From Chloroflexota bacterium (lineage in GTDB: Bacteria > Chloroflexota > Anaerolineae > Anaerolineales > Villigracilaceae): a stretch of 60,662 nucleotides of DNA. The notes below the pieces were generated by a model. That model saw only the letters and a program-made list of their open reading frames with translations, searched no databases and was not told where the DNA came from. The translations under genes were made by a program, and so were the position numbers. Shown piece after piece: positions 1 to 60,662 of this stretch. The DNA is taken from contig JACRLC010000043.1 in assembly GCA_016235425.1 (NCBI GenBank), positions 1-60,662 on the forward strand, written 5' to 3'. Numbering within the stretch: position 1 is the first letter of the stretch; every line of letters begins with the position of its first letter.

Positions 1-136
1 CCAGAGCATTCTGCCGCGAATTTCGCTAATTCACACGGATTTTTAAAACCAATTCGCGAAAATTCGTGAAATCCGCGGCTGAGGTTTTGCTTTTTTTCTC
101 TGAAATTGGCGGGCGTAAAAGATGTGGGTAATCACC
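1..136. mobile_element. Right part of a MITE-like dispersed repeat
   Basis: This AT-rich stretch aligns over most of its length with the reverse complement of 35636-35827. Shared blocks are GCCGCGAATT, a CGGATTTTTTAAA-like stretch, ATCCGCG.CTGAGGTTTTG, a T-tract, AATTGGC and AAAAGATGTGGGTAATCACCAG-like sequence. Its right end at 122-136 is the same terminal sequence (TGTGGGTAATCACCA) that ends the complete copy. The left end lies outside the window. No ORF is supported in it. It lacks the CCTTCGACAAGCTCAGG insert present in the other copy. Confidence 0.6.
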
Positions 137-148
137 AGTAATTGCCAC

Positions 149-177
149 TTGACTTTTTAGAACAAGTGTTCTATATT
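149..177 (+). promoter_or_regulatory. Sigma70-type promoter with SOS-box-like palindrome in its spacer
   Basis: TTGACT (149-154), a 17-nt spacer and TATATT (172-177) form a near-consensus housekeeping promoter upstream of the gene at 315. The spacer carries AGAACAAGTGTTCT (159-172), which fits the GAAC-N4-GTTC pattern of Gram-positive LexA boxes. A repressor bound there would cover the -35/-10 spacer. Promoter geometry is seen directly; LexA control is an inference. Confidence 0.6.
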
Positions 178-314
178 TAAGACATCACAGTTCGAACCGC
201 AACCCCATAACTTGCCGGGCAGCTTTCCAAATCAAAGGATAAACCTCAAAAGTAGCCATACACTTACACGCGATGCGGTAGTCGTCCCTTCCGGTTTCCA
301 AAAGGAGTATTCCC

Positions 315-1079
315 ATGAACCGTTCACTCTCCATCAAACTCTTCCCCTTTCTCAAAAGCACCGCCCTCAAACGCGGCGCGATCTTCGGGGGAATTTTGAT
401 CAGCGCCCTGCTCGCGTTTGAAGTTTTCAACTTTGGCACCACATCCTTTGCCCTCCACGACATCCTCGGCGACCTGCGCTTTGTCGGCCTGCGCTGGTCC
501 ACCATCCTGGCCTTCGCTTTTTGCGGCATTGACTTTGCAGGCATCGCCCGCATCTTCACCCCGGAAAAAGGCCGCGATGAACCTGTTGAAGTCTGGTATC
601 TCTTTGGCGCATGGATCCTTGCGGCTGGTTTCAACGCCAGCCTTACGTGGTGGGGTGTGTCCGTTGCGATCATGAACCACAACGCCGAAGGCGGCGCGCT
701 CGTGGGGCAGGCAAACATGATCAAGGCCGTGCCAATCTTTGTCGCCATCATGGTCTGGATGATCCGCATTCTGATCATCGGCACATTCTCCGTTGCGGGC
801 GAACGACTCTTTACGCTGGCGGAGACCCATGAAAGACAGACTTACCGCAACGAACCGGTCCGCAACAACGTGGTGAGACAACCCACGCCTCTCCCTCGAC
901 CCGTGAACCTGCCCGCCGCTTCCTATGCACGGTCAGCGCCCAAGCCTGTTCCGAACCGCACCGAGGGGCAGACTCCCGTCTACAACACCAACCGTCCCGT
1001 TTACCCCGAACCGACCTACCATCCCATCGGCATGAGCGCGATGGGACACGAGCAAAACCAATCATCCACGCGGAGATAG
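315..1079 (+). CDS. Four-helix membrane protein of unknown function
   Basis: This 254-residue protein has about four hydrophobic segments (roughly residues 20-38, 56-75, 92-115 and 138-160) and then a polar, proline-rich tail of about 80 residues ending at 254. I do not recognise the family. The start is set by an AAAAGGAG Shine-Dalgarno at 300-307, eight bases ahead of the ATG. It is a single-gene unit: a strong promoter with an SOS-like palindrome lies 140 bases upstream, and two hairpins follow the stop. The long leader (about 130 nt) has no clear structure. A stress-induced membrane protein is possible because of the operator, but function is unknown. Confidence 0.75.
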   Translation: MNRSLSIKLFPFLKSTALKRGAIFGGILISALLAFEVFNFGTTSFALHDILGDLRFVGLRWSTILAFAFCGIDFAGIARIFTPEKGRDEPVEVWYLFGAWILAAGFNASLTWWGVSVAIMNHNAEGGALVGQANMIKAVPIFVAIMVWMIRILIIGTFSVAGERLFTLAETHERQTYRNEPVRNNVVRQPTPLPRPVNLPAASYARSAPKPVPNRTEGQTPVYNTNRPVYPEPTYHPIGMSAMGHEQNQSSTRR

Positions 1080-1127
1080 TCGTTGCAACAACGGCTTGAA
1101 TTGATAGTCCTCTCTCCATCCAACCGC

Positions 1128-1192
1128 TGAGACGCCTGTGAAGGCGTCTCATGCGTTAACCGGACTCCAAAGTCAGGAGACTTTCGAGTCCG
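1128..1192. terminator. Two hairpins between convergent genes
   Basis: TGAGACGCCT / AGGCGTCTCA (1128-1137, 1142-1151) makes a perfect 10-bp stem with a GTGA loop. A second hairpin pairs CGGACTC.AAAGTC with GACTTT.GAGTCCG (1161-1192). Neither has a strong T-run on the plus strand, but they fill the gap between the stop at 1079 and the minus-strand stop at 1196, where both transcripts should end. Confidence 0.5.
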
Positions 1193-1195
1193 AGT

Positions 1196-2071
1196 CTATT
1201 TCCTGCGGCGAATGACCGCGTCGATGACGGTCAGGTCATCCGCGGCATTCCACGTGTGAACAGCCAGAACGTTTTTGCCGCGCGGGGGAAGGAAAGTGGA
1301 GAGCCGGGTTTCCTCGTACTCGGTTTCACTCAACTTGTTGATCTGATTGAAATTCAGCGCGTACCCGTACCGGCGGGAGGAATCCTGTGAAGGACGGATT
1401 AGATTTCCATTCTGCACAAAGATGTGACCGGCGGGCCGCGCGGTGCGAATATCGTTCACGATGGGGTTGTGCGGATGGGGAGTCCATTTTTCGGCGAGGG
1501 GGGATTCAGCCCAAAAGAGATGCAATTTATCGAGGCTCGACCCGCCCTCTTCTTTGACGTTGGCGAACAGCCACCATTTGCCTTCGTGTTCGAGCAATGT
1601 GGCATCCACGGCGTAAATGTCGGTCATCAGGTTTTTTGCAAATTCCCATTGATCGGGGAAGCGCGTGCACCGATAAAGTTCGAGCGTGCGGTTCTGCCCC
1701 GTTTCGGGGAGCATGTACATTTCATTTTGATATTCAAAAATAAATGGATAGGAAAGATGATAGGGGCGTTCCAGCACGACCTGATTGGAAAGCAGGTTGC
1801 CCTCGCGATCCAATTTGAGGCAGGCGATGCGTCCCAGCCCGGTTTGGTAGATTTTCTCTTCGATAAAGATGAAGTAAAAATCATCGCGGGCGAGGACGAA
1901 AGGATCGGCCCAATACCTGTCCGCGGGAGGGATGAGGGGATGGAAGTTTTCCCATGAAATCGAATTGTGACCTTCGGTATGGGCGGTCAAAATCACCCAT
2001 TGATCGAGGAAGAAGAATGAGTTGACTTCCTTGTTCAGTCTTCGCCAGAAGCGCGTGAGGATGTTTGGCAT
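1196..2071 (-). CDS. GINT1 N-terminal-like beta-propeller protein
   Basis: This 291-residue protein resembles the N-terminal domain found in glucosamine inositolphosphorylceramide transferases and in bacterial formyltransferase-like polysaccharide proteins. That fold is a glycosidase-43-like propeller. Visible hallmarks are DRYWADPFVL, a run of FIFIEEK, HLSYPFIFEY..MYMLPET and DATLLEHEGKWWLF, i.e. repeated blades with conserved acidic and aromatic residues. The start is taken at MPNILTRFW (2071) because upstream codons run into repeat DNA. It is a stand-alone domain with no glycosyltransferase fused. It may act on a cell-surface glycan, but the catalytic role of this domain is unproven. It is last in a minus-strand series after an epimerase and a GNAT gene. 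Confidence 0.7.
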   Translation of the reverse strand: MPNILTRFWRRLNKEVNSFFFLDQWVILTAHTEGHNSISWENFHPLIPPADRYWADPFVLARDDFYFIFIEEKIYQTGLGRIACLKLDREGNLLSNQVVLERPYHLSYPFIFEYQNEMYMLPETGQNRTLELYRCTRFPDQWEFAKNLMTDIYAVDATLLEHEGKWWLFANVKEEGGSSLDKLHLFWAESPLAEKWTPHPHNPIVNDIRTARPAGHIFVQNGNLIRPSQDSSRRYGYALNFNQINKLSETEYEETRLSTFLPPRGKNVLAVHTWNAADDLTVIDAVIRRRK

Positions 2072-2097
2072 TGGACTGTTATCCAACAAGAAGGGAA

Positions 2098-2180
2098 CTG
2101 CGCTTCGACTGTGTTCGGACGGTAGTGCAGTCCTCACTCCGCTCACCTGTGCCTGCGCCCCAGGTGCAGGCAGCGCGAAG
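2098..2180. repeat. Spacer repeat with nested CCTGTGCCTGC palindrome
   Basis: The gap between the GNAT and GINT1_N-like genes holds GCGCTTCGACT..GTTCGGAC..CTCCGCTC repeat words, interrupted by ACCTGTGCCTGC...GCAGGCAG (2145-2173). The latter is a short copy of the palindromic element seen also at 39527-39574 and 47184-47234. Confidence 0.55.
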
Positions 2181-2187
2181 GGGATAC

Positions 2188-3066
2188 TTATTCAAATTGC
2201 TCCAAAGTGCTTTCGCCGTGAGTCAGCACGTAGAGACTGCGCGGTTTGCCTTCAGCGCGGTCAAAGACGAAATCGGTAACGATGTAGCTGGCGGCAAATG
2301 CCGCTTCAAAAAGTTCGCGCGTGAAGAAGCGCCAGTCGCGGGCGAGCGCAAAATCAATGGATTTGAGGGCGAGAAAGTCATCGGGGATTTCGACGACGAG
2401 CAGGCGGTCTTCAAGGGGAGGAAGATGTTCGGGTGGGCGCGGCAGGTCATCGGTCCGGTATTGAAGCGAGTAGAGGGGGTGGAGTCCGCTTCGGGCAATG
2501 TGAGTCAGTTTGAGCGTTGGGCGCGACCGTTTGCCGAGTCTTCTCTCGACGCGGCGGGTGTTAATCCACCAATCCACTTGAAAGCGGTCGGAGGGGAGGC
2601 CGGCGTTGAGGCCGTCGCGCATTTCGCCGTATTCGGCGCGGCGATAGGTGGTGCAGACCGCGCCGAGCTTGGCGATGTTGAGGTAGGCGTTGCGGCTGAG
2701 GAGCGGATCGTACGTCCAGGTGACGTGATCGAGTCCCTGGTGGCGGACCATTTGCCATTGCGCGCGTTTAAGGGCAAAGCCAACGCCCGAATCGCGATGG
2801 CTGGGATGGATGCCCATCATGTGCGAACAGTGCTTGGCACGCGGACCGTCGGGAGTGGATTCGAGGCCGGGAAAGCCGAAGACGAAGCCTATGATCTTTT
2901 CTTCGCTGAACGCGCCGAGCACGAGGCCGCCGTTGTGAACCGCGGTGATGAGCATGTGCGCAGGAACCACGTCGGTTTCCGAGCCGGGCCATACGGCGCG
3001 CTGGAGGTCTTCGACGAGGGACATATCTTCGGGGGATTCAAGCAGGCGGATATTGAACGAAGGCAT
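2188..3066 (-). CDS. GNAT superfamily acetyltransferase (COG3375-like)
   Basis: This 292-residue protein matches the predicted GNAT acetyltransferase family COG3375. The N-terminal half has the acyl-CoA fold: VPAHMLITAVHNGGLVLGAF, then IGFVFGFPG, then the CoA-binding region HMMGIHPSHRDSGVGFALKRAQ. The Q/RxxGxG loop appears as SHRDSGVG. The WTYDPLLSRNAYLNIAKLGA motif is typical of the family. The C-terminal 130 residues are family-specific with no known role. The substrate is unknown. It starts 20 bases after the stop of the epimerase gene, so the two are probably cotranscribed. Confidence 0.82.
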   Translation of the reverse strand: MPSFNIRLLESPEDMSLVEDLQRAVWPGSETDVVPAHMLITAVHNGGLVLGAFSEEKIIGFVFGFPGLESTPDGPRAKHCSHMMGIHPSHRDSGVGFALKRAQWQMVRHQGLDHVTWTYDPLLSRNAYLNIAKLGAVCTTYRRAEYGEMRDGLNAGLPSDRFQVDWWINTRRVERRLGKRSRPTLKLTHIARSGLHPLYSLQYRTDDLPRPPEHLPPLEDRLLVVEIPDDFLALKSIDFALARDWRFFTRELFEAAFAASYIVTDFVFDRAEGKPRSLYVLTHGESTLEQFE

Positions 3067-3086
3067 GGTTATTTGTTACGGGGATT

Positions 3087-4073
3087 TTATCGCGAGGTAC
3101 GCGAGCGCACGGAGGCAAGGATGTTTTCGAATGTGCTGGAGACCCTTGTGCGTGTTGATTGCCAGGCGCGCTGATACCAGGGCTTGCGAATGAGGTAATC
3201 AATGCGATAGGTGAAGCGCGCGGGCATGAGGCCGAAGATGCGCGGCATCGAATCTACGGCGCAGGTGCGGTTGACGGCGAAGTAGTCGAGCCAGAAGGAT
3301 GAGATGGGAAAGTTGGGGATGACGCTATCGAGGAAGACGGTCAGCGCGCGCAAGGTGACGGGGGAAAGCGTGAGCAGGTAACGCGGCGTGTGCGTCACTT
3401 CCATGATGGTTTCGAGGATTTGCTGGAGGGTGAAATATTCACTGCCGCCGAGTTCGTAAGTCTGGTTGATGGTTTCGGGTTTCTCCAAAGCCCAGAGCAT
3501 GCACATGACCAAATCTTCGACCCACAGCGGTTGGACAACCGTCCGCCCGCCGGATGGTACGGGGAAAATTCCCGGCGCGGCGCGTAGCAGCCGCGCGAGG
3601 CTGTTGGTGAAATGATCTTCGGGGCCGTAGACGAGCGAGGTCCGCATGATGGTGTGCGGTACTTTGCTCTTGCGGATGTGTTCCTCTGCAATGCCTTTGG
3701 CTTTGAAGGCGGGGTACGCCGATGCGCGCGCCGCGCCGATGTGGCTGACGTAAATGAAACGGTCAACGCCCGCGTCGGCGGCGGCCTGGGCGAGGTTATC
3801 CGTGCCTTTGATGTCGGCAGTCAACAAGTTGCCCTGGCTTCCCTGCGACTCGGCGCTGGCGAGGTGAAACACAATATCTACGTCGCTGAGGGCGGCGCGC
3901 AGGCCGCGTACATCCGCGAGGCTGACGACGGCCACTTCGACGGAGACGCCTTTCGGCAAACGCGGCGTGCGCGGCGAAGGGCGGATCAGCGCGCGGGTTG
4001 GATATCCGAGTGCAGAGAGTTGGCGAATGAGGGCGCGGCCGATGAATCCTGTCGCGCCGGTGATGAGAATCAT
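3087..4073 (-). CDS. NAD(P)-dependent epimerase/dehydratase, NDUFA9-like
   Basis: This is an atypical short-chain dehydrogenase with an N-terminal Rossmann motif at the very start, MILITGATGFIGRALIRQL (GxxGxxG, residues 6-12). DIVFHLAS follows, then YVSHIGAARASAYPAFKAKG and SLVYGPEDHF, where the catalytic Tyr-x3-Lys is relaxed (YPAFKAK). This pattern fits the complex-I NDUFA9-like/NmrA-like branch, which often binds NAD(P) without classic epimerase chemistry. Start at 4073 is chosen because the Rossmann strand must begin there; the upstream extension is repeat DNA. Length (328 aa) is usual. It heads a minus-strand unit with the GNAT and GINT1_N-like genes. Confidence 0.82.
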   Translation of the reverse strand: MILITGATGFIGRALIRQLSALGYPTRALIRPSPRTPRLPKGVSVEVAVVSLADVRGLRAALSDVDIVFHLASAESQGSQGNLLTADIKGTDNLAQAAADAGVDRFIYVSHIGAARASAYPAFKAKGIAEEHIRKSKVPHTIMRTSLVYGPEDHFTNSLARLLRAAPGIFPVPSGGRTVVQPLWVEDLVMCMLWALEKPETINQTYELGGSEYFTLQQILETIMEVTHTPRYLLTLSPVTLRALTVFLDSVIPNFPISSFWLDYFAVNRTCAVDSMPRIFGLMPARFTYRIDYLIRKPWYQRAWQSTRTRVSSTFENILASVRSRTSR

Positions 4074-4125
4074 GGGGAAGATTATAGCAGAGGGAATGCA
4101 GGTAAACAGGGAAACAAGTAGACAA

Positions 4126-4197
4126 GTAAACACGAAGACACGGAGGTGTAGAGACTTGCTGATCTACATTTCCGTGTCTACCTGTGTACGTGTTTAC
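4126..4197. repeat. Long imperfect inverted repeat upstream of tRNA-Val and the epimerase
   Basis: GTAAACACG-AGACACGG-GTGTAG (4126-4151) pairs with CTACATTTCCGTGTCT...CGTGTTTAC (4164-4197), with an asymmetric bulge of about 8 nt on the right arm. It lies between the tRNA 3' end and the epimerase start on the minus strand. It could be a terminator/processing hairpin for the tRNA transcript or another dispersed repeat. No T-run is obvious. Confidence 0.5.
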
Positions 4198-4219
4198 GTT
4201 TTTACCTACGCGTACCCTG

Positions 4220-4293
4220 TGGGTGCTAAGGGACTCGAACCCCTGACCCCTTCCGTGTAAAGGAAGTGCTCTAACCAACTGAGCTAAGCACCC
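4220..4293 (-). tRNA. tRNA-Val (anticodon UAC)
   Basis: The reverse strand folds as a complete tRNA. The acceptor stem is GGGTGCT/AGCACCC, and the D arm is GCTC...GAGC. The anticodon stem CTTCC/GGAAG holds the loop TTTACAC (anticodon TAC), and the T arm contains GGTTCGAGTCC. The discriminator is A and the CCA end is not encoded. It reads GTA (and other Val) codons. Confidence 0.97.
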
Positions 4294-4353
4294 ATGCGCG
4301 CTATTATACACAATGTATGCTAAACTTGGGATGAGAATTTACAAGGAGGAACC

Positions 4354-5121
4354 ATGCGCATCATTCGCTACCAAACTGAAAACGAGGCCCCAAAATACGG
4401 ATGGCTGTTAGATGAAAAGGTCGGTGAAATTCAAGGCGACTTGTTCGGTCAGTATCGCCGGAGGGATGCAAAAACGCCTCTCGCGGACGTGAAGCTGGTC
4501 CCGCCATGTGAGCCGACCAAAATCCTTTGCGTGGGCCGCAACTACGTGGAACACGCCAAAGAGATGGGCAATGATGTGCCGAAGGTCCCGCTCGTCTTCA
4601 TGAAACCGCCGTCTGCGATCATCGCCAACGGTGAGACCGTCCTCCTGCCACAGCAATCAAAGCAAATCGAGCATGAGGCGGAGTTGGTTGTAGTCATCGG
4701 CAAGCGCGGGCGGCATATCAAAACAGAAGAGGCGAAGAATCACATCCTGGGCTACACCATCGGCAACGACGTAACCGCGCGTGACCTGCAAAAGACGGAC
4801 GGCCAGTGGACGCGCGCCAAAGGATTCGATACGTTCTGTCCCTTCGGCCCGTGGATTGACACGGACTTCGATCCTGCGGATGCAGTGGTCACCTGCCGCG
4901 TGAACGGTCAGATGCGGCAGATGGCATCTACGCGCGACATGGTGTTCAACGTGCCGACATTGATCGCATACATATCCTCGTTTACAACACTGGAACCGAG
5001 GGATTTAATCTTCACCGGCACACCCGCAGGCGTGGGTGAGTTGAAGAATGGGGATGAAGTGGTGGTGGAGATCGAAGGGCTGGGCGTGTTGAAGAATCCG
5101 GTAAAGGCAGAGGGGCGATAG
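4354..5121 (+). CDS. Fumarylacetoacetate hydrolase family protein
   Basis: This 255-residue protein has the FAH fold. KILCVGRNYVEHAKEMG (about residue 57) is the family entry motif. The metal-binding glutamates sit in IEHEAELVVVIG, the aspartate in GNDVTARDLQ, and the end motif is FTGTPAGVGELKNGD. Members of this group hydrolyse or isomerise 2-oxo acid derivatives, for example 2-hydroxyhepta-2,4-dienedioate isomerases, acylpyruvate hydrolases and oxaloacetate tautomerases. The exact substrate cannot be read from sequence. A GGAGG Shine-Dalgarno is six bases ahead of the ATG. It is a single gene transcribed away from the divergent tRNA. Confidence 0.9.
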   Translation: MRIIRYQTENEAPKYGWLLDEKVGEIQGDLFGQYRRRDAKTPLADVKLVPPCEPTKILCVGRNYVEHAKEMGNDVPKVPLVFMKPPSAIIANGETVLLPQQSKQIEHEAELVVVIGKRGRHIKTEEAKNHILGYTIGNDVTARDLQKTDGQWTRAKGFDTFCPFGPWIDTDFDPADAVVTCRVNGQMRQMASTRDMVFNVPTLIAYISSFTTLEPRDLIFTGTPAGVGELKNGDEVVVEIEGLGVLKNPVKAEGR

Positions 5122-5242
5122 AAGATAAATAAAAGTAGATGCTGCTGCTCGATAAACTCAGGGCAAGTTTCGCATCAGCGGAGTATTTGTTGAAGGATAG
5201 GCAATAGTGTAAATTGCATGTCAGGAAGAAAAAAGGTAAGAT

Positions 5243-5581
5243 ATGGGCATGAAAAAACCTTTGTCAGCAGAGATTAAGACAACTTTGAAAGAACTCAAAC
5301 AGGAGCTTATCGAACTGTACGGCAAGCAACTTAAGGGGGTATATCTGTTTGGTTCTTACGCTCGCGGGGATTTCAATGCTGATTCCGATGTAGATGTTTT
5401 AATTGTGTTGTCCAACTTCGAGAAATATGGTGCAGAACTTCGCCGCACAAGCGAGACGATCGGTAATTTATCCCTCAAACATAATGCAACAGTAAGTGTC
5501 ATATTTACGCGTGAATCAGAATGGCGCATGGACAAACTGCCTTTGCTTCTTAACATCCGCTCGGAAAGTATAGCTATATGA
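5243..5581 (+). CDS. MNT-domain nucleotidyltransferase (antitoxin of a MNT/HEPN pair)
   Basis: This 112-residue minimal nucleotidyltransferase carries LFGSYARGDFNADSDVDV, the GS-x10-DxD motif of the polymerase-beta superfamily. In characterised MntA-HepT systems the antitoxin adds AMP units to a tyrosine of the HEPN toxin and so silences it. The usual third carboxylate strand reads TVSVIF here, so that Asp may be missing. ATG at 5249 is an alternative start. The stop overlaps the HEPN start by four bases (ATGA), meaning translational coupling. Confidence 0.85.
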   Translation: MGMKKPLSAEIKTTLKELKQELIELYGKQLKGVYLFGSYARGDFNADSDVDVLIVLSNFEKYGAELRRTSETIGNLSLKHNATVSVIFTRESEWRMDKLPLLLNIRSESIAI

Positions 5582-5958
5582 AGGAAAATGCGCAATTCCT
5601 GCTTGAAAAAGCAGCAAGCGCAATTGGCGCGGCAGAAAGCCTTCTGCGCGACGGGTATCATGATTTTTCAGCAGGCCGCGCTTACTATGCCATGTTCTAT
5701 ACCGCCGAAGCATTGCTTGCAGAGAAAGAACTCGAGTTCAAAAAGCACGTGGGCGTTCATCGCGCATTTGCGGAACATTTCATCAAAACAGGAATCTTTG
5801 AGCAAAAGTATTATCACTGGCTGGTTGTAACTTTCAACAGCCGTTTGGTGGGCGATTATGCCATTCGCACGAAATTCGAGTCTGAAGAAGTACAGGAATG
5901 GATTGACCAGGCGAAAGAATTTCTCGATCTGACGCGAAATTATCTTCAACAACTGTAA
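5578..5958 (+). CDS. HEPN-domain protein (toxin partner)
   Basis: This 126-residue all-helical protein is of the COG1895 HEPN type: GRAYYAMFYTAEALL is the family core helix, followed by KKHVGVHRAFAEHF. The latter includes R-x4-H (RAFAEH), which fits the HEPN ribonuclease R-x4-6-H motif. HEPN toxins cut tRNA or mRNA when not held back by their MNT partner. It overlaps the upstream MNT gene by ATGA. Pair order (MNT first) is one of the common arrangements. Toxicity is inferred from family and context only. Confidence 0.85.
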   Translation: MKENAQFLLEKAASAIGAAESLLRDGYHDFSAGRAYYAMFYTAEALLAEKELEFKKHVGVHRAFAEHFIKTGIFEQKYYHWLVVTFNSRLVGDYAIRTKFESEEVQEWIDQAKEFLDLTRNYLQQL

Positions 5959-6018
5959 CTCAGCATGAGACTGCCGCAGGAGCCTTCGCGGATTTTGCGG
6001 TTCAAACCCTGTGGTAAG

Positions 6019-6483
6019 ATGTCCCGTATGGATTTTTCCCGCATCACCGACGACCTCTACATCGGCACAACGCCCTCCGTGCAGGATTACAACCAACTGC
6101 GTGACCTCGGCGTAAAGCTGGTTATCAACATGCGCATCGAACGCCGTCCATGGCCTGACCCGCACAAACCTCCGCTATCTCTTTTATGGTTTCCCGCCTT
6201 TGACAGTCCACTCGTGCCGATTCCGATTCGCTTCTTGCATCGCGGCGCACATGCCGCGTTGAAAACGATCTGCGGCGGAGGCAAGGTTTACGCCCATTGC
6301 GCGGGCGGACGTCACCGCGGAGTGGCGATGGGTGCGGCCATCCTCGTCGCACAGGGACACGATCCGCTCGCGGCGATGACATTGATCAAAGAGCGCAGGT
6401 CATTCGCCGACCCGTTCGCATTTTACATCCGTCCGCGCATATTGAAATTTGCGCGTCAATGGAATGGGGATTTAAAAACGTAG
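6019..6483 (+). CDS. Dual-specificity protein phosphatase-like protein
   Basis: The Cys-phosphatase P-loop is clear: VYAHCAGGRHRG (CxxxxxR) near the middle of a roughly 154-residue protein. The N-terminal block ITDDLYIGTTPSVQDYNQLRDLGVKLVINM is typical of DSP/tyrosine phosphatases. An aspartate acid/base is expected ahead of it (FPAFDSPLVPIP). Start is placed at MSRMDF (6019) or MDF (6028), because residues encoded upstream lack family similarity. Substrate is unknown; bacterial members act on phosphotyrosine, inositides or RNA 5' ends. It follows the HEPN gene by 60 bases and may be separate from it. Confidence 0.82.
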   Translation: MSRMDFSRITDDLYIGTTPSVQDYNQLRDLGVKLVINMRIERRPWPDPHKPPLSLLWFPAFDSPLVPIPIRFLHRGAHAALKTICGGGKVYAHCAGGRHRGVAMGAAILVAQGHDPLAAMTLIKERRSFADPFAFYIRPRILKFARQWNGDLKT

Positions 6484-6553
6484 GGGCGGCTTCCCGTCGC
6501 CCACATTTTCATTGCCGACATATATTTCGGGCGTGGAGACCACGCCCTTGTGA

Positions 6554-6796
6554 TTATCCCTTCAGCGGCGGCGCGTCCTTGTCGTACACAAAGACCTGCA
6601 CGTCCATCCCTTCCTTGTTCAACAGATCAATCGCGGGTTGGAACGCGGCGTCCTTGATCTTCTGCATATCCCCCGCAGGTGCGTAGACCGAGAGCCGCGC
6701 TTCTTCGTCGGACATTTTGACAACCTTCACCTCCGCGTTCCCGCACGCACTCTTGATGGTATCGGTCATTTGTTTGATCGCATCATCAATGGACAT
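6554..6796 (-). CDS. Small conserved-looking protein of unknown function
   Basis: This is an 80-residue acidic/basic balanced protein beginning MSIDDAIKQMTDTIKSACG, with a single cysteine and no membrane segment. The predicted layout is alpha-beta-beta-alpha-beta (EVKVVKMSDEEARLSVYAP, then a helix, then DVQVFVYD). I do not recognise it. GAGGAGCG-like sequence precedes the ATG on the minus strand (a good ribosome site). It is divergent from the lipoprotein gene starting at 6864, sharing a 67-base promoter region. Confidence 0.65.
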   Translation of the reverse strand: MSIDDAIKQMTDTIKSACGNAEVKVVKMSDEEARLSVYAPAGDMQKIKDAAFQPAIDLLNKEGMDVQVFVYDKDAPPLKG

Positions 6797-6863
6797 AAAA
6801 CGCTCCTCGTCTAAGTACCAAAATTATAGTCCACCTCTCCGCCTTTGCGCTATACTGCAACTG

Positions 6864-7313
6864 ATGCGGCATCTGTACCTGATCCTTGTGCTCATTATTT
6901 TGACAGCTTGCGCTTCACGCGCCCCCGAACCTGCCCAGCCGGCCATTCTGGCATCTCCCATTCTCAAGCCTTTTACGAAAACTCCCACCTCGGCGCAGCT
7001 TCCTGCCGCCCCAGACTCATCCCAAACGGGACTGGTCATCACAGGCCGCGTCACGTTTTACGGTGTCGGCATCGGTGACGTGAAAATCCATCACAGTTTC
7101 GCGGCCTACCCCGGCGAATTGACCGCGACGACTGATTCGGAAGGCTATTACCAATCCGATTTCATCTTCATCCCCGGCGACGAGATGGTCACGATCTGGG
7201 CGGAATACGAAGGCTGCACATTTGACCCGGCCAACGAATATTGGAGACACTATCACGGATTTGAAGAACGGGAATTAAACTTCGCCGCGATTGCCGTCAT
7301 CTCCACACCTTGA
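6864..7313 (+). CDS. Putative lipoprotein with carboxypeptidase-regulatory-like domain
   Basis: The signal sequence MRHLYLILVLIILTAC ends in a lipobox (LTAC), so Cys16 should be lipidated. A Pro/Thr-rich linker follows, and then from about residue 57 a beta-sandwich reading GLVITGRVTFYGVGIGDVKIHHS..TATTDSEGYYQSDF. That is the pattern of carboxypeptidase-D regulatory-like (transthyretin-like) domains, often used on the cell surface for protein or carbohydrate contact. The start at the lipoprotein signal is preferred over a longer reading from 6717, which overlaps the divergent gene. Confidence 0.8.
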   Translation: MRHLYLILVLIILTACASRAPEPAQPAILASPILKPFTKTPTSAQLPAAPDSSQTGLVITGRVTFYGVGIGDVKIHHSFAAYPGELTATTDSEGYYQSDFIFIPGDEMVTIWAEYEGCTFDPANEYWRHYHGFEERELNFAAIAVISTP

Positions 7314-7345
7314 AAGAAATAATTGAGTTTCAGTTTGGAACCTAA

Positions 7346-7432
7346 GTCATTGCGAGGGCGGCGCTTCGACTGCGGGTCTCTACTTACATTCGACCCTCCG
7401 CTCAGCGCGAACGCCGCTTTCGCAATGACATA

Positions 7433-7433
<1 letters not shown>
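7346..7433. repeat. GTCATTGCGA-type dispersed repeat
   Basis: GTCATTGCGAG...GGCGCTTCGACTG opens and ...CCGCTTTCGCAATGAC closes the element, so the ends are inverted repeats. Related copies lie at 31049-31128 and 39511-39683, and a degenerate one at 10826-10920. It sits between the convergent lipoprotein and mutS2 genes. Confidence 0.65.
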
Positions 7434-9862
<2,429 letters not shown>

Positions 9863-9875
9863 AGTGGGTGAATTA

Positions 9876-9895
9876 AACCACAGATGAACACGGAT
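9876..9895. repeat. CCACAGATGAACACGGAT dispersed repeat word
   Basis: AACCACAGATGAACACGGAT lies directly upstream of the mutS2 start. A degenerate copy (AACCACAGATGGAGAAAG...ACGGATT) is at 10769-10799, upstream of the cyclase gene. Such words are dispersed in several bacterial phyla. Confidence 0.5.
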
Positions 9896-9907
9896 GAACA
9901 CGATATT

Positions 9908-10714
9908 CTAGATTTGCTTGATGATTTTGCTATGTGCCAGCATTACGCGCACAAGGATCGGCTTACCAATCCCCTTTAGCTCCAAACTGCGCGACTCCAG
10001 TTTTCCGCCGTCCATGCCTGCTTCCCGGAGTGCCCGCTCGCTGACAATGATCTCGCCTGCCGCGGCCTTGGATGCCAGACGAGCGGCCATGTTTACCTCG
10101 TCGCCTATTGCTGAAATCTCCGTCAGGCCGTCAGCTGTGCCCATTGCGCCAAAATAAGCCACCCCTGAATGGACACCGATGCCTACCGGAATCTTTTCCC
10201 GCTCCATGACTCTCAACAGATTCTGCGCGGCCTTCAAAGTCCGCCGCACGTAATTCGGGCCTGCAAACCCTGCTCCCCAAAAAGCCGCCACTGCATCGCC
10301 AGCCAGCTTTTCCACCAGTCCATCCTCTTCATTGATGGCTTTCGTTGACTCTATGTAAAACCGATTGATCAACTGGCTGAATTCCCTCGGACTCATCTGC
10401 TCGGAGAGCGCCGTGGAACCGCGCACATCTGCGAAGAGCATGGACATTTCGACCTCGGCTCCCCCTGGAAATTTGCGCGAATATTCCTCGCAAATGTTAC
10501 AGAAACGAGGGTTCAAAACAGATCGTTGTTTGCCAAACAATGAGCGGACAATGGTTCCGCCAGCTCCCTGAAAGGGGGCATAACAGAATTTACAGCGCGG
10601 GTCGTGTGGAAGCATTCGGAAAATTTTACGCAGGGGTCTGTCAATGCTGAATGCACTGTTCGTGAACCATTCCCGCCACAATTTGTCGACATCCATGGAT
10701 TTGTTATCGCTCAT
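9908..10714 (-). CDS. Class III adenylate/guanylate cyclase with Cys4 N-terminal module
   Basis: The catalytic domain (about residues 85-260) keeps all key residues. Metal aspartates are in LFADVRGS and LAGDAV. The purine-selecting Lys is in VEKLAGD and Asp in AIGDEV, which fits ATP rather than GTP. Asn/Arg of the transition state are in VNMAARL. The N-terminal 80 residues have two CxxC pairs (CKFCYAP and FCNICEEY), a likely zinc or redox module replacing a sensor or membrane domain. The product is probably a soluble cAMP-forming enzyme. ATG at 10714 is preferred over an upstream TTG. It lies 45 bases upstream of mutS2 on the same strand. Confidence 0.88.
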   Translation of the reverse strand: MSDNKSMDVDKLWREWFTNSAFSIDRPLRKIFRMLPHDPRCKFCYAPFQGAGGTIVRSLFGKQRSVLNPRFCNICEEYSRKFPGGAEVEMSMLFADVRGSTALSEQMSPREFSQLINRFYIESTKAINEEDGLVEKLAGDAVAAFWGAGFAGPNYVRRTLKAAQNLLRVMEREKIPVGIGVHSGVAYFGAMGTADGLTEISAIGDEVNMAARLASKAAAGEIIVSERALREAGMDGGKLESRSLELKGIGKPILVRVMLAHSKIIKQI

Positions 10715-10825
10715 CTTTGCCGCCAGTCTTTTTACCAATAAGGCCCGGGATCGCTTTCAAAGGAATTTAACCACAGATGGAGAAAGATGTATACGGATTC
10801 AAAGTTATCACTTAAACTTTATTGT

Positions 10826-10920
10826 GTCACTCTGCCCACCATGCGCCCCGTCCTAACGGCCAGGCCAGGGAAGAGTCTCGCTCGTCGCGGCGGAGATCCT
10901 TCGCTTAGAATGACAGATAG
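10826..10920. repeat. Degenerate TGTCA...TGACA spacer repeat with nested palindrome
   Basis: TGTCACTCT opens and GGAGATCCTTCGCTTAGAATGACA-like sequence closes this spacer. Inside is CCACCATGCGCCCCGTCC..CGGCCAGGCCAGG (about 10836-10869), a partial copy of the nested element at 39527 and 47184. It fills the gap between the divergent cyclase and GT-C-like genes. Confidence 0.5.
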
Positions 10921-10929
10921 GAGACTGAC

Positions 10930-12501
10930 ATGAAACCGACCGACAAAGTTGCCAGCATCACGGGTACGGCAAAAGAGGCGATCATGGAAAACAGGCTTTT
11001 CAAATTATGGGTTGCGCTCACCTTGATTGCAATAGCCAATATTATCATTTTTGATGCAGTCATCATTACGTCACCGGATACCATCCAGGTCAAATATACG
11101 CCGGACGACGCGTACTATTACCTCTCGCTTGCCCGCAACTTCGTCCATTATCATAGCTGGACATTTGACTCCGGGGTGAGCAAAACATCCGGGTTTCATC
11201 CCATGCTGGCCTACATCCTGGCGCTGTTATACGCCCTCCTCCGACCCAACACAGACGGGTTTGTCAGGATCAGTCTCCTCCTTTCAAGCATTTTCACACT
11301 GTTATCCGCTTTCTATTTGCTGTGGATGGGGTGGAAACAAAAACAACTTTTTATGCTGGCATCGCTGGCCGTCATAATCAGCTGGCGCAATATTCTGATC
11401 AATTCGGTCTCCGGCGTGGAATGGCCGTTGATCGTTTTTATCATCGTCCTGTTCTGCTCGACCCTTGCGTGGAATTATTCATCGCGTGCGGGAAAAATAT
11501 TCCTTTTTGTGTTGGGGATTTTGGGCAGTCTTACCCGCTCCGATTTTGGAATTCTGACCTTCGCCTTCTTCTGTGCCAGTCTCATCCTTTGGCGAAGGAA
11601 GGAAGGAAAGGGACAGTTGGCCGCCGCCAGCCTGGGAGCAGCCGGGGCGCTTCTGGGAGTTGGCTTGCTCCTTCTGCATAATTATCTGCTGACCGGCCTG
11701 GCCGTTCAATCCAGCGCTTTGATGAAAAACCAGTGGATCACTGACGCAGGCAGTATGTCAATTTTGCGCAACGGGCTGGCAGGGCTGATCATGCTCTTGA
11801 TCCTGCCGTTATTGTTTGGTTTCCTGAATCAAGGCAGGATTCGCGGAATATTCTCCGAACTCAGTGGGGTGCAAAAGTTATTCGGCCTGACTGCAATTTT
11901 CAACTGGATGGGTTATGCAGTTTTCTATTCCAGGGTTTCCGACGTTCAGCCCTGGTACTCAGCCAATATCGTCATGTCCGTTTTTGTCTTTCTGTCCGCA
12001 CTATGGTATTCCATCCAGCGCGGCATCTGGAAAAAGTTTGTCCTGGCGCCTCATCTCGCCCTGCTGACTCTATTTGCAGTTTTGTTTCTGGGAACCTTGC
12101 GCGCCATGTATCCGGTCAATGGCCTGCACGGCATCTGGCCCCATCAACAGGCCACGCTCGAGGCGGGAAAATATTTACAACAGCATCCGCTGACAGGTCG
12201 TGTTGGCGGATGGAATATGGGCATCATCAATTACTACCAGGGCGGCGAGGTGATCAACCTGGACGGGGTGGTCAACAACGACATCCATTCCTATGCCGTC
12301 ACCAATACAACCGTCCAGTATATGCGGGAAAAAAATATAGAATACCTGCTTGACTTCGATAATATGTTCAGGATACTTGCCGCACAACGCGGCGGTTATG
12401 ACGATCCACAATTCCTTTCCCACCTGCAACCCGTCAAGGTTTTCGACGAGGGTCAATATCCCATCTGGAAACATCTCACCCTCTATAAAATAGGAAGATA
12501 A
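10930..12501 (+). CDS. Multi-pass GT-C-like membrane glycosyltransferase (putative)
   Basis: This 523-residue integral membrane protein has about ten hydrophobic segments. After the first helix comes [15 protein letters not shown], an acidic pair on the first outer loop as in GT-C (ArnT/PMT-like) lipid-linked sugar transferases. The soluble C-terminal region (from about residue 400) has [28 protein letters not shown], a motif frequent in these proteins. It would move a sugar from a polyprenyl carrier to an outer acceptor; the substrate is unknown. Start at 10930 has AGGAG six bases upstream; ATG at 10984 is the alternative. It is followed after three bases by an SDR gene, so likely cotranscribed. 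Confidence 0.72.
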
Positions 12502-12504
12502 AAA

Positions 12505-13290
12505 ATGACTGACACACACAGACTTTCCGGCAGGACTGCCATCATCACAGGCGCGACCTCGGGGATCGGCAGGGCCACTGCGCTTCTTTTCGCGGACCAT
12601 GGAGCTGGTCTCGTTATCACGGGCAGACGCGTGGATTTGGGAAAATCCGTCGAAGCGGAATGCAGGCGGAGGGGCGCGCGATGCGTGTTCGTCGAAGCGG
12701 ATCACACAAAGGGCGAAGACTGTCAAAGGGTCGTGGATGCCGCAGCGGCGGAGTTCGGTCGCATTGATATTTTGTTCAACAACGCGGGCATTGTCACAAA
12801 AGGGACGGCGGAGACGACGGAGGAAAAAGTTTGGGACGATACGCTGGCGTTGAACGTGACGGCGGTGTGGCGCATGTGCAGGCTGGTCATCCCGCACATG
12901 AAGAGACAAGGACGCGGCATGATCGTCAATAACGGCTCGGACTGGTCGGTGGTGGCGGGGAGGAACGCGTTCCCGTACATCGCGAGCAAAGGCGCGGTGG
13001 GCATGATGACGAAGGCCATGGCGCTCGATTTCGCACAGGATGGTATCCGCGTGAACGCGGTCTGCCCTGGGGATACGTTCGTGGATCGCTGGATGGAGAA
13101 AGGCTATTTTGAAGGTTCCAACCCTGTTTTGCTTGAGGAGGCTATCAAGGAATCCAGCGCGTACATCCCGATGGGACGGTTTGGAAAGCCGGAAGAAATC
13201 GCGAAGGCAGTTCTGTTTCTGGCGTCGGATGATTCGTCGTTTGTGACGGGTCATTTACTGCTGGTGGATGGGGGCAATACGGCGCAGTGA
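12505..13290 (+). CDS. Short-chain dehydrogenase/reductase (SDR)
   Basis: This 261-residue classical SDR has the cofactor motif [10 protein letters not shown] (residues 13-22) and the structural motif NNAG. The catalytic Ser is in NNGSDWSVV, and Tyr/Lys are in YIASKGAVG. The C-terminus is [13 protein letters not shown]. An Arg pair in TGRRVD after the second strand suggests NADP(H). The substrate is probably a sugar, polyol or 3-oxoacyl group, but this cannot be decided. It lies three bases after the GT-C-like gene. Confidence 0.9.
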
Positions 13291-13325
13291 CATCCACTAA
13301 CGAGATTTTGTTGTAAAATGTCTGC

Positions 13326-14762
13326 GTGGCTACTAACCTAACTTTAGATTTCAAAATTCAACCTTCTGCTGAAATTGGCATTGGTGAAATTGAACGACTG
13401 GATTCGGAATTCAAAGGCTATTTCAAATCCAAGTTCTACGTTCAACCTTCCTTAACGCGTTCGTTGGTAAGTTTTCAAGCCAATAAGAATCGCCCTGTTT
13501 ATCGTTGGTACAAGTACAAAGAGGGTTTTTCTGCCAGCCTGGTTGAGCATTTTTTTCAAAAGTATGGGGTTTCAAGCGGAAAAATTTTAGACCCATTTGC
13601 TGGAAGCGGAACAGCCCTTTTCACGGCCAGCGCGATAGGGCTAGACGCCGACGGCATTGAACTTTTGCCCATCGGCCAACAAATCATTTCCACAAAACGT
13701 TTGATTGAAAGCGAATTTACGCCCGATGACTTTGATGAATTGCGAAGATGGACGAAATCATCCGTCTGGCAGGGTTCACAGGAACGGATTTCACTCAATG
13801 AATTGCGTATCACAGGGAAGGCGTATCCCGAAAAGACGAAAGAACAAATTGAAAAATTCCTCGCTGCAATTAAAAAAGAAAACGAACGCGTTCAAGCGGT
13901 TTTGTTTTTTACTTTGTTGTGTGTTTTGGAAATCATTAGTTTCACACGCAAAGACGGTCAGTATTTGCGTTGGGATTATCGTTCGGGACGCAAGCAGGGA
14001 AAAAAACCTTTTGACAAAGGCGAAATTGTGGATTTTGAAAAGGCCATTTCAGAAAAGATTGGCGAAATTCTGGAAGACCTGCAACCCACTGAACCAATTC
14101 AGCAAACAATGTTTGCAACGCAGACTAAACAAGGCAAAATTCATCTTTACGATGGCTCGTGTCTTGACGTGATGCCGAAAATGCGGGATGGCGAGTATGA
14201 TGCAATCATTACATCGCCGCCTTATTGCAATCGTTATGATTACACACGCACTTACGCACTTGAACTGGCTTTATTGGGTATAGGAGAAAAAGGCCTAGTG
14301 AATTTGCGCCAAACCATGCTAAGTTGCACAGTCGAGAATCGCGCAAAAGACCTGCTAAAAATCAATCCATTGTGGACAGATGCGATTGCCGCCGCTGACA
14401 GCCAGGAACTTTTACAGGCAATCCTGAAATATCTTGAAACTCAAAAAGCACAGGGACTTTTGAACAACAATGGCATTCCCCGCATGGTGCGCGGTTATTT
14501 CTATGAAATGGCTTGTGTGATTGCAGAATGCTCCCGTGTGATGAGACCTAACGCGCCTCTGATAATGGTCAATGACAATGTGCGCTATGCAGGCGCAAGT
14601 ATTTCTGTAGATATGATTTTGTCTTCGATTGCAGAAAGACTGGGGTTTCGAGTTGAAAACATTCTTGTTTTGCCCAACGGCAAAGGTAATAGCAGTCAAC
14701 AAATGGGTGAACATGGACGGGAAGAGTTACGCAAGTGCATCTATATCTGGAGAAAAATCTGA
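13326..14762 (+). CDS. DNA methyltransferase of an AvaI/BsoBI-type R-M system
   Basis: This 478-residue enzyme has methyltransferase motif [14 protein letters not shown] (about 87-99), which binds AdoMet. The catalytic motif IV is [11 protein letters not shown] (297-300 for SPPY), the form used by amino-methyltransferases making N4-methylcytosine or N6-methyladenine. The motif order I then IV with a long central insert (about 150-290) likely holds target recognition. Start is GTG at 13326. Its partner restriction gene overlaps by one base (TGATG). By analogy with M.AvaI, N4-methylcytosine within CYCGRG is expected. AT-richer codon use than its neighbours suggests acquisition by transfer. Confidence 0.88.
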
Positions 14763-15709
14763 TGCCACCGAAGCCGCCTTATCGCCGCCATCTCAATTCC
14801 AGTGCCGATCTCGAAACAACGTATGAAGCCACGCGGGCGGGGTTTGTTTCTCTCGCGTTGGAAAAGAATTATCGGGCAACGCCTTTTGTGGAACAGGCAA
14901 AAGCATTGCAGGAAGCCGCGTCTCATGCAAAGAAGGCAACTGATTTGCCCAGCGTAAGCGGCATTGAAAACGCACTGCTCACAGCGGCAGGAATTTCAGA
15001 CAAGGCTGCGTTGCATTTACAGCCCGAAGATAAAACTGCCGCCATTCAGGTGCTTATTGAAAAATTCCTTGAACCAGCAAAATCGAAATTTGTCGAGGAA
15101 CTTGTCTTTCGATTTTTATTGATTCGCGGCGACACTCTTGGCGGCTCGATGCGTAATATTGGAGGATTCTTAGCGCAAAAGAAATTAACCCGGGCTATCC
15201 TTTCCGCACTTAAGATTGCAGGGATTCCACACTACTGGCAGCCGGCAAATACCCGCGACTGGCAGGAAAACGATGACAGCCCAAATATTGAATCATCCTT
15301 ACGCAAGCTTTACTGGCAAAATGGCCGCAAACATCGCATACTGATTTATAACCTGACCGTTCCGCTCATGAAGAACAATGTTGATATGTGTTTGTTCGAT
15401 GCCGGGCCAGATGCTCTTGATGAAACAAACGCAAAAAGTTACATCGCATTAGGGGAATTGAAAGGCGGCATTGATCCGGCAGGTGCGGACGAGCACTGGA
15501 AAACTGCCAAAACCGCGCTCGAACGAATTCGCAAATCGTTTGCCCGCGCAAAACAGAATCCCCATACTTTCTTTATCGGCGCGGCAATCGAGAAAAAGAT
15601 GGCAACTGAATTATGGGAGGAACTTCAACAGGACATTTTGAGCAATGCCGCAAACTTGAACGATGAAAATCAGGTTGCGTCCATTTCCCACTGGCTTTGC
15701 AATTTATAA
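14762..15709 (+). CDS. Type II restriction endonuclease, AvaI/BsoBI family
   Basis: This 315-residue protein resembles the AvaI/BsoBI family. The hallmark [19 protein letters not shown] is present, with E232, K234 and H245 spaced E-x-K and E+13=H, exactly as for E240, K242 and H253 of BsoBI. The upstream acid is D208 in NNVDMCLF. Known relatives cut C^YCGRG, leaving 4-base 5' overhangs. The ATG at 14762 overlaps the methyltransferase stop by one base, coupling translation so that modification is made first. No controller protein gene is visible. Specificity is inferred from the family. Confidence 0.88.
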
Positions 15710-15785
15710 CTTCTTCATTTGATGCAATTCAAAATCAAAACGGAAGCCGCTCATCACAACTCCCGTTTTTGATTTTCCAATTTCG

Positions 15786-16469
15786 TTACGAACTCTTCAC
15801 TTCCGGCTTTGGCAATTGTGGGATGATCCAGTTGATCAATGCCTGTGGGGAACGCGTCTGCATGTAGATCGTGCCGGGGCCGGTTAATTCAACGACCAGA
15901 CCTTCGCCACTGAACAACGTGGACTTGATCCCGCCGACGGTTTTGGGTTGCACTCCCATGCCCGCGTCGAACGCGACGAGATGCGATGTATCCACAACGT
16001 ATTTCTCACCTGCGCCGATCGTGCGCTCGAAGATCGCGCCATAGGATGAGACCAGCAGTTTTCCCGCGCCCGAAGCCTCCAGCATGGAGATGCCCTCCGC
16101 CGCCATGAACGCCTTGACGCTGACCTTGGCCGTCAGTTCGACGCCGTTTTCAGAGGCCACATACGAACCGGCCTGGATCATCAGCTTCTGGCCTTTCAAC
16201 TCGATCAACATCATATCGCCGGGAAGTTCGGGGGCAAGTGTCACTTCGCCGCCCTGCGCGGGTGCGACGAAGAAGTTCTGGAAGAAGGATTCTCCGCCGA
16301 GCATGGCGCGCCCCAGCGACTTGAGAATCCCGCCCTCGGCTTTCGTTTCGATGCTGACCCCGCCGCTCATGCTAACCATCGCGCCCGCCTCCGCGCGGAT
16401 GCGTTCGTTCGGCGTCAGCTTTGCGACTGCCAAAGAATAAGAAGGACGATGTGCGATTTCGATTTCCAT
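15786..16469 (-). CDS. AIM24/TIGR00266 family protein
   Basis: This 227-residue protein has the repeated beta-hairpin pattern of the AIM24/TIGR00266 family: RAEAGAMVSMSGGVSIETKAEGG, GGESFFQNFF, GKLLVSSYGAIFERTIG, YVVDTSHLVAFD and GLVVELTGPGTIYMQTRSP. Members form trimers of a beta-helix-like fold. The bacterial function is not settled. It is full length, with AAGGAGAC ahead of the ATG on the minus strand. It stands alone between the R-M system (convergent) and the HAD gene 29 bases upstream on the same strand, which may share its transcript. Confidence 0.9.
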   Translation of the reverse strand: MEIEIAHRPSYSLAVAKLTPNERIRAEAGAMVSMSGGVSIETKAEGGILKSLGRAMLGGESFFQNFFVAPAQGGEVTLAPELPGDMMLIELKGQKLMIQAGSYVASENGVELTAKVSVKAFMAAEGISMLEASGAGKLLVSSYGAIFERTIGAGEKYVVDTSHLVAFDAGMGVQPKTVGGIKSTLFSGEGLVVELTGPGTIYMQTRSPQALINWIIPQLPKPEVKSS

Positions 16470-16497
16470 TGAAGTCTCCTTTTGTGTGCCTGTCTTG

Positions 16498-17211
16498 TTA
16501 TCTGTCGTGATTTATCACGGAACCGCCCGGCCTCGAATCTATCCCTTCGCCCAGCAGCAAACCCGCCAGCTTCGGCGTAGACTCCAAAATCTCGTCTGCG
16601 CCCATCCTGCGTAACTCAGACTCCTCGCCAAAGCCGCATAGCACGCCCACCGTCTGCACGCCCGCGGACCTGCCCGCGCGGATGTCCACCGTCGTATCGC
16701 CGATCATGAGACACTCCTCCGGCGAGACGTTCATTTTTTGCGCGGCCAGCAGGATCGGGTCCGGGCAGGGTTTCGTGTGTTTGGCGGAGAGACCCGTCAC
16801 AATCACGTCGAAATAATCCTTCAACCCGAACTGATCCAAAAAACGCAGAGTCCCCTTTTCGTCGCGTGCGCTGACAACTGCCATCCGATATTTCCCATGC
16901 AGGCACGCCAGCATCTCATCCACACCCGGCACAAGCAGAAATTTCTTTTCCGAATGTTTGCGGTGACGGTTCATCCAGTTGATGACCGCCACCATCTCAT
17001 CGTCAATGCCGAGCGTATCGGCCATTCCGAGCAACGCGTTGCCCGGCGCTTCGATCCACATCACAAAGCGGCGAGCTGTGTGCATGGGATCGCGGAATAA
17101 AAAACGCGGCAGAAAACGTGAAATCTTCTGCGCGTACAGGTCATCGGTATCGCTCAACGTACCGTCAACATCGAAACACAGGGCGCGAATGCGCGTAAGT
17201 TCAAGCGGCAT
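16498..17211 (-). CDS. HAD family hydrolase (phosphoglycolate phosphatase-like)
   Basis: The haloacid dehalogenase motifs are complete: I FDVDGTLSDTD (nucleophile and acid/base Asp), II VVSARDE, III KPCPDP (Lys) and IV MIGDTTVDIRAG. A helical cap domain between motifs I and II places it in the subfamily that includes phosphoglycolate and pyrophosphate phosphatases. The substrate is not identifiable. Start is MPLELTRIRAL (17211), giving 237 residues. The 34-base gap to the divergent threonine synthase start must hold both promoters. Confidence 0.88.
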   Translation of the reverse strand: MPLELTRIRALCFDVDGTLSDTDDLYAQKISRFLPRFLFRDPMHTARRFVMWIEAPGNALLGMADTLGIDDEMVAVINWMNRHRKHSEKKFLLVPGVDEMLACLHGKYRMAVVSARDEKGTLRFLDQFGLKDYFDVIVTGLSAKHTKPCPDPILLAAQKMNVSPEECLMIGDTTVDIRAGRSAGVQTVGVLCGFGEESELRRMGADEILESTPKLAGLLLGEGIDSRPGGSVINHDR

Positions 17212-17245
17212 GGCATAATTGTACCAAAGCGGATATACTCCGCTC

Positions 17246-18403
17246 ATGCAAAGCGCATTCATTCATCTTATGTGTCCTGAATGTGGGAAACACTTTAACG
17301 CCGACACACTGCAAACCTTTTGTGCGGATTGTAAATCACCGCTCGAAGCGCAATACGATTTAAATAAAGCCAGCAAAACTCTCACACCTGAGTCATTGTC
17401 CTCGCGTCCGCGCGGAATTTGGCGCTGGACTGAACTGCTCCCCGTGCGCGGCGCCGCTCACAGGCTGACTCTCGGTGAGGGAGATACTCCCCTCCTCAGC
17501 GCCCCGCATCTTTCCCGGACACTCAACCTGCCCTCGTTATACATAAAAGACGAGGCCCCGAATCCGACCGCCTCGTTCAAAGCGCGCGGACTAGTGATGG
17601 CCGTTGCGCGCGCAGTGGAATTGGGGGTGACGGAATTCGTGATTCCCACCGCGGGCAACGCGGGAAGCGCGCTCGCCGCGTATGCCGCGCGCGCTCATGC
17701 GAAGGCACACGTCTTCATGCCAAAGGACGCGCCCCTCGCGAACCAACGCGAAGTCCAGGCTTACGGCGCGGATTTGGTTTTGGTGGATGGATTAATTTCC
17801 GATGCCGGTAAACTCGCCGCAGAGCAGGCCGCAAAATACGGCTGGTTCGATGTCTCCACTTTCAAGGAACCCTATCGCCTCGAAGGCAAAAAGACGATGG
17901 GACTCGAACTGGCGGAAGATTTCAACTGGGAAGTTCCCGATGTCATTATCTATCCCACCGGCGGCGGCACGGGTTTGGTGGGCATGTGGAAAGCCTTTGC
18001 CGAACTCGAAACCATGGGATTGATCGGCTCGAAGCGCCCGCGCATGGTCACCGTGCAGGCCGCGGGATGCGCGCCGGTTGTACGCGCAATGGAGCAGAAC
18101 GCGGCGCGCGCCGAATTCTGGCAGAATGCCGAAACCATCGCGGCCGGCCTGCGCGTTCCCGGTCCCTTTGCAGACAGGCAAATATTACGTGCGCTCCGCG
18201 AAAGTCACGGCACGGCAGTGGCTGTGACAGATAAAGAGATCACCACAGCTCAAAACGAACTCGCGCAAAACGAAGGAATCTTCGCCGCGCCCGAAGGAGC
18301 CGCCGCGCTCGCGGCGCTCAAACACCTTCTGGCAATTGGCTGGATAAAAACGGCTGAGCGCGTGGTATTATTCAACACAGGAAGTGGTTTAAAGTATTTA
18401 TAA
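17246..18403 (+). CDS. thrC: Threonine synthase
   Basis: This PLP-dependent fold-type II enzyme of 385 residues makes threonine from O-phosphohomoserine. An N-terminal zinc-ribbon-like segment has CPECG and CADC (residues 9-28), as in the bacterial/archaeal class. The PLP lysine is in NPTASFKARG, and the glycine loop that holds PLP phosphate reads PTGGGTGLVG. The end motif is VLFNTGSGLKY. Start at MQSAFIHLM (17246) keeps the ribbon intact. No other threonine gene is adjacent. It is divergent from the HAD gene. Confidence 0.92.
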   Translation: MQSAFIHLMCPECGKHFNADTLQTFCADCKSPLEAQYDLNKASKTLTPESLSSRPRGIWRWTELLPVRGAAHRLTLGEGDTPLLSAPHLSRTLNLPSLYIKDEAPNPTASFKARGLVMAVARAVELGVTEFVIPTAGNAGSALAAYAARAHAKAHVFMPKDAPLANQREVQAYGADLVLVDGLISDAGKLAAEQAAKYGWFDVSTFKEPYRLEGKKTMGLELAEDFNWEVPDVIIYPTGGGTGLVGMWKAFAELETMGLIGSKRPRMVTVQAAGCAPVVRAMEQNAARAEFWQNAETIAAGLRVPGPFADRQILRALRESHGTAVAVTDKEITTAQNELAQNEGIFAAPEGAAALAALKHLLAIGWIKTAERVVLFNTGSGLKYL

Positions 18404-18475
18404 TATACGCGCTGAGCGAAGAAATACCCTTCGACTGCATTTCTGACAGTCGCTCCGCTCAGAGCGAGGAATTGT
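18404..18475. repeat. Spacer with CCTTCGACTGC...GCTCCGCTCAG repeat words
   Basis: CCTTCGACTGCATTTCTGAC and AGTCGCTCCGCTCAGAGCG occupy the gap between thrC and the histidine kinase gene. The words match those in other spacers of the window. No promoter stands out. Confidence 0.4.
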
Positions 18476-20590
18476 ATGCCCGAAGATCGCAACCGCGCCC
18501 TACTCGAACTGCTCATTAGCGTCAGCCGCGAAGTTGCCGCCGCGCTGGATTTACGCACGGTATTGCAGCGCCTGCTCTATGCCGCCATCCAAAACGTGGG
18601 CGGCGAGCGCGGCAGTATTGTCGTTCTCGATGATCTCGGCCGGCCCGTGGATGCCACCATCGTCTACGGCAAACGCCTGCACGAGCATACGACCCAGCAG
18701 CTGCGCGAGACCGTCGAACGCGGCCTTGCCGGTTGGGTGGTGCAACATCGCAAACCGGCGCTCGTGCCGGATACCAGCAAGGATGAACGCTGGCTGCGCC
18801 GCGCCGACGATGCCGCCGAGAAAAGCGGGGCCAAGTCCGCGATTTGTGTGCCACTGTTGGCGCGCGAACGGCTGGTGGGCGTGCTCACCCTCGTACACTC
18901 CGTCCCCAACGCATTCAACGAAGAGCATCTCGAACTGATGCGGGCCATCGCCGACCAGGCCAGCGTGGCCGTTTTGAACGCGCGCCTTTATACGGAAGCC
19001 CAGCGCACGGCACGCGTCATGTCTGCATTGGCGGAGGGCGCGGCGGCCATCAACACCTCGCTGGAAATGCCGGATGTCTGGCGGCGCATCCTCAACCAGA
19101 CCATGCAAGCCCTGCAAGTGGAGACGGTGGCGCTGGCCCTGATCGATGGAACCGACAGTAACCTGATATTTCTTGCCGCCGCCGGGCACAACTCCGGCAA
19201 TATCCCCGGCAGAAATATTCCAAAAGGAGATGGACTGGCAGGGTCCGTGATTCGCGACAGGCACGGGGTAGTGGTACCAAACGTCAGACAGGATAAGCGC
19301 TATTCCGACGTGGACAGGTTCGGGGGAATCGAGATGCGTGCCGTCGCCATCGCGCCCATTCAAACGCAGGGAAAAGTCATCGGCGTGCTGGAGGCTATTA
19401 ATCCGATATCCGGCGCTTTCGATCCCGATGCCATGCTGGTGATGACCGGCCTCGGCTCACTCGCAGGGACGACGATCCAAAACGCGCAGTTCCTCGAAAA
19501 GCTGCAAAAGGCGCACGAACGCTATCGCGAGCTTTTTGAAGACAGCGTGGACCCGATCCTGATCACCGACTGGGAAGGCAGTGTGCTGGAAGCCAACCGC
19601 CAGGCCGTGGCGTTGAGCGGGTACACGACCGAACAATTACACTCATTGAGCATCGACCAATTGCATGAAGTCAACTGGAACAAGGCCGGGCTGGAATTCG
19701 AAGAATTAAAGGAAAGCGACACGTGCAGTTACGAATCGGTCCTGCACAAGAGCAACGGCGGAACGGTACCGGTTGAAGTGCACGCCCGCCGAGTGGAATT
19801 CGAAGAGTCCGATTCCCTGCAATGGATCTTCCGCGACATCACCGAACGCAAGGAACTGGATGCCCTGCGCGACGATATGACCGCCATGATCTATCATGAC
19901 CTGCGCTCGCCGCTCGGCAACATCGTCTCCAGCATCGACATGTTGAACGGCATGTTACCCAACGACGAATCCGTGCAAACGATGCTGGGCATTGCGGCCA
20001 ATTCAACCGGTCGTATTCAGCGTCTGGTCAATTCCCTGCTCGATATCAACCGGCTCGAATCGGGTCAGAAGATCGCCGATCAAAAGGCGGTCGAACCGGG
20101 GGCTTTGATCAGTGAAGCGATCCGTGACGTGGAACCCGGCGCAATAGGGCGGCACCAAAAGATCGTAAAACGCCTGAACGAAAAATATCCGCTCATTTGG
20201 GTGGACGTGGACATGATCCACCGCGTGTTGATCAACCTGCTGGAAAACGCCATCAAGTTCACGCCCACCGACGGGCGCATCGAGATCGGCGCGCAGACCA
20301 ACGATGAGTTTGTCAAAATCTGGGTGCGAGACGACGGCCCCGGCATTCATCCCGCCGACCAGGTACGCATCTTCGATAAATTCACCCGCGTGCGCGGCAA
20401 GGATAAACCCGGCGGCCTGGGTGTGGGACTGGCCTTCTGCAAACTGGCCGTACAAGGCCACGGCGGAAAAATCTGGGTCGAAAGTGAGATGAATAAAGGC
20501 ACCACGTTCTGGCTCACCCTGCCGGCAGCGCGTAAAAAACAAACCGGAAAACTCAAGCGTCACACCGGAAAATTGGAATTGGAAGAATAA
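18476..20590 (+). CDS. Soluble hybrid-sensor histidine kinase: GAF-GAF-PAS-HisKA-HATPase
   Basis: This 704-residue protein has no membrane segment, so it senses a cytoplasmic signal. Two GAF domains (about 20-170 and 190-340) bind small ligands. A PAS domain (about 350-460) contains ELFEDSVDPILITDWEGSVLEANRQAV. The phospho-accepting H474 is in MIYHDLRSPLGNI. The ATPase shows N box NLLENAIKF, G1 DDGPGI, F box IFDKF and G2 GGLGVGLAF. No response regulator is encoded nearby, so the partner is elsewhere. It heads a run of six genes ending with the YbaK-like gene. Confidence 0.93.
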   Translation: MPEDRNRALLELLISVSREVAAALDLRTVLQRLLYAAIQNVGGERGSIVVLDDLGRPVDATIVYGKRLHEHTTQQLRETVERGLAGWVVQHRKPALVPDTSKDERWLRRADDAAEKSGAKSAICVPLLARERLVGVLTLVHSVPNAFNEEHLELMRAIADQASVAVLNARLYTEAQRTARVMSALAEGAAAINTSLEMPDVWRRILNQTMQALQVETVALALIDGTDSNLIFLAAAGHNSGNIPGRNIPKGDGLAGSVIRDRHGVVVPNVRQDKRYSDVDRFGGIEMRAVAIAPIQTQGKVIGVLEAINPISGAFDPDAMLVMTGLGSLAGTTIQNAQFLEKLQKAHERYRELFEDSVDPILITDWEGSVLEANRQAVALSGYTTEQLHSLSIDQLHEVNWNKAGLEFEELKESDTCSYESVLHKSNGGTVPVEVHARRVEFEESDSLQWIFRDITERKELDALRDDMTAMIYHDLRSPLGNIVSSIDMLNGMLPNDESVQTMLGIAANSTGRIQRLVNSLLDINRLESGQKIADQKAVEPGALISEAIRDVEPGAIGRHQKIVKRLNEKYPLIWVDVDMIHRVLINLLENAIKFTPTDGRIEIGAQTNDEFVKIWVRDDGPGIHPADQVRIFDKFTRVRGKDKPGGLGVGLAFCKLAVQGHGGKIWVESEMNKGTTFWLTLPAARKKQTGKLKRHTGKLELEE

Positions 20591-20607
20591 CGAATTTCAG
20601 GAGCAAC

Positions 20608-21465
20608 ATGCAGGTAATAACCGACAACATCCAAATCGAGGATCGCTTCCCCGGCGTCACACTGGGCGTGATCGTCATGCCGCGCGGCCTGATCCAGATC
20701 GACGCGCCGCCTTCCCCCGAAGACGCCCGGTCATGGCGTGCCTCTCTGATGAATCTCGGCGGCGGCATCGAACGCGTTCTCGTCAACCTCGATGCGCACC
20801 CCGACCGAACACTCGGCGCGCGCTCGATGGATTGCACCATCATCGCGCACGAGAAGACCGCCGCCACCTTTCGCTCGCGTCCATCCACGTTCAAGGCACA
20901 GGGTGAAGAGACCGGCGCAGATTGGGAATCGATCCCCGGGCTGGGCAGTGTGCGCTGGTCTCCGCCGGAAATTTCCTTCGGCGATCAATTGACCCTGCAT
21001 TGGGGCGATGTGCCCGTCGTTTTGGAGCATCACCCCGGCCCCACTGCCGGTGCGATCTGGGTGATCGTGCCCACGGAAAAAGTCATCTTCATCGGCGATG
21101 CGGTCACAAAGGGCCAGCCGCCCTTTCTCTCCAATGCAAACTTCAATGCGTGGATCGATACGGTCAATCTCCTGCTCGAACCAACCTTCAAAGGCTACAC
21201 GATGATCAGCAGCCGCGGCGGTGTGGTGAATGCGAACATGATCAAGAATCAACTCGACTTCCTGAAACATACCCGCGATAAACTGGAAAAATTCGCATCC
21301 AAAAAACCGGCTCCCGCGTCGACCGAGAAGCTGGTCGAGTCCCTGTTGGGTTGGTTCAAAGCCCCGGCTGCCCGCCACAAACAATATGCCCAGCGCCTGC
21401 GCTATGGAGTTTTGCACTACAACTCTCGCCATCATTATCCATCCAGCCGCCCGGACGATGATTGA
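20608..21465 (+). CDS. Metallo-beta-lactamase-fold protein with lost metal ligands
   Basis: This 285-residue protein has the MBL outline (LIQIDAPPSPEDARSW; LEHHPGPTAGAIWVIVPTEKVIFIGDAV). However, the HxHxDH signature is replaced by VNLDAHPDRTLG, and the last ligand region reads MISSRGGVVN without its histidine. Only the HHPGPT histidine and the GDAV aspartate remain, so classic two-metal hydrolysis is unlikely. It could be a structural or binding relative. It starts 17 bases after the histidine kinase, and its stop overlaps the asparaginase ATG by one base. Confidence 0.75.
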   Translation: MQVITDNIQIEDRFPGVTLGVIVMPRGLIQIDAPPSPEDARSWRASLMNLGGGIERVLVNLDAHPDRTLGARSMDCTIIAHEKTAATFRSRPSTFKAQGEETGADWESIPGLGSVRWSPPEISFGDQLTLHWGDVPVVLEHHPGPTAGAIWVIVPTEKVIFIGDAVTKGQPPFLSNANFNAWIDTVNLLLEPTFKGYTMISSRGGVVNANMIKNQLDFLKHTRDKLEKFASKKPAPASTEKLVESLLGWFKAPAARHKQYAQRLRYGVLHYNSRHHYPSSRPDDD

Positions 21466-22535
21466 TGCCCGCGCCTCAACCTTTGTTTGAACTGACACGC
21501 GGCCGCGCCGTCGAGTCCGTTCATTTTGGCTCGATCGCGGTCGTGGGTTTGAACGGCGAATTAATCGCATCCTACGGCGACCATGAACTGGTCGCCTTTT
21601 TACGCTCATCTGCCAAGCCCTTTCAGGTTCTCCCTTTCATCGAACGCGGCGGTGTGGAGCATTTCGGATTCACCTCGCGCGAGCTTGCCCTTGCCTGCGC
21701 TTCGCACGAGACCGCGCAGATCCATCTCGACACGGTCAAGGGGATGCAGGAGAAGGCCGGCATACAGGAAAGCCACCTGCAATGCGGCGCGCATAACCCC
21801 AGCGATGTGTCCATGCTCAAAGCGGTGATCAGCAGCGGGATAAAACCCTCGCCTAATTTCAACAACTGCTCTGGCAAACATACCGCCATGCTGGCTCATG
21901 CCAAAATGCGCGGCCTGCCTTTGGAAAACTATCTCGATATCAACCATCCCATCCAACAGGACATCCTCACGACGTTCTCCGAAATGTGCGCGATAGAGCG
22001 CGGAAAAATCGAACTCGGCACCGATGGTTGTTCCGCACCGAATTTTGCCGTGCCGCTCTACAATTCCGCGCTTGGCTTCGCGCGTTTATGCGACCCGCAT
22101 AATCTGGCAGGTGCGCGCGCTTCCGCCTGCCGCAAGGTCACATCCGCGATGACGTCTCATCCAGAAATGATCAGCGGTTACGGCGAGTTCGACTGCGAAC
22201 TAATGAAAGTAGGCGAAGGCAAAATTATCACCAAGCGCGGCGCGGAAGGCTTTCAAGGGATCGGTCTCCTGCCCGGAGCACTTTACGCGGATTCACCGGG
22301 TATTGGCATTGCCTTCAAAGTGACGGACGGTGATGCCTCGCGCATGAACGACCAGCTCGTATCCGCGGCACGCGTCCGCCCGGCTGTGACGTTGGAGATT
22401 CTCCGTCAACTCGGCGCGTTGGATGAAAGCCAACTTGAAGCACTCTCTGCTTTTGGCCCAAACAAGGTCATCAGAAACCATCGCAACCTCGTCACTGGCG
22501 AGTCACATCCTGCCTTCAAACTCCACATCAATTAA
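21465..22535 (+). CDS. L-asparaginase, thermolabile/rhizobial (PF06089) type
   Basis: This 356-residue protein belongs to the asparaginase II family unrelated to the E. coli enzymes. Diagnostic blocks are FLRSSAKPFQ (nucleophile Ser with Lys in SxxK), ACASHETAQIH, LQCGAHNP, NNCSGKHTAML and GTDGCSAPNFAVPL. It releases ammonia and aspartate from asparagine. ATG at 21465 overlaps the previous stop (TGATG); a TTG directly before it is a less likely start. It ends in TAATG, where the next gene begins. Confidence 0.9.
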   Translation: MPAPQPLFELTRGRAVESVHFGSIAVVGLNGELIASYGDHELVAFLRSSAKPFQVLPFIERGGVEHFGFTSRELALACASHETAQIHLDTVKGMQEKAGIQESHLQCGAHNPSDVSMLKAVISSGIKPSPNFNNCSGKHTAMLAHAKMRGLPLENYLDINHPIQQDILTTFSEMCAIERGKIELGTDGCSAPNFAVPLYNSALGFARLCDPHNLAGARASACRKVTSAMTSHPEMISGYGEFDCELMKVGEGKIITKRGAEGFQGIGLLPGALYADSPGIGIAFKVTDGDASRMNDQLVSAARVRPAVTLEILRQLGALDESQLEALSAFGPNKVIRNHRNLVTGESHPAFKLHIN

Positions 22536-23323
22536 TGGATAGCACGTTACCTGAATCCTTCCTTCCATTGCTGATCGCTGAACTCAAAACGCCCAATGTC
22601 ATCGGCATTACGATGGCAGGAAGTTTTTCGCGCGGGCAGGGCACACCATACAGCGATGTGGATTTGCAGCTTTATGTCAGGGAAAAACCGCGCGGCATCA
22701 TTGGCTCGCTCGAGTTACGGCAATAGCAGGGCTGTCTCGTCAGCATCCATTACGATAACATCGAAGAAGAACGCGCAAAGCTGACTGAACCATGGGATGC
22801 GATCTGGGCTATTCCCGGATTGCGGCAAGCCGTGATCATCCACGACGAAAACGGCTCTCCCGCGGACCTCAAACGGGCCGCCGTTAAATTTGAATGGTCC
22901 CTTCAACCTCTTGCCGATAAATTCGCCTCCGCGGAAATATCATCCTGCGCAGAGGAAGTTTACAAAATCCTCAGTGGTCTCTCACTCGAACAGGAATCAA
23001 AAGTATTGTACGCCTGCATGGGTCTGGTATCTGGCATGGCAGAAATCCTTGCCGTACAACGCGGCATCCTGATCGAAACCGAAAACCGCTACTTTGACCT
23101 GATCCAGGAATCCGCCGGTTTAACCAGCGAATGGACGCGTCTCTTCCGACTCGCACTTGGCGCAGAAAGCGATCCGTCAACCGCGCAAACCTACAAAGTC
23201 CGCGGCAGGGCGGCACTCGGGCTGTATCGTCAAACTGCGGAGATGATGAAAACCATTATTTTGAATGGTCATCGTGAAGTTATAATCAGCGCATTAAATT
23301 TAATCGAAACAGCAGGTTATTAA
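22535..23323 (+). pseudogene. Nucleotidyltransferase-domain protein interrupted by an in-frame TAG
   Basis: A reading frame of 262 codons opens at the ATG overlapping the asparaginase stop. It encodes a polymerase-beta-type nucleotidyltransferase motif (ITMAGSFSRGQGTPYSDVDL) followed by a helical C-terminal half (from about residue 95). Codon 64 is TAG (22724-22726), in the context CAA TAG CAG. The frame stays open and protein-like on both sides (..SLELRQ*QGCLVSIHYDN..), so a single C-to-T change from CAG explains it. Either the gene is a recent pseudogene, the base is an error, or the stop is read through. An internal restart near 22820 would lack the catalytic motif. The 3' end overlaps the nth start by one base. 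Confidence 0.75.
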
Positions 23324-23991
23324 TGGCAAAAGACATCTCCAAACGCGCGCTCAAAATTCACGAAAAATTATTGGAAGCCTTCGGTGAGCCGATCTGGCGC
23401 AATCCATTGCCTGCGATTGACGAACTGGTCTCCACGATCCTTTCGCAGAACACAAATGATGTCAACCGCGACCGCGCTTTCAATGCCTTGCGCGCAAAAT
23501 TCCCCGCGTGGGAGGATGTGCGCGATGCCCAGGCGGAGGATGTGGTCAGTGCCATTCGCCCGGCTGGGCTGGCAAATCAAAAGGGACCGCGCATCCAACA
23601 GGTATTGCGTGCCATTACGGAAGAACGCGGTTCGTTGAATTTGGATTTCCTCGTGGATTTGCCTGTGGAAGAAGCCCGTGCGTGGCTTACGAAATTCAAC
23701 GGCGTTGGCCCGAAGACTGCCGCCATTGTCTTGTGCTTTTCGTTGAATAAGCCTGCTTTTCCTGTGGATACGCATATTTATCGAGTCACAGGCCGCATTG
23801 GGCTAAGACCTGAGAAGATGACTGTTGAACAGGCGCACCCGTATCTTGAATCATTGTTCCCACCTGAAACGTATTACGCCGCCCATTTGAACATCATCCG
23901 GTTGGGACGCGAGATATGCCAAGCTGGAAAACCGATGTGCGCGAAGTGTCCGATCATCAAGTTGTGTGATTATGAGCCAAAGACAAAATGA
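23323..23991 (+). CDS. nth: Endonuclease III family DNA glycosylase
   Basis: This 222-residue base-excision repair enzyme has the helix-hairpin-helix [13 protein letters not shown] with its catalytic Lys, and the catalytic Asp in PVDTHIYRV. It has a complete 4Fe-4S loop, C-x6-C-x2-C-x5-C, at the C-terminus. It removes oxidised pyrimidines and nicks at abasic sites. HhH-GPD relatives with other substrate ranges share these motifs, so the exact specificity is less sure. The ATG overlaps the previous stop by one base and its own stop overlaps the next start by four. Confidence 0.9.
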
Positions 23992-24464
23992 CCCAACAAC
24001 CTCCCGCCAGCATCGCATTGGAAAAACTTGGAATCCCGCATCGCGTGTTTCGGCACGAGGAGCCGGTCACGTCGTTGGAGGGGGCGGCGCAAGCGCGCGG
24101 ACAGAGGCCGGAGCAGGTGGTGAGGAGCATTCTCTTCCGTATCGGGGAAGATGATTTTATGATGGCGCTCGTGGCGGGACCGGCGCAAATCTCGTGGAAG
24201 ATATTACGCAAATATTTAGGCCAGTCCCGTTTGACGATGGCAAGCGAGGAGGAAGTGCTGGCGGTGACGGGATATCGCGTCGGGGCGGTGGGGCCTTTCG
24301 GATTGCCGCGCCAGCTCAAAGTCCTGATCGATGCGGGCGTGATGAGGGAGGAGGAAATCTCAATCGGGTCGGGAATGCGAAATGTGGCAGTCATCCTCAG
24401 GAGCGCAGACTTGCGTCACGCTTTGCCTGATTCCGAAATTGTTTCGCTGGTTGAACGCGCTTGA
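23988..24464 (+). CDS. YbaK/ProX-like aminoacyl-tRNA deacylase
   Basis: This 158-residue single-domain protein of the YbaK/EbsC family has [63 protein letters not shown] and IGSGMRN. The family clears mischarged tRNAs (for example Cys-tRNA-Pro or Ala-tRNA-Pro) in trans. It is full length. It starts inside the nth stop (ATGA), the last gene of the coupled run beginning at 18476. Confidence 0.88.
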
Positions 24465-24521
24465 CAAAATTCAGCCGTTGAATTATATTGTAACTATAAG
24501 TCCTATATACAAAGTAGACTT
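24461..24521 (+). promoter_or_regulatory. Near-consensus promoter and candidate Rrf2 operator
   Basis: TTGACA (24461-24466), a 17-nt spacer and TATATT (24484-24489) give one of the best promoters in the window. Downstream, AAGTCCTA (24498-24505) and TAGACTT (24515-24521) form an imperfect inverted repeat over the expected transcription start, ending six bases before the regulator ATG. That placement fits autorepression. Confidence 0.65.
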
Positions 24522-24526
24522 TCAAG

Positions 24527-24988
24527 ATGAGACTATCCAAACGCGGTGAGTACGGTTTACGGGCAATGATCATGATGGCGGAAACGCCGTCGCCGGATGC
24601 CCCCCTGCCTATGGTGCAGATCAAAGAGATCGCGCTTCGCGAGCAGATCTCGGCCAAGTTCCTTGAGCAGATTTTGCTGACGCTCAAGAACGCGGGCCTG
24701 CTCCATAGCAAGATGGGCGTGGGCGGCGGGTATTACCTGGCCAGGCCGTCAAAAGAGATCACGCTCGGACAGATCTTCCGCGTGCTGGATGGCCCGGTGG
24801 CGCCGATCAAGTGCGTCTCGCAGATGGCTTACGAGCCGTGCGGCTGCCCCGATGAACAAACCTGCGGACTGCGGCTGGTGATGGGTGATGTGCGTAATGC
24901 CATTGCGGATATTTTGGATAACACCAGTCTTGCCGATGTAACAAAGCGGCAGAGTACGCTTCGCAAAAAACTCGGCATCAAAAGTTAG
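24527..24988 (+). CDS. Rrf2 family transcriptional regulator
   Basis: This 153-residue regulator has a winged helix: MRLSKRGEYGLRAMIMMA is the family start, ISAKFLEQILLTLKNAGLL the recognition helix and GVGGGYYLAR the wing. C-terminal cysteines C96, C105, C107 and C113 could hold an Fe-S cluster, as in IscR, although spacing differs from IscR (C92, C98, C104, H107). Many Rrf2 proteins sense Fe-S status, redox or NO. It lies 100 bases upstream of pstS on the same strand and may regulate itself and the phosphate operon. No strong ribosome site precedes the ATG. Confidence 0.92.
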   Translation: MRLSKRGEYGLRAMIMMAETPSPDAPLPMVQIKEIALREQISAKFLEQILLTLKNAGLLHSKMGVGGGYYLARPSKEITLGQIFRVLDGPVAPIKCVSQMAYEPCGCPDEQTCGLRLVMGDVRNAIADILDNTSLADVTKRQSTLRKKLGIKS

Positions 24989-25050
24989 GTTGGTTCGGGA
25001 ATGCCTTGTGAAAGGTGCGTTTTTTATAGCCGAAAAGCCTAGTTGTATTA

Positions 25051-25057
25051 TAGACTT
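25051..25057 (+). promoter_or_regulatory. TAGACTT motif upstream of pstS shared with the Rrf2 promoter
   Basis: TAGACTTTAT at 25051 repeats the TAGACTTTC half-site found just before the Rrf2 start, 32 bases ahead of the pstS ATG. With only two sites this is suggestive, not proven. No PhoB box is recognised. Confidence 0.35.
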
Positions 25058-25088
25058 TATTACCTTTTTGACAAATTGGAGGCTTAAT

Positions 25089-26069
25089 ATGAAAAATCGA
25101 TCCATAACCCTGACATCACTCCTTCTTGCCCTGGCACTGTTTTTGACTGCGTGCGGCTCTACCGCCCCCGCGACTGCCCCCGTTTCAGGAGAAGACGATA
25201 CGTTGAAAGGCACCATCGCGATCTCCGGCGCATTCGCCCTCTACCCCATGATGACCGTCTGGGCTGAGGAATTCCAAAAGATTCACCCTGACGTGCAGTT
25301 TGACGTTCAAGGCGGCGGCGCAGGCAAAGGAATGACCGATACCATCGCCGGCGCGGTGGACATCGGCATGATCTCGCGCTCGATCAAGCCCGAAGAGGAA
25401 GCACAGGATATCTTCTGGGTATCCGTAACCAAAGACGCGGTCTTCCCCATCATCAGTTCTGAAAATCCTGTGGCTGAACAGATCCTTGCCAAAGGCATTT
25501 CACAGGAGGTCTTTTCCAGGATTTATGTCACCGGTGAAATTACAACCTGGGGCGAAGCCATTGGCGACCCGACCATTACCGATGAAATCCACATCTTCAC
25601 CCGTTCCGATGCTGCTGGTGCAGCTGAACAGTGGGCAAAGTATTCTGGTGGCAAGGCGCAGGAAGACCTTAAGGGAATTGGCGTCAATGGTGAACCTGCC
25701 ATCCTGGACACGGTCATCAAGGACCCGCTGGGCATTGGCTACGGCAACCTGAACAGCATCTTTGACCTGAGCAGTGGCGAACTTGTATCCGGCATCATCC
25801 TTCCGCCGCTGGACATCAACGCCAACGGCCAGGCCGATCCTGAAGAAATTTACACAGTCAAGGATGATGCGTTCGGCGCAGTTGCGAATGGCACTTACCC
25901 CTCGCCTCCCGCCCGCTTCGAGAACCTTGCAACAAAAGGCAAACCCACGGGGTTGACACTGGCTTTCATCGAATGGATCCTGACAGATGGCCAGCAATTT
26001 CTCGAATCTGCCGGGTACGTACCACTCACCCCCGAGCAACAGGCCGAGTCGCTTCAAAAACTCAAATGA
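25089..26069 (+). CDS. pstS: Phosphate ABC transporter, substrate-binding lipoprotein PstS
   Basis: The signal peptide has a lipobox (LFLTAC), so the protein is anchored outside the membrane. The mature part begins GTIAISGAFALYPMMTVWAEEF, and GGGAGKGMTDTIAGAVDIGMISR is the phosphate-binding pattern of the PBP-like family (Ser/Gly loops). The start at 25089 is set by the signal peptide and GGAGG upstream. Length (326 aa) is normal. Its stop overlaps the pstC ATG (ATGA). Confidence 0.93.
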   Translation: MKNRSITLTSLLLALALFLTACGSTAPATAPVSGEDDTLKGTIAISGAFALYPMMTVWAEEFQKIHPDVQFDVQGGGAGKGMTDTIAGAVDIGMISRSIKPEEEAQDIFWVSVTKDAVFPIISSENPVAEQILAKGISQEVFSRIYVTGEITTWGEAIGDPTITDEIHIFTRSDAAGAAEQWAKYSGGKAQEDLKGIGVNGEPAILDTVIKDPLGIGYGNLNSIFDLSSGELVSGIILPPLDINANGQADPEEIYTVKDDAFGAVANGTYPSPPARFENLATKGKPTGLTLAFIEWILTDGQQFLESAGYVPLTPEQQAESLQKLK

Positions 26070-27064
26070 GCGAGACATACGAAATCCTAACCATCAAGTC
26101 CAATGAGCAAGCAGAGGGCCGGTTCACCCGGCCTTCTGTCGCGGCTCGCACGCGCCAGGATCGGGCCGCGCGAAGAGCTTTCTTTATCATCACCCTGTTG
26201 CCGGTTGCGCTGATCATCATCGTCGCAGTGGCGCTTTTGATTCGCGCCTGGCCGATCCTGAGCGCTTACCAACTATCAGACCTGCTCTTCAGCGAGGTTT
26301 GGAAACCGGGCGAAGGAAAATTTGGCTTCTGGCCTTTCATCCTCGGCACGGTCTGGGTGACGGTTGTGGGCGTCGTCCTCTCCGTTCCGGCGTGCCTGCT
26401 TGTTTCGATCTACCTCGCGGAATACGCGCACGCGGCCACACGCACCATCGCCAAGCCTGTGCTGGACTTATTGGCCGCCATCCCGCCCGTGGTCTACGGC
26501 GTTTGGGGACTTCTCGCCATCGTCCCATTTGTGGATGACGTACTCGCCCCTCTTTCGGACCGTTGGCTTGGCTCCATTTCAATATTCGCAGTCAATCAAC
26601 CGACGGGATTCGGAATCCTCGCCGGCGGGATCGTGCTGGCGGTGATGATCGCGCCGCTCATCATCTCGGTGGTATATGAGGTCTTTTCCACCGTTCCCAA
26701 CGATCTGCGGCACGCATCTCTTGCAGTCGGCGCGACCCAATGGCAGACCATCCGCAACATCGTCCTGCCGCAGGTGATGCCGGGCATTATCGCCGCGGTG
26801 GTACTGGGCGCATCGCGCGCCCTCGGCGAGACTATTGCCGTATTGATGGTAGTGGGCAACGTCCCACAAATCCCCACATCCATCTTTGACTCGGCCTATC
26901 CGCTCCCCGCGCTGATCGCAAACAACTACGGCGAAATGATGTCCATCCCGTTGTATGACGCGGCACTGCTCGGCGCGGCGCTTGTTTTATTGGTGGTCAT
27001 CCTGATCTTTAACATCCTCTCCACAATGGTTCTCCAAAGAATGTTGAGGCGAAAATGGGCATGA
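26066..27064 (+). CDS. pstC: Phosphate ABC transporter permease PstC
   Basis: This 332-residue permease has about six membrane segments and the EAA-loop signature for NBD contact (LRHASLAVGATQWQTIRNIVLPQVMPGIIAAVVLGASRALGETIAVLMVVG). The family feature PPVVYGVWGL lies mid-protein. It has a long cytoplasmic N-terminus (about 45 residues). Start ATGA overlap with pstS. It pairs with PstA in the membrane. Confidence 0.93.
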   Translation: MSETYEILTIKSNEQAEGRFTRPSVAARTRQDRAARRAFFIITLLPVALIIIVAVALLIRAWPILSAYQLSDLLFSEVWKPGEGKFGFWPFILGTVWVTVVGVVLSVPACLLVSIYLAEYAHAATRTIAKPVLDLLAAIPPVVYGVWGLLAIVPFVDDVLAPLSDRWLGSISIFAVNQPTGFGILAGGIVLAVMIAPLIISVVYEVFSTVPNDLRHASLAVGATQWQTIRNIVLPQVMPGIIAAVVLGASRALGETIAVLMVVGNVPQIPTSIFDSAYPLPALIANNYGEMMSIPLYDAALLGAALVLLVVILIFNILSTMVLQRMLRRKWA

Positions 27065-27924
27065 GGAAAAAACATCTGCAAAAACGTCATCTCGTTGAGT
27101 TATTCATGAAGACCATCATGCGCGTCTCGTTTGTCATCGTCGCGGGTGCGCTCGGTCTCATTTTATGGACAATCATCTCACGCGGTCTTCCCGCCCTCAC
27201 CTGGGACATGGTCACCCAGGTTCCCAAAGGCGGTTATTACATGGGCAAGGAGGGCGGCATCCTCAATGCGATCATTGGCTCGGCATACCTGGCCACTGGT
27301 GGAACAATCCTCGCCATCCTATTAAGCCTGCCGATTGCCCTGTACCTAAAAGCCTATCTCGGTGACTCAAAATGGGGAGGCTGCGTCCGCCTCTCATTGG
27401 ACGTGTTATGGGGTATTCCATCGGTTGTATATGGCGCGTTCGGTTTTGCCCTGATGATCGTATTCGGACTGCGCGCTTCTTTATTGGCAGGCATCATCGT
27501 CCTGGCCCTGATCGAACTCCCGATCATGACCCGCGCCATGGACGAGGTCATCCGCCGCATGCCCGAAGACCTGGAACATGCCGCGCTTGCTTTGGGTTCC
27601 ACTAAATTCGAGGTTGCCCTGCGCGTGGTGACAAGACAAATGTTGCCCGGAATCGTCACCGCCGTTTTGCTCGCCTTCGGCCGCGGCATCGGTGACGCGG
27701 CTTCCGTTCTATTCACAGCCGGTTACACGGATCGGATTTCCACCTCTCTCATGCGCCCAACGGCATCATTGCCTCTCGCGGTATTTTTCCAACTCGGCTC
27801 CCCCTACCCCGAAGTGCAGCAACGCGGTTATGCGGCCGCCTTGATTCTGACAATTATCGTTCTAGCAGTCAGCCTCGGCTCGCGCTGGCTATCGGCGCGA
27901 TTAAACAAATACACGGTGAAATAG
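27055..27924 (+). CDS. pstA: Phosphate ABC transporter permease PstA
   Basis: This 289-residue permease is homologous to PstC, with about six helices, IPSVVYGAFG and the EAA loop LEHAALALGSTKFEVALRVVTRQMLPGIVTAVLLAFGRGIGDAASVLFTAG. Start at 27055 has GAGG five bases upstream; ATG at 27061, which gives an ATGA overlap with pstC, is the alternative. A perfect 19-bp hairpin follows its stop before pstB. Confidence 0.92.
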   Translation: MGMRKKHLQKRHLVELFMKTIMRVSFVIVAGALGLILWTIISRGLPALTWDMVTQVPKGGYYMGKEGGILNAIIGSAYLATGGTILAILLSLPIALYLKAYLGDSKWGGCVRLSLDVLWGIPSVVYGAFGFALMIVFGLRASLLAGIIVLALIELPIMTRAMDEVIRRMPEDLEHAALALGSTKFEVALRVVTRQMLPGIVTAVLLAFGRGIGDAASVLFTAGYTDRISTSLMRPTASLPLAVFFQLGSPYPEVQQRGYAAALILTIIVLAVSLGSRWLSARLNKYTVK

Positions 27925-27928
27925 ATAT

Positions 27929-27970
27929 GATAACGGAGTCCAACGTCTCCCGACGTTGGACTCCGTTATC
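27929..27970. promoter_or_regulatory. Perfect 19-bp stem-loop between pstA and pstB
   Basis: GATAACGGAGTCCAACGTC (27929-27947) and its exact complement (27952-27970) flank a TCCC loop, five bases after the pstA stop and 20 before the pstB ATG. There is no T-run directly after it, so it is more likely an RNA-stability or partial-attenuation element within the operon than a full terminator. A captured dispersed palindrome is also possible. Confidence 0.75.
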
Positions 27971-27989
27971 AGTAAAAAAAGGAATTTTT

Positions 27990-28745
27990 ATGGATGCCCA
28001 TATTCAAGTAAACAATCTCAACGTCTATTACGGCAGGCAACAGGCTTTGAAGGATGTCAATATCGAAATCCCCAAAAAGCAGATCACTGTCATCATGGGT
28101 CCTTCGGGGTGCGGCAAAACCACCCTGCTAAAAACCTTTAATCGCTTCCTTGAATTGACCGACGGCGCGCAAATTACCGGTGAAGTTCTGGTGGATGGCG
28201 AAAACATCTACGACCGCGAAGTGGACGTAACCGAGGTCCGCAAGGCGGTGGGATTGCTCGCACAGCGTCCCTCGCCGTTGCCCATGTCCATTTTCGACAA
28301 CATCGTTTATGGAATGCACATTCACAGGATGAAGAGGGATCGCAGGGAATATAAGGCCGCGGTGAAACATTATCTGGAGATCGCAGGGCTGTGGGACGAA
28401 GTTCAGAAACGACTGCATGATCCCGCCACCAGTCTTTCCATCGGACAACAGCAACGCCTCTGTCTTGCCCGCGGGCTGGCCGTTGAGCCGGAGATCATCC
28501 TCGGCGACGAACCGACCTCCGCCCTCGACCCGATCTCCTCGCAGAACATCGAAAGCCGCCTGCTCGACTTGAAACAGAATTACACCACCGTAATTGTCAC
28601 ACACACATTGCGGCAGGCGCGCCGCCTCGCCGATTACGTCATTTACATGTACCTCGGCGAAGTGATCGAAGCCGGCCCCGCAAAGGAAGTCTTTACCAAT
28701 CCGAAACATGAGCGCACAAAGCAATATCTGGAAGGCCTGTTCTAA
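27990..28745 (+). CDS. pstB: Phosphate ABC transporter ATPase PstB
   Basis: This 251-residue ABC ATPase has Walker A GPSGCGKTTLL, Q loop AQRPSPLPMSIFDN, signature LSIGQQQRLCLARGLA, Walker B ILGDEPTSALDP and the switch His in VTHTLRQARR. The PLPMSI.DN and GLW segments are PstB-specific. Start MDAHIQVNN at 27990 has AAAGGA upstream; the longer reading runs through the hairpin. No phoU or sensor gene follows. Confidence 0.95.
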   Translation: MDAHIQVNNLNVYYGRQQALKDVNIEIPKKQITVIMGPSGCGKTTLLKTFNRFLELTDGAQITGEVLVDGENIYDREVDVTEVRKAVGLLAQRPSPLPMSIFDNIVYGMHIHRMKRDRREYKAAVKHYLEIAGLWDEVQKRLHDPATSLSIGQQQRLCLARGLAVEPEIILGDEPTSALDPISSQNIESRLLDLKQNYTTVIVTHTLRQARRLADYVIYMYLGEVIEAGPAKEVFTNPKHERTKQYLEGLF

Positions 28746-28901
28746 TTCGTCCTAAGCGGAGAATTGGTGGCGCTGTGCCGCAGGCACACGTGAGTGTTCC
28801 GGCGAAGTTCGTAGTCGAAGGGCAATGTTAAGAGAAACCATGCGCTTCGACTACGTTCGGACAAAAACATGTCCTCATCCCGCTCAGCGCGAATGAAATG
28901 A
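28746..28901. repeat. Spacer of repeat words between pstB and the ICMT-like gene
   Basis: This convergent gap holds GTTCGTAGTCGAAGGGC, its inverted partner GCGCTTCGACTACGTTCGGAC and CCGCTCAGCGCGAATGA. These are dispersed spacer words with a self-complementary layout. I see no gene in it. Confidence 0.5.
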
Positions 28902-29600
28902 TTACCAGATCCCCGGTATCAAACGATACTTCGTCTTTTGTGTGAACTCCTTGTAGCCGGGCAATTCTGCCTGCAGGGTCTTATCCTCCAGCGCGGTGCG
29001 GGTCACCATTACGATACCCAACAAAACAGTAGGGACAAAGGCCCAAAGCGAATCAAGCAACAGGGGAATGAAAAGATAACCAAGCATTCCTCCTGCATAT
29101 CCCGGATGCCGCACAAAACGATACGGCCCCGTGGATACGACATGATGTCCGCGCTCGGTTTGGATGCGGACCGTGCCGGAGAAAAAGCGGTTCTCGACCA
29201 GCGCCCACGAGGAAAAGGCATAGCCAAGGATTATCCCTGCGAGTGCAATAAGATTGATCCCGCTCGAAAAACCGGACGACCATTCGTAGTGTTTATCCAA
29301 TCCGGCGACAGCCAAGGTCAGAATCGATCCCAATCCCAGCAATGGTGCGAGGACCTTGTCCCACGGCTTGGTATCCTTTGCATCCATGAAACGGGCGCGC
29401 TCGGCGATCAAATCCGGGTGGACGCGCGCCACAATTAAGCGGCTGAACACAAAGGCAAGAATGCTCGCGGCCGCGTATGCCCACCCTTCCCACCAGCCCC
29501 AATCCTCGGAGATGATCATCGGCAGGAACGGGGCAATCACAACGACGATCACCATTTGCACGATGGCACGCCAAATGACAGGTTTGTTTTGTTCAGTCAT
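28902..29600 (-). CDS. Isoprenylcysteine methyltransferase-like (ICMT/PEMT) membrane protein
   Basis: This 232-residue protein has about five hydrophobic segments and the family AdoMet-binding block: GHHVVSTGPYRFVRHPGYAGGML (RHPxYxG) followed near the end by E-x-L..LPGYKEFTQKTKYRLIPGIW. Bacterial members methylate lipids, quinone-like or small molecules, not prenylated proteins. The substrate is unknown. Start MTEQNKPVIW has GGAGGG four bases upstream. It is divergent from the NfeD-type gene. Confidence 0.85.
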   Translation of the reverse strand: MTEQNKPVIWRAIVQMVIVVVIAPFLPMIISEDWGWWEGWAYAAASILAFVFSRLIVARVHPDLIAERARFMDAKDTKPWDKVLAPLLGLGSILTLAVAGLDKHYEWSSGFSSGINLIALAGIILGYAFSSWALVENRFFSGTVRIQTERGHHVVSTGPYRFVRHPGYAGGMLGYLFIPLLLDSLWAFVPTVLLGIVMVTRTALEDKTLQAELPGYKEFTQKTKYRLIPGIW

Positions 29601-29734
29601 GCTTCCCTCCACTTCTTGTTTTGCCACAGTTGTACCATGGCATGGTCACGCCGGCAGTACAACCACCAGCAAACTTTTTGTGGACATGATTCCCTTCAAC
29701 ACCATTATAATAACCAGCAAGACTGGATACAAAC

Positions 29735-31042
29735 ATGAAAATTACCCGTATTCTCCTCCTGGCGCTTATGATCGCATTGCTGTTGATCCAAACGGCAAGC
29801 GCGCAAAGCGATGCGCCGCTCGCACTCGTGTTGGATGCAGATGGTCCCATCAGCCCCGCCATGTTCGAATACATTCGGCGCGGCATCGAGACCGCCGAGC
29901 AACGCGGCGCGGAAGTTCTGATCGTCCAACTCAACACCCCCGGCGGCGATATTGCCACCACCACCGAGATCATTCAGGCGTTCCGTGCCAGCCGCGTGCC
30001 GGTGGTCGTTTACGTTGCGCCGAATGGCTCCATGGCCGGGAGCGCGGGCGCGATCATTTCGATGGCCGCACACGCCGTAGCCATGGCCCCTGAAACCGCC
30101 ATCGGCGCGGCCAGTCCCATTTCCGGCTCCGGCGAAAATCTGACATCCACCCTCGAGACCAAAGCCAAAGAGATCATGAAGGCCACCATCCGCCCGCTGG
30201 TGGAACCGCGCGGCGAGAAAGCCGTTGACCTGGCCGAGTCCATGATCGAGGATGCAATTGCCGTCACAGCGGACGAAGCCCTCGAAGCCGGTCTGATCGA
30301 TTTCATCGCAAACGACATTGACGATCTCCTGAATCAACTGGATGGGTTTACAGCAAAATCGGACGCCATCGAAGTTGTGCTCAACACCGAAGGCGCGCTG
30401 ACAGAACCCGTCAACCTAAACTTCATCGAACAACTCCTGCTCCTGCTCACCGACCCGAACATCGCGTTTCTGCTCCTTGCCATTGGCGTACAGGCAGTCC
30501 TCATCGAAATCTCAAGCCCCGGCGGCTGGGTGGCTGGCTTCATTGGCGTGGTTTGTCTTTCGCTGGCGATCTATGGCATGGGCGTTTTGCCGGTCAACTG
30601 GTTTGGCATCATCTTTTTGTTGACCGCCTTCGTGCTTTTCATCCTGGATATCAAAGCGCCCACACACGGCGCGCTGACCACCGCGGGCGTCGCGTCGTTC
30701 ATCGTCGGTGCGCTCGTATTGTTCAACTCACCCGGCACGCCGCAATTCCAGCAAGTGTCTGTGCCGCTCGTCGTTGGCATGGGTGTGTTCCTGGGATTGC
30801 TGTTCTTCGTCATCCTCGGTTTTGCCCTGCGCGCGCAAAAGACTCCCATCCGCATGGGAATGGAATCCTTCACGGGTAAAATTGGGGCCGCCAAAACGGA
30901 CATCCGATTAACGGGACAAGTCCAGATGGGCTCCGAACTCTGGACAGCGGAACCAGTTCCCGGGTCCGACGTGATTCGTAAGGGCGATAAAGTTGAAGTT
31001 GTCCGAGTCGAAGGTCTGAGATTGATCGTCAGAAAGAAATAG
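29735..31042 (+). CDS. NfeD-type membrane serine protease (ClpP-like plus OB domain)
   Basis: This 435-residue protein has a signal peptide ending near ASAQS. A ClpP/SppA-like domain follows (about 30-215) with VLIVQLNTPGG, VYVAPNGSMAGSAGAIISMAAH (nucleophile Ser in MAGSAG) and the catalytic Lys in the following helix. Four or so membrane segments (about 235-365) come next, then a C-terminal NfeD OB-fold (about 375-435: IGAAKTDIRLTGQVQMGSELWTAE). Relatives often partner with an SPFH/stomatin protein; one is encoded at 41877, not adjacent. Proposed role: membrane protein quality control. Confidence 0.92.
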   Translation: MKITRILLLALMIALLLIQTASAQSDAPLALVLDADGPISPAMFEYIRRGIETAEQRGAEVLIVQLNTPGGDIATTTEIIQAFRASRVPVVVYVAPNGSMAGSAGAIISMAAHAVAMAPETAIGAASPISGSGENLTSTLETKAKEIMKATIRPLVEPRGEKAVDLAESMIEDAIAVTADEALEAGLIDFIANDIDDLLNQLDGFTAKSDAIEVVLNTEGALTEPVNLNFIEQLLLLLTDPNIAFLLLAIGVQAVLIEISSPGGWVAGFIGVVCLSLAIYGMGVLPVNWFGIIFLLTAFVLFILDIKAPTHGALTTAGVASFIVGALVLFNSPGTPQFQQVSVPLVVGMGVFLGLLFFVILGFALRAQKTPIRMGMESFTGKIGAAKTDIRLTGQVQMGSELWTAEPVPGSDVIRKGDKVEVVRVEGLRLIVRKK

Positions 31043-31048
31043 TTTTCC

Positions 31049-31128
31049 GTCATTGCGAGGCCGCTAGGCCGAAGCAATCTCCTCATTGATTTGGGATTGC
31101 TTCGCAACTTGCGCTCGCGATGACGGGT
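31049..31128. repeat. GTCATTGCGAGG...CGCGATGAC dispersed repeat
   Basis: GTCATTGCGAGGCCG opens, AAGCAATCTCC and GGATTGCTTCGC lie inside as an inverted pair, and GCTCGCGATGAC closes. The element fills the gap between the nfeD-like and lipA genes. Copies: 7346-7433 and 39511-39683. Confidence 0.7.
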
Positions 31129-31142
31129 CAGCAAAGGACCTT

Positions 31143-32096
31143 ATGCCTGCTCCCGTTACAAGAGATAGAGTCAACCCTGAAAAAGTGGACACCCGCCCCC
31201 TGCGCCGCCCGGAGTGGATCAAGGTGCGCGCGCCGTCGGGCGAAACGTACGAGTGGCTTCACGGGCTGATGCGCTCGAAGGAATTGCACACCGTCTGCGA
31301 AGAAGCCATGTGCCCAAACCTCGGCGAATGCTGGGAAAGCGGCACTGCCACGTTTTTGATGCTCGGCGATGTGTGCACACGGACGTGCGCCTTCTGCGAC
31401 ATCAAACATGGCAAGCCCGGACTGCTCGATTGGGGCGAAGCGGAGCGCGTGGCGCAGGCCGTGAAATCCATGAACTTGAAGCACGCGGTGATCACGTCTG
31501 TGAATCGCGACGAAAGACGAGACGGCGGCGCGCCGATCTTTGCAATGGTGATTAGGAGAATTAGAGAATTACTGCCGGGTTGTTCCATCGAAGTGTTGAT
31601 CCCCGATTTCAAAGGCTCGCTCGAAGCGCTGAAGATCGTGATGGACGCGCGCCCTGAAATTTTGAATCACAACGTTGAAACGGTTCCGAGATTGTTCAAG
31701 ACCGTCCAGCCACAGGATAATTACGAATGGGCCGCGGCGACTTTATCCAACGCAAAAAAACTCGACCCCGACGTGCTGACCAAATCGGGCATCATGCTCG
31801 GCCTCGGCGAAACCATGGACGAGGTCAAGGCCGTGATGCGCGACCAGCGCTCTTGGGGCGTGGACATCCTGACCATCGGCCAGTATTTGCAACCGAGCAA
31901 GAAGCATATGCCCATCTCACGTTATTACACGATGGAAGAGTTTGCCGAGTTGCGCGATTACGGTAAAGAGATCGGCTTCAAGTGGGTGGAGTCAAACCCG
32001 CTGGTGAGGTCGTCGTATCACGCCGGGGAGCAGGTGCGCGCCTTGAGCGTGGTGCATCGGAAGTTGTACGGAGAGCCAGTGAGCAGTAACCGGTAA
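31143..32096 (+). CDS. lipA: Lipoyl synthase
   Basis: This 317-residue radical SAM enzyme inserts sulfur into protein-bound octanoyl groups. The auxiliary cluster motif C-x4-C-x5-C is present ([12 protein letters not shown]), followed by the radical SAM motif CTRTCAFC. Further hallmarks are [26 protein letters not shown] and SSYHAGEQ near the end. The start [10 protein letters not shown] (31143) excludes a reading into the repeat. No lipB is adjacent. A terminator follows. Confidence 0.96.
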
Positions 32097-32109
32097 TCAG
32101 TGAACAGTA

Positions 32110-32155
32110 ACTCCCGCCGACCCTTTGACAAGCTCAGGTCGGCGGGAGTTTTTTT
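32110..32155 (+). terminator. Rho-independent terminator after lipA
   Basis: ACTCCCGCCGACC (32110-32122) pairs with GGTCGGCGGGAGT (32137-32149), followed by seven Ts. The 14-nt loop CTTTGACAAGCTCA is part of the CCTTCGACAAGCTCAGG word dispersed in other spacers, so the terminator seems built around that repeat. Confidence 0.9.
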
Positions 32156-32183
32156 GATTCCAAAGTCTCATTTAGAGAGTATT

Positions 32184-32987
32184 TTAGAATTCCATCACAC
32201 TATCAAGCCCGCGGTGGAGGCCGGCCAATGTGCCCACTTTTCGGATCGCGAGAAGCGCGCCATTGACGTACGGTTCCGCGCTTGTGCCAGATTCGTGACG
32301 CAGGATCAACTTCTGGTCGGGCATTCCAAAGATGGCGTCCACTGAAATGACATAACCCGGCAAACGCACCGAGTGGACCTGTGAACCCTGCAATCGAACA
32401 CCGCGGCTCTCCTTTGGTCCCTGCAGTTCATCCAATGAGACATCGAGTTGCGACTCCCGCACTTTGGAAAGCCGGCTTGCCAGTTGACGCGCGGTGCCGC
32501 TGGGCGCATCCTTTTTGCCGGAATGGGCATAATCAATGATCTCCCAATGGGGAATGTATTTTGCCGCGATTTCAGCAAATTTTTGGAGAAGCACCGCGGT
32601 CAGCGCGAAATTTCCCACAGCAAGGACGCCGCGCCCGGCTTCTTTCGCAACGTCATCGATCTCCCGATAATCATCGTCACCCAGCCCGGACGTGCCAACC
32701 ACAACGTGAGCGCCGTCCCTGAGCGCGGACAAGATATGAAACTTCGCCACATCCGGTTTGGTGTATTCCACAAAGACATCGGGACTGGTCTTGAGCGCTT
32801 CGGTGACTGTCCCGAAGACAGGCGCGGCGAGACCATTAATATCAAGCACGTCTCCAAGAATTTTCCCGGCATGGCTTCGGGAAATCGCGGCAATGAGTTC
32901 CAGATCGGGCGCTTCAAATATCCTTCGTGAAAGCGCCGAACCTGCCCAACCCGCCGCGCCTGCCACACAAATTCGAATGTTTGTCAT
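32184..32987 (-). CDS. dapB: 4-hydroxy-tetrahydrodipicolinate reductase
   Basis: This 267-residue enzyme of lysine/diaminopimelate synthesis has the N-terminal nucleotide motif CVAGAAGWAG in place of the usual GxxGxMG. It has VVGTSGL, GNFALTAVLLQKF and the substrate block DYAHSGKKDAPSGTA (catalytic Lys, His). EAHH in typical members is DYAH here, a divergent form. It stands alone, with no dapA beside it. The C-terminal NGALLAIRKVGTLAGLHRGLD fits the family. Confidence 0.9.
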   Translation of the reverse strand: MTNIRICVAGAAGWAGSALSRRIFEAPDLELIAAISRSHAGKILGDVLDINGLAAPVFGTVTEALKTSPDVFVEYTKPDVAKFHILSALRDGAHVVVGTSGLGDDDYREIDDVAKEAGRGVLAVGNFALTAVLLQKFAEIAAKYIPHWEIIDYAHSGKKDAPSGTARQLASRLSKVRESQLDVSLDELQGPKESRGVRLQGSQVHSVRLPGYVISVDAIFGMPDQKLILRHESGTSAEPYVNGALLAIRKVGTLAGLHRGLDSVMEF

Positions 32988-33089
32988 TGGTTACTCCTGT
33001 TGGTCTAAGTCTGGCAAAGAGTATATTATCATGCAGGTGAGTAAATCTTTGGACAAGCCCACAAAATCAGCATCTCTCCTTTTTATTTT

Positions 33090-33119
33090 GGGGTACGATT
33101 GTCTGGGGTATGATTGTCT
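33090..33119 (+). promoter_or_regulatory. Tandem 15-bp direct repeat upstream of the MFS gene
   Basis: GGGGTACGATTGTCT and GGGGTATGATTGTCT lie back to back with one mismatch, 41 bases before the ATG. TATGAT in the second copy could serve as a -10. Tandem repeats of this kind are usual binding sites for a regulator of efflux genes. Confidence 0.45.
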
Positions 33120-33160
33120 AGGTTTTTATCCACTTTAGCTTTACCCCCTGAAAGGTATCA

Positions 33161-34648
33161 ATGTCACGTAACCGTATCATTCTCGTCACGGCTGGGATCA
33201 TGTTCAGCCTGTTCCTGGCTTCGATGGAATCCACCGTGGTCGCCACGGCCATGCCTACCATCGTCGGGCAGTTGGGCGGGCTGGAACATTACTCGTGGGT
33301 CTTTTCGGCGTATATGCTGGCGTCCACCACCGCCGTCCCGCTTTATGGGAAACTCTCGGATATTTACGGCCGCCGCCGCATCTACGTCATTGCCATGGCG
33401 CTTTTCCTGACCGGTTCCGTGTTGAGCGGCTTCGCGCAAAACATGACCCAGCTCATTGCGGCGCGCGCATTGCAGGGACTCGGCGCGGGCGGCATCATGC
33501 CGCTGGCTTTTATCCTGATCGGTGAGATGTTCACCCTGAAAGAACGCGCCAGAATGCAGGGATTTTTCTCCGGCGTGTGGGGAGTCTCGTCCATTGTGGG
33601 GCCGCTGTTGGGCGGTTTCCTCGTTGACCAGCTTTCGTGGCGCTGGGTCTTCTACATCAACGTGGTGCCGGGTCTGCTTGCCGCGGGATTGGTGGCTCTG
33701 GCGTGGCGGGACCAGGCCCGAGGTCACGAAAGACCCGCAGTGGATTACCTCGGCGCGGCCCTGTTGACATCCAGTGTCGTCTCACTTTTGCTCGGCCTGA
33801 TGGAGATCGGCACGTCCGATAGCTGGCTCTTGATCGCGGCCGCCGTCACACTTTTCATCGCTTTGCTGTGGGTGGAGAGCCGCGCCGCCGACCCAATCCT
33901 GCCGCTTCATCTTTTCCGTGAGCGTTTGTTTTCCACGTCCATCATGCACGGCATTCTCACAGGCTGGGCTTTGTTCGGGAGCATCTCGTTTATCCCGCTC
34001 TTCGTTCAGTCGGTGCTTGGCACGAGCGCAACGCAGGCCGGCATCACGATCACGCCCATGCTGTTGGGCTGGGTAACCGCGAGCATCGTCGGCATGAGAC
34101 TGATCCTGACGGTGGGTTATCGCAGGCTGGGGCTGATCGGCACGACGCTGTTCGCGGCCGGTGCGTTCCTCATGACGCTGATCGGTGCGGCATCCAGCCA
34201 GATCACCCTGATGATCTTCGTCACCATGATGGGCATCGGCATGGGACTTTCGATCCCGTCGTTTCTGGTCGCGGTGCAGACCAGTGTGGAGCGGCGTTAT
34301 CTCGGCACTGCAACTTCGACGCTTCAATTCAGCCGTTCGATTGGCGGGACGCTCGGCGTAAGTGCGATGGGCGCGGCCTTGAGCATTCGCCTTGCCTCGA
34401 ACCTGAGCGCCTCCGGCCTGGACCCAAAGCTGGTCGCGCAATTACTCGATCCTTTACCAGGCTCTGAGATTGTCGTCGATACAGGCGTGCAAATCGCGAT
34501 GGCAAACGCGATTCACCTGGTCTTTGTCATTGCCTTCGTTGCCGCCGCGCTTGGGCTGGTGACTGCATTCTTCACGCCCCACAAGGATCTGACAGAGCAA
34601 GCCCCCGTACCCGCCGAAAGCGACCCGGCGCTGATCAGCGCGGATTGA
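33161..34648 (+). CDS. MFS drug/proton antiporter, DHA2 (EmrB/QacA) family
   Basis: This 495-residue transporter has about fourteen hydrophobic segments. SLFLASMESTVVATAMPTIV in helix 1 is the DHA2 motif D1 with its acidic residue here as Glu. Motif A is GKLSDIYGRRRIYV, motif B ALQGLGAGGIMPLAF and motif C GVWGVSSIVGPLLGG. It exports hydrophobic drugs or metabolites in exchange for protons. No membrane-fusion (EmrA) partner is next to it. A tandem repeat upstream may be an operator. Confidence 0.93.
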   Translation: MSRNRIILVTAGIMFSLFLASMESTVVATAMPTIVGQLGGLEHYSWVFSAYMLASTTAVPLYGKLSDIYGRRRIYVIAMALFLTGSVLSGFAQNMTQLIAARALQGLGAGGIMPLAFILIGEMFTLKERARMQGFFSGVWGVSSIVGPLLGGFLVDQLSWRWVFYINVVPGLLAAGLVALAWRDQARGHERPAVDYLGAALLTSSVVSLLLGLMEIGTSDSWLLIAAAVTLFIALLWVESRAADPILPLHLFRERLFSTSIMHGILTGWALFGSISFIPLFVQSVLGTSATQAGITITPMLLGWVTASIVGMRLILTVGYRRLGLIGTTLFAAGAFLMTLIGAASSQITLMIFVTMMGIGMGLSIPSFLVAVQTSVERRYLGTATSTLQFSRSIGGTLGVSAMGAALSIRLASNLSASGLDPKLVAQLLDPLPGSEIVVDTGVQIAMANAIHLVFVIAFVAAALGLVTAFFTPHKDLTEQAPVPAESDPALISAD

Positions 34649-34749
34649 GCGATTAACATCCGGTTCTGCATACCGTCCCGCAGGTTTTGTCTTCGAGCAG
34701 TCTTGAAGCCAGAAGCCTGCGGAACGATTTTAGAAGAGGCAAATCCAAA

Positions 34750-35598
34750 ATGGTTACAACCGAACAAAAATCAAAAGCCCGGGTGTTCCTGTCACTGCAT
34801 ACAAATGGAGAATTGCTGGTTTTGCCCAACATCTGGAATCCCATCGGAGCCAGGGTTCTGGAGGCAAAGGGGTATCCCGCTGTGGCAACGGCAAGCGCGG
34901 CAATCGCCGAATCCCTGGGATATGCGGACGGGGAAAACATCAAACTTGAAACCATGCTGGATATTTTGTTCAGAATTTCAAGAAGCGTAAGCGTGCCGGT
35001 CACCGCGGACATCGAGGCGGGTTATTCCGATTCACTCGATTCGCTGAAAGAAACCATATCGCAGGTGATCCAAACCGGCGTGGTTGGGATCAACATCGAA
35101 GACAGTCTCGTCGAAGGCGGGTCGTTGCGGTCCGCGGCAGAGCAATGCGAACGCATCGCGGCGATTCGAGAGGCTGCTTCTGCCCAGGGATTGCATTTGG
35201 TCATCAACGCCAGGGTGGATGGTTTTCTTTCGGACAGCTTCAAATCGGAAAAAGAGAAAATCGAGGGGACGGTCACCCGCGCCAGGTTATATGCTGAAGC
35301 CGGCGCAGACTGCATCTATCCGATCGGCCCGGGCGATCACAAAACACTCGATATGCTTCGGAAACGAATATCCACTCCCCTGAACGTACTCGCTTCATCC
35401 AAAGCACTTGGATTGACAGAGCTTCACCAACTGGGAATTAACCGGGTCAGCTTTGGCCCGTACATTTTCAGGTCGTGCCTCTCGAAATTCACGGATATCG
35501 CCGATGAATTAAAAAAATTTGGAGAATATGATTGCTTCGCTGAAAGAACCCTTTCTAGAACCGACGTGGGAAAGTTCCTTGTTGCTGGAAAAGAGTAA
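34750..35598 (+). CDS. Isocitrate lyase/PEP mutase family protein
   Basis: This 282-residue TIM-barrel enzyme of the PEP mutase/2-methylisocitrate lyase superfamily has LLVLPNIWNPIGARVLEAKGYPAVATASAA, the Mg-binding VTADIEAGY and GINIEDSL, and then NARVDGF. It lacks the KKCGH catalytic loop of true lyases (the segment is absent or replaced by SLVEGGSLRS). It therefore belongs to the broad subgroup of oxaloacetate hydrolase/phosphonopyruvate-like proteins with unknown substrate. Start MVTTEQKSKAR (34750). Confidence 0.85.
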   Translation: MVTTEQKSKARVFLSLHTNGELLVLPNIWNPIGARVLEAKGYPAVATASAAIAESLGYADGENIKLETMLDILFRISRSVSVPVTADIEAGYSDSLDSLKETISQVIQTGVVGINIEDSLVEGGSLRSAAEQCERIAAIREAASAQGLHLVINARVDGFLSDSFKSEKEKIEGTVTRARLYAEAGADCIYPIGPGDHKTLDMLRKRISTPLNVLASSKALGLTELHQLGINRVSFGPYIFRSCLSKFTDIADELKKFGEYDCFAERTLSRTDVGKFLVAGKE

Positions 35599-35635
35599 GG
35601 GCGCGTCTTCGCTCAATCCGCGCAAGCTGCATAAG

Positions 35636-35827
35636 TGGTGATTGCCCACATCTTTTGCGTCTGCCAATTACAGAAAAAAACAAAACCTCAGACGCGGATT
35701 ACGCGGACCCTTCGACAAGCTCAGGGCAGGTTTTCACGAATTTGATTTAAAAAATCCGCGCACATCCGCGTAATTCGCGGCAAAATGCTCTTGTCTTTGA
35801 CGTAAACGGACTTGTGGGTAATCACCA
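35636..35827. mobile_element. Complete 192-bp MITE-like element with 15-bp inverted termini
   Basis: The ends TGGTGATTGCCCACA (35636-35650) and TGTGGGTAATCACCA (35813-35827) are inverted repeats with one mismatch. The flanks carry GCATAAG directly on the left (35629-35635) and, three bases out, on the right (35831-35837), a likely target duplication. The interior is AT-rich with the words ACCTCAGACGCGGATT and ATCCGCGTAATTCGCGG, plus a CCTTCGACAAGCTCAGG insert. No ORF. A related copy runs off the window at 1-136. Confidence 0.7.
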
Positions 35828-35899
35828 GCCGCATAAGGCTTGTGGTCTCAAATCGGAAAAGATATACTATCGCGATCCTGAAACCGAACAAAGGCAAAA

Positions 35900-36346
35900 A
35901 TGAAAAACTCCAGCAACATCATGCAAAAAAGCATCACACTTGGCGGCGTGGTTGGCGCAATCGCAGGGGCGGTCATCGGTATCGCCACCGGCGCATTGAC
36001 CATGGCCCCCAATGGCATTCTCGTCGGCCTCATCACAGGGACATTGGTTGGCATTCTCACCGGCGCATTGACGGGCGCGCTCACCGCTCGAACAGCGGGC
36101 ACGACCGGGGGCGTGAGCATCGGCGCTTATACGGGCATGCTTTTTGGCGCAGTGCTTGGCGCGGTGCTTGGGGCATTCATCCCGGATTCTGTGCGGATGG
36201 GCATCAACACTACGCACACCCCTTTAATGGACACGCTCACAGCAGGGCGCTTTGAAACAGGTGTCCTGGTCTGCTTTTTGGTTTCCAACATCGGCACTGC
36301 GGTGGGTGCATGGGTGGCGGGAAAAAACTTGATCCCCAGAAAATAA
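35900..36346 (+). CDS. Glycine-zipper-rich membrane protein
   Basis: This 148-residue protein is made mostly of small residues with G-x3-G repeats (GGVVGAIAGAVIGIATGAL, GLITGTLVGILTGALTGAL, GAYTGMLFGAVLGAVLGAF). It has about four membrane segments and a basic end (AGKNLIPRK). Glycine zippers pack helices closely, as in channel or lipid-binding proteins. I do not recognise a family with known function. It starts 72 bases after the MITE-like element, which could provide regulatory sequence. Confidence 0.7.
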   Translation: MKNSSNIMQKSITLGGVVGAIAGAVIGIATGALTMAPNGILVGLITGTLVGILTGALTGALTARTAGTTGGVSIGAYTGMLFGAVLGAVLGAFIPDSVRMGINTTHTPLMDTLTAGRFETGVLVCFLVSNIGTAVGAWVAGKNLIPRK

Positions 36347-36440
36347 CCATTCGAGGCTTAACCGATTCTTCGCAACGATCCTTGGCGCGTTCGCAGGCAG
36401 TTAGCAATCGGAAATCTGAAGAGTTCCGGCATGTATACAC

Positions 36441-36476
36441 AGACGGGACGTTCAATGAACGTCCCGTCTGCTTTTA
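36441..36476 (+). terminator. Hairpin terminator between convergent genes
   Basis: AGACGGGACGTTCA (36441-36454) and TGAACGTCCCGTCT (36456-36469) form a 12-bp stem with a small loop, followed by GCTTTTATT. It serves the glycine-rich protein gene; the desaturase gene ends just beyond on the other strand. Confidence 0.75.
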
Positions 36477-37484
36477 TTACACTGTCTGTGTTTTTCTGCG
36501 GTATTGCTTCAACACGCTCCATCCCACCAACTGTTTGCGTTTTTCATCCCACAGCCGGAAGAACAGCGATTTCAGGCTCGCGCCGAACGTCAGCGGCTCG
36601 ATCTGGAAAAGCGGATTCTCGTTATGGCACTTCTCCAATTTATAATTCGGGATCTTCGGGCTTAGATGATGGATGTGATGGAAACCGATATTGCCCGTAA
36701 ACCACTGCAACACTTTGGGGAGCTTATAAAATGAACTTCCGTCCATGCCTGCATTGAAGAACTGCCAGTCCTTGTGGCGTTCCCAATAGGTCGGGTCGAA
36801 GTTGTGCTGAACGTAGAACAGCCACACGCCCGCGCCGCAGGCAATGAGCAGAATTGGAAGCTCGACCAGCAGGTAAGCCTGCCAGCCGATGTGATAGATC
36901 GTCCAGCCGATAAAACCCAGGAGCGCGATGTTTGTCCAGATCACGCTGTTGCGTTCGCGCTTGCCCGAATTCGCGGTCCAAAAGCGATGAGTGATTGCAA
37001 AGACAATCGTCGCGCCAATCGTGAACAGGATCAGCGGACTGCGCATGATGCGATAGCCGACTTTCTTGTACCACGGCGCGGCGATATATTCCTCCACCGT
37101 CATTGTGTACACGTCGCCGATACCGCGGCGGTCGAGGTCGCCTGCGGTGGCATGATGAATGGCATGGGAATGTTTCCATTCAAAATACGGGGTGAACACG
37201 GCCACACCGAGCAGTAGTCCCATGCGGTCGTTTGCGAGCGGGGTCCTGAAGAACGAGCCGTGGCAACAATCATGGAAGATGATAAACATCCGCACCATGA
37301 ACCCCGCGGCGGGGATGGTAATCAGGAGCGTCAGCCAGTAGCCGATCTCCAGACTGCGATATGCCAGATACCACAGCACAAAAAATGGGATGACCGAGTT
37401 AAACACCTGCCACAGACTGCGCCAGGTTTCAGGGTAGGCATATTTTGCGACAATGGCCTGCCAACGGATTTTTCCAATACTCAT
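36477..37484 (-). CDS. Fatty acid desaturase (membrane di-iron)
   Basis: This 335-residue membrane enzyme has the three histidine boxes HDCCH, HSHAIHH and HIHHL, which bind two irons. Four membrane segments lie around them, plus NFDPTYWERHKDW and SPKIPNYKLEKCH, as in acyl-lipid delta-12/omega-type desaturases. It introduces a double bond with O2 and ferredoxin or a similar donor, so it suggests oxygen is met at times. GGAGGTACC precedes the ATG on the minus strand. Regioselectivity cannot be read. Confidence 0.92.
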   Translation of the reverse strand: MSIGKIRWQAIVAKYAYPETWRSLWQVFNSVIPFFVLWYLAYRSLEIGYWLTLLITIPAAGFMVRMFIIFHDCCHGSFFRTPLANDRMGLLLGVAVFTPYFEWKHSHAIHHATAGDLDRRGIGDVYTMTVEEYIAAPWYKKVGYRIMRSPLILFTIGATIVFAITHRFWTANSGKRERNSVIWTNIALLGFIGWTIYHIGWQAYLLVELPILLIACGAGVWLFYVQHNFDPTYWERHKDWQFFNAGMDGSSFYKLPKVLQWFTGNIGFHHIHHLSPKIPNYKLEKCHNENPLFQIEPLTFGASLKSLFFRLWDEKRKQLVGWSVLKQYRRKTQTV

Positions 37485-37508
37485 GGGTACCTCCAGTTAA
37501 TAAAAAGA

Positions 37509-37539
37509 GGGTAGGACAAATTGGCGATTTGTCCTACCC
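37509..37539 (-). terminator. Terminator hairpin GGGTAGGACAAAT...ATTTGTCCTACCC
   Basis: A perfect 13-bp stem with a TGGCG loop. On the minus strand it is followed by CTCTTTTTATTA, so it ends the HAD transcript reading leftward. The same palindrome (GTAGGACAAATTGGC.ATTTGTCCTAC core) recurs at 59066-59090. Confidence 0.85.
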
Positions 37540-37562
37540 TGTGCGACCAAAGTCATTGTACT

Positions 37563-38234
37563 TCAAAATTCAAAACGGGCGAGCAGGCTTTCCAGAGGCA
37601 ACTCCGCCAGGGAGTGAAGCCTGAGATTCTCGCCTTCAAACTCCAGCCGTGATGTGAGTGGATTGGGGACTGCCACCACAAAAATCCCTGCGCGGTTGGC
37701 GGCTTTTACCCCGTTCGGTGAATCTTCAAAAACGATGGCCTCGTTCGGTTTCACGCCCAGCTCGTCCGCCGCTTTCAGGAACAGGTCGGGGTTGGGCTTG
37801 GTGCGGCCAGGCGGGACATCGTCAGAGCAGATGATCTTCTCGAAATGCTGAATCAGGCCGAGGCGCGCGAGATGCGTGTCCACCCATTGGTGAGGGGAAC
37901 TCGAAGCGACCGCGCATCCGATCTTGAGCCGCCGGGCTGTGGTCAAGTAATCCAGAATTCCATCGCGGATGGGGTTGGATAAAACCCGTTTGTGGCTTTC
38001 CAACTGGTAGCGCGTGCGAAGCGCGTCCACATCCAGCGAGTTCCCGGCGAGCTGGTTCAAATGCGCGGCGGGGTTGAAATTTGAAATGCCGTAGCCGCCG
38101 ATGGTTTCAGCCCAAAGATCGAACGGCATGTCAAAGCCGTGCTCTGCATAGATGTCACTCCACACCTCCACTTCGGGAGTTTCGGTATCGAGGATCAGGC
38201 CGTCGAAATCAAAGATGAGTGCTTTTATTTTCAT
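37563..38234 (-). CDS. HAD family phosphatase (beta-phosphoglucomutase-like)
   Basis: This 223-residue HAD-IA hydrolase has motif I FDFDGLILDTETP, motif II VASSSPH, motif III RTKPNPDLF and motif IV IVFEDSPNGVKAANRAG. The LILDTE signature and cap domain match the beta-phosphoglucomutase/sugar-phosphate phosphatase branch. The substrate is unknown. Its ATG overlaps the stop of the upstream small gene by four bases, and a clear terminator follows. Confidence 0.9.
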   Translation of the reverse strand: MKIKALIFDFDGLILDTETPEVEVWSDIYAEHGFDMPFDLWAETIGGYGISNFNPAAHLNQLAGNSLDVDALRTRYQLESHKRVLSNPIRDGILDYLTTARRLKIGCAVASSSPHQWVDTHLARLGLIQHFEKIICSDDVPPGRTKPNPDLFLKAADELGVKPNEAIVFEDSPNGVKAANRAGIFVVAVPNPLTSRLEFEGENLRLHSLAELPLESLLARFEF

Positions 38235-38548
38235 GGAAACCTTGCCACAAAATCAGAGATTGCTTCCCAAATCCGTAATTCATTTGGCTTGGAGGAAATC
38301 ACAGTCATTACTCTTCCCAAATCTGTCTTCATCGAATTGAATTCCCTCTCCGCTTCATTGGCACTGCTGAAAAAACGCGTGTGATCGATCCAGCCATAAA
38401 CATGGCACGAGACGGAAATATAATTTAAACCGCGTTTGAGTGTAATGCGCGCGCCCTGCTCATGCTCATCGTCAAGCACGATCACGCCGCCTTCCGAACT
38501 TACCCTGCCAATGCTTCGGCCATCATCAAAGGCAAGCCAATCACTCAT
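38231..38548 (-). CDS. Small protein of unknown function
   Basis: This 105-residue protein (MSDWLAFDDGRSIGRVSSEGG...) has mostly beta structure in the first half and helices in the second. There is no membrane segment and no recognised motif. It overlaps the HAD gene (ATGA) and the GNAT-like gene upstream by eight bases, so the three are translated from one minus-strand message. Tight coupling argues that it is real. Confidence 0.7.
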   Translation of the reverse strand: MSDWLAFDDGRSIGRVSSEGGVIVLDDEHEQGARITLKRGLNYISVSCHVYGWIDHTRFFSSANEAEREFNSMKTDLGRVMTVISSKPNELRIWEAISDFVARFP

Positions 38549-39455
38549 CCGCGTCGATCCTGCTCACGCGCGAGGGCTGTACGCTCACCCTCGATGGCAC
38601 CGCCTGGGCAGGCTGTTCCTCCTGCACCAAACGCGTCAAGCGCTTCACCATCACGGCCTGCCGCGCCGCGGCTTGTGCGCCCAAATCTTCGAGCGCGGGT
38701 TCGAGCCACGTCTGATAGGAGCGCACACACAAATAGACCGGCCTGCCGCGGCGGTCGGGTAATCCCTGCACCAGAGCGGCGAGCCGCGCGCCCACGTCGG
38801 TCATTTCGGGGTGGATCAATGGCGTGAGCAAAATCCCCTGCGCGCCCGAAGTCACGCTGACGTAACACTTCGACCCATCCGAGCAGACAAAGCCCAACGC
38901 GCGTTTGGGAGCAGGCTCGACCGGATGCAAAAACGGCGGCACGATTTGATGATACAGACTTTGGATGGACGGCAAATCAACAGACTGCGTTCGCCTCCAA
39001 CCGGACTTTGAGTCTGCTTCCGTTATATTGGAGATGTCCCACATCCTCTGCCACGCGTACACGGAAAAGCCCGCCTTGCGGATGGCATAGAAAGCGCGGC
39101 TGGTTTCATCCAACTCCGCAATGACGTGGAATACTCCCCACTTTCCCGCTTCAGCAGAAAGGTGCTCGATGAGATCGGGAAGTTCGGGATGGGTAAGCTG
39201 GGAAACAGGTGTGAGATAAAGCAGTTTGGAAAATGTCTCGCCGCGTGAGTGGGTGATGCCCCCAAGGATCGAAGCGCCATCTCCGTTTGCAATCGCCGAA
39301 TACAAATGCCGCGCGGGATTGAAGTAAGCGAGAAACCCCGCCGCCCCAAGTGGATGTCCGCGCGTGAGCGCCCGCGCGCTATCGAGGGTCAATGCGTCAC
39401 TGCGGTAGCGGGCGATGGTGGGAAGATCAAGCAAATCGAGGGGGCGGATGGACAT
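38541..39455 (-). CDS. Two-part GNAT-like acetyltransferase (putative)
   Basis: This 304-residue protein starts MSIRPLDLLDLPTIARYR, a typical GNAT opening. A region reading WGVFHVIAELDETSRAFYAIRKAGFSVYAWQRMWDI follows, like the CoA-side helix and last strands of a GNAT fold. A second half (from about 155) may be a degenerate second GNAT unit, and the end (VKRLTRLVQEEQPAQ) is charged and Pro-rich. The CoA-loop consensus is weak, so activity is uncertain. Start 39455 is chosen on family grounds. Confidence 0.65.
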   Translation of the reverse strand: MSIRPLDLLDLPTIARYRSDALTLDSARALTRGHPLGAAGFLAYFNPARHLYSAIANGDGASILGGITHSRGETFSKLLYLTPVSQLTHPELPDLIEHLSAEAGKWGVFHVIAELDETSRAFYAIRKAGFSVYAWQRMWDISNITEADSKSGWRRTQSVDLPSIQSLYHQIVPPFLHPVEPAPKRALGFVCSDGSKCYVSVTSGAQGILLTPLIHPEMTDVGARLAALVQGLPDRRGRPVYLCVRSYQTWLEPALEDLGAQAAARQAVMVKRLTRLVQEEQPAQAVPSRVSVQPSRVSRIDADE

Positions 39456-39510
39456 TGGTAAATTATATGCCATTGTGGGAGCTGGTCCCGAAGCAATCTC
39501 CAAAAACAAA

Positions 39511-39683
39511 TGTCATTGCGAACCGTCCTGCCTGCACCGTGCGCCCCGTCCTGGCCAGGACAGGCACAGAGGTGAATGGAGCCGCCGATCTTCAGCGGTG
39601 CAGTCGAAGGATGGCGAAACAATCTCCCGTGATGGAATACTCTCATTCAATTGGAGATTGCTTCCCGAAGGTCGCAATGACAT
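39511..39683. repeat. Composite GTCATTGCGA repeat containing a nested palindrome
   Basis: TGTCATTGCGAACC at the left and GGAGATTGCTTCCCGAAGG..CGCAATGACA at the right are the ends of the GTCATTGCGA element. It is interrupted by CCTGCCTGCACCG...GGCACAGAGGTG (39527-39574), the reverse complement of the insert at 47184-47234. It lies between pdxT and the GNAT-like gene. Confidence 0.7.
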
Positions 39684-39690
39684 GACGATG

Positions 39691-40269
39691 TTAATCGGCC
39701 AACGATAAAAAGTATTCGTGAAAACGCGTGTCGCCGGTCAGCTCGGGGTGAAAGGAGGTAGCGAGCAAGTGTCCCTGTTGTGCGGCGACAATCCTCCCGT
39801 CCGCGACGGAAGCGAGAACTTTTGCATCGCCGCTCACAGACTCAATAATCGGTGCGCGGATGAAGACCGCGTGATAGTCTTCCTTTGTCCCAGTGGCCTG
39901 TTTGAGTTCGGGAATGTCGAGGTCGGTTTCAAACGAGTCAATCTGCCGCCCAAACGCGTTGCGTTGCACTTTGATGTCCATCAGGCCGAGCAGAGGCTGG
40001 TCGCGGCCAATATCCTTCGAGATAAAAATCGCGCCCGCGCACGTTCCCCAGATCGCATGACGTTGGCCAAACAATTTAAGCGGCTCCATCAAATTGTAGG
40101 CCACCGCGAGTTTGCCAATTGTGGTTGACTCACCACCGGGAATAATGAGACCGTCGAGACTTCTCAAATGCTCAGGCAGGCGCACTTCAATCGTATCCAC
40201 TTTCAGCCGCTTGAGCATTGCGATGTGCTCGGCAAAATCACCTTGTAACGCTAAAACGCCAATTTTCAT
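39691..40269 (-). CDS. pdxT: Pyridoxal 5'-phosphate synthase glutaminase subunit PdxT
   Basis: This 192-residue class I glutamine amidotransferase has GVLALQGDFAEH at the start, PGGESTTIGKL, the nucleophile Cys in WGTCAGAIF and the His/Glu pair in SFHPELTGD. It releases ammonia that passes to PdxS. Full length. It is downstream of pdxS on the same strand with a 76-base spacer that can fold. Confidence 0.96.
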   Translation of the reverse strand: MKIGVLALQGDFAEHIAMLKRLKVDTIEVRLPEHLRSLDGLIIPGGESTTIGKLAVAYNLMEPLKLFGQRHAIWGTCAGAIFISKDIGRDQPLLGLMDIKVQRNAFGRQIDSFETDLDIPELKQATGTKEDYHAVFIRAPIIESVSGDAKVLASVADGRIVAAQQGHLLATSFHPELTGDTRFHEYFLSLAD

Positions 40270-40280
40270 AATTAGCCATC

Positions 40281-40338
40281 AGCAATTAGCGATTAGCAAA
40301 AGCCCAACCTAAGAGCTAAATGCCAATCGCTAACAGCT
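40281..40338. repeat. Imperfect inverted repeat in the pdxS-pdxT spacer
   Basis: AGCAATTAGCGATTAGC (40281-40297) is largely complementary to GCCAATCGCTAACAGCT (40322-40338). The stem could tune the PdxT:PdxS ratio or simply be a spacer repeat of TTAGC words. Confidence 0.4.
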
Positions 40339-40345
40339 AAAGATA

Positions 40346-41233
40346 TTACCAACCTCGTCCCGCGATCTTTTCGGCCTCGGGCATCTGGGAGACGTTGCGT
40401 CCTACCATCGGTTCGCCGAGGTTTTTGCTCACCTCCGCGAGAATGGACGCGTCGCGATAATGCGTCACCGCTTTGACGATTGCCGCGGCACGACGGGCAG
40501 GATCGCCGCTCTTGAAAATGCCGGAGCCAACAAAGACACCGTCCACGCCAAGCTGCATCATCAACGCCGCGTCGGCTGGAGTGGCCACGCCGCCCGCCGC
40601 AAAATTGACAACTGGCATGCGTCCGAGTTCCTTCGTCTCTTTGACGAGTTCATACGGCGCACCGATTTCTTTTGAATACCGCATAAGTTCTTCGTCAGCC
40701 ATCGTGGTTAAATGGCGGATATCGCCCAGCACCGTGCGCGCGTGGCGGACCGCTTCGACCACATCGCCGGTCCCCGCTTCACCCTTGGTGCGGATCATCG
40801 CCGCGCCTTCGCCCACACGACGAAGCGCCTCACCAAGATTGCGGCATCCGCACACGAACGGCACTTTGAAATTGTGCTTCAAAATATGATTGGTCTCGTC
40901 CGCGGGCGTGAGCACTTCGGATTCGTCAATGTAATCCACGCCAATTGCTTCGAGGATCTGCGCCTCAACGAAATGTCCGATGCGGCATTTTGCCATCACA
41001 GGGATGCTAACGCTATCCATGATCTTCAAGATCAGTTCCGGGTCACTCATGCGGGCCACGCCGCCGTTCGCACGAATATCGGCAGGCACGCGTTCGAGCG
41101 CCATCACTGCGCACGCGCCGGCATCTTCCGCGATCCTGGCATGTTCAGGAGTCACCACGTCCATGATGACGCCGCCTTTTAACATTTGTGCCAAACCCTT
41201 TTTCTCGGTCCATGTACCAGTCTTTTGTTCCAT
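40346..41233 (-). CDS. pdxS: Pyridoxal 5'-phosphate synthase lyase subunit PdxS
   Basis: This 295-residue TIM barrel makes PLP from ribose 5-phosphate, glyceraldehyde 3-phosphate and ammonia. Diagnostic blocks: [35 protein letters not shown], catalytic lysines in [13 protein letters not shown] and in [10 protein letters not shown], and [37 protein letters not shown] precedes the ATG. It forms the deoxyxylulose-independent vitamin B6 pathway with pdxT. Confidence 0.97.
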
Positions 41234-41368
41234 TTTCTTTGCTCCTTTATTTGTTGCGCGTGTATTCTACCACGCAGAATATATTTAAATCGTAAGAGGG
41301 ACATAGACAAGCGCCGCCTCATACGGACCCTTCAACCTGATCCCGCCAAAAGGGCAGTAACCTGCCTC

Positions 41369-41425
41369 TTGACAAGAATCCCGTTAAGAATACAATTATG
41401 ACAATGATACAATTAGTACAATATT
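41369..41425 (+). promoter_or_regulatory. Promoter and ACAAT-repeat operator of the GntR operon
   Basis: TTGACA (41369-41374), 16-nt spacer, TACAAT (41391-41396). Downstream the word ACAAT recurs four times up to about 41422 (ACAATTATG ACAATGAT ACAATTAGT ACAATATT). Such phased words over the start region fit autoregulation by the GntR/YtrA-type repressor encoded next. Confidence 0.6.
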
Positions 41426-41435
41426 TAGATAAGAC

Positions 41436-41855
41436 ATGTTCAACAAAAAGCTTACCCTTCATTTAGATTTTCACTCCGGCCTGCCCATCTACACCCAGAT
41501 CGTGACCCAGGTACAAAGTCAACTGGCAAACGGGATACTCAGGCCCGGCGATCAACTGCCGACGGTTCGCGCGCTGGCGGAGGAACTACGCGTGAACTTC
41601 AACACGGTGGCGCGCGCATACCGCCTGCTCGATGAAGCGCGAATCATCTCAACACAACAGGGACGCGGCACTTACATTACGGAGATCCCGCCGCCGAAAG
41701 TCAGTGAACGATTACGGCAAGAGTCCATCGAAGCATTAACTCTTCGATTCTTCGGAGAAGCCCGCCGGTTGGGTTTTTCAAAGGGTGAAGTCAGCCAGAT
41801 GGTCAGGGACCAGTTGAAGTTATGGAAAGACACGCAAGATGCAGAGAAAGAGTAA
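41436..41855 (+). CDS. GntR family regulator, YtrA subfamily
   Basis: This 139-residue regulator has the N-terminal winged helix: LDFHSGLPIYTQIVTQVQSQLANGILRPGDQLPTVRALAEELRVNFNTVARAYRLLDEARIISTQQGRGTYI is a textbook GntR domain. The short C-terminal helix region (about 60 residues) without ligand domain defines the YtrA type. These usually repress a neighbouring membrane-protein operon under envelope or antibiotic stress. The next gene starts 21 bases downstream. Confidence 0.93.
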   Translation: MFNKKLTLHLDFHSGLPIYTQIVTQVQSQLANGILRPGDQLPTVRALAEELRVNFNTVARAYRLLDEARIISTQQGRGTYITEIPPPKVSERLRQESIEALTLRFFGEARRLGFSKGEVSQMVRDQLKLWKDTQDAEKE

Positions 41856-41876
41856 GACAAAAAGGAGAATGTCAAA

Positions 41877-42800
41877 ATGGAAGCCAAGTTTGTCAGAAAC
41901 ATCATTCAAAAGAACAAAGCCGCGAAGGCCGACCTGCACATTTCAGCGATTGCAGGATTGCTTTTTGGCGTATGCTCGATCATCGCGGTGCTCGGCGCGC
42001 TCATGGGAGGCGGCCGTTATTCGGATGGAATTCTCGGCGCATGGGTGCTCGGCTGGACGCTGCTTGGCGTTTACTTTTTGTACGCGCTGAAAGTTGCATC
42101 GCAATGGGAGAAAGCTGTGATTTTGCGGCTCGGTAAATTCCGCGGCCTGCGCGGACCTGGCATGTTCTGGATCGTTCCCATCATCGACTCGGTCACAACA
42201 TGGATCGACGGCCGCGTGATGGTCACACCATTCTCAGCCGAGAAAACGCTGACGAAGGATACCGTGCCAGTTGACGTGGACGCCGTGCTTTTCTGGGTGG
42301 TATGGGATGCCGAGAAGGCCGCTCTCGAGGTGAAGGACTACCAGTCCGCTATCTCCTGGGCCGCACAGACTGCTTTGCGCGACATCATCGGCCGCATGAT
42401 GCTGGCAGATATTCTCGTGGGACGAAGTGCAATTGACGAGGAACTCCAGCACATCATCGACGAGCGCACCACGCCCTGGGGTGTAACCGTGCAATCGGTC
42501 GAAATCCGGGACATTGTCATTCCGCAGGATTTGGAGGATGCCATGTCCCGCCAGGCGCGCGTTATTCTTGGCGAGTCTGAGAAGCAGATTGCGGCCTCAT
42601 TCTCAGAGGCTTCGCAGGCCTACGTGAATAATCCAACAGCTTTACACCTGCGGGCGATGAACATGCTGTTCGAAGGTTTGAAAGAGAAAGGCGCGCTGGT
42701 CATTGTGCCAAGTTCCGCCGTGGATACAATGAACCTGGGCGGCATCAGCGGCATCGTCTCAATGGCGCAGAATAATCTGCCGAAGGAAGAGAAGAAATAA
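41877..42800 (+). CDS. SPFH/band 7 protein (slipin/stomatin-like)
   Basis: This 307-residue protein has two hydrophobic segments at about 20-65 and then an SPFH domain: EKAVILRLGKFRGLRGPGMFWIVPIIDSV, TVPVDVDAVLFWVVWDAEKAALEVKDYQSAISWAAQTALRDIIG, WGVTVQSVEIRDIVIPQDLEDAMSRQA. It builds oligomeric membrane microdomain scaffolds. Slipins usually pair with NfeD proteases; one is encoded at 29735, not adjacent. GGAG lies nine bases before the ATG. A parS-like palindrome sits after its stop. Confidence 0.93.
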   Translation: MEAKFVRNIIQKNKAAKADLHISAIAGLLFGVCSIIAVLGALMGGGRYSDGILGAWVLGWTLLGVYFLYALKVASQWEKAVILRLGKFRGLRGPGMFWIVPIIDSVTTWIDGRVMVTPFSAEKTLTKDTVPVDVDAVLFWVVWDAEKAALEVKDYQSAISWAAQTALRDIIGRMMLADILVGRSAIDEELQHIIDERTTPWGVTVQSVEIRDIVIPQDLEDAMSRQARVILGESEKQIAASFSEASQAYVNNPTALHLRAMNMLFEGLKEKGALVIVPSSAVDTMNLGGISGIVSMAQNNLPKEEKK

Positions 42801-42831
42801 TGCTTTCTTGCGCAGTGACATACTCCCGGGT

Positions 42832-42847
42832 CGTTTCACGTGAAACG
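42832..42847. promoter_or_regulatory. parS-like centromere palindrome
   Basis: CGTTTCACGTGAAACG is a perfect 16-bp palindrome whose inner 14 bases equal the ParB-binding parS core (consensus TGTTTCACGTGAAACA). Only the outermost pair differs. It lies between the SPFH and SdpI-like genes, 4.6 kb from dnaN. Confidence 0.7.
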
Positions 42848-42870
42848 GCTTTACGGAAAAGGAAATTAGA

Positions 42871-43518
42871 ATGTCGACCCGATTAACCATTAGTATTGCG
42901 ATTGTTCTGCTTGCCGCGTTCATTGTCATGGGCATGGCAGTGTGGAACGTGATGCCTGATCAAATGGCTTCCCATTGGAACGCGAGCGACCAGGTGAACG
43001 GCTATATATCCAGGTTTTGGGGAGTATTCCTGGTCCCCGTTATGGCGGCGGGAATGCTCGTACTGTTCTTTATTCTGCCGCAGATCGACCCGCTCAAAGC
43101 AAATATCGTGAAATTCCGCGAGGCGTTCAACCTGTTCATTCTTCTGATCATGTTGTTTTTTGGCTACATCTGGGTTCTCACCCTTGTGTGGAACCTCGGC
43201 TACACAAATTTCAGGATGAGCACGGCCATGCTCCCGGCAATGGGACTACTCTTCATCTACATTGGCTGGATGCTTCGCAAGGCCAAACGTAATTTCTTTA
43301 TTGGCATTCGCACCCCGTGGACGTTATCCAGCGACAAGGTTTGGGATAAGACCCATCAACTCGGCTCGATCCTATTCATGATTTCCGGCGTGCTGGCGTT
43401 AATTGGATCCTTGTTTGGAAGCAATGCAATCTGGTTTGTAATGGTGCCATTGCTCGGATCGACGATGTTTTTAGTCGTTTATTCGTACGTGCTATACCAG
43501 CGTGAGACAAAGCCATAA
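42871..43518 (+). CDS. SdpI-like membrane protein (DUF1648 plus SdpI domain)
   Basis: This 215-residue protein has about six membrane segments. The N-terminal DUF1648 block reads VMPDQMASHWNASDQVNGY, and the C-terminal SdpI block RNFFIGIRTPWTLSSDKVWDKTHQLGSILFMISGVLALIG. In Bacillus, SdpI gives immunity to the SDP toxin and senses it. Many relatives are envelope proteins of unknown function. No toxin gene is seen nearby. Third gene of the GntR-led operon. Confidence 0.92.
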   Translation: MSTRLTISIAIVLLAAFIVMGMAVWNVMPDQMASHWNASDQVNGYISRFWGVFLVPVMAAGMLVLFFILPQIDPLKANIVKFREAFNLFILLIMLFFGYIWVLTLVWNLGYTNFRMSTAMLPAMGLLFIYIGWMLRKAKRNFFIGIRTPWTLSSDKVWDKTHQLGSILFMISGVLALIGSLFGSNAIWFVMVPLLGSTMFLVVYSYVLYQRETKP

Positions 43519-43607
43519 AACATGTTACGTGCTCCATTTGACGTTACGGAACACGCAACATCCACGTTTTACACAAAACATAAATGAGGCAGATGAAGGA
43601 GTCTGGA

Positions 43608-43826
43608 ATGGCTGAAGAAATCCAAAAATGGGAATACCGGGTGCAAACCATCGGCTCGATATTTGGCACGAAGGATGAAAACATCGAAGCGACGTTGAAC
43701 GAATGGGGTGACGAAGGCTGGGAAGTGACTCACGTTTACACCCCCGAAGGGAGCGGCAAGGTGACCATCGTTGCCAAGCGTCCGCTCACACGCGATACCC
43801 GGCGTTATCGTTCCATGCCACAGTAA
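43608..43826 (+). CDS. DUF4177 family small protein
   Basis: This 72-residue protein has IQKWEYRVQTIG and LNEWGDEGWEVTHVY, the KWEY...LN..G..GWE pattern of DUF4177. AAGGAG eight bases before the ATG at 43608 sets the start; an in-frame codon at 43584 is less likely. Function unknown. It lies in the GntR-led operon between the SdpI-like and YhfC genes. Confidence 0.8.
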   Translation: MAEEIQKWEYRVQTIGSIFGTKDENIEATLNEWGDEGWEVTHVYTPEGSGKVTIVAKRPLTRDTRRYRSMPQ

Positions 43827-43844
43827 TTTCGGAGTAAACACCTC

Positions 43845-44639
43845 ATGCTTGAAACAGTTTATGTGATCAATTTTCTGGGGATGATCGTTTTGCCCGTCAT
43901 CGCCGGGATCTATCTGGGACGAAAACTTAAACTTTCGTGGAAGCTCTTTCTCGCAGGCGGATTGACCTTCATCGCGTTACAAGTCATTCACGTTCCGTTA
44001 GTGCTTGCATTGACTCCCACATTTCAATCCTGGGGAATCATGGCGTATGCCGTTGTGCTTGGCCTGCTTGCCGGACTCTTCGAAGAAACCGCACGCTACA
44101 TCCTGTTCAAGTTCATTCTCAAGAAAGCAGGCACGTGGAACGAGGGTGTCTTCGTTGGGCTTGGACATGGCGGGACTGAAGCCATTATCTTCGGTATGTT
44201 AGCCGCGCTGGGTTTTGTCAATATGTTGGTATATCGCAACATTGACTTATCCACCGTGCCAGGCATCCCTGCAGATCAACTTGAATTGGCTAAACAGCAG
44301 GTTGCGGCTTATTGGTCAGCTCCTGTGTATATGGCAATACTTGGAATGGTCGAACGTATCTTCGCGATATGTTTGCACATTGCTTTGTCTGTAATGGTGC
44401 TGTATGGTCTTGTTGATAAAAAGGCTGTTTGGTTTTGGCTCGCCGTTTCATGGCACGCCATCGCGGATGCAGCCGCGGTTTATCTTGAACAACAAATCAA
44501 CATGCTGGCGCTGGAAGGGATCGTTGGACTCTTCGCGATTGTCAGTTTGATTATCGTTTTTTGGATGAAGCCGAAGTTCGCGAGCGCGGTGAATGTCGAA
44601 GTGCAGAGTCAACCCAATGAAACGGCGGCAGGTTCATAG
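43845..44639 (+). CDS. YhfC family intramembrane metalloprotease-like protein
   Basis: This 264-residue protein has about seven membrane segments. Conserved polar positions inside helices are FEETARYI (EExxR), GLGHGGTEAIIFG, CLHIALSVMV and AVSWHAIADAAAV, the signature of the YhfC/CPBP-related family of putative glutamic-type or metal-dependent intramembrane proteases. The short C-terminal tail is polar. It follows DUF4177 by 18 bases and ends the GntR-led operon. Confidence 0.88.
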   Translation: MLETVYVINFLGMIVLPVIAGIYLGRKLKLSWKLFLAGGLTFIALQVIHVPLVLALTPTFQSWGIMAYAVVLGLLAGLFEETARYILFKFILKKAGTWNEGVFVGLGHGGTEAIIFGMLAALGFVNMLVYRNIDLSTVPGIPADQLELAKQQVAAYWSAPVYMAILGMVERIFAICLHIALSVMVLYGLVDKKAVWFWLAVSWHAIADAAAVYLEQQINMLALEGIVGLFAIVSLIIVFWMKPKFASAVNVEVQSQPNETAAGS

Positions 44640-44665
44640 GTTAGAAAAGAAGCGAGAACCATTTT

Positions 44666-44679
44666 AGAACATTTGTTCT
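44666..44679. promoter_or_regulatory. Second GAAC-N4-GTTC palindrome (SOS-box-like)
   Basis: AGAACATTTGTTCT matches the spacer palindrome at 159-172 except in the central bases. It lies between the 3' ends of two convergent genes, so it is not an obvious promoter operator. Confidence 0.35.
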
Positions 44680-44686
44680 GATTTTG

Positions 44687-47077
44687 TTATTCGAATAGTG
44701 GAGTCGGGTTATCCCCGTTTTCACTGGGTTCGTCAACATTCAGGCTGGGGGAAATTTCATCCGGGAACAGATATGCCACGGCGCGGTTCTTTTGACCATC
44801 CATCACGAGATTTAGATGATGGCCGGGACGATGGTCGTCAACGGCAATCAGGCGGAGAACTTGCAATATGTGACCGTCTGTTTTAATGAAATCGAGCAGA
44901 CGATTGGGAGTGGCGTAGAAAAAGCCCTGGTTGAAGATGGTATCTTCCTCGTCGAGAAAAATGGCAAGCGGGTAGATGCGGGCTTCCATCAAATCCTGAA
45001 AAAAATGTGTGCCAAATGACGGTTCCTGCGATGCGCCTGTATCTTCACCGGCAAGTTCAATCAGTGCGCGGGCGTTATAAATGTCGCTGTATGTGACGTG
45101 AACACCGAGGTCCGGTGTGGACGTGCCCCAGCGGCCCGGACCAATGGCAATGAAGATTTCATCTTTTAACGCCGTGTTGAGCTGGCTGATGGCGCGTTCC
45201 AGCCGCGCGCGTTCGGACTGCGTTGACAGTTGGAAGTAGCCCTCGGCTGGGACAAACAGGATGTAGCGAATGTCGCGGACAATGCCCTGTGGAACCATGC
45301 GCTGGGTGAAGAAAATGATGTCTTCCGGTTGAAGTTCACGCGGCAGTTGGACTTCTTCGCTGAATTCCTGGATGTGGCTTTGGGGGCGGCATTGTAAAAG
45401 CGTGATGCGTACGTCAGGGTGCTGGGAGTATGGTTCAAGGATCTCCAGTGTGAACTCTGTATCCACAGGTGAGTCGTAATATTTTTCCAGCAATTGCAAG
45501 GCATCGCGGATATTTGATGCAAAATGGGTACGCGCCAGAAGCCCGTCAAAGGTGATGACCAGTTTTTCAGGAGAGGCCATGTTTGTAAGCATGGGAGCCA
45601 GATAGCCATCCTGCTCGATCTGGGCAATATAACGCAGGGGCGGGTAGTGCGAGTCCATTAACTCGTGAACGGGGATGGTCCTGAATTGGTTGGTCTCCAG
45701 GTCGATCACATCCACATTTTGTTGGGAATAACGTACAGTCATGCGGACATCGGATGTCGGATACAGCCGCGGGTGACTAAGCGCCACGAGGCGCGGATGA
45801 TCGTCTGCCAGCAAGTCAACAGCACGAGTGCCCAGTCCCCACACGAGACGGAGAAAACCATCCTCCTGGCGCATCTGCGGCGACCAGCGATACAGGTTGC
45901 GGCTGAAAGCAACACCGGCGGCTTGCGGAAGGTAATAACGCCCCATCTTTTCCCCTTCTACAAATTGGATGAGGATGGCAATGCGTTCATCGTAATCGGC
46001 CAGGTCTTTATGGTGACGGTAAAGCAGTGCATCCGGGTTCAGGCAACTGGCATAGACTCGCGCTATGGCATTGGTGAGGGCAAAGAGGTTTTCATCGTGA
46101 GTTCCCTGATTTGGACAGAAAATGCTCTCATATTTACCGGCGAAGGAAGTGCCAAAATTATCCTCCAGCAAACTGGAAGAGCGGACAATAAGCGGGATAT
46201 TTCCTGCCCGGGCAATGACATCTTCCAGTCGTTCGATGATCTCGGCAGGAAACTGTCCCTTTGAAAACTCGGCGCAGAGCATGGGATAGTCTGCCCGCAT
46301 CTGTTCTTCGGTCTTGTATTTCTGGTCGTTCCAGTGCATCAAACCATTGAGCGACATGAAGTTATAGAACACGTCGGAGCCAAGGTAATAGGAAACCGGA
46401 ATTTTGAAGCTTTCGCGCAATTGCGGAGGTGCGGTCTCCTTGAGAATACGCAGGGCCAGCAACATACCGGCGGCCTTGCCTCCCACTTTTCCGCCGCCGA
46501 TCTTGCGCCTGCGGATTTCCTTCAGGTCCTCCACCGTGAACCAGTGACGCGCCATTTTGATGTACTTCAATTGGTCGCTGACCATGGTACGGATAAGCAC
46601 CACCTCGATTTCCTGCAAGCGCGCCTCATACCTTTTGCGCTCCTCCGGCGGCATGGACGCGATGGTCTCCGCCTGTTCAAACAGCATATCCTGCGGGGCA
46701 AGTTCGGGATTGAACCAGACAAAATCCGTTTCGCTGGAACCGCGTTCGGCCAACATCTGGCGGACGAGTCTTTCAAACTCCGCGTAGGGCAGGTTATAGG
46801 CAAAATAGAAATCGGTCAGGAAGTCGCGCACGCGTAACAGGCGCGTTTCCCAAATGTCTGCGCTTTCTTCGGAAAACGGATCGTGCAATCCCTCGCGTTC
46901 CTGTGACTCAATCGCCTTGCGGCGCGCCTCGGCATCAAAAACAGCCTTTGTGATAATGCCGCGCGAAAACAACTCGCGCCGCATCCGCGAGCGGATTCGA
47001 CCGCTCAGGATGGGATATTGATTGAGCGCCAGAAAAATCTTCAAAATATTGTCGGTGGAAAAGTCGGGAAATGTCAT
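44687..47077 (-). CDS. PEP/pyruvate-binding domain protein without PEP-synthase catalytic domains
   Basis: This 796-residue protein has a PPDK_N-type ATP-grasp module in its central and C-terminal parts. GGKVGGKAAGMLLALRIL is the nucleotide-binding opener, then PLIVRSSSLLEDNFGTSFAGKYESIF and LVWGLGTRAVD. The N-terminal 180 residues are helical and family-specific. The swivelling phosphohistidine domain and the PEP-utilising TIM barrel are absent. The C-terminal part (GPGRWGTSTPDLGVHVTYSDI) is shared by a group of uncharacterised proteins. It may phosphorylate another partner. Monocistronic, minus strand. Confidence 0.85.
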   Translation of the reverse strand: MTFPDFSTDNILKIFLALNQYPILSGRIRSRMRRELFSRGIITKAVFDAEARRKAIESQEREGLHDPFSEESADIWETRLLRVRDFLTDFYFAYNLPYAEFERLVRQMLAERGSSETDFVWFNPELAPQDMLFEQAETIASMPPEERKRYEARLQEIEVVLIRTMVSDQLKYIKMARHWFTVEDLKEIRRRKIGGGKVGGKAAGMLLALRILKETAPPQLRESFKIPVSYYLGSDVFYNFMSLNGLMHWNDQKYKTEEQMRADYPMLCAEFSKGQFPAEIIERLEDVIARAGNIPLIVRSSSLLEDNFGTSFAGKYESIFCPNQGTHDENLFALTNAIARVYASCLNPDALLYRHHKDLADYDERIAILIQFVEGEKMGRYYLPQAAGVAFSRNLYRWSPQMRQEDGFLRLVWGLGTRAVDLLADDHPRLVALSHPRLYPTSDVRMTVRYSQQNVDVIDLETNQFRTIPVHELMDSHYPPLRYIAQIEQDGYLAPMLTNMASPEKLVITFDGLLARTHFASNIRDALQLLEKYYDSPVDTEFTLEILEPYSQHPDVRITLLQCRPQSHIQEFSEEVQLPRELQPEDIIFFTQRMVPQGIVRDIRYILFVPAEGYFQLSTQSERARLERAISQLNTALKDEIFIAIGPGRWGTSTPDLGVHVTYSDIYNARALIELAGEDTGASQEPSFGTHFFQDLMEARIYPLAIFLDEEDTIFNQGFFYATPNRLLDFIKTDGHILQVLRLIAVDDHRPGHHLNLVMDGQKNRAVAYLFPDEISPSLNVDEPSENGDNPTPLFE

Positions 47078-47164
47078 GGGTATTCTGCCAAACTTTGGAA
47101 ACGCGGAGGATTTCCAAAGTTTACCTTAAGTGACTTGAGTTTAGAGTTCGTCAAAAAACCTGCC

Positions 47165-47302
47165 GCGAACCCTTCGACAAGCTCACCTGTGCCTGCTTAT
47201 CCTGGCGATTGTCCAGGGCGCATGGTGCAGGCAGGACAGGTTTCGCTAATCTGCGCTGATTGTATAAAAACAGCGAAAATCCGTGCAATTCGCGGCAAAA
47301 CT
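47165..47302. repeat. Composite spacer repeat with nested CCTGTGCCTGC element
   Basis: CCTTCGACAAGCTC (about 47171-47184) and ACAGGTTTCGCTAAT (from 47235) are the two halves of a word that is continuous at 35709-35737. A 51-nt palindromic insert CACCTGTGCCTGC...GGTGCAGGCAGG (47184-47234) splits them. Downstream ATCCGTGCAATTCGCGGCAAAA matches the interior of the MITE-like elements. It fills most of the 335-base gap between dnaN and the PEP-binding gene. Confidence 0.7.
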
Positions 47303-47323
47303 GATGCACGTCAATAAAGAAAA

Positions 47324-47353
47324 TTCCGCCAGGCGGTCATCTGCCTGACGGAA
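47324..47353 (-). terminator. Terminator after dnaN
   Basis: TTCCGCCAGGC (47324-47334) pairs with GCCTGACGGAA (47343-47353), one wobble pair. On the minus strand it is followed by TTTTCTTTATT, fitting an intrinsic terminator for dnaN, which ends 60 bases upstream. Confidence 0.8.
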
Positions 47354-47412
47354 CGAATTCACCGTTCAACTCACCCGCGCATCTCACATCACGGAACACG
47401 CTGCACGTTACA

Positions 47413-48546
47413 TCACCCCAAATGCATCGGCATAATCACATGCAGGAAATTATCGTCGCCCACTGGGCGGACAACACCCGGCGCATTGGCCGCCGACGTT
47501 TCCAGCGCGACGTTGGGCGTCCTGATTACTTCGAGTGCCTCACGCAAAAACTTTACGTTGAAAGCAATCAGCACACTACCGCCATCCACCGTGGCTTCGA
47601 CGATGGTTTCGTTCTTGCCCGTCTCTTCGGATGTGGCGGAGATTTCCACTTCACCCGGTTGCATCTCGCCTTTAGATTGTTTGATGTCGAGCCGCGCCAC
47701 GTTCGATCCTTCGCGGGCAAAAATTTCAGCCTGCTTGCACGCCTTGAGCAATGACGCAGTGGAGACCAGCGTCCGCGATTTGTAACTGCGCGGGATGATC
47801 TGCTGGTAATCGGGGAACGTGCCGTCAATCAACTGCGAGACCACTTCCACATCTTTCACGCGAAACAAAACCTGTCCGCGATTCTTTGGCACCACCATGT
47901 AAATCGCTTCTTCGCCATCCGTGGAAACACGCGCCAACTCATTCAGCGCGCGCGCAGGAATAATCACGCTCAACGGCTGTTGCGCGGGGTTGGACAACAG
48001 GGCCTTGCGAACCGACAAACGGAAACCATCCGCCGCGGCCATCGTCACCTTGTCTTTATCAACACTCAACAACACGCCCATCAGCACGGGCCGGGCTTCG
48101 TCGGTTGAAGCCGCAAACGCCACCTGCTGGATCATCTCTTTGAAATCCACCACATTCAACTGGATCGCGCCCTCCATCTCAGGCACGGGCAAGGGCGGGA
48201 ACTCCTGCGCGTCAATGCATTTGATATCGTTGTTCGACGTGCCGCCCTTCACATGCAGGCTCTGCGACTTCACGTCGAGAGTCAACTGCACCTGATCACT
48301 TGGCAGGGCATTGATCAAATCGCCAAACGTGCGCGCCGGCACGGTGGTAGATCCGTCCTCGTCAATGCGCGCCGCGATCCAGCACGTGATGCCCAATTCC
48401 AGGTTTGTCGCGGAAAGGCGCAGGCGTCCTTCATCCGTCGCGATCAGGATGTTCGACAAAACGGGAAGCGTGCTTCGCGGCGACACCGCGCGCGAAACAA
48501 TACTCAAGCCGCGTGCAAGATTTTCTTGTAAGACGGTCACTTTCAT
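47413..48546 (-). CDS. dnaN: DNA polymerase III beta sliding clamp
   Basis: This 377-residue protein has three clamp domains: MKVTVLQENLARGLSIVSRAVSPRSTLPVLSNILI, then FKEMIQQVAFAASTDEARPVLMGVLLSV with AAADGFRLSVRK, and the end VIMPMHLG (usually MPMRL). It forms the dimeric ring that tethers polymerase III. dnaN is normally next to dnaA near the origin; here no dnaA or recF adjoins and no DnaA-box cluster is seen. A parS-like site lies 4.6 kb away. Confidence 0.96.
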   Translation of the reverse strand: MKVTVLQENLARGLSIVSRAVSPRSTLPVLSNILIATDEGRLRLSATNLELGITCWIAARIDEDGSTTVPARTFGDLINALPSDQVQLTLDVKSQSLHVKGGTSNNDIKCIDAQEFPPLPVPEMEGAIQLNVVDFKEMIQQVAFAASTDEARPVLMGVLLSVDKDKVTMAAADGFRLSVRKALLSNPAQQPLSVIIPARALNELARVSTDGEEAIYMVVPKNRGQVLFRVKDVEVVSQLIDGTFPDYQQIIPRSYKSRTLVSTASLLKACKQAEIFAREGSNVARLDIKQSKGEMQPGEVEISATSEETGKNETIVEATVDGGSVLIAFNVKFLREALEVIRTPNVALETSAANAPGVVRPVGDDNFLHVIMPMHLG

Positions 48547-48588
48547 AATTTGACCCTCGATGTGAAATGAATTTCTCGGAGTATATCA

Positions 48589-50505
48589 TTAAAAATTAAC
48601 CACCAATGACACGCCCAACATCAGCAAAGCGAGCAACAACTGCAACGCGAACAATGCCGCAAAAACATACGCCACGATTGTCCACGCCGAAGTCTTCTTT
48701 GCGGACTGCGGGCGGACTTCCTGCCCCTCAGCCAACGCCCGCGCCGACAGAGCCGTCTGCCCGAAATCATTTAACCAATAAACGCCCGCCGCTTCATCCG
48801 GGACGATGAGCCTGCTTCCGTTAAATGAGCGCATCCACCCCTCAAGCGACGCGGGCGGATTCACCACCAGCGATCCTGGCAGGATCACCGCGTTGGCTTT
48901 CACGTCCGCGGGAAGCTCATTGAACGCGTTGACCACCGTCACCGGCACTTTCGGCGCGTGCCTCCCAAACGCGGCTTTGACAGAATTCCCAAACCTGCCA
49001 TCGGTTGAGTCAAGGACAAGCACCGTGTATTCCGATTGCTTCGCTTCCAACATATCCACGCGCGAGGCGGCATCCTTTCGCAACGCGGTGAGATGATACA
49101 GAAGCAGAACCACAAACAACACGAAGAACTGCAATGAGTTCAACACCGAGTTAACGAAATTACCGATGGTGCTTCCACCCAACGCGGCATTAATCAACGT
49201 GAAGACCAGCGTCACCGCGGCAGCCATCCCGCCAATGACCGAAGCGAACAGCACCAGATACAAATACGTCTTGCGGACAATCGAGCGCCGCGCGTGATCG
49301 CCAGTGTTTCCTTCGGTCAGTGCTTCGTCTTGCATCGGACGCCACGTCATCAGCCAGAGCGGAAGACCAACCGCAATGGTCGCAATGGAACCGGCGAGCC
49401 GCTCACTAAAACCGTACTCCCCAAGCATGGACTGGCCTGTGAGGATGTCAATGATGAGCCGCACAAGCATGGTTGTGCCGACGAAAGAGGCAGTGAGTCC
49501 GATCGCAGAGAGGATGTAAAAGTACAACCGCTTCTTGCCTGCGCGGCGCGGCGCGAGTTCTTCGTAGCCAATCTGTTGGTTCAACCAATAACCGTAATAT
49601 GCCCAGATCACGGCAAGCGGCACGCCAATGGAAATCGGGCCGCCTGCTTTTTGAATGAACTCGGCAGTTGCCGCGCCTTCACCGATCAATTGATCGAGAA
49701 TCAGAAAAATGAGATTCCCAGCCGCGGTCAGCACAGTAATGACGCCGCTCAACGAAAGCAGGTAGAGAATGCCGAGGCGTAGATTCGACTCTTTTTCCGC
49801 GGGATCAGCTAAAGCATCCTGAACGACGCGCCAGGTGTAGAACCAGATTGGCGTCCCAATCATGAGCAGGGCAATCGCGTTGATGGCGGTCTCGCGCCCA
49901 AGTCCTCCCAACACATTTACAGTCATGGCAAAGACGTAGCGGATCGCCTGTTGCGCGCCGAAGATGACAATCAGCAAACTGTACAACATCCAGACAAAAC
50001 GATACAGGCGTCGGATTTCGGTGAAGTTTTCCTTTTCGGCGAGCGTCTTCCATTCACCGCGCAGGACATTCATAAAATAGTAAGCCACCACGCCATTGAT
50101 GACGATGGCGATGAGATTATCCACCCAGGTCTGAGTCCCGCCGATGACCGCGCGGGAAACAGCAAGCGCCGCGCCGGAAAGAAACGTGCGGTTGATGAAA
50201 GCCAGCAGGTTTTGAATGACAGGGATCAGCGTGGCAAGCAGAACACCGTAAAGAAAAACCGCGCGCAGACTCGCGGCTTTCTCCTCCTCTTCGCGAACCG
50301 CGGCGCGCTGACTCCACAACCAGTGAAACAAAAATATCGGCACGCCTACAAGCACGAGCGAAATGGCCCGCGCCAATGCCTGTGCGCTATCCGTGACAAC
50401 ATCGGGATTAAAGATGGAGCGGAGCAGACCGATCACACCCCACACGACCACTTCAAGGCTGATGAAGGCAACGGCATAAAAATAAAGACGACGGATGGTT
50501 TTCAT
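48589..50505 (-). CDS. Membrane protein with four DUF5671-like repeats
   Basis: This 638-residue protein is built of four similar units of about 120-140 residues. Each opens with a [RK]-x-x-YxY/F-aromatic block (RRLYFYAVAFISLEVV, RRLYRFVWMLYSLLIV, KRLYFYILSAIGLTAS, RKTYLYLVLFASVIGG) and has three or so helices, together about twelve. A soluble region (about 455-600) follows with VLVLDSTDGRFGNSVKAAFGRHAPKVPVTVV, and a final membrane helix. Function unknown; the repeats suggest internal duplication. It is common in Anaerolineae-like genomes (recalled, not checked). Confidence 0.82.
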   Translation of the reverse strand: MKTIRRLYFYAVAFISLEVVVWGVIGLLRSIFNPDVVTDSAQALARAISLVLVGVPIFLFHWLWSQRAAVREEEEKAASLRAVFLYGVLLATLIPVIQNLLAFINRTFLSGAALAVSRAVIGGTQTWVDNLIAIVINGVVAYYFMNVLRGEWKTLAEKENFTEIRRLYRFVWMLYSLLIVIFGAQQAIRYVFAMTVNVLGGLGRETAINAIALLMIGTPIWFYTWRVVQDALADPAEKESNLRLGILYLLSLSGVITVLTAAGNLIFLILDQLIGEGAATAEFIQKAGGPISIGVPLAVIWAYYGYWLNQQIGYEELAPRRAGKKRLYFYILSAIGLTASFVGTTMLVRLIIDILTGQSMLGEYGFSERLAGSIATIAVGLPLWLMTWRPMQDEALTEGNTGDHARRSIVRKTYLYLVLFASVIGGMAAAVTLVFTLINAALGGSTIGNFVNSVLNSLQFFVLFVVLLLYHLTALRKDAASRVDMLEAKQSEYTVLVLDSTDGRFGNSVKAAFGRHAPKVPVTVVNAFNELPADVKANAVILPGSLVVNPPASLEGWMRSFNGSRLIVPDEAAGVYWLNDFGQTALSARALAEGQEVRPQSAKKTSAWTIVAYVFAALFALQLLLALLMLGVSLVVNF

Positions 50506-50519
50506 AGTTTATTCTCCAA

Positions 50520-50600
50520 CGCGCCCTCATCCCCAGCCCTTCCCCAAAAAGGGGGAAGGGAGTCCCCTCTCCCTTCGGGAGAGGGCTAGGGTGAGGGTAA
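50520..50600. repeat. GC-rich palindromic spacer repeat (CCCTCATCCCCAGCCCTTCCCC type)
   Basis: Two nested hairpins: CCCTTCCCC-aaaaa-GGGGGAAGGG and CCCCTCTCCC-ttc-GGGAGAGGG, flanked by GCCCTCATCCCCAGCC and GGCTAGGGTGAGGG. This word pair is dispersed in many unrelated bacterial genomes. Here it separates two minus-strand genes. Confidence 0.7.
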
Positions 50601-51077
50601 TTACGGCTTGAACGGTTCCTGGTACCAGTTGTACCCCCAAAGATACCCTGTGGGCATGGCGGAAATTTTCCAATCGCCGTCCTGTTTCACCAGCAAAGCG
50701 CGGTCGGTGTTTTGGTAGCCATTGGAGAATGGGTCGCTCGGTGAATAAACCAGGGTCAACTCCACAAAGGCTTCATCGTCGTTGATGTCTGCCGTTCCCA
50801 CGTCCACGCCTACATTGCCCGGATTCACTTCGCCGTTAAAGAAGGATTGGCGGAATTGCTCGTAAGTCGGTTTGTTCTTGAGGTCGGCAAGATAACCGTA
50901 GGCCTTTTCGTAATCCTTGTTGACCACAGCCAGCACGTAGTTGTAAGCCACGCCTTCGGGTGTATCCTCGGCAAGGTAATCGCGCTTGTCCTGCCGGGTG
51001 AAAAAGAGCGCAAGGGCCAGCACAACCAGAACACCGATGCCAATGAGAATGCCGGTGAGAAAACGGTCCTGTTTCAT
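50601..51077 (-). CDS. Membrane-anchored small protein of unknown function
   Basis: This 158-residue protein has an N-terminal membrane anchor (about 8-28, GILIGIGVLVVLALALFF). An NTF2/DUF4878-like outer domain follows: DTPEGVAYNYVLAVVNKDYEKAYGYLAD, then strands ending in VKQDGDWKIS. Domains of this shape often bind lipids or other envelope proteins. Start MKQDRFLTG has GGAGGTG seven bases upstream. It is divergent from pepF. Confidence 0.78.
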   Translation of the reverse strand: MKQDRFLTGILIGIGVLVVLALALFFTRQDKRDYLAEDTPEGVAYNYVLAVVNKDYEKAYGYLADLKNKPTYEQFRQSFFNGEVNPGNVGVDVGTADINDDEAFVELTLVYSPSDPFSNGYQNTDRALLVKQDGDWKISAMPTGYLWGYNWYQEPFKP

Positions 51078-51179
51078 AAAAACACCTCCGAGGTATGTTG
51101 TCATTGTATTGTTTTTATGATTTAAAGGCAAGCAAGACCGTTTGGTATACTTGCCCCATCTCACTTTCAGGAGAAACCC

Positions 51180-52982
51180 ATGACCATTTCTGCCCCCCGC
51201 TGGGATCTGACCAACGTCTATCCCTCGCTTGAATCAAAGGAATTCAAAGCCGCCGTCGAAGATTACAAGAAACAGGTCGCGGCCTTCGAGAAATTCTTCA
51301 AGAACAAACTCAACAAAGCGGATGCGAAGACTCCCGTCAAGGAACTGGCCGTTTTGGTCGGCGGCGCGATTGACCGCATGAACAAGATCCAGACACTCTC
51401 CGCCACCATCGTCCCCTTCATCTATTCATATTTCACCACCAACTCGCGCGATAAACTCGCCGCAAAGACACTGTCCGAATTTGAGCAGGCCAGCCTGCCG
51501 ATGGATAAACTCATGACCCAGTTCAAGGCGTGGCTTGGCAAAATCGCCGACAAACTCGATAAGGTCGTTGCCTTGAACAAATCCGCCGCGGCGCATGCCT
51601 TCATGCTCAAGGAGGCCGCCGAGCAGAGCAAATACCTGATGAGCAATGAACTGGAGGGCCTGGCCGCGGAAATGTCATTGAGCGGCGGGAACGCCTTCGG
51701 TAAATTGCAGGGCACTGCCGTTTCACAGATGTCGGTGGAGTTTGAACTCGATGGCAAGGTCGAAAAGATGCCGATGCCCGCGTTGATCAACCTGCGCTCA
51801 CACCCCGACGAAGCGACACGCCGCCGCGGCTACGAAGCCGAGAACAAAGCCTGGGATGAGGCAAAAGAGACTTTGGCGGCGTGCATGAACGGGGTCAAGG
51901 GGGAGGCGATTACGTTGAATAAACGCCGCGGCCGGAAGGACGCGGTCCATTCCTCGATTGAGGCGGCGCGCATAGATCGCAAGACTCTCGAAGCCATGCT
52001 AGAAGCGATGGAAGGCTCCTTCCCGATGTTCCGCAAGTATTTCAAAGCCAAGGCAAAGAAGATCGGCAAGGAAAAACTTGCGTGGTGGGATATCTTCGCC
52101 CCGCTCGGCAAAACGGACAAGGTCTATTCGTTTGAGGAAGCGCGCGATTTTATCCTCGACAACTTCGGCAAGTTTTCGCCCGGTCTTGCGGCCTTTGCCA
52201 AACGCGCCTTCGACAATAACTGGATTGATGCCGAACAGCGCGACGGCAAACGCGGCGGCGCGTTCTGCATGGAAGTGCAGGGCGTGAAGGAAAGCCGCAT
52301 CCTTTCAAACTTCGACGGTTCGTTCGACCAGGTCAGCACGCTGTCACACGAGCTGGGACATGCCTTCCATAACGAGTGTGCTTATCAGGCAAAGAAGACC
52401 GTCCTGCAGCAACTCACGCCAATGACCCTGGCCGAAACCGCATCCACGATGTGCGAAACCATCGTGACCGAAGCCGTGCTTGCCACAACCAAAGATCCGC
52501 AGGAGGAATTGGCCGTGCTCGAAGCGCAGATCCAGGGCGCATCCCAGGTGACGGTGGACATTTACTCGCGCTACCTGTTCGAGAAGGAAGTCTTTGAGCG
52601 CCGCGAAAAATCCGAACTTTCCGCCGATGACCTGAACGAGATCATGGAACGCGCGCAAAAGGCCGCCTATGGCGACGGTCTCGACGAACGCTATCTCCAG
52701 AAATTCATGTGGACGTGGAAACCGCATTACTATTCGCCCGGTCTTTCCTTCTATAACTATCCGTACGCGTTTGGCCTGTTGTTCGCAACCGGCCTTTATG
52801 CCATCTACCAGCAACGCGGTGCGGACTTTGTGCAGGATTACAAGAACCTGCTCGCGTCCACCGGCGAAGCCACCGCGGCTAATCTCGCCAAACGCTTCGG
52901 CATTGACATCCGCAAGCGCAAATTCTGGGATGACAGTCTCGCCATTATCGGTAAACGCGTGGATCGCTTCTGCGAAATCTAG
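51180..52982 (+). CDS. pepF: M3 family oligoendopeptidase F
   Basis: This 600-residue cytosolic zinc peptidase has the active site LSHELGHAFHNE, i.e. H390-E391-x2-H394, with the third zinc ligand Glu in the downstream AETAST helix. The helical N-terminal half shapes a narrow channel for short peptides. FYNYPYAFGLLFATGLYAIY near the end is typical of the pepF clade. Single gene; a hairpin follows the stop. Confidence 0.95.
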   Translation: MTISAPRWDLTNVYPSLESKEFKAAVEDYKKQVAAFEKFFKNKLNKADAKTPVKELAVLVGGAIDRMNKIQTLSATIVPFIYSYFTTNSRDKLAAKTLSEFEQASLPMDKLMTQFKAWLGKIADKLDKVVALNKSAAAHAFMLKEAAEQSKYLMSNELEGLAAEMSLSGGNAFGKLQGTAVSQMSVEFELDGKVEKMPMPALINLRSHPDEATRRRGYEAENKAWDEAKETLAACMNGVKGEAITLNKRRGRKDAVHSSIEAARIDRKTLEAMLEAMEGSFPMFRKYFKAKAKKIGKEKLAWWDIFAPLGKTDKVYSFEEARDFILDNFGKFSPGLAAFAKRAFDNNWIDAEQRDGKRGGAFCMEVQGVKESRILSNFDGSFDQVSTLSHELGHAFHNECAYQAKKTVLQQLTPMTLAETASTMCETIVTEAVLATTKDPQEELAVLEAQIQGASQVTVDIYSRYLFEKEVFERREKSELSADDLNEIMERAQKAAYGDGLDERYLQKFMWTWKPHYYSPGLSFYNYPYAFGLLFATGLYAIYQQRGADFVQDYKNLLASTGEATAANLAKRFGIDIRKRKFWDDSLAIIGKRVDRFCEI

Positions 52983-52994
52983 CTGAACAGAAGC

Positions 52995-53019
52995 GACTGG
53001 CACCTCAGAGGTGACAGTC
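52995..53019. terminator. Hairpin after pepF
   Basis: GACTGGCACCTC / GAGGTGACAGTC (one mismatch) form a 12-bp stem just after the pepF stop, without a T-run. The sequence is related to the hairpin at 57956-57982 (TGACAGTCATC). Confidence 0.5.
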
Positions 53020-53040
53020 ACTTCATATCAAGGTGCAAAC

Positions 53041-53499
53041 ATGAGCCAAAGGAAAAAATGGATCAGCCTCATCGCCGGAGCCGCCTTGTTCGCGGCGGCC
53101 CTGGCATGTAACTTTGCTTCGCCTCAACAGGCGACGGATTTTCCCACCCCGCCCCCGTTCGCCACAGAGAATCCATACTATGAAGTTGAACGCGTGTCGC
53201 TTGAAGAGGCCAAAGCCGCATTTGACAGCGGCGCGGCAATTTTTGTTGATGCGCGCAGTGCCGCGTCATATGCCGAGAGTCACATTCCCGGCGCGCTCTC
53301 GATCCCTGTAGCCGAGCTTGAAAGCCGCTTGAACGAGCTCGACCCGGATCAATGGATCATCACCTACTGCACCTGACCGAACGAGGAAACAAGCGCCCGT
53401 GCGGCGAAGATTTTGCTCGAAAACGGTTTCACAAACGTAAACCCCATCCTTGGAGGCTTCCGTGCCTGGGCAGATGCCGGGTATCCCGTTGAACCATGA
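53041..53499 (+). CDS. Lipoprotein rhodanese with in-frame UGA at the catalytic Cys (candidate selenoprotein)
   Basis: ATG at 53041 opens a lipoprotein signal (AAALAC, lipid Cys at about 23). A rhodanese domain follows: VSLEEAKAAFDSGAAIFVDARSAASYAESHIPGAL, then ITYCT, a TGA codon (53374-53376) and PNEETSARAAKILLENGF, then ILGGFRAWADAGYP. Rhodanese loops of this kind read YCxCPNExxS, so TGA replaces the loop Cys that carries sulfur. Downstream the frame stays open to 53499 and its stop overlaps the cupin start (ATGA). A small stem CGCC/GGCG with loop CGTGC lies 18-30 nt after the TGA. Either selenocysteine is inserted, or the gene is mutated or miscalled. Confidence 0.7.
53394..53406 (+). promoter_or_regulatory. 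Candidate bacterial SECIS apical stem
   Basis: CGCC (53394-53397) and GGCG (53403-53406) pair around the loop CGTGC. Outer helices AAA/TTT and GAG/CTC can extend it with internal loops. The loop G and U sit about 22 nt after the TGA, within the range seen for bacterial SECIS. Short GC stems are common in coding DNA, so this is weak support alone. Confidence 0.35.
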
Positions 53500-53816
53500 C
53501 GACGAACACGCCTCTTGTCACCCCTTGGTCTGATTCCGTTCCCCCAACCCAATCCGCCCTTTGGAAGCTGATGGTGGACGAGGGACTCACTCCCTACGCG
53601 TGGTCGAACAGGCCGCATGATATTTATGCCGCGCACACACATTCATACAACAAAGTGATTTACGTGGCGCAGGGAAGCATCACGTTCGGTTTGCCTGAGT
53701 TGGGAAAGCAAGTCACCTTGAAACCCGGCGACAGGTTGGACTTACCGGCGGGCACGCTTCACGATGCCCACGTCGGCGCGCAGGGAGTGGTCTGCCTGGA
53801 GGCGCACAAAGGTTGA
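53496..53816 (+). CDS. Cupin domain protein
   Basis: This 106-residue single cupin barrel has metal-site residues HTHSYNKVIYVAQGSITFGL (HxH..., Glu replaced) and PGDRLDLPAGTLHDAHVG (second His). It may bind a metal and a small ligand; no specific reaction can be assigned. The ATG overlaps the stop of the extended rhodanese reading frame by four bases, which is coupling only if that frame is really translated to its end. Confidence 0.85.
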   Translation: MTTNTPLVTPWSDSVPPTQSALWKLMVDEGLTPYAWSNRPHDIYAAHTHSYNKVIYVAQGSITFGLPELGKQVTLKPGDRLDLPAGTLHDAHVGAQGVVCLEAHKG

Positions 53817-53859
53817 TTTAATGGGAGCAGGCTAAAGGTCAGGCAGGAAGCGGTGAATC

Positions 53860-53895
53860 AAAAAGGACGCGCCCGTTATCGGACGCGTCCTTTTT
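53860..53895. terminator. Bidirectional terminator between cupin and gdhA
   Basis: AAAAAGGACGCG (53860-53871) and CGCGTCCTTTTT (53884-53895) form a 12-bp stem around a 12-nt loop, with A/T runs on both sides. It can end the plus-strand cupin message and the minus-strand gdhA message. Confidence 0.92.
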
Positions 53896-53921
53896 ACGCA
53901 ACACGTATCACGCAGCACGCA

Positions 53922-55220
53922 TTACCACGTGCCGGCCAGCCAGCCGCGCAGTTCCATCGCCTTGACCACGCGTGTGATCGAAACCATGTAAGCCGCATCA
54001 CGCATGTACACGCCTTCCTTCTCGCTCATTTCCACCACGCCTTTGAAGGCTTCGGTCATCTTGGTGTCGAGGCGGCTGAGGACTTCTTCCTTCGTCCAGT
54101 AGTAGTTCATATCGTTCTGAACCTGTTCGAAGTAGGAGGTCGTCACGCCGCCTGCGTTGCACAGAAAATCCGGGATGTTGAAGATCTTGTTGGCCTTGAA
54201 GAATTCGTCCGCTTCGGGCGTGCAGGGACCGTTGGCGCCTTCGGCCACGAGTTTGACACGACTGGACATCTTCTTGATCGTATCGCCGTTGACGTGGCCT
54301 TCGATCGCCGCGGGAATGAGCACGTCAGCATCCTTGGTGATCCAGGCATCGCCGTCTTCCACAACATAACCGGCGGCTTCCGCCTTGGCCTGATTGATCG
54401 TGCCGTATTCATCCACGATGGTGAGCAGGAAGCGCGGGTCAATGCCGTTCTTGTGGCTGTACGTGAAGGACTTTTTCGCGTGGCGGTCGTAGCAGGAGAC
54501 ACATGCCACCTTGCCGCCGAGCAATTCCACAAAACCGATCGCCGCATATTGCGCCACGTTGCCAAAACCCTCGATGGCCGCAACGGATTTCTTCGGGTCC
54601 ATCTTGAGGTGTTTCATGGCTTCGCGCACGTGATAGATCACACCATAGCCGGTGGCTTCCGTGCGGCCAAGCGAACCGCCGCTGCCGAGGGGCTTACCGG
54701 TAAACACGCCTGGGGTAAATTGGCCTACGAGGCGCGAATATTCATCCATCATCCAACCCATCATTTGCGGGGTGGTGCCAACGTCCGGCGCGGGCACGTC
54801 ATTGCGCGGGCCGATGTTCTTCCACATCGCGCCAACCCAGCCGCGGCAGATTTGTTCTTTTTCCGCAGTCGAAAGTGCGGAAGGATCGCAGATCACGCCG
54901 CCTTTGCCGCCGCCAAGCGGGATGTCGGCTACGGCGCATTTCCACGTCATCCACGTGGCGAGGGCGCGCACGGTATCGAGTGTTTCGGCAGGGTGAAAGC
55001 GAATGCCGCCCTTGTTTGGGCCGCGGGCGTCGTTGTGCTGAACGCGGAAACCCTGGAAGACCCTGAGCGAGCCGTCGTCCATGCGCACCGGGATGCGGAA
55101 GGAAAATTCGCGCATCGGGAAGCGCAGGACCTCGGCCACGCCCGCATCCAGCTTGAGCTGTTTTGCGACGCCATCGAATTGTTTCTGCGCCATTTCAAAG
55201 GCATTAATTTGTCCGGACAT
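53922..55220 (-). CDS. gdhA: Glutamate dehydrogenase (Glu/Leu/Phe/Val family)
   Basis: This 432-residue enzyme interconverts glutamate and 2-oxoglutarate plus ammonia. The substrate domain has GGIRFHPAETLDTVRALATWMTWKCAVADIPLGGGKGGV with catalytic lysines. The nucleotide domain has GFGNVAQYAA and AEGANGP. The length and lack of an NADP-type insert fit the hexameric NAD-type group II found in thermophile-like and Chloroflexota genomes. GGAGAA precedes the ATG on the minus strand. Its terminator is at 53860. Confidence 0.95.
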   Translation of the reverse strand: MSGQINAFEMAQKQFDGVAKQLKLDAGVAEVLRFPMREFSFRIPVRMDDGSLRVFQGFRVQHNDARGPNKGGIRFHPAETLDTVRALATWMTWKCAVADIPLGGGKGGVICDPSALSTAEKEQICRGWVGAMWKNIGPRNDVPAPDVGTTPQMMGWMMDEYSRLVGQFTPGVFTGKPLGSGGSLGRTEATGYGVIYHVREAMKHLKMDPKKSVAAIEGFGNVAQYAAIGFVELLGGKVACVSCYDRHAKKSFTYSHKNGIDPRFLLTIVDEYGTINQAKAEAAGYVVEDGDAWITKDADVLIPAAIEGHVNGDTIKKMSSRVKLVAEGANGPCTPEADEFFKANKIFNIPDFLCNAGGVTTSYFEQVQNDMNYYWTKEEVLSRLDTKMTEAFKGVVEMSEKEGVYMRDAAYMVSITRVVKAMELRGWLAGTW

Positions 55221-55265
55221 GATTTTCTCCTAAGAGATAGAGTGGCGAGTTTTGTTGAAAATATA

Positions 55266-55298
55266 AGCGGGCAGACCCGGAACGGTCTGCCCGCTTTT
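55266..55298. terminator. Terminator between gatB and gdhA
   Basis: AGCGGGCAGACC (55266-55277), loop CGGAAC, GGTCTGCCCGCT (55284-55295) make a perfect 12-bp stem. On the minus strand it is followed by TATATTTTC, so it most likely ends the gatB message upstream of gdhA; a TTTT run is also present on the plus strand. Confidence 0.85.
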
Positions 55299-55395
55299 GT
55301 AAACGGTTATGTCGAAACACTGGCTCATAGCGATAACGCCTTCAAACTTTACACGAGAATCAAATACCCGTCAATATGACTTAAATCAGCATATT

Positions 55396-56835
55396 TTATA
55401 ACCCTAATTGCCGCTCAAGTTCCGCCTTCACCACCGTCGGGTTGGCCTTGCCTGCCGCCTTCTTCATCGCCTGCCCGAAAAGGAAATTCACCACCGCCGT
55501 TTTCCCGGCCTTGTAACTCGCCGCTTCCTTCGGGTTTTCGGCCAGCGTCTCACCCACGATCTTCGAGATAAAATCCACATCCGAGACCTGTTTCAACCCC
55601 TTCGCCTCGACGATTTCCCCGGCAGGTTTTCCCGTTTGATACATTTCGATGAGGACGTCTTTTCCCGTTGTTTGATTGATGACTCCGCCGTCCACCAACT
55701 CCACCAATTCAGCCAGCGCCTCAGGCTGGACCTGTGAGTTGGCTGCCGTTTCACCGGCCTGGTTCGCCACCGCAAAAAGATCGCCTACAATCCAGTTGGC
55801 GACGGATTTTGCAGAGACCTTTTTGGCTTTCAGCGCGGCCTCGAAATAATCCGCCACAGCGCGTTCGGCAACAAGCACGCCCGCCGCATATTCAGTGAGA
55901 CCATATTCCTTCACAAATCGCTGGAACTTTGCCCGCGGCAACTCCGGCAGGCTCGCGCGGATTTGCTCCACCCAATCCTTCTCAATCACAAGCAGAGGCA
56001 AATCCGGTTCGGGGAAATAACGATAATCGTGCGCGTCTTCCTTGCTCCGCTGGGAATACGTCTTCTCAGACACATCGTTCCAGCCGAGAGTCTCCTGCTC
56101 AATCGTCCCGCCCGCGGCAAGGACTTTGCTCTGCCGCTCGATCTCAAACGCGGAGGCGCGTTCCAGTGCGCGGAACGAATTCAGGTTCTTGATCTCCACG
56201 CGCGTATTGAATTCCTCCGTCCCAGCCGCCCGCACCGAAACATTCGACTCAAAACGGATCACACCCTTTTCCATATCCCCCGAATTGACTTCGAGATAAC
56301 GCAGGATTTCGCGCAAAGCCTCGGCGTAAGCCTTGGCCTCTTCCACTGAGCGCATATCCGGCTCGGAAACGATTTCAAGCAGAGGCACGCCCGCGCGGTT
56401 AAGATCAACAAGTGAGCCATTATCAATGTGAGTCAGCTTGCCGGTATCCTCTTCCAAATGCACGCGGCGGACTCGGATAATCTTCTCGCCCTGTGAGGTC
56501 TTGATGGTCAATTGTCCATTCACAGCCAGCGGCGTTTCGTATTGTGAGATTTGATAGCCCTTTGGCAAATCGGGGTAAAAATAATTCTTGCGCGCGAAAA
56601 TGCTCGTATAGTTGACCTCGCATCCCAGCGCCAGCGCCACACGCAGGGCATATTCCACCGCACGCTGATTGACAACCGGCAGAGTCCCCGGCATGCCCGC
56701 GCAAACGGGACAAACAGCAATGTTCGGCTCTGCCACCGTGTTATCCACAACCGCGCAGGAGCAGAACATCTTGGAGCGCGTCTGCATCTCCGCGTGTACT
56801 TCAAGTCCGATGACTGGTTCGTATTGATTTGGCAT
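55396..56835 (-). CDS. gatB: Aspartyl/glutamyl-tRNA amidotransferase subunit B
   Basis: This 479-residue subunit of GatCAB converts misacylated Glu-tRNA-Gln or Asp-tRNA-Asn. Signature blocks: [37 protein letters not shown] (zinc cysteines), [34 protein letters not shown] and [13 protein letters not shown]. The C-terminal YqeY-like domain includes [13 protein letters not shown]. Start MPNQYEP at 56835. gatA and gatC are not adjacent. Presence of GatB suggests Gln (or Asn) tRNA charging by the indirect route. Confidence 0.96.
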
Positions 56836-56904
56836 GAACTCTCTTATTGACATGTGATTTGCCGGCTCACTGCAATGGAGCTTTTCAATTGTGTGGATGC
56901 CTTG

Positions 56905-57060
56905 TGGAAAACCCCAAAGGGGTGAGATGATTGTAGAAGCAGATCGTAGTTCATCCCAACCCGGAAAGGGTGGCAGGATTCCCCGCTATCATATCATCCC
57001 TTCGGGATTATGAACCATATTTCATTCGGCTTTTAGAATCATTCCATCCCTTCGGGATTT
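56905..57060. repeat. Cluster of short palindromes of the ACCCCAAAGGGGT / ATCCCTTCGGGAT type
   Basis: ACCCCAAAGGGGTGAGATGATTGTAGA-like sequence from 56911, AACCCGGAAAGGGT (about 56958), and two copies of ATCCCTTCGGGAT (56996-57008 and 57046-57058) line the 243-base gap between gatB and the enoyl-CoA hydratase gene. I see no gene in it. Similar strings are dispersed in several phyla. Confidence 0.6.
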
Positions 57061-57078
57061 TCCCTCGCACACCAATTT

Positions 57079-57852
57079 TTATTTATATTTGGGGAGACGT
57101 TTCTCCAAGAACGCCGCCACACCCTCTCTATGTTCCTCGCGGTGACCGGCGATTTCCTGCAAGTCCGCTTCGGTGTTCAGCACATCTTCGAGATTGGGTA
57201 AGACTGCCTTGTTGAAGGTCTGTTTGGTGAGGCCGTAAGTTCCCGTTGGACCGGCAGAGAGTTGCGCGGCGAGCTTCATCGTTTCGGGCATGAGAGTTTC
57301 AGGCAGGCAAACACGGTTCACCATGCCCCATTCCATTGCTTTCTGGGCGGAGATGGGCGCGTTGGTAAACGTGAATTCATGCGCGCGGCCAAGCCCAATC
57401 AACACGGGAAGGAAAAGTGAAACCGCCGAATCAGGGACAAGCCCAATACCGTTGAAACCCACAACGAAGTTAGCCTTCTCGGAAGCAAGGCGCATGTCGC
57501 AAGCCAGCGCAATCCCCAGCGACGCGCCCGCACACGGTCCATTGACCGCGGCAATGACGGGCTTTTCAATTTGCCGGATCTGCAGAACCAGCGGGTTGTA
57601 CGTTTTCAACAAATGCTCGCGATAGGAAATATCCGCGCCATAGGATTTGATCTCTTCGATATCCTGGCCCGCGCCGAAGATGCGGCCCGCACCAGTCAAC
57701 ACCACTGCGCGGACCTGCGAATCAGACGCGGCTTGCTTGAACGCATCCTGTAGTTCGCCAATCAATTCGAGAGAGAAGGCGTTCGCATGCTCGGGGCGGC
57801 TGAGTGTCAATATAAGGGTGGCAGATTGGAGGTCGGTGTGAAGCGTGGTCAT
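57079..57852 (-). CDS. Enoyl-CoA hydratase/isomerase family protein (PaaG-like)
   Basis: This 257-residue crotonase has the oxyanion-hole loops GRIFGAGQDI and NGPCAGASLGIALACDMRLAS. The Glu expected at the second acid position of hydratases is replaced (FNGIGLVPDSAVSLFLP has Asp), as in PaaG-type isomerases. Likely role is isomerisation of a CoA thioester in aromatic or fatty acid breakdown. The end QEIAGHREEHREGVAAFLEKRLPKYK fits the family. No catabolic cluster surrounds it. Confidence 0.9.
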   Translation of the reverse strand: MTTLHTDLQSATLILTLSRPEHANAFSLELIGELQDAFKQAASDSQVRAVVLTGAGRIFGAGQDIEEIKSYGADISYREHLLKTYNPLVLQIRQIEKPVIAAVNGPCAGASLGIALACDMRLASEKANFVVGFNGIGLVPDSAVSLFLPVLIGLGRAHEFTFTNAPISAQKAMEWGMVNRVCLPETLMPETMKLAAQLSAGPTGTYGLTKQTFNKAVLPNLEDVLNTEADLQEIAGHREEHREGVAAFLEKRLPKYK

Positions 57853-57877
57853 GTTTATTAATTCACCTTACACGGAA

Positions 57878-57931
57878 CGTCCCGAAGGTTTCCTTGAATA
57901 ACCTTATTGAGCCGCTCAAACCTTCGGGACG
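57878..57931. repeat. 14-bp inverted repeat CGTCCCGAAGGTTT
   Basis: CGTCCCGAAGGTTT (57878-57891) and its exact complement (57918-57931) are 26 bases apart, upstream of the enoyl-CoA hydratase gene on the minus strand and downstream of the next one. Likely a spacer palindrome. Confidence 0.6.
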
Positions 57932-57949
57932 GTGCGTAACATCAGTTAT

Positions 57950-57982
57950 AAAAAGTGACAGTCATCCTGAAGATGACTGTCA
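57950..57982 (-). terminator. Intrinsic terminator of the unknown gene at 57998
   Basis: TGACAGTCATC (57956-57966) and GATGACTGTCA (57972-57982) form an 11-bp stem; on the minus strand CTTTTTATAA follows. It ends the message of the minus-strand gene whose stop is 15 bases upstream. Confidence 0.85.
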
Positions 57983-57997
57983 TTTGATTTCCTTTTC

Positions 57998-58360
57998 CTA
58001 TAAGTCGGAATCGTCTGCGTGGTCGTCGTCTCCCGAATCCATTTCGAATTCCACTTTTTCGCCGTCGAGATAGACCCATAGAAGGAGCACGTGTCCCTCG
58101 TCGGTTTCGACGTTTCGGGCGGCAAGGATTGGGGCGTTCTGTTCGAGACCCATGTCGTTGCGGTAGTGCAGTTGGACTGAGCCTTTGCTGTGCCAGGCGC
58201 GGTAACAGCGTTCCACGAGCGCGGGGCCGTTGAACGTGCGGAGGCGTGTCAGCGCGGGGACAAAGAGACTTGGGCCTTCGTTCAAGCCCATCGCCCAGCC
58301 ATCGTTCACGTGTTCGAAAACGGGAGGCGGGCCTTCGATAATTGTGATTTTGTCATCCAT
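57998..58360 (-). CDS. Protein of unknown function with acidic tail
   Basis: This 120-residue protein starts MDDKITIIEGPPPVFEHVNDGWAMGLNEGP. Its centre reads RLRTFNGPALVERCYRAWHSKGSVQLHYRNDMGLEQNAPILAAR, and its tail is strongly acidic (EMDSGDDDHADDSDL). I do not recognise it. The mix of a beta-rich core and an Asp tail suggests a small soluble protein. It is divergent from the kinase-like gene at 58442 and has its own terminator. Confidence 0.75.
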   Translation of the reverse strand: MDDKITIIEGPPPVFEHVNDGWAMGLNEGPSLFVPALTRLRTFNGPALVERCYRAWHSKGSVQLHYRNDMGLEQNAPILAARNVETDEGHVLLLWVYLDGEKVEFEMDSGDDDHADDSDL

Positions 58361-58441
58361 GGTTTTACCTATATGCGGCAAAATCATACCATAAAACGAA
58401 AAAGGAAAAATTTCAGGTTTATTAGCTTTTATAATTGAAAG

Positions 58442-59068
58442 ATGTCCAAACTAACCCCCAAAATCATCCTCGAAGGCACCCGCCTGACGTTCAAAACCGA
58501 CATCGCGTTTATGCTCAACGAGCATCCGCGCATCGTAGGGCCGCGCAAGTACAAATATCATTCGCCGCTCATCTCTGCTGAGTGGTGTACGTTCACCAAC
58601 TTCCCGTGGGGACGCGGCCCGATCAACTTTGAGCCGCACGAAGAATCACTGGCGATGGAAACCTATGCGACCTGGGCAAAGCTCTTTGAACTGCAAAAAT
58701 ATTATTCATGGATCGTTGACCGTTTCCACATCTCCACCCGCGCCTACCAACTCAAAAACAATAACAAGGATTATGATTTCCGCTGGCTCGAAGAACGCCT
58801 CGCCCCGCTCGGCTTTCACACTGTCCTGCTCACGCGCACGCCCGAATCATTCGAAGCCGCGCGCGCCGAACGACTCAAGGTTTCGGGCAACCCGTCGCAA
58901 TATGACAATTTGCAAATCTTCATCGAAGAGCAGGAACTCATGCGAAGGCTGGCAGGCGAGTCCATTCTCCCCACGCTTGAGCTTGATATTTCAGACAACA
59001 ACCTCGATGCCGCTGTCACAAAAATTGCAGATTGGATGGAAGCAACCGGCGGGTTGTGGATGGCGTAG
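58442..59068 (+). CDS. Thymidylate-kinase-like protein with altered P-loop
   Basis: This 208-residue protein follows the thymidylate kinase layout: IILEGTRLTFKTDIAFML is at the P-loop position (normally EG.D..GK[ST]T), and YYSWIVDRFHISTRAYQ corresponds to the DR[FY/H] motif. A lid-like region precedes HTVLLTRTPESFEAARAERL. The P-loop lysine is kept (FKTD) but its Gly-rich start is lost. It could be a divergent nucleotide kinase or an inactive relative. Single gene; a palindrome overlaps its stop. Confidence 0.65.
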   Translation: MSKLTPKIILEGTRLTFKTDIAFMLNEHPRIVGPRKYKYHSPLISAEWCTFTNFPWGRGPINFEPHEESLAMETYATWAKLFELQKYYSWIVDRFHISTRAYQLKNNNKDYDFRWLEERLAPLGFHTVLLTRTPESFEAARAERLKVSGNPSQYDNLQIFIEEQELMRRLAGESILPTLELDISDNNLDAAVTKIADWMEATGGLWMA

Positions 59069-59092
59069 GACAAATTGGCAATTTGTCCTACA
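59066..59092. repeat. TAGGACAAATTGGCAATTTGTCCTA palindrome between convergent genes
   Basis: TAGGACAAATT pairs with AATTTGTCCTA around a short GGC loop. It overlaps the stop of the kinase-like gene and reaches the pyrD stop. It is the same palindrome as at 37509-37539. Confidence 0.75.
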
Positions 59093-60146
59093 GCGAACGC
59101 AAAATTTTCTTCACCAACCCCGGGCCGCGGTAGATCAAACCGGTATATAACTGAATCAACGTTGCGCCAGCGTCCAATCTCCGCTTCGCCGAATCTGGAC
59201 TCATGATGCCGCCGACGCTGACGATGGGGATTTGCCCGTTCACGCGCTTTACGATTTGATGAAGAACCGCTTCACTTCGGACCGTGAGCGGGCTTCCGCT
59301 TAACCCGCCTGATTCACCCCGATAACTTGATCGCAACCCCTCGCGCGCCAGAGTCGTGTTGGTGGCAATGACCCCGTCCATGCGAGTTTGCAGGATCACA
59401 CCCAGGGCATCGTCCAATTCGCTTTCGGAGAGATCAGGCGCGAGCTTGACGAGAAGCGGGAGTCTTTTGTCCAGTCTTTGTTCTTCATGTTGACGCTGCG
59501 CGTGCAGTTGAGTCAGCAGTCCTTCGAGCGCATCGCGTCCCTGCAATTGACGGAGTCCAACCGTATTTGGCGAGCTGATGTTAATCGCAAGGTAATCGGC
59601 GTGAGGGGCGAAATCCTGCAAGAGGGTGAGGTAATCCAGCACGGCCTCTTCGTTGGGTGTGGATTTATTTTTCCCAATATTTACACCCAGCATAACAGAC
59701 GGCCTGCGCGGCCTCACGCCAAGAACACGCTGGAATAGATCTTCCTTTTGAACCGGCGTTAATTTTCTCTGCACAAAATCCGAGCCGCGGCTGGGGAATC
59801 CCATGCGGTTGATAACGCCTTCATCTTCAACGAGCCGAAACACGCGCGGCTTCGGGTTTCCCTCCTGCGGCAGAGGCGTGACCGTGCCAACCTCCACGTG
59901 ACCAAACCCAAGCGCGGATAAGCCGCGGACAGCGAGGGCATCCTTGTCATATCCCGCCGCGAGGCCAACGGGATTCTTGAAAGTCAATCCAAAGGCTTGA
60001 ACTGGTTTCTTCGGCGCGGCGTAAATTCGATTGAGAAGCCAGAATGCAAACGGCGCGCGTTGGGCGACGCGTAACGAAAAAAGCGTAAACGCATGTGTGC
60101 GTTCGGGGTCGAGGCGAAAGAGGATGGGACGAATGAATTTATACAT
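59088..60146 (-). CDS. pyrD: Dihydroorotate dehydrogenase (quinone), class 2
   Basis: This 352-residue flavoenzyme has an N-terminal membrane-associating helix pair (MYKFIRPILFRLDPERTHAFTLF). The barrel motifs are FKNPVGLAAGYDKDA, FGHVEVGTVTPLPQEGNPKPRVFRL, INRMGFPS, GVNIGKNK, NISSPNTVGLR with the class 2 catalytic Ser, GGLSG and VGGIMSPDSAKRRLDAGATLIQLYTG. It oxidises dihydroorotate with quinone in pyrimidine synthesis. Start at 60146 matches the family N-terminus. No other pyr gene adjoins. Confidence 0.96.
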   Translation of the reverse strand: MYKFIRPILFRLDPERTHAFTLFSLRVAQRAPFAFWLLNRIYAAPKKPVQAFGLTFKNPVGLAAGYDKDALAVRGLSALGFGHVEVGTVTPLPQEGNPKPRVFRLVEDEGVINRMGFPSRGSDFVQRKLTPVQKEDLFQRVLGVRPRRPSVMLGVNIGKNKSTPNEEAVLDYLTLLQDFAPHADYLAINISSPNTVGLRQLQGRDALEGLLTQLHAQRQHEEQRLDKRLPLLVKLAPDLSESELDDALGVILQTRMDGVIATNTTLAREGLRSSYRGESGGLSGSPLTVRSEAVLHQIVKRVNGQIPIVSVGGIMSPDSAKRRLDAGATLIQLYTGLIYRGPGLVKKILRSL

Positions 60147-60297
60147 AATGAATGAACTATTCCGGGTGATGGTTATTTTTTCCATTTGCTGAGAATTTCG
60201 TCAATGCCTCGACCATCGGCAGGACATAGGAGAGGCGCTTTCGAGTCTCTTCGGGATCGTGGTAGGGAAATACAAGAGAGGGTTTCATTAATTCAAA

Positions 60298-60594
60298 TCA
60301 GTCAAAGGCTGTCGGACGCGAGGGATCTTTTACGTGCATGAAAACTTCCTGCAACATGCGCTCGTCCGTGCGGTCCCTGGATAGGGATGGAAGATGGGCG
60401 GGATCGAAGAAATCAACAGCCAGAGTTTCATGGTTGGGACATGGCTCGCCGCCAATAAGCTCGCACAGGAAGATGACTTTATAGGCATGGAAAAACTCCA
60501 TCGGCTCGATGCGGTTGGCATCATATAGTTCTCCAGAAAAGTTTTTTCCATCAAGCAAGAGGCATAAAAGGCGAAGGTGTTTCGTAAAACTCAA
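60298..60594 (-). pseudogene. NUDIX hydrolase C-terminal remnant
   Basis: Residues HAYKVIFLCELIGGEPCPNHETLAVDFFDPAHLPSLSRDRTDERMLQEVF match the C-terminal half of NUDIX hydrolases with an N-terminal domain. The NUDIX box (GxxxxxExxxxxREUxEE) is missing: a stop lies just upstream in this frame. Another frame (60551-60662) ends with QEIQRLNAVFEFYETPSPF, which could be the start side of the same gene or the end of another. Likely a gene with an internal deletion or frameshift; the window ends before this can be settled. Confidence 0.5.
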
Positions 60595-60662
60595 ACACAG
60601 CGTTCAGGCGTTGGATTTCCTGACGCATCACGCTGGTCAATTCGTTAGGCTTCTGTTCTATC

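Follow-up and report, generated by a model that had tools for sequence, protein, structure and literature searches.

The window, by which we mean the whole analysed stretch of 60,662 nucleotides, carries on its forward strand at 53041..53499 a gene that we read, based on its read-through translation, its Pfam match, and a conserved family of relatives, as encoding a CxU rhodanese selenoprotein of 152 residues with Sec at position 112. The frame is open from 53041 to 53496 apart from one TGA at 53374-53376 (residue 112), beyond which 40 codons follow before the stop codon TGA at 53497-53499. When read through, the protein matched the Pfam family Rhodanese (PF00581) with 63.3 bits (cut-off 22.2) over residues 54-145, in agreement with an earlier sequence-only reading of this DNA, which had seen a single TGA at 53374 and a rhodanese fold completed by 40 more codons. 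A PF00581 search of the whole genome gave 12 matches, and the window gene, with its one TGA inside the rhodanese domain at 53200..53475, was the only one with an internal stop. The active loop reads Tyr-Cys110-Thr-Sec112-Pro (YCTU) and contains the C-x-U motif, with the Cys110 codon at 53368..53370. Residues 1-22 (MSQRKKWISLIAGAALFAAALA) and the following Cys23, encoded at 53041..53109, were found by a pattern script to look like a lipoprotein signal; the sequence-only reading had also called the product a lipoprotein.

The terminal stop codon shares the letters ATGA (53496-53499) with the start codon (53496-53498) of a cupin-like gene on the same strand (53496..53816; 26.5 bits for Cupin_2, just below the cut-off of 27.2), which confirms the overlap that the sequence-only reading had described for the full frame. 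Upstream, also on the forward strand, lies a gene for a peptidase of family M3 (51180..52982; PF01432, 124.1 bits). Farther away, a tRNA gene lies at 4220-4293 on the reverse strand; nothing else in the window matched Rfam at the gathering threshold. Among the stretches listed, same-frame open stretches split by a single TAG are found at 9908 (reverse strand), 6684, and 22724 (both forward strand); one of them may be the gene with an in-frame TAG that had been mentioned before.

A protein search of the 152 genomes of the window's taxonomic family gave a match in 148, and among the matches listed there are at least 102 places that contain one TGA and no more, spread over at least 74 of the 152 genomes, with up to three such places per genome. 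For comparison, we used 157 loci from this search and from named contigs of metagenome-assembled genomes with titles of the Chloroflexi or Anaerolineales type (L057-L083); for four loci (L096, L097, L099, and L101), the alignment did not cover residue 112, which left 153. At this residue, 129 of these 153 loci have the codon TGA. The remaining 24, with another codon or a gap, are remote rhodaneses with mostly CxxGxRS-like loops, and the only TGC in this column (L087) was read as a Cys of the canonical type that had been displaced by the alignment. The two collections overlap, and removal of identical 270-nt stretches left 99 of the 129 TGA genes as a non-redundant set, in which the loop is Y-C-T-U in 96 genes and Y-C-A-U in three. 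In an alignment of 63 proteins, R51, D70, Y109, C110, residue 112, E115, S118, A119, A122, G138, G139, and W143 were invariant.

An open reading frame that ends at the TGA at 53374 is also legal according to the open-reading-frame listing, and this TGA could in that case be a true stop in a truncated or decaying gene, or the assembly could be wrong. The sequence-only reading had itself cautioned that base errors or decay might be responsible and had named truncated relatives with decayed 3' halves as one of the findings that would speak against a selenoprotein. We found the 3' halves of the relatives to be intact and conserved, and the recurrence of the TGA in so many listed places excludes base error or decay in practice; truncation, decay, and base error as causes of the TGA are thus ruled out by the conservation in relatives. 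With the covarying hairpin and the Sec machinery described below also standing against it, a true stop has next to no probability. Ordinary gene calling would cut the window gene at residue 111, and the 74 or more family genomes (of 152) with their 102 or more listed TGA places share this problem. A plasmid or phage origin was rejected as well, as tblastn matches were present in 241 plasmid and 8 phage records, none of them with a single place that covered 80% of the protein.

Downstream of the UGA, at 53394..53406 on the forward strand, lies a putative apical SECIS hairpin (CGCC-CGUGC-GGCG), in which 53394-53397 pair with 53403-53406 around the loop CGUGC (53398-53402). It occupies the positions 18-30 nt past the UGA and leaves a gap of 21 nt between UGA and loop; this is the small GC stem with a G-U-containing loop at SECIS distance that had been noticed from the letters. 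The description of the bSECIS model in a 2026 review (PMC13188914) has an upper stem of 4-16 bp, a loop of 3-9 nt with a G in its first two positions, and a distance of 16-37 nt from the UGA. The hairpin fits this description with its 4 bp, its 5-nt loop with G and U at loop positions 2-3, and its 21 nt.

In the 99 non-redundant genes, the codons AGC-GCC-CGT-GCG-GCG past the UGA are almost frozen, with Ser AGC in 91/99, Ala GCC in 98/99, Arg CGT in 95/95, Ala GCG in 96/96, and Ala GCG in 91/99. Several codons are used elsewhere, as seen from the codon entropies at R72 (2.11 bits), G139 (1.93), A146 (1.85), and P149 (1.86), and low codon entropy also occurs outside the hairpin at D70 (0.77) and G138 (0.98); it is low as well in the stretch that directly precedes the UGA, where Thr is ACC in 96/96.

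The covariation of the stem was analysed with the 99 genes and 35 remoter members, which together gave 126 distinct sequences in a gap-free alignment. Of the resulting 504 pair cells (126 sequences and four pairs), 99.6% were paired, and double changes occurred at all four pairs. Pair 21-33 was CG in 115 sequences, UA in eight, AU in one, UG in one, and unpaired in one; pair 22-32 was GC in 124, AU in one, and unpaired in one; pair 23-31 was CG in 124, UA in one, and UG in one; and pair 24-30 was CG in 124 and UA in two. Only two of the 126 sequences (L141 and L238) had a broken pair, one each. Slid registers paired only 25-73% of the cells, and the register slid by +2 reached a covariation score of 0.099 versus 0.106 for the true one, with 49.0% of its cells paired and one pair with double changes. 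None of 500 shuffles, which take no account of relatedness, matched any of the five covariation measures. When the close family was placed on a protein tree, parsimony gave five changes for each of the columns 21 and 33 and six for the pair, and the sequences with U-A at this pair sit at four separate points of the tree (L060; L079; L115; and the group L120/L138/L140/L150). As read by eye, 11 of the 13 double changes were synonymous at the paired sites, the exceptions being L215 and L250. Taken singly, the window sequence did not fold with a better energy than its shuffles (z -1.53 for 66 nt and z -0.12 for 45 nt). The hairpin pattern had three matches in the host genome (the window and contigs C62 and C17) and none in the reversed control; in the C62 match, a stop codon lies directly ahead of the TGA. 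Taken together, the comparative evidence for Sec insertion via this hairpin is strong: SelB with Sec-tRNA would recognise the hairpin at 53394-53406 and insert Sec at the UGA at 53374. Being short, and near-frozen and covarying throughout the phylum, the hairpin would make a clean model bSECIS.

The host genome of the window (5.0 Mb in 109 contigs, 99.57% complete) contains selA (546.8 bits, cut-off 267.9), selB (332.8 bits, cut-off 242.25), selD (353 bits, cut-off 125), and a tRNA-Sec (70 bits, gathering score 47; anticodon tca according to ARAGORN), so that the four components for which a check had been proposed are all present. The selD gene (G000:C20:23311-24243, L104) has a single in-frame TGA of its own in the context CAG-U-ASK and is a selenoprotein candidate itself. 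Within the taxonomic family, selA scored above the cut-off in 141 of the 152 genomes, and as it is nearly universal, finding it has no discriminating value. When the two listings were compared by hand, 71 of the 74 genomes that have a TGA place listed also had selA, and G039, G115, and G143 show none.

One could also think of a general or programmed read-through by which the UGA is decoded as a residue other than Sec. The terminal stops of the 99 non-redundant genes (59 TAA, 20 TAG, and 20 TGA) argue against this, since UGA also terminates 20 of these relatives; together with the presence of the Sec machinery, this rules out a general reassignment of UGA. The SECIS-type hairpin and the homologues with Cys at the Sec column (see below) likewise speak against another residue, for which we see very little probability. 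The same UGA with a matching hairpin occurs in about a hundred related genes, and the UGA at 53374 therefore almost certainly inserts Sec. The recurring TGA, the covariation of the hairpin, and the Sec machinery thus support what the sequence-only reading had put forward as a candidate selenoprotein.

With regard to the anchor, a strict script found a lipobox in 55 of the 99 genes, and a looser script assigned 62 to a lipoprotein type and 33 to a type with a transmembrane anchor, leaving four undecided, which means that 95 of the 99 have a signal or a transmembrane segment. Extracytoplasmic anchoring is thus very likely on the basis of these sequence patterns. Comparison supports Sec at the UGA, the hairpin, the YC-x-U loop, and the anchor signal alike, and the reading that combines them, namely a genuine selenoprotein that is lipid-anchored and extracytoplasmic and has a CxU loop, has in our estimate a probability of about 0.85. 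This selenoprotein, apparently extracytoplasmic, would then have a large reservoir in the Anaerolineales.

The two anchor types are associated with different gene contexts. Neighbours were sought up to 2.3 kb from the UGA, and since at least 1.5 kb on both sides was available in 82 of the 99 loci and at least 2 kb in 58, all counts are lower bounds; each neighbour was named after one representative scanned against Pfam, with the cupin representative below its family cut-off. The commonest neighbour was the M3 peptidase, a homologue of which lies near at least 48 of the 99 loci, 47 of them of the lipoprotein type. A cupin homologue is near at least 15 loci, of which 14 are of the lipoprotein type. 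Found with the lipoprotein type only were an acyl-CoA dehydrogenase on the other strand (at least 34 loci) and a glutamate-type dehydrogenase (at least 22). Near the transmembrane type, we found an ArsR-family regulator (at least 12), an E1-E2 ATPase (at least 11), a cation-efflux protein (at least 7), a PCu(A)C copper chaperone (at least 7), and FeoB (at least 6). A second rhodanese without UGA adjoins at least 11 loci, 10 of the transmembrane type and one undecided. The regulator, the metal transporters, and the copper chaperone near the transmembrane type suggest that the cell surface is under thiol or metal stress; we infer that this metal-related context is functional.

The sequence-only reading had placed the UGA exactly at the sulfur-carrying cysteine. 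This is not strictly right, because Cys110 falls on the catalytic Cys of 16 ordinary rhodaneses when their profile is aligned with that of the family, followed by a loop insertion of two residues at Sec112, which thus lies two residues on. A gap-free alignment of the YC of 3nhv, a solved protein, to Cys110 also favours Cys110 as the canonical position. One may nevertheless consider that Sec112 carries the sulfur and Cys110 merely resolves. When the loop spacing is counted from the helix side, for which the sequences of the window protein and of L084 were used, Sec112 and Ser118 are six residues apart, as are the catalytic Cys and the second Ser in GlpE-like CYHGNSS. Moreover, Sec is a stronger nucleophile than Cys. 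As the helix-side count favours Sec112, we keep it as a rival carrier, which is unlikely, though not negligible, in view of the ungapped match of 3nhv and of the profile alignment with its gap after the canonical Cys.

With Cys110 at the persulfide-forming position and Sec112 as a second chalcogen two residues on, the lipid-anchored, extracytoplasmic, single-domain rhodanese would, once exported, have a pair of residues that may act, outside the membrane, as a fast switch for redox or sulfane-sulfur chemistry. Cys110 would take up sulfane sulfur as a persulfide or react with an oxidised thiol, and Sec112 would then attack with formation of an S-Se bond, which would be reduced by an external thiol partner. 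This Cys-Sec mechanism of redox or sulfur transfer, and with it the catalytic function, is a tentative proposal to which we give somewhat less than even odds.

By score, the nearest named family is NCBIfam NF041203 (rhodanese_LYCAU, 'rhodanese-related (seleno)protein'), which shares the rhodanese fold and CxU with the window protein. However, the latter scored 83.6 bits and thus below the equivalog cut-off of 115, as did all eight relatives scanned (53.6-87.3 bits), and it is a lipoprotein-anchored protein from Chloroflexota with lipoprotein- or transmembrane-anchored relatives. Owing to this score, we file it as a CxU rhodanese variant and not as an equivalog member of NF041203; judged by sequence, the family is a variant of the CxU rhodanese selenoproteins that is lipoprotein- or transmembrane-anchored and widespread in Anaerolineales. 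GlpE, PspE, and other single-domain thiosulfate sulfurtransferases share the fold and the position of the catalytic Cys, but they have a CxxGxRS-like loop with one Cys, whereas the window loop is two residues longer and contains Sec: the six-residue loop of the GlpE type after the catalytic Cys is replaced by one with a two-residue insertion. The GlpE model NF001195 gave 50.7 bits (cut-off 102).

Among known selenoproteins, five rhodanese forms are given in Table 1 of the 2026 review, of which form 3 is CxU (NF041203), and the list in a 2022 review includes a CxU form of COG0607 (PMC9312934). Rhodanese-type selenoproteins also appear in the lists of the Sargasso Sea and GOS surveys (PMC1088965; PMC2398784); the sequence-only reading had mentioned reports of such proteins from metagenomes. 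The other Sec rhodaneses of these surveys and of Table 1 (UxxS, UxxG, and UxxxxU) likewise have a rhodanese-type domain with Sec, but their listed Sec motif is not CxU, and it is by the listed motif only that they are set apart here. Just three selenoproteins are given for Chloroflexi in a table of a 2006 survey (PMC1794560), and the main text of the deep-Sep paper (PMC12013277) contains none of the terms rhodanese, UxU, Chloroflex, and Anaerolin. Within an incomplete coverage of the literature, we found no paper that names the present family in Chloroflexota. The family adds to a kind of selenoprotein that has been described only thinly, and it led us to apparent double-Sec relatives.

Homologues with two Cys were obtained when 299 genomes, all from the phylum to which a metagenome-assembled genome titled Proteobacteria belongs, were searched with NF041203; there were five matches in four genomes, none above the cut-off. 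Four of the matches, in three genomes, have CxC loops (L265, YCACP; L266, YCSCP; L267, YCNCP; and L269, YCVCP), and the fifth (L268) is an ordinary rhodanese. The family loop YCxCPNE named in the sequence-only reading, with Cys at the Sec column, was thereby found in four loci. In a profile-profile alignment with the CxU family, the loops align without a gap and Sec112 falls on the second Cys of CxC. These four rhodaneses differ in that they are fused behind a VTT (DedA) domain (PF09335), have Cys in place of Sec, and lack the frozen hairpin codons. Another NF041203 search, of six genomes outside the window's phylum, gave nothing above the cut-off, and the loci read from it were without CxC; no CxC protein was seen among the matches read from the search of the window's own phylum either.

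The latter, a profile search, gave matches with E <= 1e-10 in 369 of 400 genomes; ordinary rhodaneses account for many of these matches. We examined 57 loci (L200-L256) with 60 domain hits, picked with a bias to the top of the list and to rows with TGA, and these comprised 32 CxU, six UxU, four C-x4-U, one with Sec at the canonical position only, and 14 without UGA in the domain. The cut-off for selA was exceeded in 43 of the 46 genomes of this set, the others being G405 and G177 with none and G463 with weak matches only. The UxU loci (L210, L211, L215, L218, L228, and L230) come from six genomes of four taxonomic families and have two in-frame UGAs six nucleotides apart and one hairpin, with the loop YUTUP or YUAUP. 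All six loci retain the hairpin, L210 and L215 with compensatory pairs, and selA was above the cut-off in five of the six genomes (none in G405). Among the rhodanese forms taken from Table 1 of the 2026 review, none is UxU, nor does the main text of that review use the term (PMC13188914).

These comparisons make it probable that there are three versions of the two-chalcogen rhodanese loop, CxC, CxU, and UxU, and that some Chloroflexota have double-Sec rhodaneses in which one SECIS hairpin serves to decode both UGAs, perhaps with a diselenide-type site. The UxU relatives, in which Sec would replace Cys110, point to chalcogen chemistry at both positions, and we infer the order CxC to CxU to UxU for the series. 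In a single fold, this series offers the opportunity to ask what each exchange of Cys to Sec buys.

The same 57 loci contain further variants. Eleven of the 14 loci without UGA belong to one taxonomic family, f25 (L223, L225, L226, L231, L233-L237, L239, and L242), and have the loop YGD (10) or YTD (one) with neither Cys nor Sec; they are close homologues from genomes with selA and are possibly non-catalytic relatives. L244, L248, L249, and L251 have a C-x4-U loop, apparently the Sec counterpart of the C-x4-C loops seen, for instance, in L258 and L263. In L253, the UGA coincides with the canonical catalytic position (VVVYUNMQHRGSS). In L243, L246, and L256, the CxU domain lies behind a Na+/H+ exchanger domain (PF00999).
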